A program made the translations under genes and the position numbers. This document shows, one piece after another, positions 1 through 64,000 of a stretch of DNA of 64,000 nucleotides (position 1 is the stretch's first letter; every line of letters starts with the position of its first letter). The notes below the pieces were generated by a model that worked only from the letters and a program-made list of their open reading frames with translations, was not told the DNA's origin and ran no database searches. This stretch comes from Nitrososphaerales archaeon (GTDB lineage Archaea; Thermoproteota; Nitrososphaeria; Nitrososphaerales; CADDZS01): assembly GCA_030041355.1 (NCBI GenBank), contig JASHNZ010000058.1, positions 124,001-188,000 of the forward strand. Direction: 5' to 3'.

Positions 1-120
1 GGCACAGTAGGTTTCTTCCCTTTTGGGATCAAATAGACAAGCTGGACATAGGCCCTCAATCTCATCCGACTCCAGCATGGGAGTGTATTCCTCGCCACAT
101 CTTGCGCAAGTTGCCGGCAT
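1..120 (-). CDS. N-terminal fragment of a small zinc-ribbon protein (runs off the window)
   Basis: The frame opens with an ATG on the complement of 118-120 and is still open at the window edge, so only the first 40 residues are visible. Two Cys-x-x-Cys knuckles (Cys5/Cys8 and Cys25/Cys28) plus Cys39 suggest a structural zinc site. The element CTTAATATC on the complement of 151-159 lies about 30 bases upstream and could be its TATA box, making it divergent from the aIF1 gene at 300. I do not recognise a named family. Confidence 0.6.
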   Translation of the reverse strand, partial: MPATCARCGEEYTPMLESDEIEGLCPACLFDPKREETYCA

Positions 121-299
121 TTATTTTCAGAATTGTTTGAACATTGTTCCGATATTAAGTTTCGGTAGTGGAGATCAGACTTACTCGAAAAAGGCCTAGG
201 CACAACGCTTTTATAATTTCAGAGGCCATTCCGGTTCAAGCATTGCGTAAGGTAACCGAAAGTATTTTTGTAAATGCATCTTCTGCGAGGCTTTGAGTT

Positions 300-608
300 A
301 TGGCAGAAGTATGCTCAACATGTGGTCTTCCTAAGGACCTTTGTGTATGCGAGGACTTGGAGAAGGAAGAAACTCGGATTGTTGTGAGGTTAGAGATGCG
401 TAGGTTCAGGAAACCCACAACGATGGTGGAGGGGCTGAATCCGAAGCGTTCCGATTTAGAAAGAATAGCCCACGATCTGAAAAGTAAATTAGCTTGCGGA
501 GGCACAGCGAAAGACGGATACATCCTACTCCAAGGCGACCACAGAGATGGCGTAAGGGATAGCTTAGTTGGAATGGGTTTCGCTGAAAGCTCTATTGAGG
601 TTCAGTAA
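300..608 (+). CDS. sui1: Translation initiation factor aIF1 (SUI1/eIF1 family)
   Basis: Cytosolic factor that acts on the small ribosomal subunit to police start-codon selection. The 102-residue length and the C-terminal SUI1 pattern (KLACGGTAKDG, ILLQGDHRD, then a short hydrophobic tail) match archaeal aIF1. The N-terminal extension carries three cysteines (CSTCGLPKDLC), a possible zinc knuckle often seen in archaeal members. A TATA-like TTTTATAAT at about 210-218 would place transcription start near 240, leaving a leader of about 60 bases; GAGG about 10 bases before the ATG is a weak ribosome-binding site. A zinc-ribbon gene follows after a short gap and may be co-transcribed. Confidence 0.93.
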   Translation: MAEVCSTCGLPKDLCVCEDLEKEETRIVVRLEMRRFRKPTTMVEGLNPKRSDLERIAHDLKSKLACGGTAKDGYILLQGDHRDGVRDSLVGMGFAESSIEVQ

Positions 609-643
609 GAATTCGTGCTCTTCAAAGCAGGGGATAGGAGTAA

Positions 644-871
644 TTGGAAGAGGAAAATACATTCCAGCTTGACGAAACCAAAATCCGCCTCAGACGAAGA
701 AGCGTTAAAGGAAGACCGAAACTGTGCCCTCGCTGCCTCTCACAAATGCACCTGATAGGATTCATGTCGGGCTGGCTCATACCTGAAGAATACTTATGCG
801 ACAACTGCGGCTACCATGGTCATGTTGCGTTCGAAGCGATACCTGAAAGTAAGGAAAAAAAGAAGAATTAG
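644..871 (+). CDS. Small zinc-ribbon protein, 75 aa
   Basis: Starts with TTG 35 bases after the aIF1 stop, so probably in the same transcript. The product has a basic N-terminal third, a zinc ribbon made of two Cys-x-x-Cys knuckles (CPRC and CDNC, about residues 28-31 and 52-55) and a lysine-rich tail. Proteins of this type in archaea are usually soluble nucleic-acid or ribosome-associated factors, but this one is not assigned to a named family. Co-location with aIF1 suggests a translation-linked role (inference only). Confidence 0.6.
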   Translation: MEEENTFQLDETKIRLRRRSVKGRPKLCPRCLSQMHLIGFMSGWLIPEEYLCDNCGYHGHVAFEAIPESKEKKKN

Positions 872-890
872 CTTAACGCGAGTTTTGGCT

Positions 891-1118
891 TCAGGCTTTT
901 TCTGTTGGCGCGAGCGAACCCTCGTGCTTCTCAGAAATGTTTTGGCGTCGTTTGGTCTTCCTTTTCTTTGCTCGATTATCTCTCCCAATACGTCTAGAGT
1001 CTTTGCTTTCCTTGGCTCTCTTTGATGCGCCAGGATCGTCCAGTTCTTCAGAATTGGCCATAGCATCCTCAATCGCTTTTCGAAATTCTTCACCCATTTG
1101 GTCCGTGAAATATGCCAT
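891..1118 (-). CDS. Small basic protein coupled to thyX, 75 aa
   Basis: The ATG overlaps the stop codon of thyX in the arrangement TAATG (complement of 1116-1120), the usual sign of translational coupling. The first 25 residues (acidic, predicted helix, GEEFRKAIEDAMA) are followed by a highly charged Lys/Arg-rich stretch without hydrophobic core, so the protein is probably disordered or nucleic-acid binding. No family recognised. A competing longer frame on the same strand (794-1093) lacks such coupling and looks spurious. Confidence 0.5.
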   Translation of the reverse strand: MAYFTDQMGEEFRKAIEDAMANSEELDDPGASKRAKESKDSRRIGRDNRAKKRKTKRRQNISEKHEGSLAPTEKA

Positions 1119-1801
1119 TATACTTCAACGAGCTGACTGAATATCGTCGGTGCCACCTTCTTACACTCTTGGTACATTAGTTCGGCGAGCTCGCGAATTT
1201 CCCATTGCGCCTGAAGTGCGGTTCTTTGAAAGAAAAAATGCATCAGGGCACGTGCATTTGCGGTCATCACAATCTTTGTTCCGATTGACTGAGGTAAGAC
1301 GAACCTTGCATCTTCCTTAGGAATGTCGAGTTCTTTCAGTTTCTTGAATGTCTCGATTGAATTCTTCAGAAGTTCATCATAGATCTTCAGTGCAGCGGGA
1401 TTGGATTGTATAGTGTGTGGGATTATGAAATCCTCTTTTTCCACGGCGCTGAAGCGCTGGCTCTCTTGATCGTAGCTTGCTATTCTATGTCTAACCAGCT
1501 GGTGCGTGAGCACCCGACTAACTCCTTCGATTTCGAACATAAAGACCGCGTGTTCGATGACATCGAAAGTCTTGTCGCGGATCGCTTTCGCAATCAGCTC
1601 CCTTTCGTATCCTGGTTTGGACAAAATCTCTTTTTCCAGTTCCTCTATGGGTTTGGAGCTATAACATCGGCGCATCGCTAGCGCTACGGTCAATTCGGGA
1701 TTCGGAGTGGACCACAAAAGCTTGACACGCATGTCACGAGCAGAGCTAATCAGAAAGTCAAAAAGGCTTTGCCTTAGGGAGAGGTAATCTTTTTCAGCCA
1801 A
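1118..1801 (-). CDS. thyX: FAD-dependent thymidylate synthase ThyX
   Basis: Makes dTMP from dUMP using methylenetetrahydrofolate with FAD and NADPH. At 227 residues it has the usual family length. The ThyX signature Arg-His-Arg followed seven residues later by Ser (RHRIASYDQES) is intact, as is the C-terminal substrate-binding region (RALMHFFFQR, AQWEIRELA). No classical ThyA is seen in the window. The small basic protein gene downstream overlaps its stop codon. The first two dozen residues before the conserved core are poorly conserved, so the precise start is less certain than the identity. Confidence 0.95.
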   Translation of the reverse strand: MAEKDYLSLRQSLFDFLISSARDMRVKLLWSTPNPELTVALAMRRCYSSKPIEELEKEILSKPGYERELIAKAIRDKTFDVIEHAVFMFEIEGVSRVLTHQLVRHRIASYDQESQRFSAVEKEDFIIPHTIQSNPAALKIYDELLKNSIETFKKLKELDIPKEDARFVLPQSIGTKIVMTANARALMHFFFQRTALQAQWEIRELAELMYQECKKVAPTIFSQLVEV

Positions 1802-1885
1802 GAGAAGCTCGAAGGCTCAACGCGGAAATTAGAGCCCTTGGCGAATAATCGCTTTCAATAATTCGAAAAAATCATGCGATCCTAA

Positions 1886-3226
1886 ATGCCTTTCTCCAGA
1901 AACACTCACTATTTGGCTTTAGTTTTTGGGATCATTTTGATTCTTCTAATAGCCATGACATTCATTACTTTCGCGTTTGGAGCCTACACGGTCTACAATC
2001 AGCCGAACAGCTATGTAGTGGCGAAGACAACCAAGACAAGCAGCGGCGCAACCCTTACAGTCCAAGCGTCCGGTTTGCAAAACAACACTCAAAGAACGGT
2101 CTGGATCGACCCCCAGTTTTCGGCTAATAACTCGGAGCTATTGATTCCAAATTCCGGTTTTCGGCTAGCCAACGTCACGACCAACTCAACCGGCACCATA
2201 TTTGTGACCTTGAATCTTTCAAGTTCTACGCTTCAACAGATAAGTGCAGACGGACAGAATCCCCACTCTGTATGGATTATCGGGGTTTCTGGTTTAGTAA
2301 CATATCAGTCAGGAACGTTCCTGAACACAACCTCTGATACGGAGGAAAACTATACCGCGTCAACAATGGGAAGCCCGTACACTACTAACTTTTTCTGGAT
2401 CTCTCTTTTTGGATTCGTATCGCCGGTAAGCGCGACACTTGGCCAGCTCTTCATAGCTGTTTGGACCATTTACTTGATTTTGTTCGCCGTAGCACTAAAC
2501 GGTCCCGTGCGCAATATAGTAGGTTCAATGAAGGAGCTCGCAACGAAGGGTCTCGACGGGGTGCTGAGCAATTCCGCCTTGGCGACATTCATGGTATACC
2601 CTGTAGCCCTTTGGGGTTCTGCTTTGCTGGCGCTCCTTCAGCAAAGCGCCGGAATTCCAACCGGTAGCTTACCGCCGGCCGATCCCTTGCTTGAGTTTGT
2701 TGAGCTGGCTCTTGCTCCTCTTAGAGAAGAAATCGGATTTAGAGTGATACCCATTGGTCTTTTCGCATTAGCGATTCTACTTTCCAAGAAGCGAATTAAG
2801 GATGGATTTTTGGCCCTTTGGCACCCTTCGAGATACCTCAAGAAAAATGAGTCGTACGATCAGTATAGAAGGCATCAACTAGAGATGTACGTGCTGATTG
2901 TCATAAGTGCAGTTATTTTCGGTGCCGCTCATGTTCTACACGGATGGGATATCGGCAAATTATCGCAGGCTGCAGGCGTTGGACTGGCTTTTGGGGTCTT
3001 ATACTATCAATACGGCTTTGCAGCAACAGTTCTGCTTCATTGGCAATTCGATTACGTCGTAGGTATTTACACAGAAACGACTAACTCCATCATCGTCAAT
3101 ACTTACACATATTATGGCCTTCTTACAGAAGTCGCCGCGGTGGCATCTTCTATCGCTCTGATTATGCTACTTGTCAGAAGGTTACGTAAGCCTCATGTTA
3201 TTGGCTCAGGCTCTCCAATTCTTTGA
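1886..3226 (+). CDS. CPBP-family intramembrane metalloprotease (CAAX protease-like)
   Basis: An integral membrane protein of 446 residues. A first membrane segment (about residues 8-32) is followed by an extracytoplasmic domain rich in Asn/Ser/Thr (about 35-165), then a multi-pass C-terminal half. The CPBP/Abi signature is present: Glu-Glu-x-x-x-Arg (EEIGFR, about residue 279), then His in AAHVLHG (about 348) and His in LLHWQFD (about 385), the expected metal and catalytic residues. Families of this kind cleave prenylated or membrane-anchored peptides. The substrate is unknown, and the extracellular domain is not one I recognise. Confidence 0.85.
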   Translation: MPFSRNTHYLALVFGIILILLIAMTFITFAFGAYTVYNQPNSYVVAKTTKTSSGATLTVQASGLQNNTQRTVWIDPQFSANNSELLIPNSGFRLANVTTNSTGTIFVTLNLSSSTLQQISADGQNPHSVWIIGVSGLVTYQSGTFLNTTSDTEENYTASTMGSPYTTNFFWISLFGFVSPVSATLGQLFIAVWTIYLILFAVALNGPVRNIVGSMKELATKGLDGVLSNSALATFMVYPVALWGSALLALLQQSAGIPTGSLPPADPLLEFVELALAPLREEIGFRVIPIGLFALAILLSKKRIKDGFLALWHPSRYLKKNESYDQYRRHQLEMYVLIVISAVIFGAAHVLHGWDIGKLSQAAGVGLAFGVLYYQYGFAATVLLHWQFDYVVGIYTETTNSIIVNTYTYYGLLTEVAAVASSIALIMLLVRRLRKPHVIGSGSPIL

Positions 3227-3254
3227 AAAGCAATCTTTCCCTAGCTGAGAGTAC

Positions 3255-4757
3255 ATGGTTGAGAAAACAGAATCTAATGTGTCGGATAAGCAAAAGAATT
3301 TCCAAGTCGAAAAACCTGGAATCACTGTGAAGAAGCAAGAGGACTTTTCGGAATGGTACACTCAAGTTGTTCTGAAAGCAGAGCTCGCTGATTATTCCAG
3401 CGGCAAGGGCTTCATCGTGATCAGGCCGAACGGGTACGAGATTTGGGAAAATGTCAAGAATTTCTTTGATGCAGAGATTAAGAAAACTGGTCACCGAAAC
3501 GCATACTTTCCAACGCTCATTCCAGAATCCTTGTTGAAAAAGGAAGCAGAGCATTTTGCAGGCTTTGTTCCAGAGGTATTTTGGGTAACGAAAGCTGGAA
3601 ACAATGAACTCTCAGAGCCTTTTGCAGTGCGTCCTACCTCCGAAACAATTATTCATGACGCCATGAAAAGATGGATTCGCAGCTGGAGAGATCTTCCACT
3701 TCTTCTAAACGTCTGGAATTCGGTACTTAGGGCAGAAATCAAGTCAACGAAGCCATTTATCCGGACGACAGAGTTCTTGTGGCAAGAAGGACATACGGCT
3801 CACTCCTCCGAACAAGAGGCAGAGAAGGAAGTGTCTGAGATCTTGGATCTATACAAACGAGTCGCAGAGGAGCTTCTCGCTGTCCCCGTTTTGATTGGAA
3901 AAAAGAGTGACAAGGAGAAATTCGTAGGGGCTGTTTACACAACCACGTTGGAGTCAATCATGCCAGATGGGCGGGCTCTTCAAATGGGAACCTCACATCA
4001 TTTAGGGCAGAATTTCTCAAGACCCTTTGAGATTAGGTTTCTAGGTGAAGACGGAGAAATGCATTATGTCTGGCACACGTCTTGGGGAATATCATGGAGA
4101 ACACTCGGAGCTCTCATAATGACGCATGGAGATGACAAAGGATTAATTCTTCCTCCGACGGTTGCCCCCGTACAGCTTGTCATTGTTCCAATCGTGTTCT
4201 CTGAATCCTCAAAGGCGAACGAAGTGCTTTCGAAATGCCAAGAAATCAAATCACAACTTCAATCCTCAGGATTCAGGGTTTCGTTAGACTCACGCGAAAA
4301 TTACACGCCAGGTTGGAAATTTAACGAGTGGGAGATGAAGGGGATCCCTCTCAGGATCGAGGTCGGTCCAAGAGACATATCGAATAAGAGTGTAATTCTG
4401 GTAAGACGCGACAGCGGTAAAAAAGAATCTGTCCCTCTTGAAGGTCTCTCTCAAGCGGTTCTAACTTTGCTTGAAGAAATTCAAAGATCCTTGTGGGAAA
4501 AAGCAAAGAAACTCCTCGAAGACAAAACTAAGAACGCTTCGACTTTTAGTGAACTTTCTGAGATACTAGACAGGGATTCAGGTTTTGTAAGCACTTATTG
4601 GTGCGGCAGTAGGGAATGCGAAGATCAGATCAAGGATAAAACAGGAGCTGACATCAGAGTCATTCCGTTCGGGCAACCCTCAGACATGTCGGGTTTGAAT
4701 TGTGTTTTGTGCAATAGCAAGGCAAAGTTCTTTGTCTATTTTGCGAAGGCTTACTAA
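3255..4757 (+). CDS. proS: Prolyl-tRNA synthetase (archaeal/eukaryotic type)
   Basis: Class II synthetase that charges tRNA-Pro. The catalytic core shows motif 2 (FIRTTEFLWQEGH), TSHHLGQNFS and motif-3 surroundings, an anticodon-binding domain from about residue 300, and the C-terminal zinc-like domain of the archaeal form, with Cys pairs (YWCGSREC and CVLC) and a terminal tyrosine. The 500-residue length matches the archaeal type, which lacks the bacterial editing insertion. It lies 28 bases downstream of the CPBP protease gene on the same strand. Confidence 0.97.
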   Translation: MVEKTESNVSDKQKNFQVEKPGITVKKQEDFSEWYTQVVLKAELADYSSGKGFIVIRPNGYEIWENVKNFFDAEIKKTGHRNAYFPTLIPESLLKKEAEHFAGFVPEVFWVTKAGNNELSEPFAVRPTSETIIHDAMKRWIRSWRDLPLLLNVWNSVLRAEIKSTKPFIRTTEFLWQEGHTAHSSEQEAEKEVSEILDLYKRVAEELLAVPVLIGKKSDKEKFVGAVYTTTLESIMPDGRALQMGTSHHLGQNFSRPFEIRFLGEDGEMHYVWHTSWGISWRTLGALIMTHGDDKGLILPPTVAPVQLVIVPIVFSESSKANEVLSKCQEIKSQLQSSGFRVSLDSRENYTPGWKFNEWEMKGIPLRIEVGPRDISNKSVILVRRDSGKKESVPLEGLSQAVLTLLEEIQRSLWEKAKKLLEDKTKNASTFSELSEILDRDSGFVSTYWCGSRECEDQIKDKTGADIRVIPFGQPSDMSGLNCVLCNSKAKFFVYFAKAY

Positions 4758-4766
4758 GATTTGCGG

Positions 4767-6020
4767 TTACTGAAGGATTTCAGATATCGCATCTAGGACT
4801 CGATCCAAATCGTCGCGCTCGAGAAACGGTTGAATAGGAAGCTGGAAGATCCTTTCAGCGAGCGCCTCTGCGACTGGGAAATCCCCCTTTTTGCAACCAA
4901 AGGTCTCGCGGAAATAGGGTTGAAGATGTATCGGAGTCGGCCAAGCAATGTCCGCTTCGATCCCATGGCCTTTAAGTTTCGCGACAAAACTATCTCGGCT
5001 TAGCTTGGCTCTTTGCGGGTCTAAAGTCAGAGTGAAAAGATACCAAGAGTGGGATTTTGGATCAGAGACACGCTGAAAGTCAATTGAATCTATCTTTTGC
5101 AATCTCTCTTTGAGATAAAGGGCATTTTCCCGACGCTTTCTATTGAGCTCATCCAAGACTGGAACTTGTTCGAGTCCAATTGCAGCACAGAGTTCGAGCA
5201 TTCGGAAGTTGTATCCCAGGACTGTTTGATTATATCTTGAGACCTGGCCCTGATTTCTGAATAATCTGATAAGAGAAGCTAAATGGTCGTCTTGAGTAGT
5301 CACGAAGCCTCCTTCCCCCGTGTGAATATTCTTTGTTGCATACGTGCTGAAACAGCTCAATGTAGAAATGGTTCCAATTTTTTTTCCATCTGACGTTGCT
5401 CCAATCGCTTCTGCAGCGTCCTCGACTACCGGAATGTGGTTTGTTGCAGCAAGGTCTGCTATTTCCTTGAGGTCTGCGGGAAGCCCGTACACATCGACAG
5501 GTTCCAGAGCGAGCGTACTGCTATTGATTTTTTGCTGAATCAGAGAAGCGTCAATGTTGAAGGTTTTCGAATCTACGTCGACAAACACGGGCTTGCATCC
5601 TGCGTGGATCACTGCGTTTGCAGTGGCCGCAAAACTGAGAGGAGTCGTTATGACCTCAGTTTTTTCCGGTTCCTCCGTCTTGAGGGCCATGAAAGCTAGA
5701 TGCAGTGCTGCAGTCCCTGAATTCACACAGACAACATTTCTGCATCCAATGTACTCTGAAAGGGAACGCTCGAATTCCTCGACTGTCTTGCCTTGGACAA
5801 GTCTTCCAGACCTTAGTATGGATAGTACTCTTTGCTCAATTTGTTCATTGTTGAATGGTCTAGCGATCCGCACAGACTTACTTGATTCGCTTTGCTCGAT
5901 TTTGGCCGCTTTCATAGATTGAAGTTCAGTCGCGATAGCGCTTATAAAATCAGGGCTCTGTTTGGTCGCTCGAGTTTGTGCGGGAGTATATCTCGCCTCT
6001 GTACTCTCAATCAATGACAA
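4767..6020 (-). CDS. DegT/DnrJ/EryC1/StrS-family PLP aminotransferase
   Basis: Fold-type I aminotransferase of the sugar-modifying family. The PLP-binding lysine lies in STYATKNIHTGEGG (about residue 230), preceded by the DVYGLPADL and VEDAAEAIGA motifs that bind the cofactor. These enzymes usually aminate a keto-sugar nucleotide for glycan or cell-surface synthesis. The start is uncertain: the listed TTG gives 417 residues, but a shared TATA element at 6028-6038 would start transcription near 6007, so an internal ATG at about 5915 is a reasonable alternative. The first 45 residues do not belong to the conserved fold. Confidence 0.9.
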   Translation of the reverse strand: MSLIESTEARYTPAQTRATKQSPDFISAIATELQSMKAAKIEQSESSKSVRIARPFNNEQIEQRVLSILRSGRLVQGKTVEEFERSLSEYIGCRNVVCVNSGTAALHLAFMALKTEEPEKTEVITTPLSFAATANAVIHAGCKPVFVDVDSKTFNIDASLIQQKINSSTLALEPVDVYGLPADLKEIADLAATNHIPVVEDAAEAIGATSDGKKIGTISTLSCFSTYATKNIHTGEGGFVTTQDDHLASLIRLFRNQGQVSRYNQTVLGYNFRMLELCAAIGLEQVPVLDELNRKRRENALYLKERLQKIDSIDFQRVSDPKSHSWYLFTLTLDPQRAKLSRDSFVAKLKGHGIEADIAWPTPIHLQPYFRETFGCKKGDFPVAEALAERIFQLPIQPFLERDDLDRVLDAISEILQ

Positions 6021-6027
6021 AAGATTA

Positions 6028-6038
6028 TTTTATATACC
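6028..6038. promoter_or_regulatory. TATA box between the DegT and Tes-like genes
   Basis: TTTTATATACC is centred about 29 bases before the ATG of the radical SAM gene at 6062, the spacing expected for leaderless archaeal transcription. Its near-symmetry means it could also serve the divergent aminotransferase gene. Confidence 0.55.
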
Positions 6039-6061
6039 ACTGGCAGTAGTAACTGAAAATC

Positions 6062-7774
6062 ATGCAACGCGTAGAGGAGCTATTACCGCTAGCTCGTATC
6101 CAAACAATGTCGAATACCGTTCCTGTTTACACACTTCCTCACGAGACGGCAAGTATTTGCCCGGAGTGCAATCGGACCATACCTGCTCTCGTTTTCGAAC
6201 GGGATGAGAAAATTTGGCTCACAAAGACTTGCCCGGACCACGGGATCTGCGAGGAATTGTATTTTGGTTCATCCAGGCTGTTTAAGAAATTTGCAAAATA
6301 CTTCCACGACGGAAAGGGTATTGACAATCCTAATGTTCCTCTTTCGAAGTGCAATTGTCCAAAGAATTGCGGTCTTTGCTCTAGCCACTTGAGCCATAGC
6401 GGGCTAACTAACCTAGTCATTACGAACAGATGCGACTTGACGTGCTGGTACTGCTTCTTCTACGCAAAGAAGGGAGTCGAGGGGGCCTACGTTTACGAAC
6501 CCTCGTTAGATCAAATAAGAGGCATGGTCAAGGCCCTTCGCGCCGAAAGACCAGTTCCCGGTAACGCAATTCAGATTACTGGTGGTGAGCCCACACTCCG
6601 TGACGACCTTCCGGAAATTGTCAGAATTTGCAGAGAGGAAGGAGTGGACCATATCCAGCTAAACAGCAACGCGATCAACATGGCAATTGATCCGGCTCTC
6701 GTAAAAGAGCTCCGCGAATCAGGAGTCAACACTGTGTACATGAGTTTCGACGGTATTACTCCAAGGACAAACGGCAAGAACCACTGGGAAGCTCCTTACG
6801 CAATTGAGAATTGCAGAAAGGCTGGTCTAGGTATAGTGTTAGTTCCTACAGTGATCAAGTCTGTCAATGATCATGAGCTTGCGGGGATTATCAGGTTCGG
6901 TCAAGCTAACATCGATGTCATTCGCTCAGTAAACTTCCAGCCAGTCTCATTAACTGGAAGGTTGACAAAGAGCGAGCGCGAAAAATACCGAATCACGATA
7001 CCTGATGCGATCAAGAGAATCGAGGAACAAACCAAGGGCGAAATTGTCGAAGACGACTGGTTTACAGTTCCGACTTGCGTCCCAATGACTCACTTTATCG
7101 AGGCGTTCACAAAGAAGCCGCAGTATGAGCTTTCGATCCACTTTGCGTGCGGAGCTGGAACTTATGTGTTCAAGGATGGAGATAGACTGATCCCATTAAC
7201 GAGGTTTGTGGACATCGAAGGCATGCTAAATTATCTTCAGGACAAGGCGGACGAGCTGAACGAGGGAGCTAGTAAACTCGTTGTCATTCCAAAGATCCTC
7301 GCGAACTTGGGTAAGTTCATTGACAAGGAAAAGACTCCTGACGGAATAAACCTCTCGAGGTTGCTTTTCAACGCGCTAGTAAAACACGATTACGAAGCGC
7401 TAGGTGATTTCCATCAAAAGACAATGTTCCTTGGTATGATGCACTTTCAGGACAAGTACAACCATGATGAAGAAAGATTGATGCGTTGCGATATCCACTA
7501 TGTAACTCCAGATCAGAGAATTATTCCATTCTGCGCTTTCAATGTCATTCCAGAATGGTATAGAGACAGAATCCAGCAAAAATACGCAATTCCAATCGAG
7601 CAGTGGGAACAGAAAAGCGGTCACACTCTGGAGCAGGGTCTATACAGAGGCTCATTGCGCAAGGGCAAACAGCACCATGCTGGTTGCGGATGTTCAGTCA
7701 TTATGCAGCAGACGCAGCAAGCACGTAACTTGGAAACCATCACTGGCGACGTGCTTCCAATTATCCAAAACTGA
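6062..7774 (+). CDS. tes: Radical SAM protein, tetraether lipid synthase (Tes)-like
   Basis: Likely joins the phytanyl or geranylgeranyl chains of two archaeal membrane lipids into tetraethers (GDGT). The order of motifs matches that family: an N-terminal metal-binding segment (CPEC, later CPDHG), a second cysteine cluster (CNCPKNCGLC), the radical SAM Cys-x3-Cys-x2-Cys (CDLTCWYC, about residues 124-131), the SAM-binding ITGGEP, and C-terminal cysteines (MRCDIHY, PFCAF, AGCGC). The 570-residue length is a little longer than the Methanocaldococcus protein as I remember it. A well-placed TATA box supports a leaderless start. Assignment within the broad radical SAM group is by pattern memory; a related molybdenum-cofactor-like or SPASM-type enzyme is less likely. 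Confidence 0.8.
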   Translation: MQRVEELLPLARIQTMSNTVPVYTLPHETASICPECNRTIPALVFERDEKIWLTKTCPDHGICEELYFGSSRLFKKFAKYFHDGKGIDNPNVPLSKCNCPKNCGLCSSHLSHSGLTNLVITNRCDLTCWYCFFYAKKGVEGAYVYEPSLDQIRGMVKALRAERPVPGNAIQITGGEPTLRDDLPEIVRICREEGVDHIQLNSNAINMAIDPALVKELRESGVNTVYMSFDGITPRTNGKNHWEAPYAIENCRKAGLGIVLVPTVIKSVNDHELAGIIRFGQANIDVIRSVNFQPVSLTGRLTKSEREKYRITIPDAIKRIEEQTKGEIVEDDWFTVPTCVPMTHFIEAFTKKPQYELSIHFACGAGTYVFKDGDRLIPLTRFVDIEGMLNYLQDKADELNEGASKLVVIPKILANLGKFIDKEKTPDGINLSRLLFNALVKHDYEALGDFHQKTMFLGMMHFQDKYNHDEERLMRCDIHYVTPDQRIIPFCAFNVIPEWYRDRIQQKYAIPIEQWEQKSGHTLEQGLYRGSLRKGKQHHAGCGCSVIMQQTQQARNLETITGDVLPIIQN

Positions 7775-8001
7775 AGCAGAATTAGCGCGTTTGGGCAGTA
7801 CGTCAGCTAAACTCAAGATCAACTGCAGCGAAAAAGCTGTTCATAATTAGGATAACACTTCGTTCCTGCTGAACTAATGTCAGCTAAGGGACTGGAGGCT
7901 ATTTGCTCTAATTTTATCTTCGCCAAGGCAGAAGATCCAATCGCTTTTTTGGTTTTTGTTCCGTATGCAAGCGCTTTCCTCGAACCTCTGGCACATGCTT
8001 T

Positions 8002-8009
8002 TTTATAAT
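8002..8009 (+). promoter_or_regulatory. TATA box that fixes the polB start
   Basis: TTTATAAT ends 25 bases before the ATG at 8034. This argues that the DNA polymerase mRNA is leaderless and begins at 8034 rather than at the upstream TTG at 7956, which lies ahead of the TATA box. Confidence 0.6.
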
Positions 8010-8033
8010 GTGGACATCCTGAAACGAAGTGAG

Positions 8034-10673
8034 ATGCAAGCGCAGCAAACTCTGGACAGTCTCAACGTATTCGTTGAGGAGAAGAAAGAGACTATTGCTG
8101 AGAGCCCGAAATCGAAGCGACTTTCACCAAATTCAAAGGACTTGCTCAGGGTGAAACTGGAGGACTTGACGAAGCCAATAACAGAATTGGACTCATCTCT
8201 GCTCGTCTCTGCGACCTATGATGGCGAAAAAAGAGTCGCTGTGCTGAAGTTTTACGAGCCTTCAAAGAATCAGGTATTCCTGTGGCAAGACAACACGAGA
8301 CACAAGCCATATGCTTTCTCAAAAGAAATCCCGGATTCTCTATGGAAAGTGCTTGGAAAGAGAAACGATATAATAGAGATAAAAACCGTCGAGAAATACG
8401 ATCCGCTATCTGACAGCAACACAAGGCTAAGCCAGATAGTCGTAACGGACCCCCTCGCGATAGGCGGCGGGCAAAACAGCATTCGAGACAAAATCACTGC
8501 TTGGGAAGCCGACATCAAGTATTATGAGAATTACATCTATGATAAGGGGTTGCTCGTAGGAACCTTTTACAAAATCAAAAACGGAATTGTAGAGCCCGTT
8601 CCCTTTGATACTCCTCCTGAAGTCCAATCGGCATTGCAACGAACACTTGCCGCATCCAAGCCGGAAATGCAAAAAGCCATCGCGGACTGGGCGAGGCTTC
8701 TCAATCAACCTCTTCCGTACCTCAAACGGGCGGCTTTAGATATTGAGGTTCTATCTCCTGAAAATCGCATTCCGAACCCAGAAGAAGCCATCTATCCAGT
8801 CGTCGCCGCCTCTCTTGTGTCGAAGAATCTCAAACGCGTCTATCTATTAAGACGCAACGAAATGGAATTAGGGCGCAACCAACTGCCAGAGGAAACCGAG
8901 ATCATATTCTATGACACTGAAAGAGACTTGATTATAGATCTCTTTACTGACATGCTAGATTATCCCTTTATTGCCACTTTCAATGGCGATGATTTCGATC
9001 TAGACTATCTCTACCATAGAGCGCAAGCGCCTCTGATAGGTCTGACAAAGAACGAGATCCCCATCCAACTGGGGAATAATTTTGCAGCTCTCAAACATGG
9101 AGTGCACATAGATTTGTACAAGACGTTCAACAACAAATCGCTTCAGATCTATGCTTTCTCAAACAAGTATTCAGACAAGACGCTGAACGGGGTTGCTGAA
9201 GGCCTCTTAGGAAAATCAAAGATCGAATTTGACGGCCTAATCGGGGACCTTCCAATCTACGAACTTGCACGCTATAATCTCTGGGACACTGAGCTGACGT
9301 ACGAGCTGGTTTCCGTTTACAATGACGTTTTGATGAAACTGCTCGTGGTAATCGCGCGAGTGGGCAAGATGCCATTGGACGATCTCTCTCGATTGGGCGT
9401 CTCTAATTGGATCCGAAGCATGTTCTATTATGAGCACAGAAGACAAAATGCGCTGATTCCTAGGTCCGAGGAATTGGAGCGCAAAGGTGGAGCCAAGTCT
9501 GAGGCGATAATCAAAGGTAAAAAGTACAAGGGAGGGTTGGTCATAGACCCGGTTACCGGCATTCACTTCAATGTGTCCGTGCTGGACTTTGCATCGCTGT
9601 ACCCAAGCATAATCAAGGTGTACAACATCTCTTACGAGACCGTAAACTGCGTGCACCCCGAATGCAGAAAGAACGTGATACCAGAGGTGGGATCCTGGTA
9701 TTGTACTCGGAGGAGAGGAATAGAATCTCTTGTCGTGGGTTCGCTCAGAGACCTGCGAGTCGATTATTACAAGCAACTGACCAAGAGCAAGACGCTGTCG
9801 CTGGAAGACAAGGAGCTCTACAAGGTAGTAAGTCAAGGTTTGAAGGTTTTGCTCAATGCCAGTTATGGTGTCCTAGGATTCGAAAGTTTTCCGCTATACT
9901 GTCTCCCCGCTGCTGAAGCCGTTGCAACTTTAGGGCGTTACTCAATTACCAAGACGATTGAGAAATGCAGAGAGCTAGGGATCGGAGTGGTTTATTCTGA
10001 TACTGATTCGATCTTTCTGGAGGCGCCATCCCAGAGTCAGATATCCGAGGTGATTGCATGGACTCAGAGAGAATTGGCGATCGATCTTGACGTGGACAAA
10101 GTCTACCGCTACGTCGCCATGAGCGAGAGGAAGAAGAACTACTTTGGAGTACTTGCTGATGGAACTGTGGATCTCAAAGGGCTTACAGGCAAAAAGAGCC
10201 AGACTCCACAATTCATCAAAGACTCCTTTTACAAGGCTCTGGAAATCCTGGCTAAAGTCAAGACAAAGGATGATTTTGAAAGCGCGAGGGAGGAAATCAA
10301 AGCTCTTCTCAAGACCGATTATACACGTCTCAAGGAAAGGCAGATCCCTATGGATCAACTTGCGTTCAACGTAATGATCGGAAAAGAAATCTCCCGATAC
10401 AAGGATTCGATTCCTCAGCACGTCAGGGCTGCGCAGCTTCTTCAAAAGAATGGAGCAGAAATCAAAGCCGGAGATATCATTTCTTTTGTAAAGACCACTT
10501 CAGGCGAAGGTGCGAAACCTGCCAAACTTGCCAAGCCGTTGGAGATAGATGTGGACAAATATTTGGAATACATGAAAAGCACCTTCGACCAGATCCTGGG
10601 CTCGCTGGGTTATGACTTTGAAGAGATTCTTGGCGCGACGAAGCTCGAGGAATTCTTCTGGTCTGCGTCCTAA
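8034..10673 (+). CDS. polB: Family B DNA polymerase
   Basis: Replicative or repair DNA polymerase with 3'-5' proofreading. All signatures are intact: ExoI (LDIEVL, about residue 235), ExoII (FNGDDFDLDYL, about 316), ExoIII (YNLWDTEL, about 413), polymerase motif A (DFASLYPSI, about 518), motif B (LKVLLNASYG, about 602) and motif C (YSDTDS, about 653). About 880 residues is usual for single-subunit archaeal PolB. The frame stays open upstream to a TTG at 7956, but the TATA box at 8002-8009 favours the ATG at 8034. No PCNA or PolD gene is in the window; RfcL (18985) and FEN1 (41646) are encoded elsewhere. Confidence 0.96.
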   Translation: MQAQQTLDSLNVFVEEKKETIAESPKSKRLSPNSKDLLRVKLEDLTKPITELDSSLLVSATYDGEKRVAVLKFYEPSKNQVFLWQDNTRHKPYAFSKEIPDSLWKVLGKRNDIIEIKTVEKYDPLSDSNTRLSQIVVTDPLAIGGGQNSIRDKITAWEADIKYYENYIYDKGLLVGTFYKIKNGIVEPVPFDTPPEVQSALQRTLAASKPEMQKAIADWARLLNQPLPYLKRAALDIEVLSPENRIPNPEEAIYPVVAASLVSKNLKRVYLLRRNEMELGRNQLPEETEIIFYDTERDLIIDLFTDMLDYPFIATFNGDDFDLDYLYHRAQAPLIGLTKNEIPIQLGNNFAALKHGVHIDLYKTFNNKSLQIYAFSNKYSDKTLNGVAEGLLGKSKIEFDGLIGDLPIYELARYNLWDTELTYELVSVYNDVLMKLLVVIARVGKMPLDDLSRLGVSNWIRSMFYYEHRRQNALIPRSEELERKGGAKSEAIIKGKKYKGGLVIDPVTGIHFNVSVLDFASLYPSIIKVYNISYETVNCVHPECRKNVIPEVGSWYCTRRRGIESLVVGSLRDLRVDYYKQLTKSKTLSLEDKELYKVVSQGLKVLLNASYGVLGFESFPLYCLPAAEAVATLGRYSITKTIEKCRELGIGVVYSDTDSIFLEAPSQSQISEVIAWTQRELAIDLDVDKVYRYVAMSERKKNYFGVLADGTVDLKGLTGKKSQTPQFIKDSFYKALEILAKVKTKDDFESAREEIKALLKTDYTRLKERQIPMDQLAFNVMIGKEISRYKDSIPQHVRAAQLLQKNGAEIKAGDIISFVKTTSGEGAKPAKLAKPLEIDVDKYLEYMKSTFDQILGSLGYDFEEILGATKLEEFFWSAS

Positions 10674-10997
10674 GGGTTGCTATTTTTGCTAAAGTAGGGC
10701 AGGCCTTCGATTTTTGGACAACTTCATTTGCATCTCCATTATTTGAAATCAAGAATAAATTCATAAAGTCTCAAGCTTTGAAAAAGTGAGTCTTTCAAGC
10801 AAACATATGAGGGCTCAGAACTCAAGATCCTTTTCACTGCAACAAGGAGCTGCTCTACGGGCTATGCTCTTCATGGCCCTCGAGACAATTCCCAAGGGCG
10901 CAACATACTTATATCATGTTTCACTCACAAAAATGATCTAATCTTACCCGATAGCTCGATTTTTGAGTGGTAGCGATCAGACGGATAGTGCAGCGGA
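10674..10997. other. Intergenic region, 324 bases
   Basis: Begins with a short T-run (ATTTTTGCT, 10682-10690) that may end polB transcription. ACTTATATC at 10907-10915 is the only clear TATA candidate and would give the downstream gene a leader of about 60 bases. No tRNA-like fold or conserved coding frame is seen. Confidence 0.4.
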
Positions 10998-11483
10998 TTG
11001 GTCTATATTGACACAACTTGTGAGCTCGAAAACTTTCGTCGATTCCTGATCCAAAGTACCTGCATGTCGTTCATCCCTGAAAGCTATCTACGAGACGAGG
11101 AAGTATTTCCCGAGAAGGAGGGCGAAACAGGCTCAATTTACATTGAGGCGGCTGACAAGGTGACTCTCAAGACAATCCGGGATATTAGTTTCGTGAATGC
11201 TAGGGATATTTTGGGGATCATTTACGTGAGCAAAAGCGGGAATACTAGACTCAAATGGAGAGAGAGCCGCGGAGACGTGGGCAAAGTCTCAGGAGAAGCC
11301 TCGACAAACAGTCTGGTCAATCTTTTTTCTGCGAGAGTACTTAGCCGAGAATACACAGATCGACTCTTAGCCAAGGATGAGTCCTCGAGTGAAGGGTCAG
11401 AAGAATTGTCCGATCAAACCGAAAGGAAGGAGACCGTTGTGGGAGGTCTCGAAGGTTCCCTGAATGTAGAGGGCGATGTGTGA
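10998..11483 (+). CDS. Uncharacterised protein, 161 aa
   Basis: Not recognised. The listed TTG start gives 161 residues; an ATG at 11064 (MSFIPESYLRDEE) is an alternative and may be the better start because the first 22 residues look unlike the rest. The core (about residues 45-125) alternates hydrophobic and charged residues as in a mixed alpha/beta domain, followed by a Ser/Glu-rich tail without predicted structure. It overlaps the next gene by 8 bases (ATGTGTGA), so the two are translationally coupled and probably act together. Confidence 0.6.
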   Translation: MVYIDTTCELENFRRFLIQSTCMSFIPESYLRDEEVFPEKEGETGSIYIEAADKVTLKTIRDISFVNARDILGIIYVSKSGNTRLKWRESRGDVGKVSGEASTNSLVNLFSARVLSREYTDRLLAKDESSSEGSEELSDQTERKETVVGGLEGSLNVEGDV

Positions 11484-11877
11484 ATTGAGTATACAAAATC
11501 CAACAAATCAACCAATAGGACCGGCTAACAGCGTCAAAGTTAGAGTGTTTCGAATTTCAAGCGTTACGGATCCAGACACGGGGAAACCAGGGAAGAGCAT
11601 AGAGCTCGTCCAGGTGAAGCAGAGACAGCAGCCCTTCTTCAGTGGCGGCTTTGGCACAGGAGGATCAGAATCAGACTTGGTGCGGAATATCATATCTCAA
11701 TTTCAATCGATGGGGTTGCCCATTGGGCCCAATCCTGCCGGGAGTCCTAAGCTGAATCTCTTTCTGTCGGAGAGCGAATACGATCTTCTCGGTGTGAGAT
11801 TTGAAGTCAACGAGGTTTACGATATGATCTTAAAGGACGGAGCAATCAGGTTCTCCAAACCTTCTGAAGGCGTCTAA
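11476..11877 (+). CDS. Uncharacterised small beta-rich protein, 133 aa
   Basis: Coupled to the preceding gene by an 8-base overlap. The protein starts with a strand-rich segment (VKVRVFRISSVTDPDTGKPG), has a Gly/Phe-rich linker (FFSGGFGTGG), then a segment resembling a small ligand- or partner-binding domain (LNLFLSESEYDLLGVRFEVN) and ends with VYDMILKDGAIRFSK. From memory this C-terminal pattern is reminiscent of arcadin-1-like accessory proteins of archaeal actin systems, but no actin gene is present here and the resemblance is untested. Family left open. Confidence 0.6.
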   Translation: MCELSIQNPTNQPIGPANSVKVRVFRISSVTDPDTGKPGKSIELVQVKQRQQPFFSGGFGTGGSESDLVRNIISQFQSMGLPIGPNPAGSPKLNLFLSESEYDLLGVRFEVNEVYDMILKDGAIRFSKPSEGV

Positions 11878-12009
11878 GCCCTAACTGTAGTTCAACGCCT
11901 GTCTTGGGATGTCAAGCTCTCTTGGTTCATCAGCCTTGTGGTGTCATGAGCCGGGAGCTAGACTCAAAGAACATAGAGTTTCGAATATTTGACAAGTGTT
12001 GAATAGCTT

Positions 12010-12117
12010 GCGAGGTTAGTCTAGCCTGGTCAGGACAGGGGCTTCCCAAGTATAGTCAACGTCGAAATAAATGTTCAGAAAGAGCCTCTAACGCGGGTCC
12101 GAATCCCGCACCTCGCA
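12010..12117 (+). tRNA. tRNA-Gly(CCC) with a 34-nt intron after position 37
   Basis: Acceptor strands GCGAGGT (12010-12016) and ACCTCGC (12110-12116) pair fully, with A as discriminator. The D stem GTCT/GGAC and T arm GCGGG-TCCGAAT-CCCGC are regular. The anticodon stem GGGGC (12038-12042) pairs with GCCTC (12084-12088) only if 12049-12082 is removed, giving a seven-base loop with anticodon CCC at 12045-12047. The intron sits at the canonical 37/38 site, and its borders can form a relaxed bulge-helix-bulge (three of four central pairs). The T loop has C instead of U at its second position. Confidence 0.88.
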
Positions 12118-12284
12118 TTTGTCACTGCGCTCTAAATGGCTCTAGAATTCACTCAGTACCGTTAGAGAACAAGTGGTCAGAACTGCTCAAAGAAGCATTG
12201 AAGCGGAAACTGTCTGGCACAGGCTCAACTACTGACTGACTGCATAGCTCAGGATATTTTCCTAACGCAACAAATAGAACTGAA

Positions 12285-12326
12285 TAGAAGGAAAGAAAAA
12301 GAAAAGGAGACCTGGGAGTTCCCAGG
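12285..12326 (-). terminator. Hairpin plus T-rich tail downstream of the zinc-ribbon membrane protein gene
   Basis: CCTGGG-AGTT-CCCAGG at 12311-12326 is a perfect 6-bp stem-loop. On the minus strand it is followed by a pyrimidine stretch with several T runs (complement of 12285-12310), as expected for termination 37 bases after the stop of the minus-strand gene ending at 12363. Confidence 0.5.
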
Positions 12327-12362
12327 ATAGTTGGAGCGTGTTTTTTCCTTGGATGCGGATCT

Positions 12363-12878
12363 TTAGAAGCGTCGTAAAGACGATCTCACTGACGGCGTCA
12401 TGAGCATGCCAAGGCAGACAATGCCTAGCAGAAACCCAATGAGGTTTGGAGCGAGGATCGTGATAGCGCTGAGGATTCCTGAACCGAGTCCGAGTTTCCA
12501 GGCCCAGCTGGTTCTTTTGAAATAGCCGAAAGTTGCCGCCAAGGCAATCACACCGGCAATTTCCAAGATATACGACATGTAGGGGGAGATGGAGGGAACT
12601 ATTGAGGGGAGCTGATTCAGCTGACTCAATGTGGGGTTGAGATTCATTTTCCCCACGTATAGGAAGGACTCTATCCCTGCTACCAATGAGAGCGCAGCGA
12701 GAATGGGGACCGAAAGCGACTTCGACCCATGGGTATTTTTTGGATACACTATTTGTTGGGTGGAGGTGTATCCTGATCTTCGCTGGCCTTGCGATTGATT
12801 TGAGACCATGGCTCCGCAATGAGCACATCTAGTTTCCGATGCGTCTAGAGGGTTTCCACAGTTTGTGCAATTTGCCAT
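12363..12878 (-). CDS. Zinc-ribbon membrane protein, 171 aa
   Basis: An N-terminal zinc ribbon (CTNCGNPLDASETRCAHC, residues 4-21) is joined by a polar linker to a hydrophobic C-terminal part with about four membrane segments (from about residue 53). This double zinc-ribbon plus membrane layout is common in archaeal proteins of unknown function. It stands alone, facing the aldolase gene, and is followed by a hairpin terminator. Function unknown. Confidence 0.75.
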   Translation of the reverse strand: MANCTNCGNPLDASETRCAHCGAMVSNQSQGQRRSGYTSTQQIVYPKNTHGSKSLSVPILAALSLVAGIESFLYVGKMNLNPTLSQLNQLPSIVPSISPYMSYILEIAGVIALAATFGYFKRTSWAWKLGLGSGILSAITILAPNLIGFLLGIVCLGMLMTPSVRSSLRRF

Positions 12879-13091
12879 TTTTCTTTTTCTTCCATCCGTG
12901 AGATCAGGCTTGCAAATTCATATGATAAGAAGATACTTAATCCTTGGACAGAAAATCAAAGTGACAGAAAGCTATTCTCCGTATCGGACACCGAAAGATA
13001 TCGGCTTGAAGAGCCTCTAGAGAGTATTTCCTCTTCAAGTGTTCAAGTATTCTTTTAATCACGAATTTCAGAAAAATTGGCCGAGCGCACC

Positions 13092-13841
13092 ATGAAAAAT
13101 AAGCTAAGGGAAAAGCTCTTCGCTGGTGAGACCTGCTTTGGAACTTTTCTGACAATTGGCAATCCAGATGTTCCAGAAATTTTGAAAACTCTCGGTTTTG
13201 ACTGGTTCATGTTTGACACCGAGCACTCTTATTTTACTACAAACGATGTGAAGGTGATGATCCAAGCGCTCTCAGGGAGCCAAATTTCGCCTATGATCAG
13301 GATCGGGCAAATTGATCAGTACTTGGTTAAAAGAGCTCTAGACATCGGAGCTGAGGGAATACTTGCTCCTTTGGTAAATTCTGCTGAAGAGGCCGTAAGA
13401 TTGGTAAAGTTCGCGATGTATCCGCCAGAAGGAGTACGAGGAGCAGGTCCCGGCCGAGCAACAAATTATGGAATGAGCTTAAAGGACTACTTTAGCACAG
13501 CAAACGACGAGTTGCTCCTGGCGGTGCAAATTGAAACAAAAGACGCGCTTTCAAACGCAAATGATATTCTGTCGACCAAACGGATCGATGTGGGTTTTGT
13601 AGGGCCGACGGATTTGACTATCTCCTTAGGACTGGGTACGGATCGCACTAATCCAAAGGTTATTGAAGCTATGCAGAAAGTCGTGAAGGCTTGCACTGAT
13701 AGCGGAAAGATCCCCGGTACTTTAGCGGCAAATGTTGATGAAGCAAGAAAATTTCAAGAACTAGGTTTCAAATTTCTGTCACTAGCCTCAGATTCAAGAT
13801 ATCTTGTGGCCGGCGCAAAAGAGTTTCTATCTGGAAAATAA
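13092..13841 (+). CDS. HpcH/HpaI-family aldolase
   Basis: Class II (metal-dependent) aldolase or citrate-lyase-like enzyme that cleaves or forms 2-keto-3-deoxy acids. Family landmarks are FDTEHSYF, the arginine-bearing PMIRIGQ, the Gly-rich GAEGILAPLVNSAEEA, MYPPEGVRGAGPGRA, the metal-binding glutamate in VQIETKDAL, and VGFVGPTDLTISLG. The ATG at 13092 (MKNKLREKLFAGE) matches the usual family N-terminus; a TTG at 13077 is the alternative. The substrate cannot be told from sequence and the neighbours give no clue. Confidence 0.87.
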   Translation: MKNKLREKLFAGETCFGTFLTIGNPDVPEILKTLGFDWFMFDTEHSYFTTNDVKVMIQALSGSQISPMIRIGQIDQYLVKRALDIGAEGILAPLVNSAEEAVRLVKFAMYPPEGVRGAGPGRATNYGMSLKDYFSTANDELLLAVQIETKDALSNANDILSTKRIDVGFVGPTDLTISLGLGTDRTNPKVIEAMQKVVKACTDSGKIPGTLAANVDEARKFQELGFKFLSLASDSRYLVAGAKEFLSGK

Positions 13842-14132
13842 ATTCCGCAGAGTTGGAATCTAACAAGATAGCGCACAAGGTTATGCGGACCCGGTGGGAA
13901 TCGCCCCGAGAACCAGTCCGAAAAAATGGATACTGCTCACATGCGTAGTCTAGTTAGGGACGGCCTGACACAAAAGTCGAAAGTTTCAGGCGAGATAGGG
14001 GTGAAGGAAACTCCACGCTAAGAGACGCGCGTCCTACGTGTAAGACGTGCAAGTTGGAGAAGTTAGGATTCTACGCGTGTGGTTCGTATTCTCGGGGTCA
14101 ACTATTATAGCAACGGCCTCGGCGGTGATTCT
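13842..14132. other. Structured GC-rich intergenic region, 291 bases
   Basis: Holds several potential RNA stems: a 9-bp hairpin with one bulge around 13886-13919, GCCTGA/TCAGGC around 13963-13991, and GGGGT/ACTCC around 13998-14014. It looks more structured than ordinary spacer but does not fold as a standard tRNA. The 15-base element at 13885-13899 recurs at 15086-15100. ATTATA at about 14104-14109 is a TATA candidate for the following gene. Confidence 0.4.
13885..13899. repeat. Short direct repeat, left copy
   Basis: Fifteen bases (GCGGACCCGGTGGGA) match 14 of 15 positions of 15086-15100, the 3' end of the tRNA-Arg gene. Together the two copies bracket the GC-rich adenylyltransferase gene. 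Extending to 30 bases still leaves 22 matches, so this may be a decayed copy of the tRNA 3' end. Confidence 0.4.
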
Positions 14133-15017
14133 ATGGAGGCCCCGAGTTCTTATGAAGAGCTGCTGGCAAGGTTTCTCGAATGGGCAAGAAATGAAGACTC
14201 CGTCCGCGCGCTTTTGGTTCTGGGATCAAGAGCGCGAAAAGGCGAGTCGGCTGACCAATGGGCTGACTTGGACCTCCTCCTGATAGCCAAGAACCCGCAG
14301 CTGATCCTGTACGAAACCGAATGGCTGGACTCCATCTCGCCGTTTCTGCTGTCATTTGTAGAGCCGACAGCGGTAGCGGACCAATTGGAAAGGAGAGTCC
14401 TCTTCGAAGGCATGTACGACGTGGACCTTTCAGTTGTCTCGGTAGACATATTCGATCTTCTGGAGGGAAGACTTCCTCGGGAGAACCTCTTCAATGTATT
14501 TGGGCGTGGACATCGAGTGGTTCTGGACAAAGACGGCAGAGAAGAGAGGCTGTCCTCTGCTCTAGAGGGAATCGACATGATACCAGCGCGAGCCTCGCCC
14601 TCCAAAGAGGAGTATCTTGGTGTCGTGAACGATTTTCTTTACCATGTGGTCTGGACGGCAAAACACATCAGGAGGGGTGAACTATTCTGGGCCAAAAGGA
14701 GCCTAGACTGCCACTTGATGCTGATAGTGCTCCAGATGCTGGAGTGGCACGCGAGAGCCGTGCACGGACCAGAGTATGACACATGGTTCAGAGGGCGGTT
14801 TCTGGAGAAGTGGGCCGACTCGAAGGCGATTGCAGACCTGCGAGAGGCTTCCGCACGTTACGATGACGGTGAACTAAGGGGCGGATTATCTGCACTATTC
14901 AAGTTATTTCAGCGCGTGGCGACTGAAACCTGTGAGAAGTTGAGCCTTCCTTACCCGCAGAGCGAAAGCCAGACAATTGCGGATTGGTTGGAGGGCTGTC
15001 TGACCGTCCGGCTCTGA
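14133..15017 (+). CDS. Aminoglycoside 6-adenylyltransferase-like nucleotidyltransferase
   Basis: Resembles the ANT(6)/AadE group: the nucleotidyltransferase signature LVLGSRARKGESADQWADLD (Gly-Ser plus the Asp-x-Asp metal site in ADLDLLL), a third acidic residue in YDVDLSVV, and a helical C-terminal domain with WHARAVHG and the FLEKWAD region. Such enzymes transfer AMP to aminoglycosides, but distant archaeal homologs may act on other substrates. ATG 14133 is chosen because GGTGAT lies 5 bases before it; an upstream GTG at 14079 is possible. A hand count of 14221-14280 gives 60% G+C against 40% in 13201-13260, and the short flanking repeats also suggest acquisition from outside. Confidence 0.8.
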   Translation: MEAPSSYEELLARFLEWARNEDSVRALLVLGSRARKGESADQWADLDLLLIAKNPQLILYETEWLDSISPFLLSFVEPTAVADQLERRVLFEGMYDVDLSVVSVDIFDLLEGRLPRENLFNVFGRGHRVVLDKDGREERLSSALEGIDMIPARASPSKEEYLGVVNDFLYHVVWTAKHIRRGELFWAKRSLDCHLMLIVLQMLEWHARAVHGPEYDTWFRGRFLEKWADSKAIADLREASARYDDGELRGGLSALFKLFQRVATETCEKLSLPYPQSESQTIADWLEGCLTVRL

Positions 15018-15085
15018 TGGCCGTCCCGAATCTGATTCCAATTCCGCCCAGATGTGCGTGCTACCCAAGCGTACAAGTCGGTTTA

Positions 15086-15100
15086 GCGGGCCCGGTGGGA
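15086..15100. repeat. Short direct repeat, right copy (tRNA-Arg 3' end)
   Basis: GCGGGCCCGGTGGGA covers the discriminator, the acceptor 3' strand and the end of the T stem of the tRNA on the minus strand. It matches 13885-13899 at 14 of 15 positions. Confidence 0.4.
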
Positions 15101-15256
15101 TTTGAACCCACGACCCCCGGCTCCGAAGGCTTGCATGCGCGTCCTGAAAAGCGCGACTCGATGCCCTGATTTACGCTGATCAAGATCCATAGGCAAGATC
15201 ATGTGCACGCAGGGAAAGGCCAGACTTCTGAAAGCTCCATGCTAGGCTACGGGCCC
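15087..15256 (-). tRNA. tRNA-Arg(UCG) candidate with an intron of about 90 nt and an irregular D arm
   Basis: On the minus strand the acceptor GGGCCCG/CGGGCCC is fully paired with discriminator G, and the T arm GUGGG-UUCAAAU-CCCAC is perfect. CUGGC (complement of 15219-15223) pairs with GCCGG (15117-15121) once about 15126-15215 is removed, giving loop CUUCGGA with anticodon UCG. The junction is ambiguous by up to 5 bases because GCCUU occurs at both borders. The intron has a long internal stem, UGCGUGC with GCAUGCA. The D arm is about 5 bases longer than usual and lacks a good 3' strand for GCCU, so a second small intron or decay cannot be excluded. Confidence 0.6.
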
Positions 15257-15316
15257 TCACGCTGAATCATTTGCAAATGGTCTCACTCTAATAACTTATC
15301 CCACGTGTAGTCTTGC

Positions 15317-16432
15317 TCATCGTGGTTTAAGGGAGGCACGCATTTTCGCAATATTCCGCGCGTACGGCTTTCGCAGTATTCCTGCTTCGCAAACGATTGC
15401 CGTGATTAAGTTCGGTGGCGTAATGTCAAAGGCGGGATTGAAAACAAGAATGTCATCAGGTGCAAGCTGCTTTTCCGCGATCCTTCTGACTTCGTCCGCA
15501 GAGCGTTCTTCGATCTTGACTTTTTTCCAGCTTGTCACAAAATCGAAGCTGGATACAGGTGCCGCGACATAGAAGGGCAAATGGTGTTTCTTGGCGAGCG
15601 TCGCAATCTGGTATGTACCAACTTTGTTGAATACATGGCCATCTTTTGTTATCCTGTCTGCTCCAACAATTACACCGTCTATGAGCCCCCTTTGCATTGC
15701 GAGTCCAACAGCAGTATCGGGAAGCAAAGTGACGTCAAAACCATCATTGGCTAATTCAAAAGCGGTAAGTCTCGCGCCCTGAAGAACCGGTCTGGATTCT
15801 GTTGCGAAAACTTTGATCCTCTTTCCTTTTTCCGTAGCAGCTCTTAAGACTCCAAGCGCAGTACCATAACCCACAGTCGCCAATGCTCCTGCAATCTGCT
15901 GAGCGCAGAACGAATCTGCCTCTCAATTACAGTGAGTCAGGATACTGGCATTGTCTTTGATAAGCACTTGGCCGATTTTCGAAAGCTCTTTGTTTACGTT
16001 CACATCTTTGTCAGCCAGAAGCTTCACGAATTCAACAAGCTTTGCTTGCTTCTCCTTGGAGCTCATTTTCGAAGGCAGCGCACTGAGAAACTCTAGTGCG
16101 GACTTGACACCCCAGGATAGGTTCACTGCAGTGGGTCGAGCGGAGATCAGGGCCTTCGATTCTCGCTGAACCTTTGACGCTATTCGAGCATCGCTCTTTC
16201 TTTCACGCATTCCCTCAGTAAAGGATAAGGCCACTCCCATCGCCCCAGCGACCCCGATGGCAGGCGCTCCTCTGATTTGCATCGATTTGATTGCGTGGAT
16301 CAGTGAACGTACAGTTCTGCACTTCACGAAACGGAACTCCTTCGGAAGCAGCGTCTGGTCTACGATTCTAACAGAGCTGGTCTTGTCTTCCCAATTTATG
16401 GTTCGTTGAACAAAGAAACTTACTTTCTCCAA
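15317..16432 (-). CDS. mtnA: MtnA/aIF2B-like isomerase, interrupted by a 33-nt BHB intron
   Basis: S-methyl-5-thioribose-1-phosphate isomerase family; archaeal relatives also include ribose-1,5-bisphosphate isomerase. Exon 1 (16432-15927, TTG start, EKVSFFVQRTINW) carries LIDQTLLP-like, RGAPAIGVAGAMG and ends at ILTHCN; exon 2 (15893-15317) continues AGALATVGYGTALG and GVIVGADRI. The catalytic Cys (about residue 168) and Asp (about 248) are present. In genomic sequence the frame hits UGA right after the Asn of HCNAG; removing 15894-15926 restores the motif in frame and yields about 360 residues. The start lies 4 bases from the divergent endonuclease-like gene. Confidence 0.87.
15894..15926 (-). 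other. Bulge-helix-bulge intron in mtnA pre-mRNA (33 nt)
   Basis: Read 5' to 3' on the minus strand: helix strand CUGU (15932-15929), 3-nt bulge AAU (15928-15926), inner strand UGAG, a 5-bp hairpin GCAGA/UCUGC with loop UUCGU, inner strand CUCA, helix strand GCAG (15899-15896), 3-nt bulge AUU (15895-15893). CUGU pairs with GCAG (one G-U) and UGAG with CUCA. Cutting after the second base of each bulge, as archaeal splicing endonucleases do, removes exactly 33 nt including the UGA and joins AA to U, giving Thr-His-Cys-Asn-Ala-Gly. A CCUG/CAGG outer helix lies beyond a small asymmetric loop. Confidence 0.85.
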
Positions 16433-16436
16433 GCTT

Positions 16437-17144
16437 ATGAAGCAACAACTCCTCCACATTTTCAATTCACCATCTAATCCGTTTATAAACGAGGTAGCTG
16501 AGAAGAGCTTCAAAGCACCAAACACGGCGTCGCGATTATTGCCCACGAAAGAAATTGCCTCATCTACCGAACTGGAAAGTTCGCAGTCGCTAGATAGACA
16601 AGAGGAGATCGAGCAGGTAATCTCCGCGCTCTTTTCCAAGAAAGCGAGACATGTTATCTTAGAGAAGAAAGAAGATGCAATTCTTCTGGAATCCAAAGGA
16701 TTTGGAATCAAAGAAGACGCTTCCTTCTCTCTTCGAGATTACGAAGTACTCTATCTGATGTTCACGAAAAAGCTCAAGCTAACCATCGATGGTAAACAGG
16801 TTTCTTTTGAAAAATACGTGAATTTTGCTTCAAAGCGAGATAAGGACGCTTGGGCCAGATTTCTAATTTTCAGAGATCTAAGAACGAGAGGCTACGTGGT
16901 ACGAGAAGGGTTTGGTTTTCCAATTGATTTTAGGGTTTATGATCGCGGAGATTTTGGCGCAAAAGCTGCCAAGTACATTGTCTTCGGTTTGAACGAAGGA
17001 AAGACCATGAGCATTGCTGATCTAAAAGAAATTATCGATCAAATGGCTAGGATGGGCAAGGAAGCGGTCGTGGGGGTAGTTGAACGCAGAGGCGAAGTCA
17101 TCTACTACAAAGTCGGCAAGTGGCGTCCCGTTAGGCCGCAATAG
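16437..17144 (+). CDS. endA: tRNA-splicing endonuclease family protein, probable structural subunit
   Basis: The C-terminal half follows the EndA fold: FIFRDLRTRGYVVREGFGF-type strand-helix, then FRVYDRGDF (the catalytic Tyr position, about residue 168), YIVFGL, and GKEAVVGVVERRGEVIYYKV with a Lys near the expected site (about 206). The catalytic His that normally sits in a GHAEYLV-like segment is replaced (AKAAKYIV), suggesting a non-catalytic partner as in heterotetrameric endonucleases of Crenarchaeota and relatives. The N-terminal 60 residues are weakly conserved; a TTG at 16539 could be the real start. It is transcribed away from mtnA, whose transcript contains a BHB intron. Confidence 0.78.
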   Translation: MKQQLLHIFNSPSNPFINEVAEKSFKAPNTASRLLPTKEIASSTELESSQSLDRQEEIEQVISALFSKKARHVILEKKEDAILLESKGFGIKEDASFSLRDYEVLYLMFTKKLKLTIDGKQVSFEKYVNFASKRDKDAWARFLIFRDLRTRGYVVREGFGFPIDFRVYDRGDFGAKAAKYIVFGLNEGKTMSIADLKEIIDQMARMGKEAVVGVVERRGEVIYYKVGKWRPVRPQ

Positions 17145-17239
17145 CTGGAGATTCTGTACTAAGAGGACTCAGACCTTATATGCACACTCCGGAGACGTTT
17201 CATATTCCCTAAAGGAAATGACGGGCAGATACTCGCAAT

Positions 17240-17944
17240 ATGAAGGCCGTGATTCTTGCAGGAGGTTTCGGAAAGAGGCTCAAACCACTCACTGATGATC
17301 GCCCCAAGCCCATGGTTGAAGTTTCTGGGGTTCCTATACTCGAGTGGCAAGTGAATTGGTTGAAGGACCACCAAGTCAAAGAGATAATCATCTGTGCAGG
17401 CTATCTCAAAGGTTCCGTGATTGACCACATTGGCAGCGGACAGAAGTTTGGTGTAAGCGTGGGTTTCGCAGTTGAGGAAGAGCCTCTTGGGACAGGGGGG
17501 GCTCTGAAAAACGCTAGAGTGATGATTTCGGAAGAGCAATTTTTGGTTATGAATGGTGACATTCTTACCAACCTAGATCCTATGCAATTGACGCATCTCG
17601 TTCGGCCCGAAGGCGATGCCATGTGTTCTATCGCGGCCGTCCCCTTGCGTAGTCCTTACGGCATAATCGAAATAGACAACGGACACGCGAAAGGTTTCAG
17701 GGAAAAGCCAATTCTAGGTGAATATTGGATCAATGCCGGAATTTATTGCCTTACCAGATCTGTTTTAGATATGCTCCCGGACAAGGGAAGCTTGGAAGAG
17801 ACCACGTTGCCCGAGCTTGCAAGAGATGGAAAGATTCGAGTCTGCAAATACAATGACGTATTATGGCGATCTATTGATACCCATAAGGACATTGAAGAAG
17901 CTCAAAAAGAATTCCGCGATCTAGTTCCAAAGCGCGGAGCCTAG
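17240..17944 (+). CDS. Sugar-phosphate nucleotidyltransferase
   Basis: Makes an NDP-sugar from NTP and sugar 1-phosphate. The N-terminal signature LAGGFGKRLKPLTDDRPKPM, the second GTGGALKNA and the MNGDI metal site (about residue 97) are typical of the NTP_transferase family; WINAGIY and the C-terminal WRSIDTHKDIEEA fit short (about 235-residue) enzymes without a left-handed-helix domain. Substrate could be mannose- or heptose-like; the sugar kinase at 24615 makes the latter thinkable but not shown. Its stop overlaps the GTG of the next gene by one base. Confidence 0.88.
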   Translation: MKAVILAGGFGKRLKPLTDDRPKPMVEVSGVPILEWQVNWLKDHQVKEIIICAGYLKGSVIDHIGSGQKFGVSVGFAVEEEPLGTGGALKNARVMISEEQFLVMNGDILTNLDPMQLTHLVRPEGDAMCSIAAVPLRSPYGIIEIDNGHAKGFREKPILGEYWINAGIYCLTRSVLDMLPDKGSLEETTLPELARDGKIRVCKYNDVLWRSIDTHKDIEEAQKEFRDLVPKRGA

Positions 17945-18897
17945 TGCGCTTTACCAAGCTTTTTGTAGCCTATAACGATAGTCTGTCAAAGTTATTCCAT
18001 GGCAGAGATAGACGAAGCAGGAGTAAATCTAGCCTGAAGGACTGGATTTTACTCATCCGACCCGCCAATTCCATAATGGTCGGTTTTGCAGTAATCGTAG
18101 GAATAGCTGTTGCTTCTCCGTCGGGGCATCAGGTTTCAAATATCTTTAGCTTTACTTCGCTTTTCGGATTCCTTACGGGATTTTCGATTTCGTCGTTTTC
18201 GATGATAACTAATGACGTTTATGATTATGAAGTAGATAAGATAAACCAACCAACAAGGTCGGTAGCCAGTGGCCGAATCCGACTGAACGATGCCGTGATT
18301 TACTCGATCCCGTTTCTCATAATCGGACTGGGTTCTAGCGTATTGATTGGTCCTACAAACTTGGCAGTGGCAGGAGTTTTCGCCCTAATTGGATGGTTTT
18401 ACAACTATCAAGGGAAAAGGTTCGGTCTAGGTGGAAATTCGCTTGTGGCGCTGTCCCTTGCGATTCCATACATTTTCGGTTCACTTGCACTTCGAAATTA
18501 TTCTCTTAATCTTGCCTACCTCCTTGCTCTAACTTCATTTCTGGCTGGAATGGGAAGAGAAGTCTTGAAGGGCATCTCAGATATAGCCGGGGACAAGATC
18601 AGAAGCATAAAATCCATTGCGATATCTCATGGAGTGGGGAAGGCAAAATCAACTGCCGCCGCATTTTTTCTTCTTGCTGTGGGATCGAGCTCGTTTCCAA
18701 TCTTGTCAGGCATACTTGGAAAGGGTTTGCTAGTATACGCGGTGTTGGTTTCGCTTACTGACGCAGTGTTTTGCTTTCTAGCTGCCAGAACCTTGAGAAT
18801 TAAATCAGAATCAGAATCTTTGCGTCTCAAGAAAATCGCTTTAGGAGGTATGATGCTTGGTCTCCTTGCATACCTTGCGGCCGGTCTTTCTGCTTAG
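17944..18897 (+). CDS. UbiA-family prenyltransferase, digeranylgeranylglyceryl-phosphate synthase
   Basis: Multi-pass membrane enzyme (about eight or nine segments) that adds the second geranylgeranyl chain to geranylgeranylglyceryl phosphate in archaeal lipid synthesis. Both aspartate-rich motifs are present: NDVYDYEVDKINQPTR (about residues 97-112) and the second DIAGDK (about 212-217) after MGREVLKGISD. A soluble N-terminal tail of about 35 residues precedes the first membrane segment. GTG start overlaps the upstream stop by one base, so the two genes are an operon. Confidence 0.88.
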   Translation: MRFTKLFVAYNDSLSKLFHGRDRRSRSKSSLKDWILLIRPANSIMVGFAVIVGIAVASPSGHQVSNIFSFTSLFGFLTGFSISSFSMITNDVYDYEVDKINQPTRSVASGRIRLNDAVIYSIPFLIIGLGSSVLIGPTNLAVAGVFALIGWFYNYQGKRFGLGGNSLVALSLAIPYIFGSLALRNYSLNLAYLLALTSFLAGMGREVLKGISDIAGDKIRSIKSIAISHGVGKAKSTAAAFFLLAVGSSSFPILSGILGKGLLVYAVLVSLTDAVFCFLAARTLRIKSESESLRLKKIALGGMMLGLLAYLAAGLSA

Positions 18898-18984
18898 TGA
18901 TTAAGCAAAGCCTAAATTCATTGAATCAGGAAGACATCCATTTCCTCAACTTAAAATCCTGTAGGAACCGATGAAATACATCAC

Positions 18985-20172
18985 ATGATGCTTTCCGAAA
19001 GAGTACGGCCAAGAAAAATTGCATTGCTAATTGGAAATGAGCAATCGAGAGTCCAGCTGATAAAATGGCTGAAAAACTGGAAAATAGGGTCCAAGGCAGT
19101 ACTCCTCATCGGCCCGCCAGGCGTCGGAAAATCTACTTCAGTTTATGCAGCGGCCTCCGAGCTCGGATATTCGGTAGTGGAATACAATGCTAGCGATGTC
19201 AGAACGAAGAAGAGGTTATCGGAGGCACTTAGTGGAACACTGGAGAATGCATCACTTTTCGGGGAGCAAGAAAAAATGCTCATTTTCCTCGACGAGGTAG
19301 ATGGTCTATCTGGCAGGTCCGATTACGCCGGAATAGAATTCATTCTCGAGTTTATCGAAAATGCTACTGTGCCCGTTGCAATGGCTGCAAATGTTGAAGA
19401 CGACCCAAAGCTTAGAAAACTCAGCCAAAAGTCGCAATTGATTCATTTTGGACCCGTTAATGAGGATTTGATATACATATATTTGAAAACAATTGCAAAA
19501 AGGGAAGGCCTTCCCGTCTCTGAAAAGGCATTGCAACAGATTGCGGTTGCATGTCGCGGCGATGTCAGATTTGCCTTGAACATGTTTCAAACACTAATTG
19601 GCGACAGTCTTAGCAGCTTTCAAACTGACAAACAATTCTTTAGTGAAGCATCAGCAATGGCTGCAATCTTGGACTCTAATTCATTGGAAGAAGCCATTGC
19701 ACGACTGAGGCAATATGATGCCTCGCCCCTGGAAAAAGTGCGCGCCATATTCGACAGTATAGTTTCCGCAAAGTCTGTTTCTCCCGAAGAAAGGGCGCGG
19801 GCACTGGAGCTGATCTCCGACGCTGATATATTGCTGCGACAGATCAACAAAAATCAGAGGTGGCGATTGCTCAGATACTTGGATAGATACCTTGCCCTTG
19901 CATTAATCTCGAGAAAATTGAAAGCTGCGGATTCGAGTATTCCATGGAACCTTAGACTCGCAATATGGAACGATGGAAGAGTAACGAAGGAGTTTCTGAG
20001 CGAGCTACCAGAAGATTTCCATGTCGGGAAAAATGAGTTCGCGGTATTCTACCTGCCCTACTTCTCCTTTTACTTTAAAAACCGAAGTAGTGACTTGACT
20101 AAATTTCTTCAAAAATATGAATTCGGTGATTCGGAAAAGCGTGTAATGCTAAAGATTGCGACTGAGCACTAG
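18985..20172 (+). CDS. rfcL: Replication factor C large subunit
   Basis: Clamp-loader ATPase subunit that opens PCNA at primer ends. Walker A GPPGVGKS (about residues 43-50) and Walker B LIFLDEVD (about 98-105) are intact, followed by the sensor/lid region and the helical collar. The 395-residue length is usual, but the C-terminus lacks an obvious PCNA-interacting (QxxLxxFF-type) motif that many archaeal RfcL proteins carry. The small subunit gene is not in the window. Confidence 0.93.
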   Translation: MMLSERVRPRKIALLIGNEQSRVQLIKWLKNWKIGSKAVLLIGPPGVGKSTSVYAAASELGYSVVEYNASDVRTKKRLSEALSGTLENASLFGEQEKMLIFLDEVDGLSGRSDYAGIEFILEFIENATVPVAMAANVEDDPKLRKLSQKSQLIHFGPVNEDLIYIYLKTIAKREGLPVSEKALQQIAVACRGDVRFALNMFQTLIGDSLSSFQTDKQFFSEASAMAAILDSNSLEEAIARLRQYDASPLEKVRAIFDSIVSAKSVSPEERARALELISDADILLRQINKNQRWRLLRYLDRYLALALISRKLKAADSSIPWNLRLAIWNDGRVTKEFLSELPEDFHVGKNEFAVFYLPYFSFYFKNRSSDLTKFLQKYEFGDSEKRVMLKIATEH

Positions 20173-20173
20173 T

Positions 20174-20506
20174 GTGAGCCACAAATTGAGGATTGCTTCA
20201 AACAAATGGTTTTCTCTTCCGAGGTTGGGAAGAGAAGTCTTTTCCGATCTTATGAAAGCCAAAGTAAAGTATGACACAAAGTTTGGATTCAAGATCACCT
20301 CCGAAACGGACGTTCCCAGGGCAATTTCTGTTCTATCTCGCGCTTTAGACCAGCAAGTGGAGCTCCAATCATCTTGTTTTATTTGTAATGAGATACTTGG
20401 GGAAAATGAAAAACCCGGTTCTATAATCTGTGCCAAATGCAAGGACAGAGAGGATTGCTACGCTCTCTATACGATGAAATTCGCTACGCTAGTTGAGAAT
20501 CTCTAG
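20174..20506 (+). CDS. Small protein with a C-terminal zinc knuckle pair, 110 aa
   Basis: Starts with GTG one base after the rfcL stop, so it is almost certainly in the rfcL operon. The N-terminal 70 residues have a helix-rich profile (LPRLGREVFSDLMKAKVKY); the C-terminal part has CFIC and CAKC, a compact zinc ribbon. Not a recognised family. The linkage hints at a DNA replication or repair role (inference). Confidence 0.65.
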   Translation: MSHKLRIASNKWFSLPRLGREVFSDLMKAKVKYDTKFGFKITSETDVPRAISVLSRALDQQVELQSSCFICNEILGENEKPGSIICAKCKDREDCYALYTMKFATLVENL

Positions 20507-20529
20507 GTTATTCGAACTTGTGACAAATC

Positions 20530-20539
20530 GATAAATAAT
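20530..20539 (+). promoter_or_regulatory. TATA box of the gene at 20565
   Basis: GATAAATAAT is centred about 30 bases before the TTG at 20565, consistent with a nearly leaderless transcript and supporting that TTG as start. Confidence 0.5.
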
Positions 20540-20564
20540 CATAAAGTGACTTTGGGTTAGAAAA

Positions 20565-20996
20565 TTGTCAACTAAACAGGAACAACCGAAGGCCAAAGCC
20601 GAGCACCAGCACGATTTTCGGTACTACGCATGTGTGAATCTCTGGGATAACGGAGAAACGACCGGAGTGATAGACGTGTGGCGCTGCACCGTTTGTCATG
20701 TGAAAGGGATAGAGCTTAGAGCGCAAGGACTAAGCAATCTTGCGACCGAAACCGGTTTCCCAGTCCTTGATAGTCCAGAAAGTAATTGGGTGGTTTTTGT
20801 GTGCACAGCGCAGGAACAACTGAGGTACGAGGTTCTCCTCGTACACCTGGGCGATGTAGTTGAACATGAGTGCGTCGAAAAGACCGGTCCGATCAAAGTC
20901 GGCTCAGGTTACAGACTCGAAAACAGCAAAGACAAGTTCCACAAACTTCAGAGCATAGAACCGTTTCTGAATGAAACCATGGATCTTTCTGTGTAG
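20565..20996 (+). CDS. Uncharacterised protein with one Cys-x-x-Cys, 143 aa
   Basis: TTG start supported by a TATA box. Residues 20-50 hold a small strand-rich segment with WRCTVCHVKG, resembling half of a zinc ribbon, with His17 and several later Cys residues as possible extra ligands. The remainder looks like a compact alpha/beta domain. No family recognised; it is the last plus-strand gene before a long minus-strand cluster. Confidence 0.6.
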   Translation: MSTKQEQPKAKAEHQHDFRYYACVNLWDNGETTGVIDVWRCTVCHVKGIELRAQGLSNLATETGFPVLDSPESNWVVFVCTAQEQLRYEVLLVHLGDVVEHECVEKTGPIKVGSGYRLENSKDKFHKLQSIEPFLNETMDLSV

Positions 20997-21011
20997 CGGC
21001 TGGACAACCGT

Positions 21012-21227
21012 CTAAGTGGAACTCGTTGCCGTCTCTTTCTCTGGCCACAGAATCCTTGGTTGTTTTGCTTGGACTCCGTGAACCGGTAGACCCTTGTAAT
21101 TTGACTTGTACTTGTTCATATCAGGTATAATAAAGTGGCAGACTTCGCACTCCCAAACTGTGCCTTCGTTGGTTCTGCGCAGGAAAAAATCCCGAATGGT
21201 CTGGCACCTTTCGCAATAGTTATTCAT
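21012..21227 (-). CDS. Small zinc-ribbon protein, 71 aa
   Basis: Two Cys-x-x-Cys knuckles, YCERC (residues 5-8) and CEVC (27-30), form a classic zinc ribbon, followed by a basic tail (MNKYKSNYKG). It follows the transaldolase gene by 32 bases on the same strand. The zinc ribbon is clear, but the role is unknown. Confidence 0.6.
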   Translation of the reverse strand: MNNYCERCQTIRDFFLRRTNEGTVWECEVCHFIIPDMNKYKSNYKGLPVHGVQAKQPRILWPEKETATSST

Positions 21228-21259
21228 AGCAAAATCTCCACCCGGTTATCTTCAAGCAT

Positions 21260-21934
21260 CTATCTAGGAACCGTAAGCTTGGGGTGAGAGGAAGTGGAGA
21301 TCTTCCTCCAGTCCTCAAGAAATCTCGCCAATCCAATGTCCGTCAGAGGATGAGATATCATTTTGGCAAGCACGTCCGGAGGCAGGGTTACGATATCCGC
21401 GCCCAGTTTGGCTGCGTCTATAACATGGAGTGGATGGCGCACACTTGCAACCAAGACTTCACATTCAAAATCGTAGTTTGCGAAAATTTCAACAATATCA
21501 CTGACCAAATCCATTCCGATTTCACCAATATCATCGAGTCTACCTATGAATGGGCTGACGTAGCTTGCTCCCGCCTTAGCAGCGAGCAGTGCTTGGTTGG
21601 CTGAAAAAATCAAAGTCACGTTGGTTCGGATCTGTTCGTTCCGGAGACTTCGAACAGCTCTCAGCCCTTCGGAAGTCATAGGTATCTTGACAACAACATT
21701 CTTGCCGAACTTTGAGAGTCTTCGACCTTCAGCCAACATTCCCTCGTAATCCGTACTGATTACTTCGAGACTGATCGGGCCCTTCACCATTCTCACAATT
21801 TCGCCCATAATCTCCTCTGGGTCGCCTTTTTCTTTGGACAAAAGCGTGGGATTTGTGGTGATTCCGTCGACTAATCCCATATCATTGTACATCTTGATGG
21901 AATCCAAATTTGCGGTGTCGAGAAAAATTTTCAT
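21260..21934 (-). CDS. tal: Transaldolase (small, fructose-6-phosphate aldolase-like type)
   Basis: Transfers a dihydroxyacetone unit in the non-oxidative pentose phosphate pathway. At 224 residues it is the short decameric type. Landmarks: MKIFLDTANL, GITTNPTLL, the Schiff-base lysine in VVVKIPMT, NVTLIFSANQALLAAKAGASYVSPFIGRLDD, and the C-terminal HPLTDIGLARFLEDW. It closes a minus-strand cluster with split transketolase and ribulose-phosphate epimerase, which supports a transaldolase rather than aldolase role. Confidence 0.92.
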   Translation of the reverse strand: MKIFLDTANLDSIKMYNDMGLVDGITTNPTLLSKEKGDPEEIMGEIVRMVKGPISLEVISTDYEGMLAEGRRLSKFGKNVVVKIPMTSEGLRAVRSLRNEQIRTNVTLIFSANQALLAAKAGASYVSPFIGRLDDIGEIGMDLVSDIVEIFANYDFECEVLVASVRHPLHVIDAAKLGADIVTLPPDVLAKMISHPLTDIGLARFLEDWRKISTSSHPKLTVPR

Positions 21935-22033
21935 TTTGTGACTCCTATCCCTTTCTCAAAAATGAAGGCATTGTTTGCTATATTACTTTCCCTGGAAGAG
22001 CGATTATGAGAACCTTGATTGTCGTGCGGTGCA

Positions 22034-23032
22034 TTACTTCCGATCGAGATTCTTCAGTTCGAGGATTTTCGCGGAAATGTTACTTGCTGTCAGTCCGTAC
22101 TTGATCATCAGCTCACCTGACTCGCCAGATTCCCCGAAAGTGTCCTGTGTGCCTATCCTGCGCATGAGGACGGGATAGTTCTCGACGACAATTTCTGCAA
22201 CTGCTCCGCCTAGCCCTCCGATCACATTATGCTCCTCGGCAGTTACTATTCCTCCGGTCGCCGAAGCTGCCTTAATTATGGCCATCTCGTCGATGGGTTT
22301 GATAGATAACATGTCAATCACTCTCACATTCAAAGAGTTCTCAGTCGCAAGTTTTCTTGCAGCGATTAGTGCTTCGTAAACAAGCAAACCGCAAGCGATA
22401 ATCGTCGCATCGCTTCCATCTCTCACTGTCATTGAACCTCCTTTTCTTATCGATGATGCCTGGGCAGCTGAATAAATGAAAGGACAATCTGGTCTCGCAA
22501 TTCTCATGTAGTATGGACCTTTGTCCCGAGCCAAGATTTCCACGAGTCTGGAGGTGGAGTTGGGATCAGAAGGAATCACGACATGCATGTTTGGGATAGC
22601 CCGCATTGTCGCAATGTCCTCCAGTTCTTGATGAGAAGCTCCGTCAGGTCCCACGCTGATTCCAGCATGAGAAGCGACGAGTTTCATATTGACCTCAGGG
22701 TAAGCGATCGCATTTCTTATCTGGTCAACGCATTTGCCCGGCGCGAAAACTGCATAGGTACTTGCGAAGGGTATTTTTCCCGCAATCCCAAGACCTGCCG
22801 CAACTGAAACTAGATTTGATTCGGCAATGCCCACGTTAAAGAATCTCTCGGGATACTTTGCACCGAACAATGAAGTCTTGATCGAGCCAGTGGTATCCGC
22901 TCCCACGACCACTATGTCTTTGAGCTCTGATCCGAGCCTGACCAATGTCTCACCAAAAGCTTCTCTCATCGAGCCTTTCTTGGGCTTGTCAAGAATGTCC
23001 CCGATCTCTTCTGGGCTAAGCACTTGCGCCAA
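22034..23032 (-). CDS. Transketolase, C-terminal subunit
   Basis: The pyrimidine-binding and C-terminal domains of transketolase as a separate 332-residue subunit. Seen: MREAFGETLVRLG, GADTTGSIKTSLF, RFFNVGIAESNLVSVAAGLG (the glutamate that activates TPP), SHAGISVGPDGASHQ, and the C-terminal domain with VIDMLSIKPIDE and EEHNVIGGLGGAVAE. It overlaps the 3' end of rpe by 17 bases. Works with the N-terminal subunit at 23712. Confidence 0.93.
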   Translation of the reverse strand: MAQVLSPEEIGDILDKPKKGSMREAFGETLVRLGSELKDIVVVGADTTGSIKTSLFGAKYPERFFNVGIAESNLVSVAAGLGIAGKIPFASTYAVFAPGKCVDQIRNAIAYPEVNMKLVASHAGISVGPDGASHQELEDIATMRAIPNMHVVIPSDPNSTSRLVEILARDKGPYYMRIARPDCPFIYSAAQASSIRKGGSMTVRDGSDATIIACGLLVYEALIAARKLATENSLNVRVIDMLSIKPIDEMAIIKAASATGGIVTAEEHNVIGGLGGAVAEIVVENYPVLMRRIGTQDTFGESGESGELMIKYGLTASNISAKILELKNLDRK

Positions 23033-23696
23033 TTATCTCTCTCAACTCTTTGAATGCGCCTTCCTGATCTCTTTGGCCAAAAACAGAGTTTCCAGCTACG
23101 AGCACAGTTGCGCCGTTCTGGCACAATAAGCTTACGTTGGATGAATCCACGCCGCCATCGACCTCAATTTCCACTTGCCTCTTTGATGGCCTCGCATAAA
23201 TCTCCGACGCTTCTCGAATTTTGGGAATAATCTCAGGCATGAATTTCTGCCCAGAGAATCCTGGATTCACTGACATGACTAATATCAAAGAGGCATCATA
23301 ATCCGCGATGTTTATCAAAGAGAGAGGCGTTGCTGGTTTGAATGCAATGCCGAGTTCGCGATCACTCCTCCTGATCATTTCCTGAATTTCAAGCAAGGAA
23401 TCTTTGGTCACAGCTTCTGCATGCACTGTTATGTAGTTAGCTCCCGCATCGATAAATCTCTGGACATACTTCTCTGGTTCGGCGAGCATCAAGTGGCAGT
23501 CCAGTGGAATGGAGACTTTAGGGCGTATCGCTCTTACAAGGCCAGGCCCGAAGGTCAGATTCGGTGCAAACCTACCATCCATAATATCCACATGCAGCCA
23601 GTCGGCTCCCCACTTTTCGGCTCGGACCGCTTCTTCGGTCATATTTCCATGGTCTGCAGAAAGTATTGAGGGGGCGATTTTGACATGCATTTTCAC
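23016..23696 (-). CDS. rpe: Ribulose-phosphate 3-epimerase
   Basis: TIM-barrel epimerase converting ribulose 5-phosphate and xylulose 5-phosphate. Metal ligands and signatures are present: IAPSILSADHGN, LHVDIMDGRFAPNLTFG, LDCHLMLAEPEKY, NPGFSGQKFMPE, and EVDGGVD. 226 residues is standard. It lies between the two transketolase subunit genes and shares 17 bases with the downstream one, so expression is coupled. Confidence 0.95.
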   Translation of the reverse strand: MKMHVKIAPSILSADHGNMTEEAVRAEKWGADWLHVDIMDGRFAPNLTFGPGLVRAIRPKVSIPLDCHLMLAEPEKYVQRFIDAGANYITVHAEAVTKDSLLEIQEMIRRSDRELGIAFKPATPLSLINIADYDASLILVMSVNPGFSGQKFMPEIIPKIREASEIYARPSKRQVEIEVDGGVDSSNVSLLCQNGATVLVAGNSVFGQRDQEGAFKELREIIGASA

Positions 23697-23711
23697 TTGT
23701 CTCGCGAAGAA

Positions 23712-24548
23712 CTATTCCGACTTCCATTCCTTTACTATAGTCTCAATTGATTTCCTGTCAGGAACCTTGCCATGATACTCGGGAGACCACTCCATGAATT
23801 CGACCCCCTTTCCTTTCGTAGTGTGCGCGATGATCACCGTCGGCTTGTTTCTCATTTGACTAGCCGCGTTGAAGGCCTCGAGAATCTGTTCGAAATTATA
23901 TCCATCTACCTGAATCACGTTCCAATTAAATGCCTTCCATTTGGAAGCTAGAGGCTCTATAGGCATGATTTGTTCAGTGAGGCCGTCTTGTTGTATACCA
24001 TTTCTATCCACTATTCCGCAGAGGTTGTCCAGCCTGTACTTCGACGCACACATTGCTGCCTCCCAGATCTGGCCCTCCTGCATTTCCCCATCTCCCATCA
24101 TAACATAAACGCGATAATCTTTGTTGTCAATCTTAGCCGCTAAGGCCTCTCCAATTCCCACCGACAGACCTATGCCTTCAGAGCCAGCAGCCATTTCTAC
24201 CCCTGGTGTTTTTCTTGGATCAGGATGCCCTTGAAGCAAACTGTTAATCTTGCGCAGTGTCTTTAGCTCTTCGAGCGAAAAGTATCCTTGCTGAGCAAGG
24301 ACAGAGTACAACAAAGGCGCGGCATGGCCCTTGGAGAGAATGAATCTATCTCTCTCTGGCCAAGTGGGCCGTTTCGGATCGTGTTTCATCACAGAATAAT
24401 ACAGGGCGACGACAAGTTCTACAGCTGAAAGTGAACCACCAGGATGGCCGGATCTTGCTTCTACTAAAGTTTCCAGAATCAATCGGCGTGTATTCTGCGA
24501 AATAGCTTTCAATTCTTCTATTGATTTGTTACTCTGGGCTACGGACAC
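23712..24548 (-). CDS. Transketolase, N-terminal subunit
   Basis: TPP-binding half of transketolase, 278 residues. Motifs: ARSGHPGGSLSAVELVVALYY, RDRFILSKGHAAPLLYSVLA, and the TPP signature MMGDGEMQEGQIWEAAM through DRNGIQQDG. It is the second gene of the minus-strand cluster and ends 15 bases before rpe. The pairing with the C-terminal subunit is typical of split transketolases in archaea. Confidence 0.94.
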   Translation of the reverse strand: MSVAQSNKSIEELKAISQNTRRLILETLVEARSGHPGGSLSAVELVVALYYSVMKHDPKRPTWPERDRFILSKGHAAPLLYSVLAQQGYFSLEELKTLRKINSLLQGHPDPRKTPGVEMAAGSEGIGLSVGIGEALAAKIDNKDYRVYVMMGDGEMQEGQIWEAAMCASKYRLDNLCGIVDRNGIQQDGLTEQIMPIEPLASKWKAFNWNVIQVDGYNFEQILEAFNAASQMRNKPTVIIAHTTKGKGVEFMEWSPEYHGKVPDRKSIETIVKEWKSE

Positions 24549-24614
24549 GACTTGCAGGCACCATCTTTGTTTTTGGAGTGGGCACCTATGATGTGACTTG
24601 TTTGCCTTTTGAAT

Positions 24615-25646
24615 CTACCGTCGGACGGGAGCTTGAACAACTGCTGAAAGTACTTTGTCAGAAGCCCCTAAATTTTGAAGTATGTCATCCGTGCTAACAA
24701 CAAACGTTCCTAATCTCTCCGCTCTCTTGGCCGCAGCTATATTACTCAATGCGGCGGATTCAAACGAGTTCGCCCCTGAAGCTAGCGCAAGTGTAATCAC
24801 CGAAGTCATCGCGTCCCTCAAGCCAACAGCGCGTGCAAACTCATTCGAAGAAATTAGTGGAGGTATCGTGCTCATGGCGTTTTCCTCGAATACCGTGATG
24901 CCATGTTCGCCTCGAGTCAGAATGAGGCCCTTGTATTCGAGCTGCGTCTCCAAGTTAGTCGCGATATTCCTCAATCCCGATTCGTTCAAGACAGAGATTC
25001 CCGTTGCAATGCTTGCCTCCCGTTCATTTGACTTGATATAGTCGACGCCTCTCAGGTCCAGATAATGTCTTACCTTTGGCTGGGCGATTATCTTTTTCCC
25101 TGCTTCCCTCGCGGAAACGACGATCTTATCCACAAGATATGGCGTGATTGTCCCCTTATCGTAGTCCGCGATCGCGACAATATCGGATTCAGGCACCATT
25201 CTTTCGACGGACTTGATCAACCTGTCACTCAGATCCGAGCTAATATCCGAGCGTATCTCTCTGTCTACTCTCAGATACTGGACACCATTAACATAGTACC
25301 TAGTTTTGAGACTAGTCGGTCTGGAAGTGGTTTCAACGGAATCAAGATCAACCCCGATTTTGCCCAGCGCATCAGAAACCCATCTGCCCTGTTCATCCTT
25401 GCCTAGAAAGCCAACCACATTGACGTGGCCTCCGAGATTCTTGATATTATTCGCTAGGTTTCCTGCACCTCCGAGGCTCATCTTATCGCCTTGAAAGTCG
25501 CCTACAGGAACCGGGGCCTCTCTCGATAGTTTCCTTGCACTTATCGAAACATACCGGTCGAGAATTAGGTCGCCTATGACTAGGACTGACTTTCCGTCAA
25601 ACCTCGAGACAACTTCTTGAAGTCTCCCCTTGTCGAGTAGAGTCAA
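24615..25646 (-). CDS. PfkB-family sugar kinase, RfaE/HldE domain I-like, with altered active site
   Basis: Ribokinase-fold protein closest to the heptose-7-phosphate kinase domain of RfaE/HldE: VLVIGDLILDRYVS, SREAPVPVGDFQGD, SLGGAGNLANNIKNLGG and an ADYDKGTIT segment. The usual C-terminal Asp-x-x-Gly-Ala-Gly-Asp is changed to RAVGLRDAMTS: the last Asp remains, but the Gly-Ala-Gly anion hole is not conserved. The protein may be a weak kinase or a regulator. It heads the pentose-phosphate cluster, so the substrate is probably a sugar phosphate derived from it (inference). Confidence 0.8.
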   Translation of the reverse strand: MTLLDKGRLQEVVSRFDGKSVLVIGDLILDRYVSISARKLSREAPVPVGDFQGDKMSLGGAGNLANNIKNLGGHVNVVGFLGKDEQGRWVSDALGKIGVDLDSVETTSRPTSLKTRYYVNGVQYLRVDREIRSDISSDLSDRLIKSVERMVPESDIVAIADYDKGTITPYLVDKIVVSAREAGKKIIAQPKVRHYLDLRGVDYIKSNEREASIATGISVLNESGLRNIATNLETQLEYKGLILTRGEHGITVFEENAMSTIPPLISSNEFARAVGLRDAMTSVITLALASGANSFESAALSNIAAAKRAERLGTFVVSTDDILQNLGASDKVLSAVVQAPVRR

Positions 25647-25818
25647 TAGGCTACACCTGACTGTATTCGATCAGTTTACATGATTTAAACGTGGCCTTTG
25701 TTCTTGCGCCGAAAAACTTCCATGAAAGATAAAGGGCGGGTGGTCAGTATCGTCGCGAGTTCTTCATTTTCCCAGAGGAGCTATTTGGTATAGTCTGGGA
25801 TCAGTCTGGGACGGCGAT

Positions 25819-26052
25819 TCACTTCATCCCATCGTGACCTTTGCATTGCCAAGATTTAGGACTTTTGGAGCGGAAAGCCTTTATTTTTCTCATCGAGCCT
25901 GAAATTAGCAAGGCCGTCTCGCGTAGCGACTCGGATGATTTCGGATCCACTCGAAACACGTAACCTTCTCCGCATTGAAAGAGAAACTCAGAGTCCTCGG
26001 GCAAACTTTCTGCAACTGCTTTCAAGAGGACGTATCTCTTCTTACTCCTCAT
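25819..26052 (-). CDS. Possible RNase P subunit Pop5-like protein, 77 aa
   Basis: Starts within the stop codon of the preceding gene (ATGA overlap, complement of 26049-26052). The N-terminal MRSKKRYVLLKA and the later EGYVFRVDPKSSESLRETALLISG segment resemble Pop5, where a basic strand begins the fold and a GIVRV-like strand precedes an alpha helix. At 77 residues it is much shorter than typical Pop5 (about 110-130). The conserved pairing of Pop5 with COG1325 proteins in archaeal exosome-related clusters supports the call, but sequence alone is weak. Confidence 0.5.
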   Translation of the reverse strand: MRSKKRYVLLKAVAESLPEDSEFLFQCGEGYVFRVDPKSSESLRETALLISGSMRKIKAFRSKSPKSWQCKGHDGMK

Positions 26053-26492
26053 GATTTCAGCAACTCCAGATATGCATCTTTGATAGCTCTTCTGTTTTCA
26101 AATCTGTTTCTGGGCTTAAGTTTGACACGAATTGGTTCCTCCGCTGAAAGCGCGAGTTTTTGGCTCACAAGTTGTCTATCCAGCCTGAGATATAGAGCGT
26201 CATGTTCATCGACACTTTTCTCGAGTTCAGAAACGACTGTGCTCTTGCTCGGCACGTCTAGCGTACCTAGAATATATTTTGAAATCCTATTTGCTTCATT
26301 CCCGATGATATGTGCCTTTGCGGAACGGAGTGTGTTACCATGATGCCCTTGCAGATTGTCGAGCACAATCGAGTCTTTTGAAATGCCCAAAGCTTTTGAG
26401 ACATTCTGGATTAGACGAACCTCATCTTCAGTGGAATGAATGAAAAATGAAATGGTTACAGATGCAAACGCGGTTGCTGACTTTACGGGCAT
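26049..26492 (-). CDS. RNA-binding protein of the COG1325 / PF01877 family (predicted exosome-associated)
   Basis: Pattern matches the archaeal family: ASVTISFFIHSTEDEVRLI, a LQGHHGN (Gly-His-x-Gly-Asn) core, KYILGTL and LYLRLDRQL, EEPIRVKLKP. These proteins are predicted RNA binders linked to the exosome and RNase P. The annotated start is moved from TTG 26504 to ATG 26492 because a TATA element (complement of 26516-26524, GGTATAAAT) sits about 28 bases before that ATG. It overlaps the Pop5-like gene by 4 bases. Confidence 0.82.
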   Translation of the reverse strand: MPVKSATAFASVTISFFIHSTEDEVRLIQNVSKALGISKDSIVLDNLQGHHGNTLRSAKAHIIGNEANRISKYILGTLDVPSKSTVVSELEKSVDEHDALYLRLDRQLVSQKLALSAEEPIRVKLKPRNRFENRRAIKDAYLELLKS

Positions 26493-26515
26493 CAAAGAGT
26501 TCAATCATTCATTTT

Positions 26516-26524
26516 CATTTATAC
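26516..26524 (-). promoter_or_regulatory. TATA box of the COG1325 gene
   Basis: GGTATAAAT on the minus strand, centred about 28 bases before the ATG at 26492, decides the start over the upstream TTG at 26504. Confidence 0.5.
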
Positions 26525-26584
26525 CTTACAAGATACTTGCACGCCAAAAGAATTATCTGTTGCCTAAATTGAGTTGCATGTGTA

Positions 26585-27172
26585 TTGCCGAAGGCTAAAA
26601 AAGTACGAAATAGCCGCTTAAGCGGATTAAAGATTGAGGATATACTCAACGAAGAACTGAGGCGAGAGATGGGCGTTGAGCCAGAACCCGGAAGTCGCAA
26701 ACTAAAACTTCATCAGAAATTTAGCTCCATTGATGATTGGGAGGACATCATGCACTCAGTGTACGAGCTTCCGATCGAGATCGAGGGTTACACAAAAAAA
26801 GTTTCGGAAATGCAATTGCTGAAAGAGATGATTGATACTTTATCCTCGCAAGAATTTGAAAGTGTGAAAAGATCTGAAAGCAGAAAGAAGCAGCTCTCTC
26901 AGTTTGTTAAAACCATGAACATGTATTACAATCTAGTTGTAACCAAAAAGAGTGGAGAAAGGATTGGCTATGGAGCGTTAATTTACTTTCCAGATTTCCC
27001 AGAGAAAAACCCCGAGAGAGGTTCCGGTATAGTTCTTGCTGAGCGAAAGATTACGAGGGAAGGTAAGACAGACACTAGGTTCGAGCGCGCAAGGTTCGAC
27101 GATTTTCTTGTGGATGTGAAACCATATATCGAAATCCTCGGTAATCTCTATCGAAAAAGTCGCAAGTCCTGA
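26585..27172 (+). CDS. Uncharacterised charged protein, 195 aa
   Basis: TTG start. The N-terminal 40 residues are basic and partly helical (LKIEDILNEELRREMGVEPE), the middle is strongly helical with many Lys/Glu (about 50-105), and the last 90 residues look like an alpha/beta domain ending in YIEILGNLYRKSRKS. No cysteines, membrane segments or known motifs. It is divergent from the COG1325 gene and precedes Kae1-Bud32. Family not recognised. Confidence 0.6.
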   Translation: MPKAKKVRNSRLSGLKIEDILNEELRREMGVEPEPGSRKLKLHQKFSSIDDWEDIMHSVYELPIEIEGYTKKVSEMQLLKEMIDTLSSQEFESVKRSESRKKQLSQFVKTMNMYYNLVVTKKSGERIGYGALIYFPDFPEKNPERGSGIVLAERKITREGKTDTRFERARFDDFLVDVKPYIEILGNLYRKSRKS

Positions 27173-27221
27173 AGTCATCGGTTCTCAAGCCTAGTATTTC
27201 ATTGCCAGTGATCGCATCACG

Positions 27222-28940
27222 ATTTGCTTAGGAATTGAAAGCACCGCACACACTTTCGGAATAGGGGTCGTAGAACAAGACGATAATTACGATGCCCACC
27301 CGACATACAAGATTCTCGCTGACGTGAAAGACGTCTATAAAGCCGCGCAAGGTTCTGGAATTCATCCGAGGGAAGCTTCGAGACATCATGCTGAGAGTTG
27401 TTCTCAGGTTCTAGAGCAAGCGCTGGATAAAGCTCGGATTGGAGTAACGGAGATCGACCTAGTTGCTTATTCTGCGGGACCGGGCTTAGGTCCTTGTCTC
27501 AGAGTGGGAGCGGTACTCGCGAGAACTCTAGGGTCTTATTATCAAAGACCCATAGTCCCGACAAATCACGCTATAGGTCACATCGAGCTTGGCAAGTTTC
27601 TCTGCCACCTAGACGATCCGTTGGTCCTAATAGTTTCCGGTGGACATAGTGCTCTCACAGCCAAGATTGGAGCAGATTGGAAAATATTTGGGGAAACCCT
27701 TGATCTAACTCTGGGACAGCTCATTGATCAATTTGGAAGATTCCTTGGCCTGAGCTCCCCTGCCGGACCGCAGATAGAACAACTCGCTCTGACTGGCAAG
27801 GAGACTCTTGACTCGGACGAGAGCCTTGTAGCCCTGCCCTACATTATCAAGGGGAACGATGTCTCTTATTCGGGCCTACTTTCGGCCGCAAAGGAGCTCT
27901 TTTCTAAGAAAAACATTAGACGCGAAGCTATTTGCTACGCCTTACAAGAAGTAGCATTCTCGATCCTAGCTGAGGCAACTGAGCGGGCCCTTGCGTTCAC
28001 TGACAAGACCGAGCTTCTGGTCACAGGCGGAGTCGCCGCAAACCAGCGGTTGAGCGCCCTATTCAGTTCAATGTGTTCGGCCCGAGGGGTAAAGGCGGGA
28101 GTTATTCCTCGACAGTATGCTGGAGATTGCGGCTCTCAGATCGCACTTGCAGGTTTTCTCTTTTACAAATCATCTCCTAACCACGCTAAAGCAGATCAGG
28201 CTTTTGTTCGGCAATCATGGAGGATAGACCAGATAGCTCTTGAAAGTGAGGCCCTAACCTTGCCAGAATCTGTAACTCCAACAGAGTTCAGACCTAACAT
28301 AGGAGCTGAGGCGAAGATAGATCTTATTGTGTGGCATGGGAGAAATGTAGTCCGAAAAATTCGCGTCCCAAAGGCATATCGAAACGAGAAGCTCGATCAG
28401 TGGCTAAGGGAGAAAAGAACACGAGAAGAGGCTGAAATTCTTCATCGTGCTAAGCTCAGCGGTGTCGAATGCCCCTTGCTGTACTTCGTCGATCCAGTCA
28501 AGATGGAACTGTATTTGGAGTACATCGAGGGGATTCTACTAAGAAACCTAGAATTATGCGGTCGCGTCAAGAACAGTCCCGATGATTCAGTTCTTACGAA
28601 CTGCTATGATCTTCTTGGAAAGTATGCTGCTAGGCTCCACAGTGACCATATTATTCACGGAGATCTCACGACAAGGAATGTCATTCATACACATGACGGG
28701 AGATTGGTCCTCATTGACTTTGGCTTATCGTTTATCTCGGAGAGAATTGAAGACCAGGCAGAAGACCTGCATCTACTAAAGCAAGCCCTCAAAAGCACAA
28801 CGACTGAAGGAAGAGCGAAAACTGCCTTTGATATTGTCTTAGGGGGCTATCGAATTGAAGCGGGTTCTAAGGTAACAGATCGCTTGCAGTCACAGATTAA
28901 AGAAATCGAAAGAAGAGGAAGATACGCGCGGGTTGATTGA
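27222..28940 (+). CDS. kae1: Kae1-Bud32 fusion (KEOPS tRNA t6A synthase subunit and kinase)
   Basis: The Kae1 half makes the N6-threonylcarbamoyl modification of ANN-decoding tRNAs; the Bud32 half is its associated kinase/ATPase. Kae1 shows ICLGIESTAHTFGIGVV, the HAIGH metal motif (about residues 116-120), IVSGGHS and VTGGVAANQRL. Bud32 starts near residue 365 with VVRKIRVPKAYRNEKLD, then IIHGDLTTRNVI (about 476) and LIDFGLS. No ATG, GTG or TTG occurs in frame between the TAG at 27192 and the GTG at 27324, which would delete the conserved N-terminus; ATT at 27222, about 27 bases after TAGTATTT, is my best guess for the start. Ends 8 bases inside the next gene. Confidence 0.92.
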   Translation: MCLGIESTAHTFGIGVVEQDDNYDAHPTYKILADVKDVYKAAQGSGIHPREASRHHAESCSQVLEQALDKARIGVTEIDLVAYSAGPGLGPCLRVGAVLARTLGSYYQRPIVPTNHAIGHIELGKFLCHLDDPLVLIVSGGHSALTAKIGADWKIFGETLDLTLGQLIDQFGRFLGLSSPAGPQIEQLALTGKETLDSDESLVALPYIIKGNDVSYSGLLSAAKELFSKKNIRREAICYALQEVAFSILAEATERALAFTDKTELLVTGGVAANQRLSALFSSMCSARGVKAGVIPRQYAGDCGSQIALAGFLFYKSSPNHAKADQAFVRQSWRIDQIALESEALTLPESVTPTEFRPNIGAEAKIDLIVWHGRNVVRKIRVPKAYRNEKLDQWLREKRTREEAEILHRAKLSGVECPLLYFVDPVKMELYLEYIEGILLRNLELCGRVKNSPDDSVLTNCYDLLGKYAARLHSDHIIHGDLTTRNVIHTHDGRLVLIDFGLSFISERIEDQAEDLHLLKQALKSTTTEGRAKTAFDIVLGGYRIEAGSKVTDRLQSQIKEIERRGRYARVD

Positions 28941-29535
28941 ATTCTATTTCGCCTCGGGTAACGACTACAAGATTGCCGAGGCAAAAGCGGCTCTAGCTCA
29001 GCACAGGATCCAAGTCAAAAAGCTGGAGGGGTTCGAGAAACTGGAGATCCAACACACAAATCTGGAGGAAGTCGCAAAGGCAGCTTTAGCTCTTATTGTT
29101 TCGAAAACGCAAAAGCTAGTGTTCGTGGAAGACTCGGGCCTGTTTGTGCATGAACTAAATGGTTTTCCAGGACCATATAGCTCGTATGTTTTTGAAACCT
29201 TGGGAGTTCAGGGTATTTTGAGACTGCTGAACAGCACTAAAAATAGAAAGGCAGAGTTCCGCTCTTCGGTATGCTTTGGAACCCAAGGAAAAATACTTGC
29301 TATTTTCTCTTCCGTAACGGAAGGGACTATAACAATCGAAGCAAAGGGAGAAAATGGCTTCGGTTTTGATCCTATATTCGTACCAATGTGGAATAGCAAG
29401 ACCTTTGGTCAGATGGAGCTGAAAGAAAAGACAGTATATTCGCACAGAGCGAAAGCCTTGAACAAATTAGCATTGTGGTACCTCAACGCTTCCAAAACGG
29501 GCAAGCTTGAAGAGAATGCGATTGTGGTGAACTGA
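28933..29535 (+). CDS. rdgB: XTP/dITP pyrophosphatase (HAM1/RdgB family)
   Basis: House-cleaning enzyme that hydrolyses ITP, XTP and dITP. The substrate loop FASGNDYKIAEAK, the FVEDSGLFVHELNGFPG metal/catalytic segment, GENGFGFDPIF and the C-terminal YSHRAKAL are intact. 200 residues is a normal length. The TTG start overlaps the bud32 stop by 8 bases, so it is translated from the same message. Confidence 0.94.
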   Translation: MIEFYFASGNDYKIAEAKAALAQHRIQVKKLEGFEKLEIQHTNLEEVAKAALALIVSKTQKLVFVEDSGLFVHELNGFPGPYSSYVFETLGVQGILRLLNSTKNRKAEFRSSVCFGTQGKILAIFSSVTEGTITIEAKGENGFGFDPIFVPMWNSKTFGQMELKEKTVYSHRAKALNKLALWYLNASKTGKLEENAIVVN

Positions 29536-29612
29536 TCGCCTTGAAATACAGTGGAGTCATTTCTTAACGATAGATTTATTTCATTTAGGTAAGCAGACCA
29601 CCCGTTTTATCA

Positions 29613-30062
29613 TTGGCGAGAATTCATTCTCACAGAAGAGGAAAGTCTCATTCCACGCGCCCATCTTCAAAGAGGAGCCCTACTTGGGTTAATTATAGTC
29701 AGGACGAAATCACTGCTCAGATTGGAAAGCTCACAAAGGAAGGCCTTAGTCCAAGCGAAATAGGAATGAGGCTGCGAGACGATTTTAGCATTCCAAGCAT
29801 CAAGACTTTTCTCGGAAAGTCGGTTAAAGAAGTTCTAGCGGAGGACAAGACCAAAAGGCTACTTCCGGAGGATCTCTCAAATTTGGTCCAAAGGGCCGCC
29901 AGGCTCAAAGCCCATCTTGAGAACGCCCACGCCGATCGAAAGAACGTGCGTTCTCTAGAGCTGTTAGAAGCAAAGATTCACAGACTTTCCAACTATTACA
30001 AAATTCAAAACGAGCTCCCCCTCAATTGGAAATACTCAGCAGCTGTTGCTCAGCTTGCGTAA
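29613..30062 (+). CDS. rps15: Ribosomal protein uS15 (S15)
   Basis: Small-subunit protein that binds 16S rRNA. Archaeal form of 149 residues with the N-terminal extension MARIHSHRRGKSHSTRP, the helical core (IGMRLRDDFSIPSIK) and the C-terminal S15 domain (RLKAHLENAHADRKNVRSLE, IHRLSNYYK). TTG start. The arrangement kae1-bud32, HAM1, S15, RecJ-like is a translation and nucleic-acid cluster. Confidence 0.96.
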   Translation: MARIHSHRRGKSHSTRPSSKRSPTWVNYSQDEITAQIGKLTKEGLSPSEIGMRLRDDFSIPSIKTFLGKSVKEVLAEDKTKRLLPEDLSNLVQRAARLKAHLENAHADRKNVRSLELLEAKIHRLSNYYKIQNELPLNWKYSAAVAQLA

Positions 30063-30157
30063 GGGAACGGCGATAACTGCAGGCCGCTACCCTACCCAAC
30101 AGAAACTGATTCTAATTGAAATGCTAAAGGAGCCATGCCCTGCGAAGAGGACGATCG

Positions 30158-31564
30158 ATGAAAGACGAACAAGCCCTTCTTCTAAAAGCTGAACAATTTG
30201 GTGCAAAGATTTCAGATTCAGCGAAAAGGCACGAAAACATTCTAGTAGCCTGTCACTATGATGCTGATGGCATCTGTTCGGCTACTTTAATTTCTCAATT
30301 CATTTACAAAAATGAAGGGCATTGTGAAATCCGCGCAATTTCTGACCCGAGCACCAAAAATCTGGAAAGGATAAGGACAGCCAACTTTGATCTGGTTATA
30401 TTCGTTGACCTAGGTTCGGGCATCTCCGACGGAATCCCCAAATTTCTTGGTGACAAGTGGCTCATCATCGACCATCATAGTATTTCAGAGGACGAATTAA
30501 AAAAAGAAGCATCCCAGAAAATTCTCAATCCTTGGCAGTTTGGATACGATGGATCAAAGGATATTTCTTGTGCAGGCCTATCATACTTTCTAACGGAAAG
30601 GAGACGAGACGATCTTTCCTCATTTCTAGCTCTAGTGGGAGCCTTAGGCGACGCTCAAGACGTTGGTCCGAGGAAAAGTTTGATAGAATTAAACGCAAAG
30701 ATAGCCGAAAACGCTTCATCCTCTCATCAGATTACCACTCGGGTTGATCTCCTTTTTCAAGGAAGAGATGTCCGTCCAATACATGAAGCAGTTGCCAATT
30801 CGGTCTTCTGCTTCCTTCCAGGATTGACAGGAAACAAAGATGCCTGCCTAGCCACGTTGAGAAGTGCCGGTTTGGATCTTAAGATTAACGCCAGGTGGAA
30901 GACCATCGGGGACCTCGGCGAAGAGGAGAAACAGCAGGTTTTAAGCGCGATCTTGCCCCATCTCTCAGGAACCACGATCGCAGTGGACGAGCTTGTTGGC
31001 ACAGTCTACTGCTCTAATTCTGTAGATGAGTATTCGCTTGCTCACGATGCTAGAGATTTTGCTTCGCTGCTGAGCGCGTGTGGGAGAACGGGCAAGTCAG
31101 GTATCGCGATTTCTCTGTGTCTTGGAACTAGCCCCGATTTGACAAACGAGATCGAAGCAGAGTTTTCTCATTATAGGACAGAGCTTGTGAGAACAGTTCA
31201 AGGACTAATTTCAAGCCCGGACAGATTTGTCGACCGTCAGCACTATTCTCTAATTTTAGGTGACGGGATCCTTAACGAGAAAATGACAGGAGCGGTCTGC
31301 CAAGTGCTTTCAACTCTGAATCGGTCGAAAAACAAGATCGTTTTCCTCCGGACAACAACCCAGGATGGAGACGTAAAGGTCTCAGCAAGGCTTGGCAAGG
31401 GTGTGGAAATAGATCTAGGAGCTATGATGCATTCGATCGCACAGGCGACTTTCGGAGTGGGAGGGGGTCTTTCCACGAGAGCTGGCTCAAAGTTCTCAAT
31501 TGCTCGCCAACAAGAGTTCCAAGCGGCGGTTGACGTACAATTTCAAACTCTCCAGATGAAATAA
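30158..31564 (+). CDS. DHH-family phosphoesterase, archaeal RecJ-like
   Basis: DHH domain followed by DHHA1, 468 residues. Metal-binding motifs are visible: ACHYDADGICSA (Asp-x-Asp), FVDLGSG, IIDHHSI (the Asp-His-His), and GALGDAQD. The C-terminal DHHA1 glycine-rich motif appears as FGVGGGLSTRAGSKFS. Archaeal RecJ/GAN proteins are exonucleases or form a complex with GINS and MCM (CMG-like), so a replication role is plausible. Whether nuclease activity is retained cannot be told, although metal ligands look complete. Its 3' end overlaps the pcc1 frame. Confidence 0.9.
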   Translation: MKDEQALLLKAEQFGAKISDSAKRHENILVACHYDADGICSATLISQFIYKNEGHCEIRAISDPSTKNLERIRTANFDLVIFVDLGSGISDGIPKFLGDKWLIIDHHSISEDELKKEASQKILNPWQFGYDGSKDISCAGLSYFLTERRRDDLSSFLALVGALGDAQDVGPRKSLIELNAKIAENASSSHQITTRVDLLFQGRDVRPIHEAVANSVFCFLPGLTGNKDACLATLRSAGLDLKINARWKTIGDLGEEEKQQVLSAILPHLSGTTIAVDELVGTVYCSNSVDEYSLAHDARDFASLLSACGRTGKSGIAISLCLGTSPDLTNEIEAEFSHYRTELVRTVQGLISSPDRFVDRQHYSLILGDGILNEKMTGAVCQVLSTLNRSKNKIVFLRTTTQDGDVKVSARLGKGVEIDLGAMMHSIAQATFGVGGGLSTRAGSKFSIARQQEFQAAVDVQFQTLQMK

Positions 31565-31866
31565 TCGCTGAGCTTAAGCTCACTCTTCGCGATGCAAGGG
31601 CAGCTCGGAGTATAGGGGAAGCTCTTTCACCTGACAATGTGAATCTTCCTCGAGGCATGCAAATAGACCAAAAAAAACATGGCCGAGATCTGATAATTAA
31701 GATATCAGTATCGAAGAGATCCGGGAAAGCATTTGAAACATTAATATCGACTATTGACGAGTTCTTGAGCCACATACAAACTGCAACACAAACGCTTGAG
31801 AAGCTTGAGCTGATGGCGCAACTTGATAGACCTGAAAATACTAAGAGAAGATCCAGAAAGAATTAG
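31540..31866 (+). CDS. pcc1: KEOPS subunit Pcc1
   Basis: Small dimerising subunit of the t6A complex. The sequence IIAELKLTLRDARAARSIG, ALSPDNVNLPRGM, GRDLIIKISVS and the helix ETLISTIDEFLSHIQTATQ form the Pcc1 beta-alpha pattern. The conserved N-terminus is encoded upstream of the first usable GTG (31639), yet the open frame from 31534 to 31638 has no ATG, GTG or TTG; ATT at 31540 after GGCGGTTGAC is offered as start, ATA at 31561 as alternative. It overlaps the RecJ-like gene at its start and serS at its end (31823). KEOPS partner Kae1-Bud32 lies 2.6 kb upstream. Confidence 0.8.
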   Translation: MSNSPDEIIAELKLTLRDARAARSIGEALSPDNVNLPRGMQIDQKKHGRDLIIKISVSKRSGKAFETLISTIDEFLSHIQTATQTLEKLELMAQLDRPENTKRRSRKN

Positions 31867-33112
31867 AGACAATCTTCGAAAGCGAAATATGCCTGACTTT
31901 CCGATTGAAGAGCTTCTTTCGTTGGATACGCAGAGAAGAGAGCTAATCACTTCCAATCAACGACTTAAAACTGAACGAAATCAAATCTCTATCGAAATCG
32001 CTCAAAAGAAGCGTGAAAAATCAGATGCTTCCGAACTTATTGCCCAAATGAAGACAGTCTCTGATCAGATCTCGGAGAATGACAACGAGACAAGTACTAT
32101 CGAGCAGAAATTTCAAGAGATCGCCATACGCCTGCCGAATTTCATGGAGCCAGATGTTCCGATCGGACCTGATAATTCCTTTAACAAGCAGATAGAAAAG
32201 TGGGGCAACCCAATTGAAACTAAGACCCTAGATCATGTTGATTTGTCCGGTATCTTCGATTTGATTGATGTAGAGCGGGCGGCGAAAACCTCCGGTGCTC
32301 GATTTTATTTTCTAAAAAGAGATCTGGTCAGGCTAAATTATGCGTTGCTAAGCTGCGGCCTCGACTTTCTTCGTAGCAAAGGCTTCATACTTATACAGCC
32401 GCCCTATATGTTGAAGCGCGAAGCGATCGGGGGCGCGATAATCTTCTCAGATTTTGAGGATGTCATTTACAAGATTCAAGATGAAGATCTCTATTTGATT
32501 GGCACATCCGAGCATGCCATGGCTGCTATGCATATGGATGAAATATTTGGCCCTGAAGACCTTCCTCTGAAGTGTGCTGGCGTAAGCCCGTGTTTTAGAA
32601 AAGAAGCCGGCGCGCACGGTAAGGACACTAAAGGTATATTCAGGGTGCATCAGTTTGATAAAGTCGAGCAGTTCGTATTCTGCGAGCCTAGTGATTCCAG
32701 AAAGGAGCACGAAATGTTGCTGGCTAATGCGCTAGATTTTATGAAAATGCTGGGAATTCCCCACCGAGCGGTTATTCTTAGTTCCGGCGATATGGGAAAA
32801 GTCGCTGCAAAGACTGTGGATATAGAGTGTTGGGTTCCAAGCCAAGGAACTTACAGAGAAATGATCTCCTGCAGCAATTGCACGGACTTTCAAGCTAGAT
32901 CTCTTGGCATAAAGTTTAGGGAGAAAGCCCACGAAGAATCAAAATTCGTCCACACCCTAAACAGCACTCTCGTCGCGACTACTAGAACTTTGGTTCCTCT
33001 CCTTGAGACCTACTACAGGCAGGATACCAATACTATCGAAATTCCAAAAGTGATTCGACCCTACATGATGGGTCAGGAAGAGATTAAAGCTGTACCAAAG
33101 CGTGCAGCTTGA
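31823..33112 (+). CDS. serS: Seryl-tRNA synthetase
   Basis: Class II synthetase of the common (non-methanogenic) type, 429 residues. The N-terminal coiled-coil arm spans about residues 30-110, followed by the catalytic core: LIGTSEHAMAAMH, CFRKEAGAHGKDTKGIFRVHQFDKVEQF (motif 2), CSNCTDFQARSLGIK and TRTLVPLLETYYRQD (motif 3). TTG start inside the pcc1 frame (44-base overlap). Confidence 0.96.
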   Translation: MIDLKILREDPERIRDNLRKRNMPDFPIEELLSLDTQRRELITSNQRLKTERNQISIEIAQKKREKSDASELIAQMKTVSDQISENDNETSTIEQKFQEIAIRLPNFMEPDVPIGPDNSFNKQIEKWGNPIETKTLDHVDLSGIFDLIDVERAAKTSGARFYFLKRDLVRLNYALLSCGLDFLRSKGFILIQPPYMLKREAIGGAIIFSDFEDVIYKIQDEDLYLIGTSEHAMAAMHMDEIFGPEDLPLKCAGVSPCFRKEAGAHGKDTKGIFRVHQFDKVEQFVFCEPSDSRKEHEMLLANALDFMKMLGIPHRAVILSSGDMGKVAAKTVDIECWVPSQGTYREMISCSNCTDFQARSLGIKFREKAHEESKFVHTLNSTLVATTRTLVPLLETYYRQDTNTIEIPKVIRPYMMGQEEIKAVPKRAA

Positions 33113-33151
33113 CTTATATTTGAGGTTAAACAAAAGAGACGTTTACTGAAC

Positions 33152-33868
33152 ATGCCAAGAGCAAAACGCGCAGGCAAAGTCAAGGATAAGTGGCGAGAGA
33201 AACGCTGGGTGACTGTTCTAGCCTCTCCAGGATTCCAAAGAGCGCCAATTGCCTACATACCAATCACAAGCGATGAAATCGCAATGGGGAAGGTTATCGA
33301 GACTACCCTGTTCGACTTGACTCGAGACGATCCTCAACAGAATATGCTGATCAAACTGCATTTTCAGATAACCGGAGTTGATGGAAATACCGCTTCCACT
33401 GTCCTAAAAGGCGAAGAATATTCTAGGGAGTACCTGCGTTCTCTAGTGCGCCGAGGCGCATCCATGGTCAATTTCATCCGAGATTTCAGAACAAAAGACA
33501 ACGCAACGGTGAGAGTTTATGTCGTGGCCTTCACTATAGGAAGAATCAATTCATCAAGAAAGCATGAGATTCGTCTCGCGTCAAATAAAGTAATCATGGA
33601 AAGGGCTTCGAACCTTTTCTACGAGCAATTTGCTCAAGAAGTCGTGAAACAAACAATTGCGCGAGAATTGTACGAAAACACCAAAAGTATTGCAAAGATT
33701 CGCCATGTTGGAATTCGCAAGATTAAGTTGATAAAAGCGGGAGAAGGTATGCCACAGATTCCACTGGCCGCAGGCCAGACGGCCGAGCAGGAGGAAGCTG
33801 ATCTAGATGGAGAAGAGGATAGTGAAATCCCCATTGAGGCTCCGATTGCGCCCGCCGCAGGAGTCTAG
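33152..33868 (+). CDS. rps3ae: Ribosomal protein eS1 (S3Ae)
   Basis: Archaeal/eukaryotic small-subunit protein. Features KDKWREKRWVTVLASPGFQ near the N-terminus, RDDPQQNMLIKLHFQI, SMVNFIRDFRTKDN and KIRHVGIRKIKLIKAGEG. A C-terminal acidic and Ala/Pro-rich tail of about 35 residues (EEADLDGEEDSE) extends beyond the usual domain. It is convergent with, and overlaps by 4 bases, the GTPase gene that follows on the other strand. Confidence 0.95.
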   Translation: MPRAKRAGKVKDKWREKRWVTVLASPGFQRAPIAYIPITSDEIAMGKVIETTLFDLTRDDPQQNMLIKLHFQITGVDGNTASTVLKGEEYSREYLRSLVRRGASMVNFIRDFRTKDNATVRVYVVAFTIGRINSSRKHEIRLASNKVIMERASNLFYEQFAQEVVKQTIARELYENTKSIAKIRHVGIRKIKLIKAGEGMPQIPLAAGQTAEQEEADLDGEEDSEIPIEAPIAPAAGV

Positions 33869-35088
33869 CCCTTTCTAGCAGTCGCGACTATCTTCAAAAC
33901 ATCGTTATTCTTTAGTTTGTAGTCAGCTCCTACTCTCAATCCAGTTCTCGAGTCTATGGCGTAGAGAAAGCTGTCACCGAGATCGGTGTGTACAGAATAA
34001 GCGAGATCCTTAGCGGTATCGCCTAGGTGCATGATACGAGCGTCAGGCAGGACGTTTCCTTTTTTGTCAGTAAATTTGGTTTCGTCCTCCACAGGATATA
34101 CTACAATTCCTTTCAATAGTGAAAGATATGCGTCATTAATCGCCTTTTGAACTCCTGTCCCCTTCCATGGATCTAGTACCTCGGATTTGACTAACTCCAG
34201 CGCTCTTTTCTGGGCTGCCGTGATTTTCGAAAGATCGCTTATCTGGAATGAGGAATCACCGGGAACATATGAGATGAAGCCTGCATGCGAAGCTCTCCTG
34301 AGAAGGAGCTCTGCCTCTGCCGCGCAGGGGACTACTGGGTACGCGGGTGCAAGTTCTTTGACCAGTTTTGAAATGAGTTCTTTCGAAGGTGCCTGATCAC
34401 ACTTGTTTGCAGCTATTAGCATTGGTTTCGAGATATCCAAGAGCTCTTTCGAAAAGGAATACAGATCTTCTGCATCCCAGCTCGTCGGTTTGTCTGCTTT
34501 GAGACCGGCTTTATGAACCGCTGTTTCAATTGAGTTTTCTCTAATTGACAGCCCCGACAATTTCTGCGTTAACTCAGATACAAGACTGGGAGAACCAGCG
34601 GCTCCAGACTCGACAGTTCTGCATAGGCGCGCCCAATCTTTTTCGATTAGTCCTTTGACCCAGAGCACCATTTCCTTTTTGACAAATTCAACATCTACAA
34701 GCGGATCATGAGTTCCTGAAGGTACAGCTCTTCCTTCCTCATCTGTGGAGCCGCTGGAATCGACGACATGAATTAGGGCATCCGCCTGTCGAACATCATC
34801 CAGGAACTTGTTCCCTAGGCCCCTACCTTTTGATGCGTCAGGAACCAGGCCTGCGACGTCAACCATTTTTACAGGAATTAGGCGTGTCCCATCAATGCAA
34901 GCAGAATTAACCGGGTTGTCCTTTACTCCAAGCTCCATATGAACACACTTTACACGTATGTATCCAGTTCCGACGTTTGCGTTGATCGTTGTAAAAGGAT
35001 AATTTGCGACAGCCACGTTCATTAAAGTCGCTGAGTTGAAAAAAGTGGATTTGCCAACATTTGGCTTGCCAACGATTCCAGATATCAA
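33865..35088 (-). CDS. YchF/Obg-type GTPase with TGS domain
   Basis: Ribosome-associated P-loop NTPase of the Obg-HflX superfamily. G1 GKPNVGKSTFFN, G2 NYPFTT, G3 DVAGLVPDASKGRGLGNKFLDD and G4 NKCDQAP are present; the C-terminal TGS-like domain runs from about residue 315 (IVVYPVEDE to LGDTAKDLAYSVHTDLG). G4 Asn-Lys-x-Asp suggests guanine specificity, in contrast to bacterial YchF, which prefers ATP. A TATA-like CGTTTTAATATG (complement of 35119-35129) precedes the start. Confidence 0.9.
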   Translation of the reverse strand: MISGIVGKPNVGKSTFFNSATLMNVAVANYPFTTINANVGTGYIRVKCVHMELGVKDNPVNSACIDGTRLIPVKMVDVAGLVPDASKGRGLGNKFLDDVRQADALIHVVDSSGSTDEEGRAVPSGTHDPLVDVEFVKKEMVLWVKGLIEKDWARLCRTVESGAAGSPSLVSELTQKLSGLSIRENSIETAVHKAGLKADKPTSWDAEDLYSFSKELLDISKPMLIAANKCDQAPSKELISKLVKELAPAYPVVPCAAEAELLLRRASHAGFISYVPGDSSFQISDLSKITAAQKRALELVKSEVLDPWKGTGVQKAINDAYLSLLKGIVVYPVEDETKFTDKKGNVLPDARIMHLGDTAKDLAYSVHTDLGDSFLYAIDSRTGLRVGADYKLKNNDVLKIVATARKG

Positions 35089-35202
35089 AACTTTGTAAGT
35101 ACTCTTTTTGATTGAAGCATATTAAAACGAGTTCTAAATTCAAAGATCGACATTAACTATCAAAAAGCCATTAAAGCCTAACACGAATTTTCATTTCTGT
35201 GC

Positions 35203-36123
35203 TTGGAAGTGCCAAAGATTCTCGTAAGTGATTCAGTTTCGGAATCTGCTCTCAACATATTAAAGGAATCAGGTGTTGATTATGAGTACAAACCGGACAT
35301 CGATGCAAGCTCGTTGTTACAAACTATATCTAATTACGATGCTTTGGTGGTGAGAAGCAGGACCAAGGTCACGAAAGAAGTCTTAGAGAAGGGAAGTAAC
35401 CTTCGAGTGATCGGGCGGGCGGGGGTGGGGCTGGACAATATTGATGTTCTGGTCGCGAAGGAAAGAAACATCAAGGTCGTAAATACGCCCGAAGCGCTAA
35501 CGAATGCTGTTGCAGAGTTCACGATCGCTCTAATGCTCGATTTGGCGCGAAAAATAGCATTTGCAGACCATTCGATACGTCAAGGAAGGTGGATCAAGAA
35601 TGTGCTGACCGGTAGCGAGCTGAAAGGGAAGATCTATGGAACAATCGGAATAGGCAGAATTGGTGCGAGGGTCGCAGAACTCGCTCATGCTTTCGGAATG
35701 AAGATAATGGCAAACGATGTAATACCCGTTCCGGCAACTTTAATCGAAAAGTTGCAACTGAAAGTATCCTCACAAGATGAAATCTTCGCCAAGGCTGATT
35801 ACGTTGATTTGCATATCCCTCTCACGCCCGAGACAACCTATCTGGTTAACTATGAAAAACTGTGTAGGATGAAGAGCACCGCTTTCATCATCAACACCAG
35901 TCGGGGCAAAGTCGTGAGCGAGAGAGATTTGATAAGAGCTCTCAACGAAGACAGAATAGCAGGGGCGGCTCTCGATGTTTTTGAAAGTGAACCATTGACT
36001 CAATCAGAACTGCAAAAGAAGGACAAAGTCGTTCTTACACCGCATATAGCTGGACAAACGGAGGAAGCACAAAGCGAAGCGGGGCGACTGATTGTGGAGC
36101 TGGTGCTTGACAATTTGAAATAA
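35203..36123 (+). CDS. D-3-phosphoglycerate dehydrogenase-like (D-2-hydroxyacid dehydrogenase)
   Basis: NAD-dependent dehydrogenase of 306 residues, i.e. the short SerA form without ACT domains. NAD-binding GTIGIGRIGARVAEL (about residues 146-160), catalytic Arg in NTSRGKVV, Glu in VFESEPLT and His in LTPHIAGQT are all intact. Likely oxidises 3-phosphoglycerate in serine synthesis; other 2-hydroxyacids are possible. TTG start chosen; GTG at 35209 is two codons in. Confidence 0.9.
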   Translation: MEVPKILVSDSVSESALNILKESGVDYEYKPDIDASSLLQTISNYDALVVRSRTKVTKEVLEKGSNLRVIGRAGVGLDNIDVLVAKERNIKVVNTPEALTNAVAEFTIALMLDLARKIAFADHSIRQGRWIKNVLTGSELKGKIYGTIGIGRIGARVAELAHAFGMKIMANDVIPVPATLIEKLQLKVSSQDEIFAKADYVDLHIPLTPETTYLVNYEKLCRMKSTAFIINTSRGKVVSERDLIRALNEDRIAGAALDVFESEPLTQSELQKKDKVVLTPHIAGQTEEAQSEAGRLIVELVLDNLK

Positions 36124-36186
36124 TCTTCAAGCCTAAAATCTTATTTGGCATGTTTCAGTTGCTTGGGCTATAGTTAGTGACACTAG

Positions 36187-36642
36187 TTGTACAAACAAAT
36201 TAACCGGGAATGGCGCTCGCTGATCAAAGCCGGATCCCCGGTCTTCAAGCAAAGAGGAATTTCTTGGCGACGCGGCCCCACGATAGTCAGGGCTGCGAGA
36301 CCAAGCCGATTAGATCGCGCAAAGGCATTAGGATACAAAGCCAAACAGGGAATTATCGTCGTCCGAATCAAAGTTACGAGAGGGGGCATGCGCCAGAAGA
36401 GGCCGACGTCTGGGCGCAGACCCAAACACATGGGAACGCTGAAAATAAAGGGGCATTTCAGCTCGCAGGACACCGCTGAGAGAAGGGTCGCCGAAAGATA
36501 CCCGAACGCGAAAGTGCTTGGATCCTATCCTGTCTATCAAGACGGGAGGTTTATCTGGCATGAAGTTATCTTAGCAGATCTTCACCATCCTTCGATGAAG
36601 GCATCCTACGAAATCCGAAAGAGATTTCCTCTTGCTATGTGA
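36187..36642 (+). CDS. rpl15e: Ribosomal protein eL15 (L15e)
   Basis: Large-subunit protein restricted to archaea and eukaryotes. Shows the SRPSRLDRAKALGYKAKQG-like core, RIKVTRGGMRQKRPTSGRRPKHMG and the C-terminal HHPSMK. 151 residues, highly basic. TTG start; no other in-frame candidate gives the conserved first residues YKQINREW. Confidence 0.95.
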   Translation: MYKQINREWRSLIKAGSPVFKQRGISWRRGPTIVRAARPSRLDRAKALGYKAKQGIIVVRIKVTRGGMRQKRPTSGRRPKHMGTLKIKGHFSSQDTAERRVAERYPNAKVLGSYPVYQDGRFIWHEVILADLHHPSMKASYEIRKRFPLAM

Positions 36643-36649
36643 CAAAAAT

Positions 36650-37729
36650 CTACGCGGATTTTTCGCTGCTGTGACCCGGGAATAATTGCGCCTTTGGATC
36701 TACATATTTTTTCGCAACGTTAACGGCAAGAGCTGCCTGTGCAAAGCCCGTCGCAATTAGATTTAGCTTAACTGAATCACTCTGCGAAGCAATGTCTCCA
36801 GCTGCGAATATGCCAGGAAGGTTTGTCTCCATTCTGCCGTTCACCTTTATAGCTCGATTTTCCATCTGAAGCCCCCAGTTGGCGATCGGACCAAGATTTG
36901 CCTTAAATCCGATATTGATCAGAATGCAGTCTACCGGAATAGCCTCCTCCTTGTTTGTTCGATTGTCAAAGATGACAGCTTGCTTCAAGTTGCTATCATC
37001 TCCGCTAACAGCCTTTAGCTCAGTAAAAGTCCGGACTGTGATCTGCGGGCTGGAATAGATTTCCTTTACGCTTTGTTCATGCGCTCTAAATTGGTCTCTT
37101 CGATGTATCAAGATTATGGATTTTGTAACGTCTTTGAGATTGAGGGCCCAGTCGACAGCAGAATCGCCACCTCCAACAATTAACAGGTTCTTGTCTTTGA
37201 AGAAGGATTTGTGCTTGACAAAATAGTAAATTCCGTTGCCTTCGAACTTTTCTTGGTTCTGAATGTTGAGCCTGTTGGGTGAAAACGAACCTACACCTGC
37301 AGTTACGAGTACGGCCTTCGTCGAGTAGCCTTTTTTCTCCGTAAAAACTGTGTAGGTGCCGTCAGAGTTCCGTACGAGATCGGTAGCTCTTTCTCCAAGA
37401 AGCATTTGAGGAGAATATCGGCTAGCTTGAGCGACTAGTTGTGCAACAAGGTCTCTGGCGAGAATCTCGGGATAGCCGGGCACATCAAAGATGTACTTCT
37501 CAGGATACAGGACGGCGAGCTGTCCGCCTGCTTCTGGCAGAGCGTCAAGGATTCGTGTTTTCATTTCCCTGAAACCGGAGTAATAGGCTGCGAAAAGGCC
37601 GCAGGGGCCCGCGCCTATTATCAGAAGATCTGAAAGCTCAGGGTCAACAGGAAGTGACAAGTGTGTCTGAGATTGCGTCGGTGGTTGAACAATGACAGTG
37701 GGGTTTGCCTGTGTGGTCTGTTGCGCCAT
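36650..37729 (-). CDS. Ferredoxin-NADP reductase, thioredoxin-reductase-like type
   Basis: Flavoprotein with FAD-binding LLIIGAGPCGLFAAYY, the NAD(P)-binding LLIVGGGDSAVDWALNL and the C-terminal FAD motif GIFAAGDIA. The Cys-x-x-Cys redox site of thioredoxin reductase is absent between the two, as in YumC-type ferredoxin/flavodoxin reductases. It probably exchanges electrons between NADPH and the ferredoxin used by KorAB. The first 28 residues are a polar, Gln/Pro/Thr-rich extension of unknown use. Confidence 0.88.
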   Translation of the reverse strand: MAQQTTQANPTVIVQPPTQSQTHLSLPVDPELSDLLIIGAGPCGLFAAYYSGFREMKTRILDALPEAGGQLAVLYPEKYIFDVPGYPEILARDLVAQLVAQASRYSPQMLLGERATDLVRNSDGTYTVFTEKKGYSTKAVLVTAGVGSFSPNRLNIQNQEKFEGNGIYYFVKHKSFFKDKNLLIVGGGDSAVDWALNLKDVTKSIILIHRRDQFRAHEQSVKEIYSSPQITVRTFTELKAVSGDDSNLKQAVIFDNRTNKEEAIPVDCILINIGFKANLGPIANWGLQMENRAIKVNGRMETNLPGIFAAGDIASQSDSVKLNLIATGFAQAALAVNVAKKYVDPKAQLFPGHSSEKSA

Positions 37730-37809
37730 GAATCCAGCCTACCTTTGGAAAATTCTTTGGTTTCGTACTAATTTCAAAATTTGCTCTTATAAGATAACCC
37801 GTCTCGAAA

Positions 37810-38166
37810 CTAAAGCAACTTTAGTTCGCCTGTAAACCGATCTGCTATCTCAGTTGGAAGAGGCCCGATTCCTAGACACGTCACGGTTCCGGGTTCGAGC
37901 TGTGTTAATCCGGCATCCTCGATCAGCGCATTTGGGATCTGCGCATCGTCAATCTGTCCTTTCAGAATTCGCAGTTCCTTTTCCGAATTTATCTTCACAC
38001 AGATTTTTCGCTGATTCTCGGAAAACCAAGTTTCGACCCATTTTGGCTTGTATTTTCGGGCTTGTTCAAGAGAGGAAACAGAAGCGTGTGCGACCTGAAC
38101 TGCGAGTTTTCCCTTACCCATTTTGAGATCGTTTCTGACGACTATGACTTGTTTTAGTTCAGCCAA
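37810..38166 (-). CDS. pth2: Peptidyl-tRNA hydrolase, Pth2 type
   Basis: Releases peptides from stalled peptidyl-tRNA. Family motifs: QVIVVRNDLKMGKGKLAVQVAHAS at the N-terminus, the helix around KWVETWF, ALIEDAGLTQLEPGTVT and IGPLPTEIAD. 118 residues matches archaeal/eukaryotic Pth2. The gene is divergent from the geranylgeranyl reductase frame only 5 bases away. Confidence 0.95.
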   Translation of the reverse strand: MAELKQVIVVRNDLKMGKGKLAVQVAHASVSSLEQARKYKPKWVETWFSENQRKICVKINSEKELRILKGQIDDAQIPNALIEDAGLTQLEPGTVTCLGIGPLPTEIADRFTGELKLL

Positions 38167-38306
38167 ATCCAGTGTTCACACTTTTCATTTGTGAAACATG
38201 CGCCAAAGACAACGAGAGTGATTTAATTAACAAGGTTGAAGACCTGCTTATTAGCTTCTCCAGAGAAGTATATTGTGACGGACAAGCGAAGCGTGGCTCT
38301 AGCTCA

Positions 38307-39482
38307 ATGGAAACAAACCAGCTTGACGACATGGCTAGTCTTGATGTTGCGATTTTGGGAGGCAGTATTGCCGGGCTTCTTGCTGGGAGAGAGCTTGCAG
38401 AAGAAGGCCTGGACGTCTCAGTTTTTGAGGAGCATCGGGAGATCGGAATCCCTGAGAAATGTGATGGTCTAGTAAGTGCCGCAGGAATTTCGAGGTTGGG
38501 TGTAGTTCCTCCGTCAAATGTCATTCAAAACACGCTGAAGAAAGCGGTCTTTTTTTCTCCTTCTTTGAGGGAAATTTCGATTGATGCGAATAAACAAAAC
38601 GTCATTGTGATGGACCGAAGCAAGTTTGACAAATTCTTGGCTGAGCGCGCAGCTAAGGCCGGCGCTAAGATCCATGTCGGGTGTAGAATCTCTCAATACT
38701 CTGAATCAGGTTCGCGTGTCTTCTTGAAAATCGAATCAGAGTCTCGGCCTTGCAAGATTCTTTTGGACTGTGGAGGTTATGAATCCTATATCTCAGGGGG
38801 CGGCAGGGCTCTTCAGGGTGGCCAATATCTTGTTTGTGGAAATTGGTTCGAAAAGAGTTCCGTTGAAGTGTACATAGATCCTGACAAATATCCCGGATTC
38901 TTCAAGTGGGTAATACCGATCTCAAGCGATGTCGCAAAAATCGGAGTGGCTGGGGACGGCATAAACACCTTCCAACTACTCGACAAATTTGCTAAAGAAA
39001 AGGATGCACAGGTTCTAAGGAAGATGGCTGCCCCTGTTCTCTGCTTTGGGACGCTCAAGTCTTTTCTTAAGGGCAGGGTGGTGAGAGCAGGCGACGCTGC
39101 GGGTCAAGCAAAGCCTACAACGGGTGGCGGAATCTTTACAGGTGGTTTGGGTGGAATTCTCGCCGGCAAGGCCGCTGCTAGAGCAATCAAAGAAAATAAT
39201 CCAGACACACTTTCATCATACGAGGACGAGTGGAGAAGTCAGTTCGGAAGAGAATTTAGCCTTCAAGGTCGCGCGCGATCATTTTTTTCAAAATTAAAGG
39301 CAGATCAAGTGGACAGACTATTCGAAATGGTCGCTTCCTCAGAGATCCCGAAGAGAATTTCAGAAGAGGCAGATTTTGATTCCCATTCGATAGCGATAGC
39401 AAAGGCCTTCGGGCTCGCGAACATAGTCTCTACATTCGGAATGTTTTTCGCAGATGAATTAAAGGAGCTAATCGGGCGTTAG
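38307..39482 (+). CDS. Geranylgeranyl reductase-family FAD oxidoreductase
   Basis: Saturates the isoprenoid chains of archaeal ether lipids. FAD-binding VAILGGSIAGLLAGRELAE, the PEKCDGLVS segment that lines the active site, and GRVVRAGDAAGQAKPTTGGGIFTG are typical. The frame is open back to a GTG at 38172, but those 45 residues are unlike the family; a TATA-like ATTTAATTAA around 38222-38231 also lies inside that extension, so ATG 38307 (or ATG 38331) is preferred. Confidence 0.87.
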   Translation: METNQLDDMASLDVAILGGSIAGLLAGRELAEEGLDVSVFEEHREIGIPEKCDGLVSAAGISRLGVVPPSNVIQNTLKKAVFFSPSLREISIDANKQNVIVMDRSKFDKFLAERAAKAGAKIHVGCRISQYSESGSRVFLKIESESRPCKILLDCGGYESYISGGGRALQGGQYLVCGNWFEKSSVEVYIDPDKYPGFFKWVIPISSDVAKIGVAGDGINTFQLLDKFAKEKDAQVLRKMAAPVLCFGTLKSFLKGRVVRAGDAAGQAKPTTGGGIFTGGLGGILAGKAAARAIKENNPDTLSSYEDEWRSQFGREFSLQGRARSFFSKLKADQVDRLFEMVASSEIPKRISEEADFDSHSIAIAKAFGLANIVSTFGMFFADELKELIGR

Positions 39483-39805
39483 TTTAGGCGGGCAGGAACA
39501 CACCTTAAGATCCTGACTGTTGGGCTACTTCCCTGGAACTCCACTGCTGGCGGATCTAACCTAATAGTCCGGGCAACGCTCTGCTTGGTTAGTGATTTCA
39601 GGCTAATAATCAATCGCGTATTTTTAGTGTATTGCATTAGATGCGGTCGTATGCATGCGATTGATGCTAAAAGAATCCTATTCGCTTATGCAAAAAGATT
39701 CCGAGATGACATCTTTTGCGATCGGCTCAGAACTTACTGTTGGCAATTCTGGCCCTTGGCGCAAAGCATATTATCGCAATTTGCCAAATAACTCTGTTTA
39801 GACTG
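39483..39805. other. Intergenic region, 323 bases
   Basis: No supported gene. The first 110 bases are GC-rich with short inverted repeats and might be a transcribed leader or small RNA, but I could not fold them into a known RNA. A 68-codon frame (39585-39791) has the composition of chance sequence. Confidence 0.3.
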
Positions 39806-39994
39806 TTGTCGACCACCGAAAAACAGATCCAGCTTCCTGTCTGCACCTCATGTAACAGGCCCATAATGCCCGGAGAAAGGGCGGTCAAATTCTATTGTCC
39901 AAACTGCGGTGAAGTTTTAATCTGGCGAAATGAGAAATGCCGAAGGTTTTCAAGACCTTATCGCTGCGTTAATTGCAGCTACGAGGGTCCATAG
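39806..39994 (+). CDS. Zinc-finger protein, HVO_2753-like, 62 aa
   Basis: Compact double zinc-ribbon: CTSC, CPNC, KC and RCVNC provide four cysteine knuckles within 62 residues, with conserved RPIMPGERAVKFYCPNCG. Archaeal homologs (HVO_2753 family) commonly sit directly before the aEF1B gene, as here. TTG at 39806 (STTEKQIQLP) is chosen because the upstream extension to 39716 is hydrophobic and unlike the family. Confidence 0.8.
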   Translation: MSTTEKQIQLPVCTSCNRPIMPGERAVKFYCPNCGEVLIWRNEKCRRFSRPYRCVNCSYEGP

Positions 39995-40045
39995 TGAGCG
40001 GTCTTCTGGGAAACGAACTTTGCTAGTTTGATTTGTTTGGAGCGG

Positions 40046-40336
40046 ATGGGTTTGCCAAATTTGTTGGTTAGAGTGAAAATTATGCCGAAGGAGGCGGAGA
40101 TAAAGCCTCCTCAGATTTTAGGAAGCATTCAGGGAAAAAACAGACAGATTGTGGTGCGATCCTCGAAAGAAGAACCAATAGCTTTTGGCTTGGTGGCACT
40201 TATAGCTGATTTTGTGACCGATGACAAGGCTGGAGCGATGGAGGAAATAGAAAACGCAATAAGGAGCTCGGACTTGGTTGGTGAGTTCGAAGTCCTCGGC
40301 GCAAGTAGAATTTCTGCAGACGTGAAGAAAAAATAA
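40046..40336 (+). CDS. Translation elongation factor aEF1B (EF-1 beta)
   Basis: Guanine-nucleotide exchange factor for aEF1A. The protein begins with the ferredoxin-like strand LLVRVKIMPKEAEI and contains EEPIAFGLVALIADFVTDD, which is the conserved exchange surface, and ends in VLGASRISAD. 96 residues from ATG 40046; the extra seven residues from a TTG at 40028 are probably not translated. Downstream of the zinc-finger gene, probably one operon. Confidence 0.88.
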   Translation: MGLPNLLVRVKIMPKEAEIKPPQILGSIQGKNRQIVVRSSKEEPIAFGLVALIADFVTDDKAGAMEEIENAIRSSDLVGEFEVLGASRISADVKKK

Positions 40337-40413
40337 AAAGAAGGATCAGATCAGAAACTGACAGGCTACCGGACGTGAAGACTCTCAATATCTGTGAGAA
40401 AATAGCTCGAAGG

Positions 40414-41037
40414 CTATTTGGCTGTTTTGTATGAATATTGAAAGTATTCGATCTGCTTTCTAATTTTCTTTGCTCCATCCTTACCCGCATATTTTTCGCA
40501 TAAGTACATTCCAAGATCCAACGCAGCCGTCACCCCACCTGCTGTTATCACGTCTCCTTCATCAACTATCCTCTGATTTCTAATAACGCGGGAACAATAT
40601 TTCGCTAGCAAGTCGAATGCGTTATGATGCGTCGTAGCTTTCTTTCCTTCTAGGAATCCAGCGGCACCTAGCACTAAGGCACCCGTGCAAACCGATACTT
40701 TTAGACTTGAATTCTCAGCCGTTTTAATCCAATTTATGAATGGCGTGTTCTTGACCAAAATGCGACTACCTGGGCCTCCAGGAATGATGACAATGTTGTA
40801 ACTTCTAAGCGACTTACCAAACTTATCTGCTATGATCCGCAATCCTATCTGATCCTTTACAACCTTCTGCTTGAATGCGCAGACATCCCACTTTAAATTT
40901 GGTACCAGTTCCAATGTCTTCAGTTTAGTGATCGGTTCGAACGCTCCAATAAAATCAAATGTTGTCATTCCATCATAGATAATGAAAGCTACTTTCAATT
41001 CTCGCTCAAGCTCATGTTTGATCTGTTCCAGTTTCAT
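40414..41037 (-). CDS. DJ-1/PfpI-superfamily protein (isocyanide hydratase-like)
   Basis: Class I glutamine amidotransferase-like fold. The nucleophile elbow VSVCTGALVLGAAG with its cysteine, preceded by IVIIPGGPGS, and the later TTHHNAFDLL are typical of the InhA/isocyanide-hydratase and AraC-type N-terminal branch. The frame extends to 41151, but ATG 41037 (MKLEQIKHELERELKVAFII) puts the start just before the first conserved strand. Substrate unknown. Confidence 0.82.
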   Translation of the reverse strand: MKLEQIKHELERELKVAFIIYDGMTTFDFIGAFEPITKLKTLELVPNLKWDVCAFKQKVVKDQIGLRIIADKFGKSLRSYNIVIIPGGPGSRILVKNTPFINWIKTAENSSLKVSVCTGALVLGAAGFLEGKKATTHHNAFDLLAKYCSRVIRNQRIVDEGDVITAGGVTAALDLGMYLCEKYAGKDGAKKIRKQIEYFQYSYKTAK

Positions 41038-41201
41038 TTTTGCTGCAATTCCTGGTTCATTTGCTTTCTCAAGCGAAGAACGAAAGAATGAGAGTGCCGA
41101 TAAAACAATTTCCGGAGCCTGGACCTTGTTAATGGCTTGGTAACAGGTCAACGGTAGGCAAGTTGCGGTTAATCTCTGGATAGTCTAAAGGTATATCAAT
41201 C

Positions 41202-41492
41202 ATGCAAGCAATGGAACAAAGCAGCTTACAAGTCCGGGAGTCTCTAGTGATGAAATATCCTCTTAGGAACATAGTGTACGAGAAAATGAAACAGGATAAC
41301 GCCATGACTGATAAGGATCTTCTCGCAGAGCTTCAGCGAGATGGCGAGGACATTGCAATGAGGGATTTGAATAAAGTTCTGATGCAGCTTGAGATCTTGG
41401 GCTTGGTCACTTTAAGATGGCAGACGAAAGACAAGAGACGGATTGAACTCGTCAGAGCAGGCGGTCAGGTACAACGGGTCCCTGGCGAATAG
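41202..41492 (+). CDS. Winged-helix DNA-binding protein, 96 aa
   Basis: Residues 20-85 fit a winged helix: PLRNIVYEKMKQDNAMTDKDLLAELQRDG, recognition helix DLNKVLMQLEILGLVTLRW and a short wing KDKRRIELV. The layout is that of small archaeal transcription regulators. Transcribed divergently from the DJ-1 gene; it may act on this pair or elsewhere. No effector domain. Confidence 0.8.
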   Translation: MQAMEQSSLQVRESLVMKYPLRNIVYEKMKQDNAMTDKDLLAELQRDGEDIAMRDLNKVLMQLEILGLVTLRWQTKDKRRIELVRAGGQVQRVPGE

Positions 41493-41645
41493 GCAAGTCT
41501 GGCTTTCGCCAAGGTCAACTGCGCCCGTTGTTGTTCGGTCGAAATTACTTTTTTAGGGCCTCGCAATTCTAATGTTTGCGCTATGAATTATATTTTGTTA
41601 GCTTATGATTTCGTGCTTTAAACAGCTAACTGGGGATGCAATTCA

Positions 41646-42674
41646 GTGGGGGTAAACCTAAGAGACATCGCCGAGCCCAAAAAGATCTCGCTTGAAGACC
41701 TGAAAGGAAGGAGCCTTGCTATCGATGCTTTCAACACACTCTATCAATTTCTCTCAATCATACGAGGCGAGAGCGGAGATCTTCTAAAGGACAGCAAAGG
41801 GAATGTCACCAGTCATCTGAGTGGTCTCTTTTACCGAAGCATGAATCTCTTGGACATTGGGATCAAACTAGTCTACATTTTTGATGGAGAGCCCCCTAAG
41901 CTAAAACACGCGGAAATCCTGCGCAGAGCCGAAATCAAGAAGGAGGCTGCCTCTCTATACACGGAAGCTGTTGCCAGAAATGATCTGGTGGCTGCCAAGA
42001 GATATGCCTCTGCGACGGCTTATTTAGATAAGGCGATGATCCAGGATTCAAAGAAGCTTTTGGATCTGATGGGAATCCCCTGGATTCAAGCGCCTTCCGA
42101 AGGTGAGGCAACAGCTGCGCATCTCGCAAAAAACGGGATGGTTGATTATGCGGCCAGCCAAGATTATGATAGCCTCCTCTTTGGGGCACCGAGACTCGCG
42201 CGGAATGTTACAATCTCCGGAAAAAGAAAGCTTCCCAATCGCAATATTCGCGTTGACGTTATTCCAGAAACTGTCGTCCTTCAGGATGTGCTGACAGAAA
42301 ATGGCATATCGCAAGAACAATTGATCGAAATTGCACTGATCTTGGGAACAGATTTCAATCACCCTGATTTCAAAGGAATAGGCCCTGCGACCGCTCTAAA
42401 ACTGGTCAAGAAATATGGAAAGATCGACGACATCCCGGAGCTGAAAGACAAAATTAAATTCGACCCATTAGAAATTCGCGAGATCTTTCTTCATCCCCTG
42501 GTGGTTACTCCTTCGAGATCAGAACTCGAAGAAAGACCGCCCCAGAAGGAAGAGATATTCGATTATCTGTGCAAGGAGCACGACTTTTCTGAGGACCGAA
42601 TAAAATCTTCCTTTGCAAAATTAGAAGAAAAGAAAAAAGTCGAGAGCCAATCCCTGGAACAGTGGTTTCGGTAG
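41646..42674 (+). CDS. fen: Flap endonuclease 1
   Basis: Structure-specific nuclease for Okazaki-fragment maturation and repair. N and I regions are complete: LAIDAFNTLYQFLS, YIFDGEPPKLK, APSEGEATAAHLAK and VDYAASQDYDSLLFG, followed by the helix-hairpin-helix ILGTDFNHPDFKGIGPATAL. The C-terminal QSLEQWFR is a PCNA-interacting motif (Q-x-x-L-x-x-W-F). GTG start. Overlaps pcm by 13 bases. Confidence 0.96.
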   Translation: MGVNLRDIAEPKKISLEDLKGRSLAIDAFNTLYQFLSIIRGESGDLLKDSKGNVTSHLSGLFYRSMNLLDIGIKLVYIFDGEPPKLKHAEILRRAEIKKEAASLYTEAVARNDLVAAKRYASATAYLDKAMIQDSKKLLDLMGIPWIQAPSEGEATAAHLAKNGMVDYAASQDYDSLLFGAPRLARNVTISGKRKLPNRNIRVDVIPETVVLQDVLTENGISQEQLIEIALILGTDFNHPDFKGIGPATALKLVKKYGKIDDIPELKDKIKFDPLEIREIFLHPLVVTPSRSELEERPPQKEEIFDYLCKEHDFSEDRIKSSFAKLEEKKKVESQSLEQWFR

Positions 42675-43372
42675 AGACAACCTTGGACCCGAAGGCTAAC
42701 CTCATAGAAAGCCTGAAACGAGAAGGCTTATTGAAATCCAAAACCGTTGAACAAGCTCTTCTGAGCATAAGAAGAGAGGATTTTGTCTGGCCAGGTTATG
42801 GTGGCTCGGCATATTTTGACGAACCCCTTCCCCTGGGAGATACTGGACAGACTATTTCCGCCCCTCACATGGTCACAATTATGCTCGAGGAAGCCGAGCT
42901 CTGTCAAGGGCTAAAAGTGCTCGAGATCGGAACAGGCAGTGGATATAATGCCGCATTGATTGCTGAGATTGTGTCGAAGAGAGCTAAAGAAATAGATCAA
43001 CCACTTGTAGTCACGATTGAACGAAATGCCAAACTTGTGCAATTTGCTAAAGAAAACGTGAAGCGGGCAGGGTTCGAAAAGACTGTTCAAGTAGTCGAGG
43101 GGGATGGATCTCTTGGTTATCCACAGGAATCGAATGAAATGATCTATGATAGGATCTTTGTGACAGCTGGCGCTCCTTTTATTCCTCCCTTTCTAGAAAA
43201 ACAGCTTAAACCAGAGGGCATAATTCTTGTTCCAGTCGGTGAGATGCCGTACCAAACTTTAATCAAAGCCAAGAAGGTCGAAATAGCGAGAAAAAAGTAC
43301 GAACTAAAAAAACAGAAGCTCATGGGGGTTATGTTTGTGCCATTACTAGGTGAGAGCGCGTATCAGTCTTAG
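42662..43372 (+). CDS. pcm: Protein-L-isoaspartate O-methyltransferase
   Basis: Repairs isoaspartyl residues with SAM. Motifs: AYFDEPLPLGDTGQTISAPHMV, the SAM-binding LEIGTGSGYNAALIAEI, VVEGDGSLGYP and RIFVTAGAPFIPP. The 236-residue protein has a normal length with a slightly longer C-terminus. GTG start overlapping fen by 13 bases. Confidence 0.94.
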   Translation: MVSVETTLDPKANLIESLKREGLLKSKTVEQALLSIRREDFVWPGYGGSAYFDEPLPLGDTGQTISAPHMVTIMLEEAELCQGLKVLEIGTGSGYNAALIAEIVSKRAKEIDQPLVVTIERNAKLVQFAKENVKRAGFEKTVQVVEGDGSLGYPQESNEMIYDRIFVTAGAPFIPPFLEKQLKPEGIILVPVGEMPYQTLIKAKKVEIARKKYELKKQKLMGVMFVPLLGESAYQS

Positions 43373-43412
43373 GGCAACTTAGTCTGGAGTGTACACTTTG
43401 CAGTAGACGAGC

Positions 43413-44132
43413 TCACGAAGTGCTTGCTTTCAAAGCTCGCCATGCTAATCCCGCAATGATTCCTCCAATGATCGGCCCTATCCAGAAGATATACCAGTCA
43501 GTAAAAGCGCCGCTCAGATTAAGCGCGCCGGCCACAACGATTGGCCCTGTTGCTCGAGCCGGATTCGCAGCAGCACCTGTCAACGGGCCAGCGATGAAAA
43601 CATCGCACAGAAGAATCAAACCGACGAATAAACCTGCCAGCCTTGGTGCTCTTTGGTCGACAATCGTGAAATAGACGACGAAGACTAGGAAGAATGTGAT
43701 TATGGCTTCGGCAAGTATTCCAGTGCCGATCTGCGATGCTGACGTGAGAGTATGTGAAGGTGAACCCCAGTAAACCGCATTGCCCGCGGACCTTGGAGCC
43801 ACAGCCACTAGCGAAAACGCCCCTAGAATCGCACCCAAGACCTCTGCTACAATATATGGAATGACGTCCCTAGCGGGAATCTTGCCACCAACAAGAAGAC
43901 CTATTGTAACCGCAGGGTTTAGAGCTCCGCCGGAAATTGCCAGTGTCGCACTGATGGAGATACCTAGACCGATTCCATTCCCCAGTGCCGCTATCAGGAG
44001 GGCTGCGCCTGGGTCAGTGGCTCCAAATGCAACATACGCTCCGACAGACGAGCCGGCGCCTACAAATACAAACATGTACGTCCCTATAAATTCTGCAAGT
44101 AATTTCTTCTCTAATTTTGAAACTTCAGACAT
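43413..44132 (-). CDS. Aquaporin / MIP-family channel
   Basis: Six-helix channel for water, glycerol or small solutes. Both half-helix Asn-Pro-Ala motifs are present: GGALNPAVTIG (about residue 69) and GAAANPARATG (about 188), the latter followed by the Arg of the selectivity filter. 239 residues. Whether it passes water, ammonia or glycerol cannot be settled by reading; the residue after the second NPA-Arg pattern is consistent with aquaporin. Confidence 0.93.
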   Translation of the reverse strand: MSEVSKLEKKLLAEFIGTYMFVFVGAGSSVGAYVAFGATDPGAALLIAALGNGIGLGISISATLAISGGALNPAVTIGLLVGGKIPARDVIPYIVAEVLGAILGAFSLVAVAPRSAGNAVYWGSPSHTLTSASQIGTGILAEAIITFFLVFVVYFTIVDQRAPRLAGLFVGLILLCDVFIAGPLTGAAANPARATGPIVVAGALNLSGAFTDWYIFWIGPIIGGIIAGLAWRALKASTS

Positions 44133-44246
44133 CCCTCATATCTCCGATTTGGAGCATTGAGATAAATGCGAGAAAGTTAATGCAGAGGGTGAAATTTGCT
44201 AGACCAACTGCATATCAAGACGGTTGTCAGATAAGGCATGGGAGCA

Positions 44247-45371
44247 CTATCGAGTGCTTAGTCCTTCGAGCAAATCACCCTTCCAGGTAAATTTGAGATG
44301 CTTTCGACCGTTAAGGAGTTTATTCGATCCAAGGACATAACCAGCCACCAGAGGCAGTCCGATCGTTGCTTCTACATAAGCAGTTGCCCGAGTAGCCTTC
44401 TTCGAAACCTTTCCCCAGGATTTGGCTTCATCAAGTGTGCTCCCTGTGAGACCGCCCCAATGAGGAGCATCCGTTGTGATCTGAAAAGCATACGAATGAC
44501 CGGGAGTGTAATCGAGCATTACGGCCGCATCATTGATGTAATTTTTCGGAACGCCTCCTCCAATGTAAATTGAGCCAGTTTTCTTCGATTTGAGCACAAT
44601 CTGCGCGATTTCGTAGTTATCTTGGATTGTGTCCAATTGCATCAAACCCCTCTTCGCTTTACGTGCAGCGCGATACAATCCGGCCAACCCTATTCCTATA
44701 GAGGAGTCAGCAATGGCGGGACAGAATATTGGAACTCCGTTTTTGGCCGCGGTGCATACTATTGAATTGGGGTCTTTGGACGCTCTCTCGCCCAGAATTT
44801 GTATAAACTGCCGCGTCGAATATTTCCGGGGCTCCATCTCAGAAGCAATCTCACCAATCAAGTCATCAGTTTTCACGAAGCCCACCTCATCCACATAGGC
44901 GTCGTAGATTCTGTCTATGTACAGATCGTGAAGGAGCGCGTCGTCAGAATGGGGCGTGCCCATAAAATGATTGAACCCAGTTGCTTGGTAAATGTCTTGA
45001 TACAGGATCGCACCGGTTGAGACGATGACATCCACGAACCCGGCAGCGACGAGATCTCTTATCACTTTACGCATGCCTCCAGCTATAAGCGCGCCTGACA
45101 ATCCAAGCATGATCGTGGGTCTTGAAGGATCTAGTATCATGTTCTCGTAGACTTTGGCGCACTCGGATATCGACCTGCTCTGTATGCTCGTCTTGGACCA
45201 AGCGGATACCAGTTCCCTGATTGTTCTCACCCGACTAAGATCGAGTTGGGTTACAGGAATAGAGAGGAATCTATCCCTTTGTTTTTGCACGTCTTTAGAA
45301 AGTTTGATCTCGTCTGCCTTGCTTTCAAAATATTTGAAAGCCACGTCAGCCTCTTTTCTCTTTGAGTTCAT
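44247..45371 (-). CDS. dys: Deoxyhypusine synthase
   Basis: Modifies a lysine of aIF5A using spermidine and NAD. NAD-binding MLGLSGALIAGGMRKVI, HSDDALLHDLYIDRIYDAY, GVPIFCPAIADSSIG and the active-site lysine IYIGGGVPKNYIND are all visible; the Asn-Tyr after the lysine replaces the more usual His-His/Asn. 374 residues is slightly long. Standalone gene. Confidence 0.94.
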   Translation of the reverse strand: MNSKRKEADVAFKYFESKADEIKLSKDVQKQRDRFLSIPVTQLDLSRVRTIRELVSAWSKTSIQSRSISECAKVYENMILDPSRPTIMLGLSGALIAGGMRKVIRDLVAAGFVDVIVSTGAILYQDIYQATGFNHFMGTPHSDDALLHDLYIDRIYDAYVDEVGFVKTDDLIGEIASEMEPRKYSTRQFIQILGERASKDPNSIVCTAAKNGVPIFCPAIADSSIGIGLAGLYRAARKAKRGLMQLDTIQDNYEIAQIVLKSKKTGSIYIGGGVPKNYINDAAVMLDYTPGHSYAFQITTDAPHWGGLTGSTLDEAKSWGKVSKKATRATAYVEATIGLPLVAGYVLGSNKLLNGRKHLKFTWKGDLLEGLSTR

Positions 45372-45728
45372 TAGAAGGGTTCGAAACCTAGCAACGAACG
45401 AGTTTTACAATTAAAAACTGTTCCGATCTGGGAAGAAAACAAATTCTCACATTCCAGTGTTCAACCCATGATCTCACTGATGTCCCAATTGTTGTTGGGA
45501 ACTTAATCTGCTGTCAATAAACCATCAACCGTGGCAAGAAATTTTAGAGAAACAGCAAAAACCGTTGGAAGCTAGACTTCCGGTTTCGGAGTGAATAAGT
45601 GCCCGTTTTAGCTTCAAATCAGGCCAAGGCTCGATTCATTACGGAAACTCAAGCAATGGCAATTTGTTCTTAGCTAGTGTAGAAAGGAGGAGGCGGGGGT
45701 ACCTTGATGATAGTACTCAAAGGAAGTT

Positions 45729-45944
45729 TTGGATCATGCGATAGCTTCGGGCACAATGGCTATTAGGGCATGGGAGTATTGCAATGGCTATTTGGAACCG
45801 GCGTATGTAGAGCTTGATGAAGAGGGGGATAATATACCTCTCAAAATCAAGAATTTCGCCCAATTCTTAAGGATAATAAAGCTATTCGAAAGTGGTTTCG
45901 CTCCAAATAGGGCCGCAGATATGTTTCATGTCAAATCACAATAG
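45729..45944 (+). CDS. Doubtful small protein, 71 aa
   Basis: TTG start. The amino-acid mix is plausible for a folded protein (AIRAWEYCNGYLEPAYVELDEEGDN, then a helical LKIKNFAQFLRIIKLF), and the end RAADMFHVKSQ could be part of a helix-turn-helix. No family recognised and no clear promoter. It may be a remnant of a larger gene. Confidence 0.3.
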   Translation: MDHAIASGTMAIRAWEYCNGYLEPAYVELDEEGDNIPLKIKNFAQFLRIIKLFESGFAPNRAADMFHVKSQ

Positions 45945-45963
45945 GAGACTTAGCTACGTACGC

Positions 45964-46176
45964 CTAAATCAAACCGGGTAGGAAGGTTTTAGCAGTCTTG
46001 ATGTTATTGTCCATGAGGTTTGTCAGATTACGAATCATCAAGACCGTTTCCAACTTAAAACATGATATCCAGTTTTGCGTTAATCTACTTGAACTACTTT
46101 CCTGAGTAGCATGCCATAGAATAGAAAAATCACAATCTGTGTTTTCAGTTTTCGTAAACTCCATAATCACGAACAA
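45964..46176 (-). CDS. Doubtful small protein, 70 aa
   Basis: Directly downstream of tRNA-Asn on the same strand. Hydrophobic and polar residues are mixed without any recognisable motif; one Cys in DCDFSILWHAT and one in WISCFKL. Could equally be non-coding. Confidence 0.22.
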   Translation of the reverse strand: MFVIMEFTKTENTDCDFSILWHATQESSSSRLTQNWISCFKLETVLMIRNLTNLMDNNIKTAKTFLPGLI

Positions 46177-46188
46177 GTAAGAGGTGAG

Positions 46189-46281
46189 CGCCGCCGGACC
46201 GACTTGAACGGTCGACCAACGGATTAACAGTCCGCTGCTTTTGGCATCAGTGAGTATTCTACCAATCTGAGCTACGGCGGC
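46189..46281 (-). tRNA. tRNA-Asn(GUU) with a D-arm intron of about 19 nt
   Basis: Acceptor GCCGCCG/CGGCGGC (46281-46275 with 46196-46190), discriminator G, T arm GACCG-UUCAAGU-CGGUC and anticodon stem GCGGA/UCCGU with loop CUGUUAA (anticodon GUU) are all regular. The D stem is not: GCUC needs GAGC, but only GA (46259-46258) is next to the loop and GC (46238-46237) follows 19 bases later. Removing 46257-46239 completes the D arm. UUGG and CCAA flank the insert and could pair as a splicing helix. The precise junction may shift by 1-2 nt. Confidence 0.87.
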
Positions 46282-46473
46282 TCGAATTCAAATAGGAAGA
46301 GCCCTTCATTTATTGCTTTAACTCCTCCCAAGCATTTCATTGAAATTATGCTGAAAACTATGAGACTGATTGAATGAGAAATTGAATTATGAAATGAAGA
46401 AAAAGAATTTTGACATCGTTAACATTAAACACGAGAAAATCTAACTCTGTCGATTGTTTCACGTGTTCAGACT

Positions 46474-48228
46474 TTGAGGAATGATTTTAGTGTCCGCATA
46501 GGAGGGGCAGCAGGTGATGGCGTCTCTTCAACGGGAGAGATTTTTGCGAGAACCCTCTCGAGAATGGGTTTGCACTGTTATGGTCTCAATAGTTACCAAT
46601 CTGCGATAAGAGGGGGCCATGTTTGGTTTCAGGTCAGAGGAAGTATGGAAAAGGTTACCTGTCAAGGGGACAATGTTGATGTTGTCATCGCCCTGAACTC
46701 TGAAACCGCTGAGATCCATGCACCTTTCGTTTCATCTGGCGGGATTATTATTTACGACAAAGACAAGGTGAAATTTTCGCAGAGCCTTGTGCCACAGAAT
46801 GTGAAGAGCCTACCAATGCCCCTGGCCGACATCTCGCGTAAGTTCGATAAGAATCCGATCATGCAAAATACTGTCGCCCTCGGAGCCACGCTTTATCTTC
46901 TGGGGTTGGATTTTGATACGTTTACTACTGTTCTAACTGACACATTTGGGAAGAAAAAACAGGCAGTGGTCGACGCGAACACTCAAGCTGCAAGATCAGG
47001 CTATGAATATGCAAAGAGTAACCTGCAGCAACTAGATGTAAAATGCACCGCACCGGGCAACCACCGCCCAAAGATGTTGATGACCGGCAATCAAGCCATC
47101 GGTTTGGGAGCGGTTATGGCTGGATGCAAATTCTATGCAGCTTATCCGATGACACCAGCGTCCGGAATCTTGCATTTTATGGCCGCTCATGCAGTAAGCA
47201 ATGGTGTTATCGTAAAGCAAGCTGAAGACGAATTAGCAGTCATCAACATGGGAATTGGTGCGTCCCATGCTGGTGCGAGAGCTATGGTCGGGACTTCAGG
47301 GGGAGGTTTCTCTCTAATGAGTGAAGCGCTTGGAATGGCGGGAATGACAGAAACTCCGATCGTGATAGTTGAGGCTCAAAGAGCAGGTCCCTCAACGGGC
47401 CTACCCACAAAGACCGAACAAGGCGATCTCAATATGATGCTCGGTGCATCCCAGGGAGACTTTCCGAGAATAGTGATTGCCCCGACCTCAATAGAAGACG
47501 CGTATTATGCCACTATTGAAGCTTTCAATTTGGCAGAGCGTTTTCAGTGTCCTGTTATAATTGCGAGCGATCTGTTACTCTCTGAGCACTTGGAAACAAT
47601 CGACGAATTGAGTCCGAATGTTCTTATTGATCGGGGTGAGATGGTAGGGTCTGTTCCTTCAGGAGAACAATATCTCAGATTCAAATTGACGGAATCTGGC
47701 ATTTCTCCGAGAGCGATACCAGGAACCCCAGGGACCGTATACGTGGCCGCGTCGGATGAACATCAGGAGAATGGCGTCGTGATCAGCGATGTATTGTCAG
47801 GTATTCCAATATACGTTAAGGAAAGGGAGCGTCAGATGGATAAACGAATGAAAAAAGTCGAGCTTGCAAGGAATGAGATTTCGTCGCCTAAACTCGTGGG
47901 CGATCCGAGTGCAGATCTGACAATTATCTGTTGGGGCTCAACTGCTGGTGTCGCATTAGAAGCTTCGGAGATGCTTAGCAGTCAAGGAATCAAAACTAAT
48001 GTCCTTGCTCTTAGAAATATGTGGCCCTTCAAGTCAGACGCAATTGTTCCTATACTAAACAATGCGAAGAGGTTACTGAGTATCGAATGCAACTATACAG
48101 GTCAGATGGCTCGGTTGATCCGCGCAGAGACTGGTATTGACATAAAAGACAAGTTCTTGAAATACGATGGAGAACCGATCTACCCGCGGGAAATTGTGGA
48201 TTACGTCATGAGATTGAGGGAAAAATAA
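46474..48228 (+). CDS. korA: 2-oxoacid:ferredoxin oxidoreductase, fused gamma-alpha subunit
   Basis: Oxidatively decarboxylates 2-oxoacids (pyruvate or 2-oxoglutarate) to acyl-CoA, or works in reverse, with ferredoxin. The N-terminal gamma domain (about residues 1-190; RIGGAAGDGVSSTGEIFART) is fused to the alpha domain (GNQAIGLGAVMAGCKFYAAYPMTPAS, QAEDELAVINMGIGASHAGARAMVGTSGGGF, PSTGLPTKTEQGDL). 584 residues is standard for archaeal two-gene enzymes. TTG start; beta subunit follows after one base. Confidence 0.95.
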   Translation: MRNDFSVRIGGAAGDGVSSTGEIFARTLSRMGLHCYGLNSYQSAIRGGHVWFQVRGSMEKVTCQGDNVDVVIALNSETAEIHAPFVSSGGIIIYDKDKVKFSQSLVPQNVKSLPMPLADISRKFDKNPIMQNTVALGATLYLLGLDFDTFTTVLTDTFGKKKQAVVDANTQAARSGYEYAKSNLQQLDVKCTAPGNHRPKMLMTGNQAIGLGAVMAGCKFYAAYPMTPASGILHFMAAHAVSNGVIVKQAEDELAVINMGIGASHAGARAMVGTSGGGFSLMSEALGMAGMTETPIVIVEAQRAGPSTGLPTKTEQGDLNMMLGASQGDFPRIVIAPTSIEDAYYATIEAFNLAERFQCPVIIASDLLLSEHLETIDELSPNVLIDRGEMVGSVPSGEQYLRFKLTESGISPRAIPGTPGTVYVAASDEHQENGVVISDVLSGIPIYVKERERQMDKRMKKVELARNEISSPKLVGDPSADLTIICWGSTAGVALEASEMLSSQGIKTNVLALRNMWPFKSDAIVPILNNAKRLLSIECNYTGQMARLIRAETGIDIKDKFLKYDGEPIYPREIVDYVMRLREK

Positions 48229-48229
48229 C

Positions 48230-49087
48230 GTGCTAGAATTATCAAAATACAAGAGCGAAATAAGACCCGACTGGTGTCCCGGATGCGGAGACTTTGGAGT
48301 GCTTAACTCACTTGTTCAAGCAGTCGCCAATCTCGAAATAGATCCTAAGGATCTTCTGATAGTCTCAGGCATAGGATGTTCGAGCAACCTTCCCGGGTTT
48401 ATTCACGCCTATGGTTTGCACACGCTCCATGGCAGAGCGATGGCCGTCGCGAGCGGCGCTAGACTTGCCAACCCCGATCTTACTGTCGTGGTGACCGGTG
48501 GCGATGGAGATGGCTACGGAATTGGATTGGGTCATTTTGTCCATGCGATGAGGCGGAACTTGGATATCACTTACATTGTAATGAATAACCAGATCTACGG
48601 ACTCACTACTGGTCAAGCTTCACCTACAAGCACTAGAGGATTTGTCACAAAGTCTACTCCACAAGGAGTCACTGAAGATCCGATTAACCCTATCGCGTTA
48701 GCTCTGGTCTCAGGAGCTACGTATGTTGCAAGAGGGTTCTCGGGGGATCCCAAACATCTGACTGAATTGATTCAAGGCGGTATCAAACACAAAGGTTTTG
48801 CACTGGTTGATGTGTTTAGCCCTTGCGTCACTTGGAACAAGATAGACACTTACGATTATTTCAGACAGAATTGCTACAAGTTTAATGACTCTAGCTATGA
48901 TACAGTGAGCATGGATCGTGCGCTTTTGAAGGCAAGAGAAACAGAGCCGAAAATCCCAATCGGCTTATTCTATGAAACATCAAAACCCACCTATGAAGAG
49001 TCCGATCCTGTTGTAAAGTTGGGCCCGGTAGTTAAGGCAAAGCTCGGCATCAGCGATCCGACGGTTTTGTTCAAGGAGTTCTATTAG
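48230..49087 (+). CDS. korB: 2-oxoacid:ferredoxin oxidoreductase, beta subunit
   Basis: TPP-binding catalytic subunit, 285 residues. Cluster cysteines in DWCPGCGDFG (two) and SGIGCSSNLPG, the TPP motif TGGDGDGYGIGLGHFVHAMRRN to VMNNQIYGLT, and a fourth Cys in DVFSPCVTWN correspond to the single [4Fe-4S] cluster of this type. GTG start one base after the korA stop, so translation is coupled. Confidence 0.95.
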   Translation: MLELSKYKSEIRPDWCPGCGDFGVLNSLVQAVANLEIDPKDLLIVSGIGCSSNLPGFIHAYGLHTLHGRAMAVASGARLANPDLTVVVTGGDGDGYGIGLGHFVHAMRRNLDITYIVMNNQIYGLTTGQASPTSTRGFVTKSTPQGVTEDPINPIALALVSGATYVARGFSGDPKHLTELIQGGIKHKGFALVDVFSPCVTWNKIDTYDYFRQNCYKFNDSSYDTVSMDRALLKARETEPKIPIGLFYETSKPTYEESDPVVKLGPVVKAKLGISDPTVLFKEFY

Positions 49088-49207
49088 CATTGGATCGGTA
49101 TCCGACAACTCATTTCATCTACATTTCATCTACATGTGTGACGCTGTTGATCGCGTAAGTTAAGTCTCGGAGAAGTTACAGAATCGTTCCAGCGGTCCCC
49201 GCAACGG

Positions 49208-49225
49208 TTATAACGTATGTCATAA
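49208..49225. promoter_or_regulatory. 18-bp imperfect palindrome upstream of sufC (candidate operator/TATA)
   Basis: TTATAAC-GTAT-GTCATAA: the half-sites differ at one position. It lies 54 bases before the sufC ATG and recurs at 50099-50116 with only one base changed. TTATAAC may itself be the TATA box, which would let a bound regulator block the promoter. Confidence 0.55.
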
Positions 49226-49279
49226 TTATTATTCTTCTAGCTTATTCAAAATATCGCTGATTTTTGATGTGAGAGACTT

Positions 49280-50062
49280 ATGGCAGACACAATTGAGATC
49301 ATTGACCTTCATGCAGGGATTGAAGGCAAAGAAATTCTGAAGGGTGTGTCCCTTAAAGTAAATACCGGCGAAATTCACGCAATCATGGGGCCTAACGGTT
49401 CTGGGAAGAGCACTCTGGCTTATACTATGATGGGGCATCCGAAATACAAGTTGATTTCTGGAGATATCAGGATCAATGGAGAAAGCATCATCCATCTTCC
49501 TCCTAACCAAAGAGCTCTCAAAGGACTGTTTCTAGGCTTTCAATATCCACTCGAGATTCCGGGGGTCAGCCTGTCCAATTTTCTCCGAATTTCCTACAAT
49601 GCAACTAGAAAGAACGAACCCATGCTAGTTCGGGATTTCAGAAAGATGTTAGAGGACAAGTTCGAAGTAGTAGGGATGGATCGATCCTTTGCCACCAGAT
49701 ACTTGAATGAAGGCTTCTCTGGCGGAGAAAAGAAAAAGGCAGAAGTCGTTCAACTGGCTGTGCTTAGACCGAAGTTCGCGGTGCTGGATGAAACTGATTC
49801 TGGATTGGACATTGATGCCCTAAAACTAGTATCGGACGGAATAAACAGCATCAAGAGTTCTGAAGTTGGAATTATGCTTATCACTCATTATCAGCGAATA
49901 CTCCGCTACGTCAAGCCTCAATTTGTGCATGTTCTGGTTAAGGGAAAAGTTGAGGTGTCAGGAGGCCCCGAACTGGCGGAAAAACTTGAACAGGAAGGCT
50001 ACACCTGGATCCAGGGCGCAGAGGAAGAACCTGATTCTGCAGCTCCTCAAATTGCAACTTGA
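49280..50062 (+). CDS. sufC: Fe-S assembly ATPase SufC
   Basis: ABC-type ATPase that drives SufBD scaffold function. Walker A MGPNGSGKSTLAYTMMG, Q-loop GLFLGFQYPLEIPGVS, signature NEGFSGGEKKKAEVVQL and Walker B FAVLDETDSGLDIDALK are complete. 260 residues. First of the suf block, with its own palindrome-containing promoter region. Confidence 0.96.
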   Translation: MADTIEIIDLHAGIEGKEILKGVSLKVNTGEIHAIMGPNGSGKSTLAYTMMGHPKYKLISGDIRINGESIIHLPPNQRALKGLFLGFQYPLEIPGVSLSNFLRISYNATRKNEPMLVRDFRKMLEDKFEVVGMDRSFATRYLNEGFSGGEKKKAEVVQLAVLRPKFAVLDETDSGLDIDALKLVSDGINSIKSSEVGIMLITHYQRILRYVKPQFVHVLVKGKVEVSGGPELAEKLEQEGYTWIQGAEEEPDSAAPQIAT

Positions 50063-50098
50063 GTTTATGTTCATGCGGGTAAAGGCTTATTAGATAAA

Positions 50099-50116
50099 TT
50101 ATAACATATGTCATAA
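50099..50116. promoter_or_regulatory. 18-bp imperfect palindrome upstream of sufB
   Basis: TTATAAC-ATAT-GTCATAA matches the sufC element at 17 of 18 positions. Its TTATAAC is centred about 32 bases before the TTG start of sufB, the right place for a TATA box of an almost leaderless mRNA. Confidence 0.55.
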
Positions 50117-50133
50117 GAAACGGAGAACTTTTC

Positions 50134-51531
50134 TTGTCTCGAACGATTATTAATGAAGATTACAGCAAATATGACTTCAAAGACCCAGAAGAATTCGTCT
50201 TTAGGTCTCAAAGAGGGCTAACCCGCTCGACTGTCGAAGAAATATCGAAGATGAAGAACGAACCCGAGTGGATGCGCAATTTCAGGCTGAAAGCATACGA
50301 CTATTTCATGGACCGACCAATGCCGAATTGGGGAGGGGACCTCTCCAATATCGATTTTGACAATATTTACTACTATGCAAAGCCTACGGACAAAATGGGG
50401 AGAGATTGGAACGATGTTCCCGAGAATATCAAAAAGACCTTTGAGAAACTGGGAATCCCTGAAGCTGAAAGGAAATTTCTCGGAGGCGTGGGTGCCCAGT
50501 ATGAGTCCGAGGTAGTCTATCATTCCCTGAGAGAGGATCTCGCAAAGAAAGGAGTGGTTTTCCTTGATACTGACTCTGCCGTTAAGCAATACCCGAATAT
50601 CGTAAAGGAGTATTTTGGAACTATAGTTCCTCCCAATGACAACAAGTTTGCTTCGCTCAATAGCGCAGTTTGGAGTGGCGGCAGTTTTGTCTACATTCCA
50701 TCTGGCGTGGAGGTTGAAGTGCCCTTGCAAGCCTACTTTAGGATCAATTCTCGGAACGTAGGGCAGTTTGAGAGAACTCTCATTATTGTCGAACCAGGTG
50801 CTAAAGTGCATTACATTGAAGGATGTACTGCCCCTGTCTATTCTTCAGAATCTCTTCACTCTGCAGTTGTTGAGATAATCGCAAAGAAAGGTGCCAAAGT
50901 AAGGTACACCACGATTCAGAACTGGTCCAAGGACGTCTACAATCTAGTAACGAAGAGAGCTTACGCTTACGAGGACGCAACCGTGGAATGGGTCGACGGA
51001 AATCTTGGAAGTAAGCTCACCATGAAATATCCTTCCATCTACTTGATGGGCCCGAGAGCGAAGGGAGAGGTCCTTTCGATCGCGTTTGCTGGAAAAGACC
51101 AACATCAAGACGCGGGCGCCAAGATAGTTCACGTGGCACCATACACCACTTCAAGAATCACAAGTAAGTCAGTCAGCAAGGATGGTGGAAGAACAACCTA
51201 CAGAGGTCTATTGCATGTCAGCCGAGGCGCCAAGGGTGTGAAGTCAAGTGTGCGTTGCGATGCCTTGTTGCTTGACGAAGCGTCTCGAACAGACACATAT
51301 CCGTACAACGAGATAAACGAAGAAACTGCGAACATTACTCACGAGGCAACCGTCGGAAAGATCAGCGAAGAAGCTCTATTCTACCTGATGAGCCGCGGAA
51401 TGAGCGAACAGGATGCCCTAAGTATGATCGTCATGGGCTTTCTAGAGCCCTTTACGAAGGAACTTCCCATGGAGTACGCCGTGGAGCTTAACAGACTGAT
51501 CTCGCTGGAAATGGTCGGGTCAGTAGGCTAG
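50134..51531 (+). CDS. sufB: Fe-S scaffold protein SufB
   Basis: 465-residue beta-helix scaffold on which Fe-S clusters are built. Seen: [26 protein letters not shown]-like [57 protein letters not shown] with the conserved Cys, and the C-terminal [31 protein letters not shown] start placed by the TATA element. Works with SufC and SufD. Confidence 0.96.
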
Positions 51532-51644
51532 AAGCTGTTTAGTTTACAGAATGAATATAGTTCAAAGCGATTGAGCGAAAGGCGCGCGGGAATAATACCC
51601 GAGCGTCACTATAGTTTTGAAAATAGCGAAGCTTTAGGGCTGTC

Positions 51645-53054
51645 ATGGCTGAAATGACCCAACAATTAGTGAAGATAGACGAAGAGTACGTCGAGACCTA
51701 TTCGGAGTCTAAGAATGAGCCTAGTTGGCTGAAGAAGTTTCGAATTGATTCTCTGAAATCCTATCTTACTCTGCCGGAGGAACAGTCCAATCTTTATACA
51801 AAATATGCCCTAAATCTCAATGTCAATTTACCGGTGCTAGAACAGAAACTATATGCAAAAACGGACCCAAAGTCGGCTTCTCTTGGGGAGATCGCCCAAG
51901 GCATCGAAAAAGGCTACTATTATGTGAGCACCCAAAGCGAGACCTTTGCTTCAAGGAACATTAAGGAGCTTGACTCTAAAGGGGTGGTTTTTTGTGATCT
52001 TCATGAGGCTATTGAGAAGCATTCTGACCTCCTTGGAAGAATTTTTGAGCAGAAAGCGATTCCCCCCAATAGCGACAAATATGCGGCATTAAATTCTGCT
52101 CTATTTTCCTCGGGATGGCTCGTTTACTTCCCGAAAGGACTCGTTCTGGATACCCCTCTTCGAGTTCGGTTCTATCTCAACTCCACCAAGCCTTATTTTT
52201 CTCAAACCTGGATCTACGCGGAACGAGGTTCTCAAGGAGCTCTGCTGACGGAAGGATATGGCGCAGAAATTGCAGGGACTGCAAGCGAGCTCGTCGAAGC
52301 ATACGTCAAGGATGATGCCTCGGTCAAATATTCGAACATTCAGAACTACTCGGAGGACACCGTTGTTCTAGCAAACAAAAAGGCGCTGTGCGGTAAGGAC
52401 GGCCGGATTACTTGGATTCTAGGTTATTTCGGAGGCCGGGCGGAAAGATCTCGCCTTGAGAGCTCTTTTGATGGAGACGGAGCGAGCGCTGAAGATATCG
52501 AGGTTGTTTTTGGAAGTGGATATCAAAGATACGATCTGGTTTCCGATCTTTCTCACGTCGCGCAACATACCAAGGGGAGAATACTCTGCAATAGCGTGTT
52601 AAAGGATAGTTCGAGATCCGTGTTTAAGGGCATGATTAGAATCGGCAAAGATGCGAAAGCTTCCAATGCTTATCTCGCAGGTCATGCAATACTTCTTAGT
52701 CCTGATGCCAAATCAGACGCCATACCAGGGCTGGAAATTCTCACAAACGAAGTCAAAGCAACCCATTCTGCCTCGGTCTCGCAGATCGATCCAGATCAAA
52801 TATTCTACATGATGACTAGGGGCCTTCCGGAGGACGAGTCAAAGAAGTTCATTGTACTTGGTTTCATTGAGCCAGGAATTTCCAGAATTGATTCAGAAGA
52901 ACTGAGGGACACCATTCATGCTCTGATTGAGGCAAAATGGCATGGAATGAAGGGCCTCGTAAAGAAAGTCCAAAAGGAAGTGCTTTTCGAAGAAGAAACT
53001 CAGGCTAAAACTCAATCGAAAGATATCTTCGAAGGTCATTACAAGTATCGCTAA
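51645..53054 (+). CDS. sufD: SufD-like Fe-S scaffold partner
   Basis: 469-residue paralogue of SufB. N-terminal helical region (PSWLKKFRIDSLKSY), central beta helix (PPNSDKYAALNSALFSSG, VYFPKGLVLDTPLRVRFYLN) and C-terminal THSASVSQIDPDQIFYMMTRGLPEDESKKFIVLGFIEPG. It lacks the SufB ECT/GC cysteine patch, as expected for SufD. The C-terminus extends about 25 residues past the fold. The intergenic stretch before it contains a CGGG-(7)-CCCG hairpin at about 51587-51601. Confidence 0.92.
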   Translation: MAEMTQQLVKIDEEYVETYSESKNEPSWLKKFRIDSLKSYLTLPEEQSNLYTKYALNLNVNLPVLEQKLYAKTDPKSASLGEIAQGIEKGYYYVSTQSETFASRNIKELDSKGVVFCDLHEAIEKHSDLLGRIFEQKAIPPNSDKYAALNSALFSSGWLVYFPKGLVLDTPLRVRFYLNSTKPYFSQTWIYAERGSQGALLTEGYGAEIAGTASELVEAYVKDDASVKYSNIQNYSEDTVVLANKKALCGKDGRITWILGYFGGRAERSRLESSFDGDGASAEDIEVVFGSGYQRYDLVSDLSHVAQHTKGRILCNSVLKDSSRSVFKGMIRIGKDAKASNAYLAGHAILLSPDAKSDAIPGLEILTNEVKATHSASVSQIDPDQIFYMMTRGLPEDESKKFIVLGFIEPGISRIDSEELRDTIHALIEAKWHGMKGLVKKVQKEVLFEEETQAKTQSKDIFEGHYKYR

Positions 53055-53183
53055 AAGGATGATTTCGCCATATCAACTTGAAAAAAGATAGAAATATGGC
53101 AAGGCATATTCTATGAATCAGCGGCTGAACCTTCTTTGAATCAGATTATCAAGTCGCAACGAGCAGAGGTGTCGTACTAACTC

Positions 53184-54428
53184 TTGCTGGAGCCCGAAAT
53201 CGCTGCGCATCCTTTGGATCTCGAGAAAATAAGATTAGACTTTCCCATTCTCAAACGAACTGTTCACGGGAAAAGACTCGTGTACTTGGATAATGCGGCG
53301 ACCACGCAGAAACCACAGCAAGTAATTGACGCAATTAGTGATTACTATTCGAACTATAACTCAAACATCCACAGATCAGTCCACCTTCTAGCAGAAGAAG
53401 CCACTGAAGCTTTTGAGAATACCCGGCTGAAGGTGCAGAACTTCATTAACGCGCAATCAACAGACGAAATAGTATTCACAAAAAACGCTACTGAAGCTCT
53501 GAACGTAGCGGCGAGGTGTACTACAAGTTCCCTAAAGCCAGGGGACAAGATAGTAGTAACGGAAATGGATCATCACAGCAATTTTGTGCCCTGGCAGCAG
53601 ATCGCTAAAGAAAAGAGAGCCCAACTCGAGATTGTGTTCACCACTGAAGATTATGAAATCGACGAAAGTGACTTGGAGTCAAAGCTTGATGGTGCCAAAA
53701 TATTTGCATTCACACATATGTCAAATGTTTTGGGCACGATTAATAATGCAAGAAAATTTACTAGAATTGCGCATGAAAAAGGCGCATTGGTTGTTTTAGA
53801 TGGAGCCCAGTCCGCACCGCACATTCCGGTCAATGTTCAGGACATAGGTTGTGACTATTTTGCCCTCTCCGCTCACAAGATGCTTGGTCCCACTGGCGTG
53901 GGTTGTCTCTATGGAAAAAGGGATCTTCTGCTCAAAGCTCCTCCATTTCTGCTTGGCGGTGATATGATAAGGGAAGTGCATCGCGATCGGACCACGTGGA
54001 ATGACTTACCTTGGAAGTTTGAGGCTGGAACATCTAACATTGCAGATGTTATTGCTTTTGCCGCAGCCTTAGACTACTTAACAAGACTGGGCATGAAAAA
54101 CTTGCAGATTCATGAGCAGGAAATCTGTAAAGCTGTTCTTGCTGAACTGTCAAAAATTGAGGACTTAGAGATCTACGGACCGAAAGATCCCGAAAGGCGA
54201 GGAGCTGTTTTCGCTTTCAATTTGGGCGGGATACACGCTCATGATATCGCATCCATTCTTGACGCGGAAGGAATAGCAATCAGATCTGGCCATCATTGTG
54301 CTCAAATTCTAATGGAGAAGCTAGGGGTTCCTGCCACATCGAGAGCAAGCTTTTATCTTTACAACGGTTATGATGACGTGGATGCTCTATCAAAAGGGCT
54401 GCATAAAGTCAGAGAGGTCTTGAATTAA
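53184..54428 (+). CDS. sufS: Cysteine desulfurase SufS
   Basis: PLP enzyme that supplies sulfur from cysteine. VYLDNAATTQKPQQVIDAI, TKNATEALNVAAR, TEMDHHSNFVPWQ, DGAQSAPHIPV, the PLP lysine in FALSAHKMLGPTGVG (about residue 231), and the C-terminal catalytic loop SGHHCAQILMEKLGV with the active-site Cys. 414 residues, type II (SufS-like). TTG start. SufU follows after 6 bases. Confidence 0.96.
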   Translation: MLEPEIAAHPLDLEKIRLDFPILKRTVHGKRLVYLDNAATTQKPQQVIDAISDYYSNYNSNIHRSVHLLAEEATEAFENTRLKVQNFINAQSTDEIVFTKNATEALNVAARCTTSSLKPGDKIVVTEMDHHSNFVPWQQIAKEKRAQLEIVFTTEDYEIDESDLESKLDGAKIFAFTHMSNVLGTINNARKFTRIAHEKGALVVLDGAQSAPHIPVNVQDIGCDYFALSAHKMLGPTGVGCLYGKRDLLLKAPPFLLGGDMIREVHRDRTTWNDLPWKFEAGTSNIADVIAFAAALDYLTRLGMKNLQIHEQEICKAVLAELSKIEDLEIYGPKDPERRGAVFAFNLGGIHAHDIASILDAEGIAIRSGHHCAQILMEKLGVPATSRASFYLYNGYDDVDALSKGLHKVREVLN

Positions 54429-54434
54429 GACAAT

Positions 54435-54848
54435 ATGAGCTCGGACATGTACAAGGAAATTATCCTTGACTATTACAAGAACCCGAGGAATAAGGGCACG
54501 CTCGAGTCTCCTCAATCCGTTGCTCGGGACTCAAATCCACTTTGCGGAGACGTGGTAGAGATGCAGCTAAACTTCTCGGATGGTAAAGTATCAGAGATCA
54601 AGTTCAATGGCGATGGCTGTGCGATAAGTCAGGCATCGGCCTCAATGCTCACCGAGGTCGTCATGGGCAAAACCATTGAAGAAGTTCGTAAAATTGACAA
54701 AAATGTCCTATTAGAAAATCTTGGCTCTCCAAATCTTGGGGCTGTTAGAATAAAGTGCGCTTTACTGCCTCTGAAAGTGATGAAAACGGCTCTTTACCAA
54801 TATCTGGGCGAGAGCATCACGCGAGAGGAATCGAATTCTCTTTCTTAG
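54435..54848 (+). CDS. sufU: SufU/IscU-type scaffold or sulfur-transfer protein
   Basis: 137 residues with the three conserved cysteines of the NifU N-terminal family: SNPLCGDVV, GDGCAISQASASML and RIKCALLPLKV. MYKEIILDYYKNPRNKG at the N-terminus is typical of SufU. In Suf systems this protein takes sulfur from SufS. Six bases downstream of sufS, so the same operon. Confidence 0.95.
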   Translation: MSSDMYKEIILDYYKNPRNKGTLESPQSVARDSNPLCGDVVEMQLNFSDGKVSEIKFNGDGCAISQASASMLTEVVMGKTIEEVRKIDKNVLLENLGSPNLGAVRIKCALLPLKVMKTALYQYLGESITREESNSLS

Positions 54849-54855
54849 GGCAATG

Positions 54856-55161
54856 CTACGCATTTGCAGCGGGAGGCGTGTTTACCCTGCGGTTAATCTC
54901 CTCAGCCATAAAATGGCCGCTCATTGTAATCTTCACATCCTTTACGCCATCTAGGGCTGAAACTCTTCTTTTGATATCTTGTGCGATCTCCAGGGCAAAC
55001 ATCGGCGGGCAGAAGGGCGCTGTCAGGTGGAAGCCGATTGAAACAATGCCGTCGGCCCCAATTGTAATTTCATCCACGAGGTCCATTTCAGTAATCGGAA
55101 CTCCGACCTCGGGATCGACAACCTGCGCAAGTTCCTTTACGATCTGGGGTTTTTCGACCAT
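54856..55161 (-). CDS. sufT: MIP18/SufT-family (DUF59) Fe-S assembly factor
   Basis: 101-residue DUF59 protein: VVDPEVGVPITEMDLV, ITIGADGIVSIGFHLTAPFCPPM with the conserved reactive cysteine, and VKDVKITM. Such proteins help insert Fe-S clusters into target proteins. Convergent with sufU (8 bases apart), so not in the suf operon but adjacent to it, and co-directional with the Lrp gene. Confidence 0.9.
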   Translation of the reverse strand: MVEKPQIVKELAQVVDPEVGVPITEMDLVDEITIGADGIVSIGFHLTAPFCPPMFALEIAQDIKRRVSALDGVKDVKITMSGHFMAEEINRRVNTPPAANA

Positions 55162-55207
55162 ATCAGAATCTCTTCAATTAGTACAGTTCTTGCGGATAAG
55201 TCTTTAG

Positions 55208-55669
55208 CTACGCGAGTTCTAGCGCGTAATCCACCTCGCGTTCACGCTTTCTCATTTCGATGAATGTCTCCGTGTGAAGCACTCCATTTATTCTGCCCAT
55301 CTTTGCCGAAACCGTTTCGTGGAGTTCATCTAACGAACGAGCTTTAACTTTCGCAATAAGATCGAAGCGTCCCGTGACCTCGTAAATTTCCCGAATAGAG
55401 TCCAGTTTTAGCATGTCCTCAAGTATCTCCTCTCTATACTTGGAGTCGATGTTTAGACCCACAAGAGCTGACACATTATACCCCAGAACGTCATCATTAA
55501 CTTCTATCGTGAATCTCTTAATCAACTTACGCTTTGCTAACCGCTTTATTCTACTGTAGACGACCGAGGAATTTACGTTGATTTTTTTCGACAGACTCGG
55601 CACACTGATGCTAGCGTCCTTAGTCAATTCCGACAAAATTTTCATATCAACATCGTCGATCTTTCCCAT
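55208..55669 (-). CDS. Lrp/AsnC-family transcriptional regulator
   Basis: 153 residues: N-terminal winged helix (VDMKILSELTKDASISVPSLSKKINVNSSVVYSRIKRL, about residues 5-45) and a C-terminal RAM/ACT-like effector domain (LVGLNIDSKYREEIL, VTGRFDLIAKVKARSLDELHE). It could sense an amino acid. Gene is near sufT; whether it regulates suf, itself or the ribosomal operon is unknown. A TATA-like CTTTATATAATT on the minus strand lies around 55709-55720. Confidence 0.92.
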   Translation of the reverse strand: MGKIDDVDMKILSELTKDASISVPSLSKKINVNSSVVYSRIKRLAKRKLIKRFTIEVNDDVLGYNVSALVGLNIDSKYREEILEDMLKLDSIREIYEVTGRFDLIAKVKARSLDELHETVSAKMGRINGVLHTETFIEMRKREREVDYALELA

Positions 55670-56044
55670 AAAGTGATCAAATCCAATGAGATGATTGCCA
55701 AAATATCAAATTATATAAAGAATTTATCACGCAAAGAAGTAAAAGACAAAAGATCTTCATAGGACAGGGAACACTGGTTTCGAAATCTGTGGTCACTAGA
55801 TAACACACATACCATAGTTCGGGGGTCTTCAGTGAATTGGTCGCAACTTGATCATGCTGACTATTGGCGTCATAATCGGAAGTGGTCTCGACTAGCCGAT
55901 GGAAAGTTGACATATTTCCTGAAATTCAGCGCCGAAATTATGGAATCGAGGACGTTGCGGGGAGAAAGGGCAGGGAGGCTTGAGTCAGCAGGATCCCTCC
56001 GGTAAAGATTTTTAACCGCCCTAGCGAGAAAATGGTTCCTTCAT
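55670..56044. other. Divergent intergenic region between the Lrp gene and rps13
   Basis: 375 bases. Holds a minus-strand TATA (around 55709-55720) and the plus-strand TATA of the ribosomal operon (56008-56016). The middle part contains no coding frame with support; the 78-codon minus-strand frame 55677-55913 lies under the promoter and looks spurious. Confidence 0.45.
56008..56016 (+). promoter_or_regulatory. TATA box of the rps13 operon
   Basis: ATTTTTAAC is centred about 33 bases before the ATG at 56045 and is the only TATA-like element near the start of the ribosomal protein operon. Confidence 0.5.
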
Positions 56045-56542
56045 ATGTCGCAAGAATTCAGGCACATTGTCAGAATTGCTGGCCGAGACTTGGACGGCAC
56101 CAAAAAGGTCCAAGCATCCCTCTCTGAAATCAAAGGAGTCGGAGGAAGCCTCGCCAATGCGATGACAGCCTCGCTTAAGATTGATTCTAGATCAAGGCTA
56201 GGGCAGCTTACAGATAAGCAATTGCAACAGATCGACAGTGCTCTAAAGGATAGTTCATCTCTGAACCTTCCTCCTTGGATGCTAAACCGAAGAAAAGACG
56301 TTGATTCGGGATCAAATTTGCACAAGTTTGGAAGTGATCTGGATTTTATGATAAAGAACGATATTGACAGAGAAAAGAATTTGCTTTCTTGGCGTGGGGT
56401 TCGACACAGTTTGGGTCTCAAGGTGAGGGGCCAGAGGACAAGAACTACGGGTAGAAAAGGACGGACTGTGGGTGTAAAGAAGTCGGCAATTCAAGCTGCG
56501 CAAGCTGCTGCCGCTGCTGGCGGAAAGGAGGAAAAGAAGTGA
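56045..56542 (+). CDS. rps13: Ribosomal protein uS13
   Basis: Head protein of the small subunit; contacts t[32 protein letters not shown] at the N-terminus, the helical middle, [34 protein letters not shown] at the C-terminus, then an Ala-rich tail. 165 residues, the archaeal length. Start of an operon uS13-uS4-uS11. Confidence 0.96.
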
Positions 56543-56543
56543 G

Positions 56544-57125
56544 ATGGGGGACCCAAAAAAGCCACGTGCAAAGTTCGATCCTCCAAGAAATCCTTGGCGT
56601 AGCGATCAGCTTTCGCAGGAACTCTACCTATTGGGAACCTACGGCCTTCGCAACAAACGCGAGCTATGGAGAGCTCAAACATACTTGTCAAACATTCGAA
56701 AGCAAGCTAGACAGCTCCTTGCAGCGTCAACGGATGTAAGGGGAAGAGAAGAGCCAAAGCTGCTCACGCATCTTGGAATGCAGGGATTGATCCAAACCCC
56801 CATGCCTACGCTCGATGATGTTTTGTCGCTTACTATTGAAAATGTTCTAGAGAGGCGCTTGCAGACGATGGTCTGGCGGCACGGACTCGCCCGCAGTCCC
56901 TATCAAGCTAGGCAATTTGTCTCGCATGGCCATGTTTCTTTGAATGACCGAAGGGTCACGATCCCGTCATATTTAGTGTCTCCAACAGAAGAAGGGACTT
57001 TAAAATTTGTAGAGGGATCGAAGTTATCAAAACTCCGCGGTATGCTACCGAGTGCAACCGAGGTAGCACAAGCAGAGTCAACTCCGGAAGCTGTGCCGGA
57101 ATCTGGGAATCCCTCTACACAATAA
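56544..57125 (+). CDS. rps4: Ribosomal protein uS4
   Basis: 16S rRNA-binding primary assembly protein. [29 protein letters not shown] and the S4 domain ([41 protein letters not shown], about residues 105-145). 193 residues with a short acidic tail. One base after the uS13 stop. Confidence 0.96.
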
Positions 57126-57148
57126 TCAGAAACGCAGGGTGGAATTTT

Positions 57149-57550
57149 TTGGAAGCTGCGCAACAACAGGAAAAGTGGGCTATCGTCCACATTTACAGTA
57201 GTTACAACAATACTATTGTCCACATGACAGATGTTACCGGTTCAGAGACCATTTCTTTTAGCTCTGGGGGCAGGCACGTGAAGGCCGATCGATTTGAATC
57301 TTCACCTTATGCTGCAATGAAAAGCGCGACGGCCGCGGCTGAGGTCGCGAAATCGAAGGGCATAACCGCCGTGCATATCAAAGTCAGAGCCGTCGGAGGA
57401 ACAGGACCGCGAACTCCCGGGCCCGGTGCGCAAGCAGCGATCCGTGCAATCGCGCGCAGTGGGTTCAAAGTTGGGAGAATAGAAGATGTGACGCCGATTC
57501 CACACGATACTACTCGTCGCGCGGGTGGAAGAAGAGGCAGACGGGCCTAG
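57149..57550 (+). CDS. rps11: Ribosomal protein uS11
   Basis: Platform protein. [82 protein letters not shown] and [23 protein letters not shown] are diagnostic. 133 residues, TTG start. The next gene is nuoA rather than rpoD/rpl18e, a lineage clue. Confidence 0.96.
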
Positions 57551-57698
57551 GCCTGGAAAATTCTTCTCTATCATTTATTTTCACGTTCAACTCTGTCTTG
57601 CCCAAGGTCAAGATTTTAGTAAAGGATTTGCTTTAGAATTTTCAGTCTATCAAAATTTAAAAGGTGCGAGCAGAAGAAAATTTTTAAGCGATGCAAGG

Positions 57699-58058
57699 AT
57701 GGCACATGCTTTTCTGCTAATTCTCTTTACAGCCGGGTTCGGACTTGTTTTCGCTACTCCCGTTATCCTAATTCCATGGCTGTTCGCCCCCCGTAACAAG
57801 ACCCCCATGAAGGTAGCAACTTTTGAGGCTGGTCAAGTACCTCAAGGTGATGCTAGAGTCCACCTGCTAATGCAGTACTACGCCTACCTATTGATTTTCG
57901 TGATAGTGGATGTCGTATCAATGTTTCTTTTTGCTTGGGCCTCTGTCACGATTGCTATACCACTCTCAGGTGTAATCGCAATCGGAATCTTTCTGCTTTT
58001 GATTTTTGTGCCTTTAGGATATGGAATCCATCTAGCTAGGAGAAGAGAACTTTGGTAG
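57699..58058 (+). CDS. nuoA: Complex I subunit NuoA
   Basis: Three-helix membrane subunit next to the Q module. FEAGQVPQGDARVHLLMQYYAYLLIFVIVDVVSMFLFAWA is characteristic. ATG 57699 gives 119 residues; the frame is open to 57525 but that part is not NuoA-like. Stop overlaps the nuoB start. Confidence 0.92.
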   Translation: MAHAFLLILFTAGFGLVFATPVILIPWLFAPRNKTPMKVATFEAGQVPQGDARVHLLMQYYAYLLIFVIVDVVSMFLFAWASVTIAIPLSGVIAIGIFLLLIFVPLGYGIHLARRRELW

Positions 58059-58600
58059 CCCAACAAGTCGAAGTGAAAAAAGAGCCTTATTCGAAAGCGA
58101 GGGATGGACCAGGGCTTTCGATTCTAGTGGGCATAGCAAGAGACGTTATACAGCAAGCGATTGCGGATCCGATTACGTATCTGGCCAATTGGGGCAGATT
58201 GTATTCTCTTTGGCCAGTACATTTGGAGACTGCGTGTTGCAGCATTGAGTGGGGGGCTGTTTCAGGACCGCGTTTTGATGCAGAGAGATACGGAATCCTT
58301 GAGGCTTTCGGCTCTCTGAGGCAGTGCGATCTCATTGTAGTACATGGTACGGTGACGAGAAAAATGGCTCCCAGACTAAGATGGATTTACGATCAGATGC
58401 CGGAGCCCAAATGGGTCATCGCAATGGGAGCGTGTTCCATAACCGGCGGAGTCTATTTCGACTCGTATAACGTGCTTCCCGGAGTTGACCAATTAGTTCC
58501 GGTCGATGTCTATGTACCCGGGTGTCCGCCAAGACCGGAGGAACTGATTGATGCGTTTATGCTTCTGCAAGATAAGATTCGAAAATCCGACATCCGCTAG
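58052..58600 (+). CDS. nuoB: Complex I subunit NuoB
   Basis: Carries the terminal N2 cluster. Cysteines in LETACCSIEWGAVSGPRFDAERYG (tandem Cys), AMGACSITGGVYFDSYN and VPGCPPRPEELIDA provide the four ligands. 182 residues; TTG start 7 bases inside nuoA. Confidence 0.95.
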   Translation: MVAQQVEVKKEPYSKARDGPGLSILVGIARDVIQQAIADPITYLANWGRLYSLWPVHLETACCSIEWGAVSGPRFDAERYGILEAFGSLRQCDLIVVHGTVTRKMAPRLRWIYDQMPEPKWVIAMGACSITGGVYFDSYNVLPGVDQLVPVDVYVPGCPPRPEELIDAFMLLQDKIRKSDIR

Positions 58601-58606
58601 TGAGCC

Positions 58607-59149
58607 TTGGCGCTGACGACCGAGAGGGACAGTCGCATGTCAAGCGTACAAGCAACCAAGCAAGACTTACCATGGGAGGAAAAGAACATCCTTGCTGGTT
58701 TAGCTTCTTCCTTTGGCGATAAGGCGAAAGTTAGTTACGCGAGACCGAATCGAATTAAATTCCTCATCGAACCATCGAATCTGATCGAATTGGCGAGATT
58801 TGCTAGGGATAATCTTCACTTCGACCATTGCACAAACATAACTGGAACTGATTTTCCAAAAGACAGTCAAATTCAAGTCGATTACCACTTTGGGTCCATA
58901 GACAGAGAGGGGCTTCGCAGAATTATCCTTACGCTGTCCTGCAGAATTCCGTCATCCGATCCTAAGATTCCGTCCTTGATCAACGAGTTCGCTAGCGTTG
59001 AATTGCATGAAAGAGAGACTGCCGAAATGTTAGGAGTGGTTTTTGTCGGCCATCCTAATCTTTCGAGATTACTCCTTCCTGAGGACTGGGATGACATCCC
59101 ACCCATGCTCAAGAAGTACAGACTACCAGGACGATTGGAAGGAGAATAG
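58607..59149 (+). CDS. nuoC: Complex I subunit NuoC
   Basis: Hydrophilic Q-module subunit. HFDHCTNITGTDFPKDSQIQVDYHFGSI, SLINEFASVELHERETAEMLGVVFVGHPNLSRLLLPEDWDD contain the conserved segments. 180 residues. TTG start; followed by nuoD after 2 bases. Separate NuoC and NuoD, not fused. Confidence 0.92.
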   Translation: MALTTERDSRMSSVQATKQDLPWEEKNILAGLASSFGDKAKVSYARPNRIKFLIEPSNLIELARFARDNLHFDHCTNITGTDFPKDSQIQVDYHFGSIDREGLRRIILTLSCRIPSSDPKIPSLINEFASVELHERETAEMLGVVFVGHPNLSRLLLPEDWDDIPPMLKKYRLPGRLEGE

Positions 59150-59151
59150 AT

Positions 59152-60282
59152 TTGTCTTTACCAGTCGGGGCCAGCGGGCTCTCGACACAACAAGTCGAAG
59201 ATAAGCTAGTCGTCAGCATAGGCCCGCAGCACCCCGGAGCAGGACATTTTCGATTTACGATAACTGTGGATGGGGATACGATAGTTGATGTCCTTCCCGA
59301 TCCCGGTTATGTGCACAGAGGCGCAGAAAAGCAAACAGAATATCGAAATTACATACAAAGCATACCACTGCTTGAACGTTCATCCCTCACTGACGTGACG
59401 AACATCATTGGCCCCTTCTCACTGGCCGCCGAGGAACTCATGGGAATTCAAGCTCCGCCCCGAGCTCAATACCTGCGAATGATAATGTCTGAAAACCAGC
59501 GGATTATCAGTCATCTTTACTGGCTGGGGATACAAGGCATTTTCTTAGGGCATTCTACCATGTTTATGTGGCCTCTCGGTGACAGAGATATTTTCATCGA
59601 TTTGGGTCAGATGATCGGAGGAGCCAGGATCACCTACTCGTACTGGATCCCTGGAGGCGTTCGAAACGACATGCCGGAGGTGTTCAAGGAACGCGCCCTA
59701 AAGGTCTTTGACTATTTCGAGAAGAGACTCCAGGACTATGAGCGTATCTTTTTCGCAAATCCACTTTTCTTGAAGCGCGCCCAAGGAGTTGGAATCTTGA
59801 AGAGGCAGGAGGCTATAGCTCTAGGTGCGGTGGGCCCGGTTCTGAGGGCCTCCGACGTAAAATCCGACACCCGGATCGATGAGCCGTATTGTTTTTACAA
59901 AGACATAGATTTCGAAGTTCCATCCTTCAAGGACTGCGATACTTATGCGAGATGTATGGTGCATCTCGTGGAAATGCGCCAGAGCATGAGAATCATCCGG
60001 CAGTGCTTGGATAAAATACCAGAGGGACCAGTCAAAGTCAAGCTCTCGCCACAACAAAGGACGTTGCCCGGCGAAAGCTACGCAAGAGTCGAGGCTGCTC
60101 GGGGGGCCATGGCATTTCATATCATCTCTGACGGCTCGACCAAGCCCTACAGAGTCAAAATTAGTGTGCCCTCTTTTCGCAACTTGATCGTCCTGAAGAA
60201 ATTGCTTATTGGCTCCCATGTGGCGGACATGCCGGCAATCTATTGGAGCCTCGACTACTGGCCGGTTGAGGCTGACAGGTGA
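59152..60282 (+). CDS. nuoD: Complex I subunit NuoD
   Basis: Hydrogenase-large-subunit-like Q-module protein. SIGPQHPGAGHFRFTITVDGDTIVD, DPGYVHRGAEKQTEYRNYIQ, GARITYSYWIPGGVRNDMP, PSFKDCDTYARCMVHLVEMRQSM and the C-terminal MPAIYWSLDYWPVEADR. No Ni-Fe cysteine pairs, so a true NuoD. 376 residues, TTG start. Confidence 0.95.
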   Translation: MSLPVGASGLSTQQVEDKLVVSIGPQHPGAGHFRFTITVDGDTIVDVLPDPGYVHRGAEKQTEYRNYIQSIPLLERSSLTDVTNIIGPFSLAAEELMGIQAPPRAQYLRMIMSENQRIISHLYWLGIQGIFLGHSTMFMWPLGDRDIFIDLGQMIGGARITYSYWIPGGVRNDMPEVFKERALKVFDYFEKRLQDYERIFFANPLFLKRAQGVGILKRQEAIALGAVGPVLRASDVKSDTRIDEPYCFYKDIDFEVPSFKDCDTYARCMVHLVEMRQSMRIIRQCLDKIPEGPVKVKLSPQQRTLPGESYARVEAARGAMAFHIISDGSTKPYRVKISVPSFRNLIVLKKLLIGSHVADMPAIYWSLDYWPVEADR

Positions 60283-60291
60283 AGAAGTCGA

Positions 60292-61506
60292 ATGGGCGAG
60301 ATCACTACTTTCGAGCAATTTCTTGTCCGAGTTTTAAAAATCGTATTTTGGTTGCTCATTATTCTCCCGATGATAATACTCCCGATTTTTTACCTCGTTT
60401 ACGTACTTCCAGTCGAATTTCAATGCGGATTCAACTTGCTGACTTGCGCGGTGAAACCCAATTGGACTCTTGCCATAGACATGTTTAATCCCGCAGAGAT
60501 GAACCCCTTTGTCTCTAGCTCTTTCATCAGCCAACTGGGACTAGGAGCAAATTCCATGCTGTTTAAGAGCGCAGCTTTCCCCGGACTCACTTTTGCCTCT
60601 GTTCTCGCCTCTTTTGTCATATGGGGAGAGAGAAAAATCCTTGCCAAGATGCAGTACCGGGTGGGCCCGAAGTATGCCGGGCGTTTGGAGGGGTGGTTGC
60701 AATCATTTGCGGATCTGTTCAAACTTCTCTTCAAGGAAATCGTCATTCCGGCAAAAGCGGATCTGCTCATGTTCATCGCGCCTCCTTTCGCGATGATGGC
60801 GCTTTCAGGAGCTTTGCTTGCCACCATTCCGATCGGATCTTCTACTTATATCTCAAACTCTTCTTACTCTCTGCTAATTGCCATCGCGTTATTGAGTTTC
60901 TTTCCGATTGTTACCTTGATTGCGGGTTGGGCTAGTAACAACAAATTCTCCTTCATCGGGGCAATCAGGGCTCTTTATCAGATGATCTCCTATGAGATCC
61001 CGCTGATATTATCCGTGCTGGGTGTGGTTATCCTAACTCACTCACTGAGTTTGTCAGTGATTGCTAGCTACCAAACGAAAATATGGTATATTGCTCCTAT
61101 GTTTATCGGCGCAGTAGTCTTCTTTATTACTGCCACGGCGGAGGTCGAACGGATTCCGTTTGATATTCCCGAAGCGGACAGTGAGCTCGTAGCGGGTTGG
61201 CTGACGGAGTACACGAGTATGCTGTTCGGTGTGATCAATCTTGCGGTTTACATAAAGCTCTATGCGCTGTCCGCGATCTTTACGCTACTGTTTCTGGGAG
61301 GTTGGCTGGGGCCAGCCGGCGTCCCGGACTTCGTTTGGTTTCTGATCAAGACTATAATTGTTCTTGTGATCTTCATTATTCCAAGAGGATTTTTTCCTCG
61401 AATCCGTATAGATCAGCTAATTGACACAGGCTGGTTATGGCTCATTGGCCTGGCTTTTGTCAATGTCTTTATTGCATTCATACTAAATTCGACTGGAATT
61501 CTCTAG
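60292..61506 (+). CDS. nuoH: Complex I subunit NuoH
   Basis: Multi-pass subunit linking the Q site to proton channels. KMQYRVGPKYAGRLEGWLQSFADLFKLLFKE, ISYEIPLILSVLGVVIL and TATAEVERIPFDIPEADSELVAGWLTEYTSM are hallmark segments. 404 residues, longer than bacterial NuoH because of an N-terminal loop (about residues 45-85) after the first helix. Confidence 0.95.
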   Translation: MGEITTFEQFLVRVLKIVFWLLIILPMIILPIFYLVYVLPVEFQCGFNLLTCAVKPNWTLAIDMFNPAEMNPFVSSSFISQLGLGANSMLFKSAAFPGLTFASVLASFVIWGERKILAKMQYRVGPKYAGRLEGWLQSFADLFKLLFKEIVIPAKADLLMFIAPPFAMMALSGALLATIPIGSSTYISNSSYSLLIAIALLSFFPIVTLIAGWASNNKFSFIGAIRALYQMISYEIPLILSVLGVVILTHSLSLSVIASYQTKIWYIAPMFIGAVVFFITATAEVERIPFDIPEADSELVAGWLTEYTSMLFGVINLAVYIKLYALSAIFTLLFLGGWLGPAGVPDFVWFLIKTIIVLVIFIIPRGFFPRIRIDQLIDTGWLWLIGLAFVNVFIAFILNSTGIL

Positions 61507-61561
61507 CTTTTCAAATAAACAAGATTAAGAGAGTACGAAAAATCGAAGGAAGGATAGAGAC

Positions 61562-62059
61562 ATGAGTCTAGTCAAAGGAACTTTCAAGGCTCTCTACGCG
61601 GCCATACGTCAACTCCCCAAGAAAAGGATGACTATGCGATACCCCTTCGTGCAAACCCAATTGCCCGGTTACTACGTATACGATCCCAAACTGGGTGTCG
61701 CTAGACCGGGATACAAGGGGAGACACATCTTGTGGCTGGACAAATGCACCGGATGCCAACTTTGTTCGATTGCATGCGAGAATATTTCGCAGGCGATAGA
61801 AATGGTAAAAGTCAATCGCGCTCAGCCAAATAACAAGAAATCGATCTTCCCGCAGGTTGATTATGCGAAATGTGTTTTTTGCGGTTTTTGTGTGGACGCA
61901 TGTCCTTTCTACGCGCTTGGCATGACCGAGGATTTCAATTTGGTTGCAACCTCAAAGAAGGATCTAGTGTACTCACCTGAGAAATTAGCTATTCCTCCCA
62001 AAGTTGTTCGACCAAAGGTTGAACTTAAGATCGAAAAGGATGTCGCTTTTCATGATTGA
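61562..62059 (+). CDS. nuoI: Complex I subunit NuoI
   Basis: Ferredoxin-like subunit with two [4Fe-4S] sites: CTGCQLCSIACENIS (about residues 62-72) and CVFCGFCVDACPFYALGMT (about 100-110). With no NuoE, F or G visible, electrons probably enter from reduced ferredoxin at this subunit (inference). Stop overlaps nuoJ. Confidence 0.95.
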   Translation: MSLVKGTFKALYAAIRQLPKKRMTMRYPFVQTQLPGYYVYDPKLGVARPGYKGRHILWLDKCTGCQLCSIACENISQAIEMVKVNRAQPNNKKSIFPQVDYAKCVFCGFCVDACPFYALGMTEDFNLVATSKKDLVYSPEKLAIPPKVVRPKVELKIEKDVAFHD

Positions 62060-62549
62060 TGAGGATACAATCGCATTTGTGGTATTATCTGTACTTACAA
62101 TAGGCGCAGCCCTCTTGTCCCTTGAGACAAGGCAAGTGGTTTACGGAGCGATCGCCCTAGCGTTCTCCTTTCTCGGAATCGCCGGGCTTTTCATACTCTT
62201 GGATGCCACTTTCGTGGCCCTATTCCAGATAATCGTGTACGTCGGAGCCATTGCTGTATTGATCATATTCACAGTGATGGTTGTTACAAAGGAAGTCGAA
62301 ACGGAGGCAAAGCGAGAACCATTCAAGCCTCTTGCAATAGGAATCGCTACGATAGTCGCTCTTGCGGTAGGAATTGTAGCCTCGCTCTCAAATCTGAATT
62401 CGAAGTATCCGGTTGGACCCACTTATGCTGCCAAGGACATTGGAATACAACTTACGGAAGTGTATTACATACCGCTCATAATTCTAGGACTGATACTCGG
62501 AGCATCTGTCGTGGGAGCTCTTACTTTGGTCAGGACTGACAGGAATTAG
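62052..62549 (+). CDS. nuoJ: Complex I subunit NuoJ
   Basis: Five-helix membrane subunit. SLETRQVVYGAIALAFSFLGIAGLFILLDATFVALFQIIVYVGAIAVLIIFTVMVV matches TM1-TM3 including the pi-bulge helix. ATG 62052 overlaps the nuoI stop by 8 bases; the upstream extension to 62004 duplicates nuoI sequence in another frame and is rejected. 165 residues. Confidence 0.92.
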   Translation: MIDEDTIAFVVLSVLTIGAALLSLETRQVVYGAIALAFSFLGIAGLFILLDATFVALFQIIVYVGAIAVLIIFTVMVVTKEVETEAKREPFKPLAIGIATIVALAVGIVASLSNLNSKYPVGPTYAAKDIGIQLTEVYYIPLIILGLILGASVVGALTLVRTDRN

Positions 62550-62558
62550 GGGAATAAC

Positions 62559-62873
62559 TTGGTCCCGCTCTTTTACTATATCATTGTCTCAACCATTCTC
62601 TTCGCGATAGGAGTTTACGGCCTTGTATCCAAAGGAAATGCCTTACGTCTATTATTTGCAGTGGAAATAGTGATCAATGCCGCGAATCTAAATTTAGTTG
62701 CCTTTACTCGATACGCGATGCAAACAGCGACCGGTCCGAGCGGCCAGACTTTCGCTTTGTTCTCGATAGCGATCGCAGCTGCCGAAGCTGCTGTTGGTCT
62801 AGCGATCATTGTCGTTACTTTTCGCTTAAACAAGAACGTGGACGTTTTCAAGTTAAGGAAACTCAAAAACTAA
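62559..62873 (+). CDS. nuoK: Complex I subunit NuoK
   Basis: Small three-helix subunit homologous to MrpC. Two membrane glutamates are present: FAVEIVINAANLNLVAF and IAAAEAAVGLAIIV. 104 residues, TTG start 9 bases after the nuoJ stop. Confidence 0.93.
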   Translation: MVPLFYYIIVSTILFAIGVYGLVSKGNALRLLFAVEIVINAANLNLVAFTRYAMQTATGPSGQTFALFSIAIAAAEAAVGLAIIVVTFRLNKNVDVFKLRKLKN

Positions 62874-62894
62874 GTCAAAGAGACTGCGCGTGAC

Positions 62895-64000
62895 ATGGCT
62901 TATGACATACTTCTCCAAGCGGTCTTAGTACCAATCGCACTTTCGCCGGTTGGCTATCTTGCCGGGCGACGGTTCGGCTCCCGCGGAACTCTATTCGCGT
63001 TTGCTGTTTTGCTCTATTCGACTATTCTGCTATTGATTGCTGCATTGACGGCTAACTCTTCAGCAACCGGCGCATATGCAGAGACCTACACTTGGTTTCC
63101 GTTTACCATCTCTGCTTCTAACCTTCTAGGCTCTATTGGGCACTTTGGTCTCTACGTCGACGGAATAAGTATGCCTTTTGCCCTAACAATCTACATCCTC
63201 TGTACAGCAGTGTCGCTTTACTCCGTACCCTACATGAAGCACCGGATATTCGAGCAAGAGGGAGTAAGTGTTGAAACCCATAATGCTTCATCCTCTGGAC
63301 AGGTTCAACTTCTCGAGCAACAAACCGCGAGCACCGAGCGTTCGGACAAGTCTTCGAATGAGACAGACAAAACAAAGGAGCCCAATTTGGAGAATGCCCG
63401 CACTAATACGAGATTTGGTCTGTACATTGCGCTTCTCATGCTTTACAGCGCCGGGATGGTGGGTACGGTGCTTTCAACGAACTTGATTGAGCTTTACTTT
63501 TTCTTTGAATTCATGCTCATTCCCTCGTATTTCCTCATCGCAGAATTCGGGTACGGAGCACGGGGAAGGATCTCGCTGATGTACCTTCTGTGGACTCATG
63601 TCGGAGCTCTCTTAATGCTACTTGGATTCCTTGCGATAGGCACAGCATCGTTACAACAAAGTTTCATTTTCTTGCACACTCCTGGAGTTCCCCCGACGGA
63701 TGTAATAACTGCGATAAGCGGATCCTACCTGCCCTGGATCGTCTTTGCGATCGTAGTAGGATTATTTGTAAAGCTCGCAGCCTTTGGATTGCATATTTGG
63801 CTGCCGTACGCTCATGGTGAAGCTCCGACGCCGATCAGTGCTCTGCTTTCGCCGGCGATGATCGGTATAGGCGGATACATTATCATTCGAATGTTCACGA
63901 TTATCTTGCCAAGCGCATACCATGAAGTCAATTTAGGCATCGCAGTTTGGGGCGTGGTGACGATGTTCTACGGAGGAATTATGGCACTCGCTCAAGATGA
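62895..64000 (+). CDS. nuoM: Complex I subunit NuoM, N-terminal part (runs off the window)
   Basis: Proton-pumping antiporter-like subunit; about 368 residues visible. The conserved glutamate in LYFFFEFMLIPSYFLIAEFG and the lysine helix FVKLAAFGLHIWLPYAHGEAPTPISALLS are present. ATG 62895 follows nuoK by 21 bases. Between about residues 115 and 170 there is a hydrophilic Ser/Thr/Glu/Lys-rich loop (QVQLLEQQTASTERSDKSS) inserted between membrane helices, absent from bacterial NuoM. NuoL and NuoN would be expected beyond the window. Confidence 0.93.
   Translation, partial: MAYDILLQAVLVPIALSPVGYLAGRRFGSRGTLFAFAVLLYSTILLLIAALTANSSATGAYAETYTWFPFTISASNLLGSIGHFGLYVDGISMPFALTIYILCTAVSLYSVPYMKHRIFEQEGVSVETHNASSSGQVQLLEQQTASTERSDKSSNETDKTKEPNLENARTNTRFGLYIALLMLYSAGMVGTVLSTNLIELYFFFEFMLIPSYFLIAEFGYGARGRISLMYLLWTHVGALLMLLGFLAIGTASLQQSFIFLHTPGVPPTDVITAISGSYLPWIVFAIVVGLFVKLAAFGLHIWLPYAHGEAPTPISALLSPAMIGIGGYIIIRMFTIILPSAYHEVNLGIAVWGVVTMFYGGIMALAQD

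Follow-up and report, generated by a model that had tools for sequence, protein, structure and literature searches.

The window, by which we mean the whole 64,000-nucleotide stretch of Nitrososphaerales DNA analysed here, carries a gene of the splicing-endonuclease family that lacks the catalytic His and lies next to an interrupted mtnA gene. This raises the question of whether such a gene encodes an enzyme of its own or one half of an enzyme, and which RNAs that enzyme would cut. We are highly confident that the gene, here termed endA-beta, encodes the structural subunit of an (alpha-beta)2 endonuclease, the alpha subunit of which would cut the bulge-helix-bulge motifs (BHBs) of intron-bearing tRNAs and very probably that of the mtnA pre-mRNA.

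The endA-beta gene and its partner

The gene and the codons of its catalytic positions are located as follows.

16437-17144, plus strand: endA-beta in the call that begins at the first ATG, 235 aa, predicted structural subunit of a splicing endonuclease
16938-16940, plus strand: codon of Tyr168, catalytic Tyr position retained (alignment with alpha subunits)
16965-16967, plus strand: codon of Ala177, which replaces the catalytic His within AKAAKYIV (alignment)
17058-17060, plus strand: codon of Lys208, catalytic Lys position retained (alignment with alpha subunits)

A Pfam search placed the splicing-endonuclease C-terminal domain (PF01974) at residues 139-223 of endA-beta (E 3e-20) and also matched the N-terminal domain (PF02778, E 4e-7). 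Among solved chains in the PDB, the M. jannaschii endonuclease 1a79 comes closest by sequence (E 9e-17). An AlphaFold model of the protein, obtained with 33 sequences, has a mean pLDDT of 83; it is confident from residue 61, and residues 1-60 have low pLDDT. Comparison with Foldseek and VIA-align gave Z 21.3 and an rmsd of 2.0 Å over 168 residues for 1a79, and Z 20.0 for chain 3p1z_D of A. pernix. The structural subunit of N. equitans (3if0) was matched with Z 15.5 and an rmsd of 2.8 Å over 147 residues. The motif ERRGE (residues 216-220) is near-invariant and aligns with DADGD of 1a79. It is a candidate acidic L10-type loop, which may dock on the partner subunit.

To read the triad positions, we aligned 36 beta genes of the order with 35 alpha genes. 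The sequence-only reading had described an EndA-like protein that keeps the Tyr and Lys and has AKAAKYIV at the His position, and the alignment confirmed this with Y168, A177 and K208. A His that is shifted rather than missing is ruled out, as there is none between Y168 and K208. The His column contains no His in any of the 36 beta genes (P in 13, A in 11, S in 8, G in 3 and T in 1), and Tyr, His and Lys are present in 35/35 alpha genes. Consequently, the loss of His in the beta gene of the window is not due to chance. Beta genes from other classes likewise lack the catalytic His. Since this residue is gone, beta should be unable to cut. Two of the three catalytic residues, those at Y168 and K208, are fixed in 36/36 beta genes though the third is lost. 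This invariance of Tyr and Lys counts against a structural-only role, because catalysis in beta should not need either of them.

The genome to which the window belongs (G000; 2.74 Mb, 88% complete) contains exactly two PF01974 genes at this completeness, endA-beta and an alpha gene about 15 kb beyond the window. A gene for RtcB is also present.

C4:202703-202945, minus strand: alpha endA gene, triad Y118/H126/K157 intact
C7:100179-101498, strand not given: RtcB gene

A second endA gene with an intact Tyr-His-Lys triad had been set beforehand as the test of a structural role, and it was found in this same genome. The alpha protein matches catalytic chains of Sulfolobus tokodaii, Aeropyrum pernix and Pyrobaculum aerophilum (E 2e-39 to 1e-34), with 2e-39 to 4e-39 for the catalytic chains 2cv8 and 3p1z. 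It carries the extra loop KPVGVSKPKQNEFDAP, whose K36 aligns with K44 of A. pernix and is invariant in 29 alpha sequences. This lysine of the crenarchaea-specific loop has been tied to broad substrate specificity and to the cutting of relaxed, non-canonical introns (PMC6379350). The proposal that endA-beta is the structural subunit of a heterotetramer is thus supported by an intact alpha gene that has the loop and the lysine of crenarchaeal catalytic subunits.

The pair is conserved. Two endA genes were detected in 34 of the 41 related genomes and at least one in 40 of them; two were also found, among the matches listed, in the majority of the 151 genomes in a Pfam survey across the phylum. 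In this survey of the phylum, f33, f35, G215 and G308 were the cases with a single endA among the matches listed. G215 (98% complete) and G308 (95%) have one weak beta-like match each among the matches listed, and both have the mtnA intron described below; their alpha gene may be missing from the assemblies or may have diverged. One genome of the window's own family (G006, 94% complete) is alone among the 41 related genomes in having no endA match, and a match to mtnA is also absent, which reflects either an assembly gap or real loss.

That endA-beta is itself an active homotetramer, with another residue standing in for His, is very improbable in spite of the Tyr and Lys that all 36 beta genes retain: none of the replacing residues is able to do acid-base chemistry, a complete catalytic alpha stands alongside beta in nearly every genome, and solved (alpha-beta)2 enzymes divide the work between their subunits in this same way (PMC6379350). 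As structural subunits of an (alpha-beta)2 endonuclease, two endA-beta copies would position a pair of catalytic alpha subunits so that their distance matches that between the BHB cleavage sites. Both sites would be cut by alpha, and the exon ends would then be joined by RtcB. We infer this assembly, and the cleavage of the substrates named here, from solved relatives. The substrates in G000 would be the intron-bearing tRNAs and very probably the mtnA pre-mRNA, the 33-nt intron of which is predicted to form a relaxed BHB.

Candidate substrates in tRNA genes and in mtnA

Two tRNA genes of the window are likely substrates.

12010-12117, plus strand: tRNA reading Gly-CCC, in which a long insert follows the anticodon on its 3' side
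46189-46281, minus strand: tRNA reading Asn-GUU, with an enlarged D arm of about 20 extra bases

The enlargement of the D arm in tRNA-Asn(GUU) is possibly an intron, which would then be non-canonical; one tRNA with an enlarged D arm was found among the Rfam matches of the genome. Among all tRNA matches above the Rfam cut-off in G000, 12/17 exceed 90 nt because of inserts, mostly 3' of the anticodon, or long arms. The sequence-only reading had listed three intron-bearing tRNAs and one pre-mRNA intron in the window. The mtnA intron, the tRNA with an anticodon insert and the tRNA with an enlarged D arm stood up, and a third intron-bearing tRNA was found neither with Rfam (E<=0.5) nor with ARAGORN, which reported no tRNA in the window and missed both tRNA genes.

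The neighbouring mtnA gene consists of three parts.

15927-16432, minus strand: mtnA exon 1, TTG start at 16432
15894-15926, minus strand: mtnA BHB intron, 33 nt, predicted endonuclease substrate (BHB geometry and comparison)
15317-15893, minus strand: mtnA exon 2 with stop (comparison)

This gene encodes S-methyl-5-thioribose-1-phosphate isomerase of methionine salvage and scores above the cut-off of TIGR00512 once spliced. The protein is interrupted between HCN and AGALATVGYG by an insert whose 33 nt are a multiple of 3 and contain an in-frame stop. We used the BHB rule of two 3-nt bulges around a 4-bp helix, with cleavage between the second and third bases of each bulge. In the window, CTGT of exon 1 pairs with GCAG of the intron, the bulges are AAT and ATT, and the inner helix is TGAG/CTCA. 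Cutting by this rule restores the mtnA frame, and the predicted spliced junction joins ...CACTGTAA to TGCAGGAGC.... The outer exon helix is broken by A-G and C-C mismatches in 19/19; since this helix is not contiguous, the mtnA BHB is a relaxed motif, a point that counts against the proposed role as a substrate.

An intron at the same site is present in families f1, f4, f5, f13, f14 and f17 of the order and in f31, f37, f41, f56 and f60 outside the class, hence at one identical position in 11 families and at least two classes of the phylum. We compared 31 distinct mtnA junctions with introns of 19-43 nt, often not a multiple of 3, and the protein was restored in all of them. The central helix formed in 31/31 junctions, and 97.5% of the helix cells were paired versus 85% in shuffles, with 0/500 shuffles as high. 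The helices show 46 double changes, 5/5 inner pairs have changed on both sides, and the covariation score is 0.51 compared to 0.26 in shuffles. Intron-free mtnA orthologs join exactly at the intron site, and both exons remain conserved. The length and the stop of the window's insert would also suit gene decay, a sequencing error or a site of programmed frameshifting or bypass, but such readings are extremely unlikely in view of so many junctions of variable length at one site where BHB removal restores the protein, of helices kept paired through double changes, of conserved exons and of orthologs joined at the exact position. The interruption looks like a rare archaeal mRNA intron of the BHB type, with predicted splicing, and the suggestion of a pre-mRNA intron in mtnA is to this extent borne out by comparison across genomes.

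A search for the junction pattern in 398 genomes of the phylum returned 15 places, 14 of them in mtnA, and the reversed pattern returned 2. The only match outside the mtnA set, in G481, is not mtnA. A short mtnA frame in G175 (f9) was also rejected, as it results from a one-base frame slip without an insert. Outside the order but inside the class, a class-wide protein search revealed no intron-type broken mtnA frame among the matches listed.

Intron-free mtnA genes are nested among intron-bearing ones: G008 lies next to G007, and f37 includes G234 and G206. The mtnA genes of families beyond the class group together on a separate branch (SH-aLRT 98). The mtnA tree, which has an uncertain root and comes from a quick search with uneven sampling, requires at least eight intron changes. 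These data favour an old intron that has been lost repeatedly. The patchy distribution and the number of changes would also fit an intron that was not inherited from early on but spreads among lineages through insertion or transfer. We regard such spreading as possible but rather unlikely, because the genes from outside the class keep to their own branch and because intron-free genes nest within intron-bearing groups, as repeated loss would give.

The interval between mtnA and endA-beta

The divergent arrangement of mtnA and endA-beta was confirmed, and the following features concern the interval between them.

16539-17144, plus strand: probable true endA-beta, TTG start, 201 aa
16480-16491, no strand assigned: palindromic TATA box CGTTTATAAACG, candidate shared promoter element, between mtnA and endA-beta and downstream of the called ATG

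The starts of the longest ORFs of the two genes are separated by 4 bases (16433-16436), as had been described. Linked expression through this short spacer, which had been raised as a possibility, is not supported, since the spacer stems from an over-extended ORF. The ATG at 16437 is an unlikely start for endA-beta, given the low pLDDT before residue 61 and the in-frame stops that occur between the TATA box and the conserved beta part in 4/6 relatives. In these four relatives, the stops place the beta start downstream of the TATA box. In the window, TTG 16539 is the only in-frame ATG/GTG/TTG between the box and the conserved beta part, and it is probably the start. An apparent conservation of PFIN was rejected as a coding signal; it is the TATA box.

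A TTTATA core was found in 7/7 compared genomes of the window's family, 34-87 bases from the mtnA start. The palindrome is kept in six of the seven: the full 12 bases in four, 10 bases in G001, and the variant GCTTTATAAAGC in G007, where the flanks have changed (GC..GC) and the symmetry is retained. We hypothesize that this conserved palindromic TATA box is a better basis for linked expression than the spacer. Judged from its symmetry, it could serve both mtnA and endA-beta.

The divergent pair was present in 20/33 scored genomes of the order and recurs outside the class in f31, f36, f41 and f60; the pair is therefore old. Within the order, scored intron-bearing mtnA genes adjoin endA-beta, with the exception of G027 (about 1.7 kb away). 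In f56, f37 and two f31 genomes the intron-bearing mtnA does not adjoin endA-beta, and in f6, f10, f12, f15, f36 and G008 the two genes adjoin but the intron is absent. Consequently, the neighbourhood is not specific to the intron. When intron and adjacency were compared on the alpha+beta tree, only 2 independent pairs lay on supported branches, and the link between the intron and the neighbourhood is suggestive at most. On the other side of endA-beta, UbiA-type and RFC-large genes follow in most relatives (window 17240-20172), and a nucleotidyltransferase gene (17240-17944) stands between endA-beta and these genes only in the window's family.

One symmetric TATA box might co-express the mtnA pre-mRNA, with its old intron, and the enzyme subunit, so that splicing capacity feeds back on mtnA and mtnA expression is tied to it. 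Such coupling would agree with the conserved core and palindrome, with the recurrence of the divergent pair within the order and in four families beyond the class, and with the position of the order's scored intron-bearing mtnA beside endA-beta. We nevertheless consider it improbable: the independent changes on the tree are too few, exceptions exist in both directions, and transcription from a palindromic TATA box may also run in a single direction. If true, it would constitute a regulatory mRNA intron in Archaea.

Relation to known endonucleases and mRNA introns

As the structural subunit of an (alpha-beta)2 endonuclease, endA-beta belongs to a kind already known for Thaumarchaeota, to which alpha2-beta2 endonucleases have been assigned in a review (PMC4090602). 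The nearest relatives that carry a name are two MAGs, one archaeal (Maxine3) and one from Nitrososphaeria. The pair resembles the (alpha-beta)2 enzymes of Crenarchaeota (A. pernix 3p1z/3ajv, P. aerophilum 2zyz) in having a catalytic Tyr-His-Lys subunit with the loop lysine and a partner without the catalytic His, in the separate genes for the two and in a host rich in tRNA introns. It differs in its lineage, here Nitrososphaeria, and in that the heterotetramer is a predicted one here. Unlike the 96-aa beta subunit of P. aerophilum, endA-beta has the N-terminal domain. With the structural subunit NEQ261 of Nanoarchaeum equitans (3iey_B, 3if0) it shares the fold and, we infer, the role, but the identity is 20% and the lineage is another one.

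According to a paper of 2020, the intron in cbf5 of Crenarchaeota was the only additional mRNA BHB intron reported until then; to it the paper adds a BHB located in the 5' UTR of a Haloferax transcript (PMC7714728). A 2009 study of cbf5 notes that introns in other coding genes were at that time no more than predictions (PMC2738675). We found no report of the mtnA intron in the literature searched, which took in few subscription journals. Among archaeal BHB pre-mRNA introns, it appears to be a widely conserved case that had gone unreported. Like the crenarchaeal cbf5 intron (PMC2738675), it is short, of the BHB type and inside a coding sequence, often has a relaxed motif, shows clean lineage-specific losses and resides in a host with a hetero-oligomeric endonuclease. 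Unlike the cbf5 intron, it interrupts mtnA, and its range covers 11 families in more than one class of the phylum; splicing has been demonstrated for cbf5, whereas that of mtnA is predicted. In G000, cbf5 is uninterrupted.

For its lineage endA-beta is ordinary, and its importance rests on the probable substrate next door. If spliced, mtnA would be the second host gene for BHB introns in archaeal coding mRNAs, and its intron would offer the (alpha-beta)2 enzyme a natural substrate other than tRNA. In many archaeal genomes, annotation would then likely have split mtnA into two fragments. With an intron kept at one site over 11 families, and with clean absences inside a genus and inside a family, comparison could test how old archaeal mRNA introns are and how they are gained and lost.
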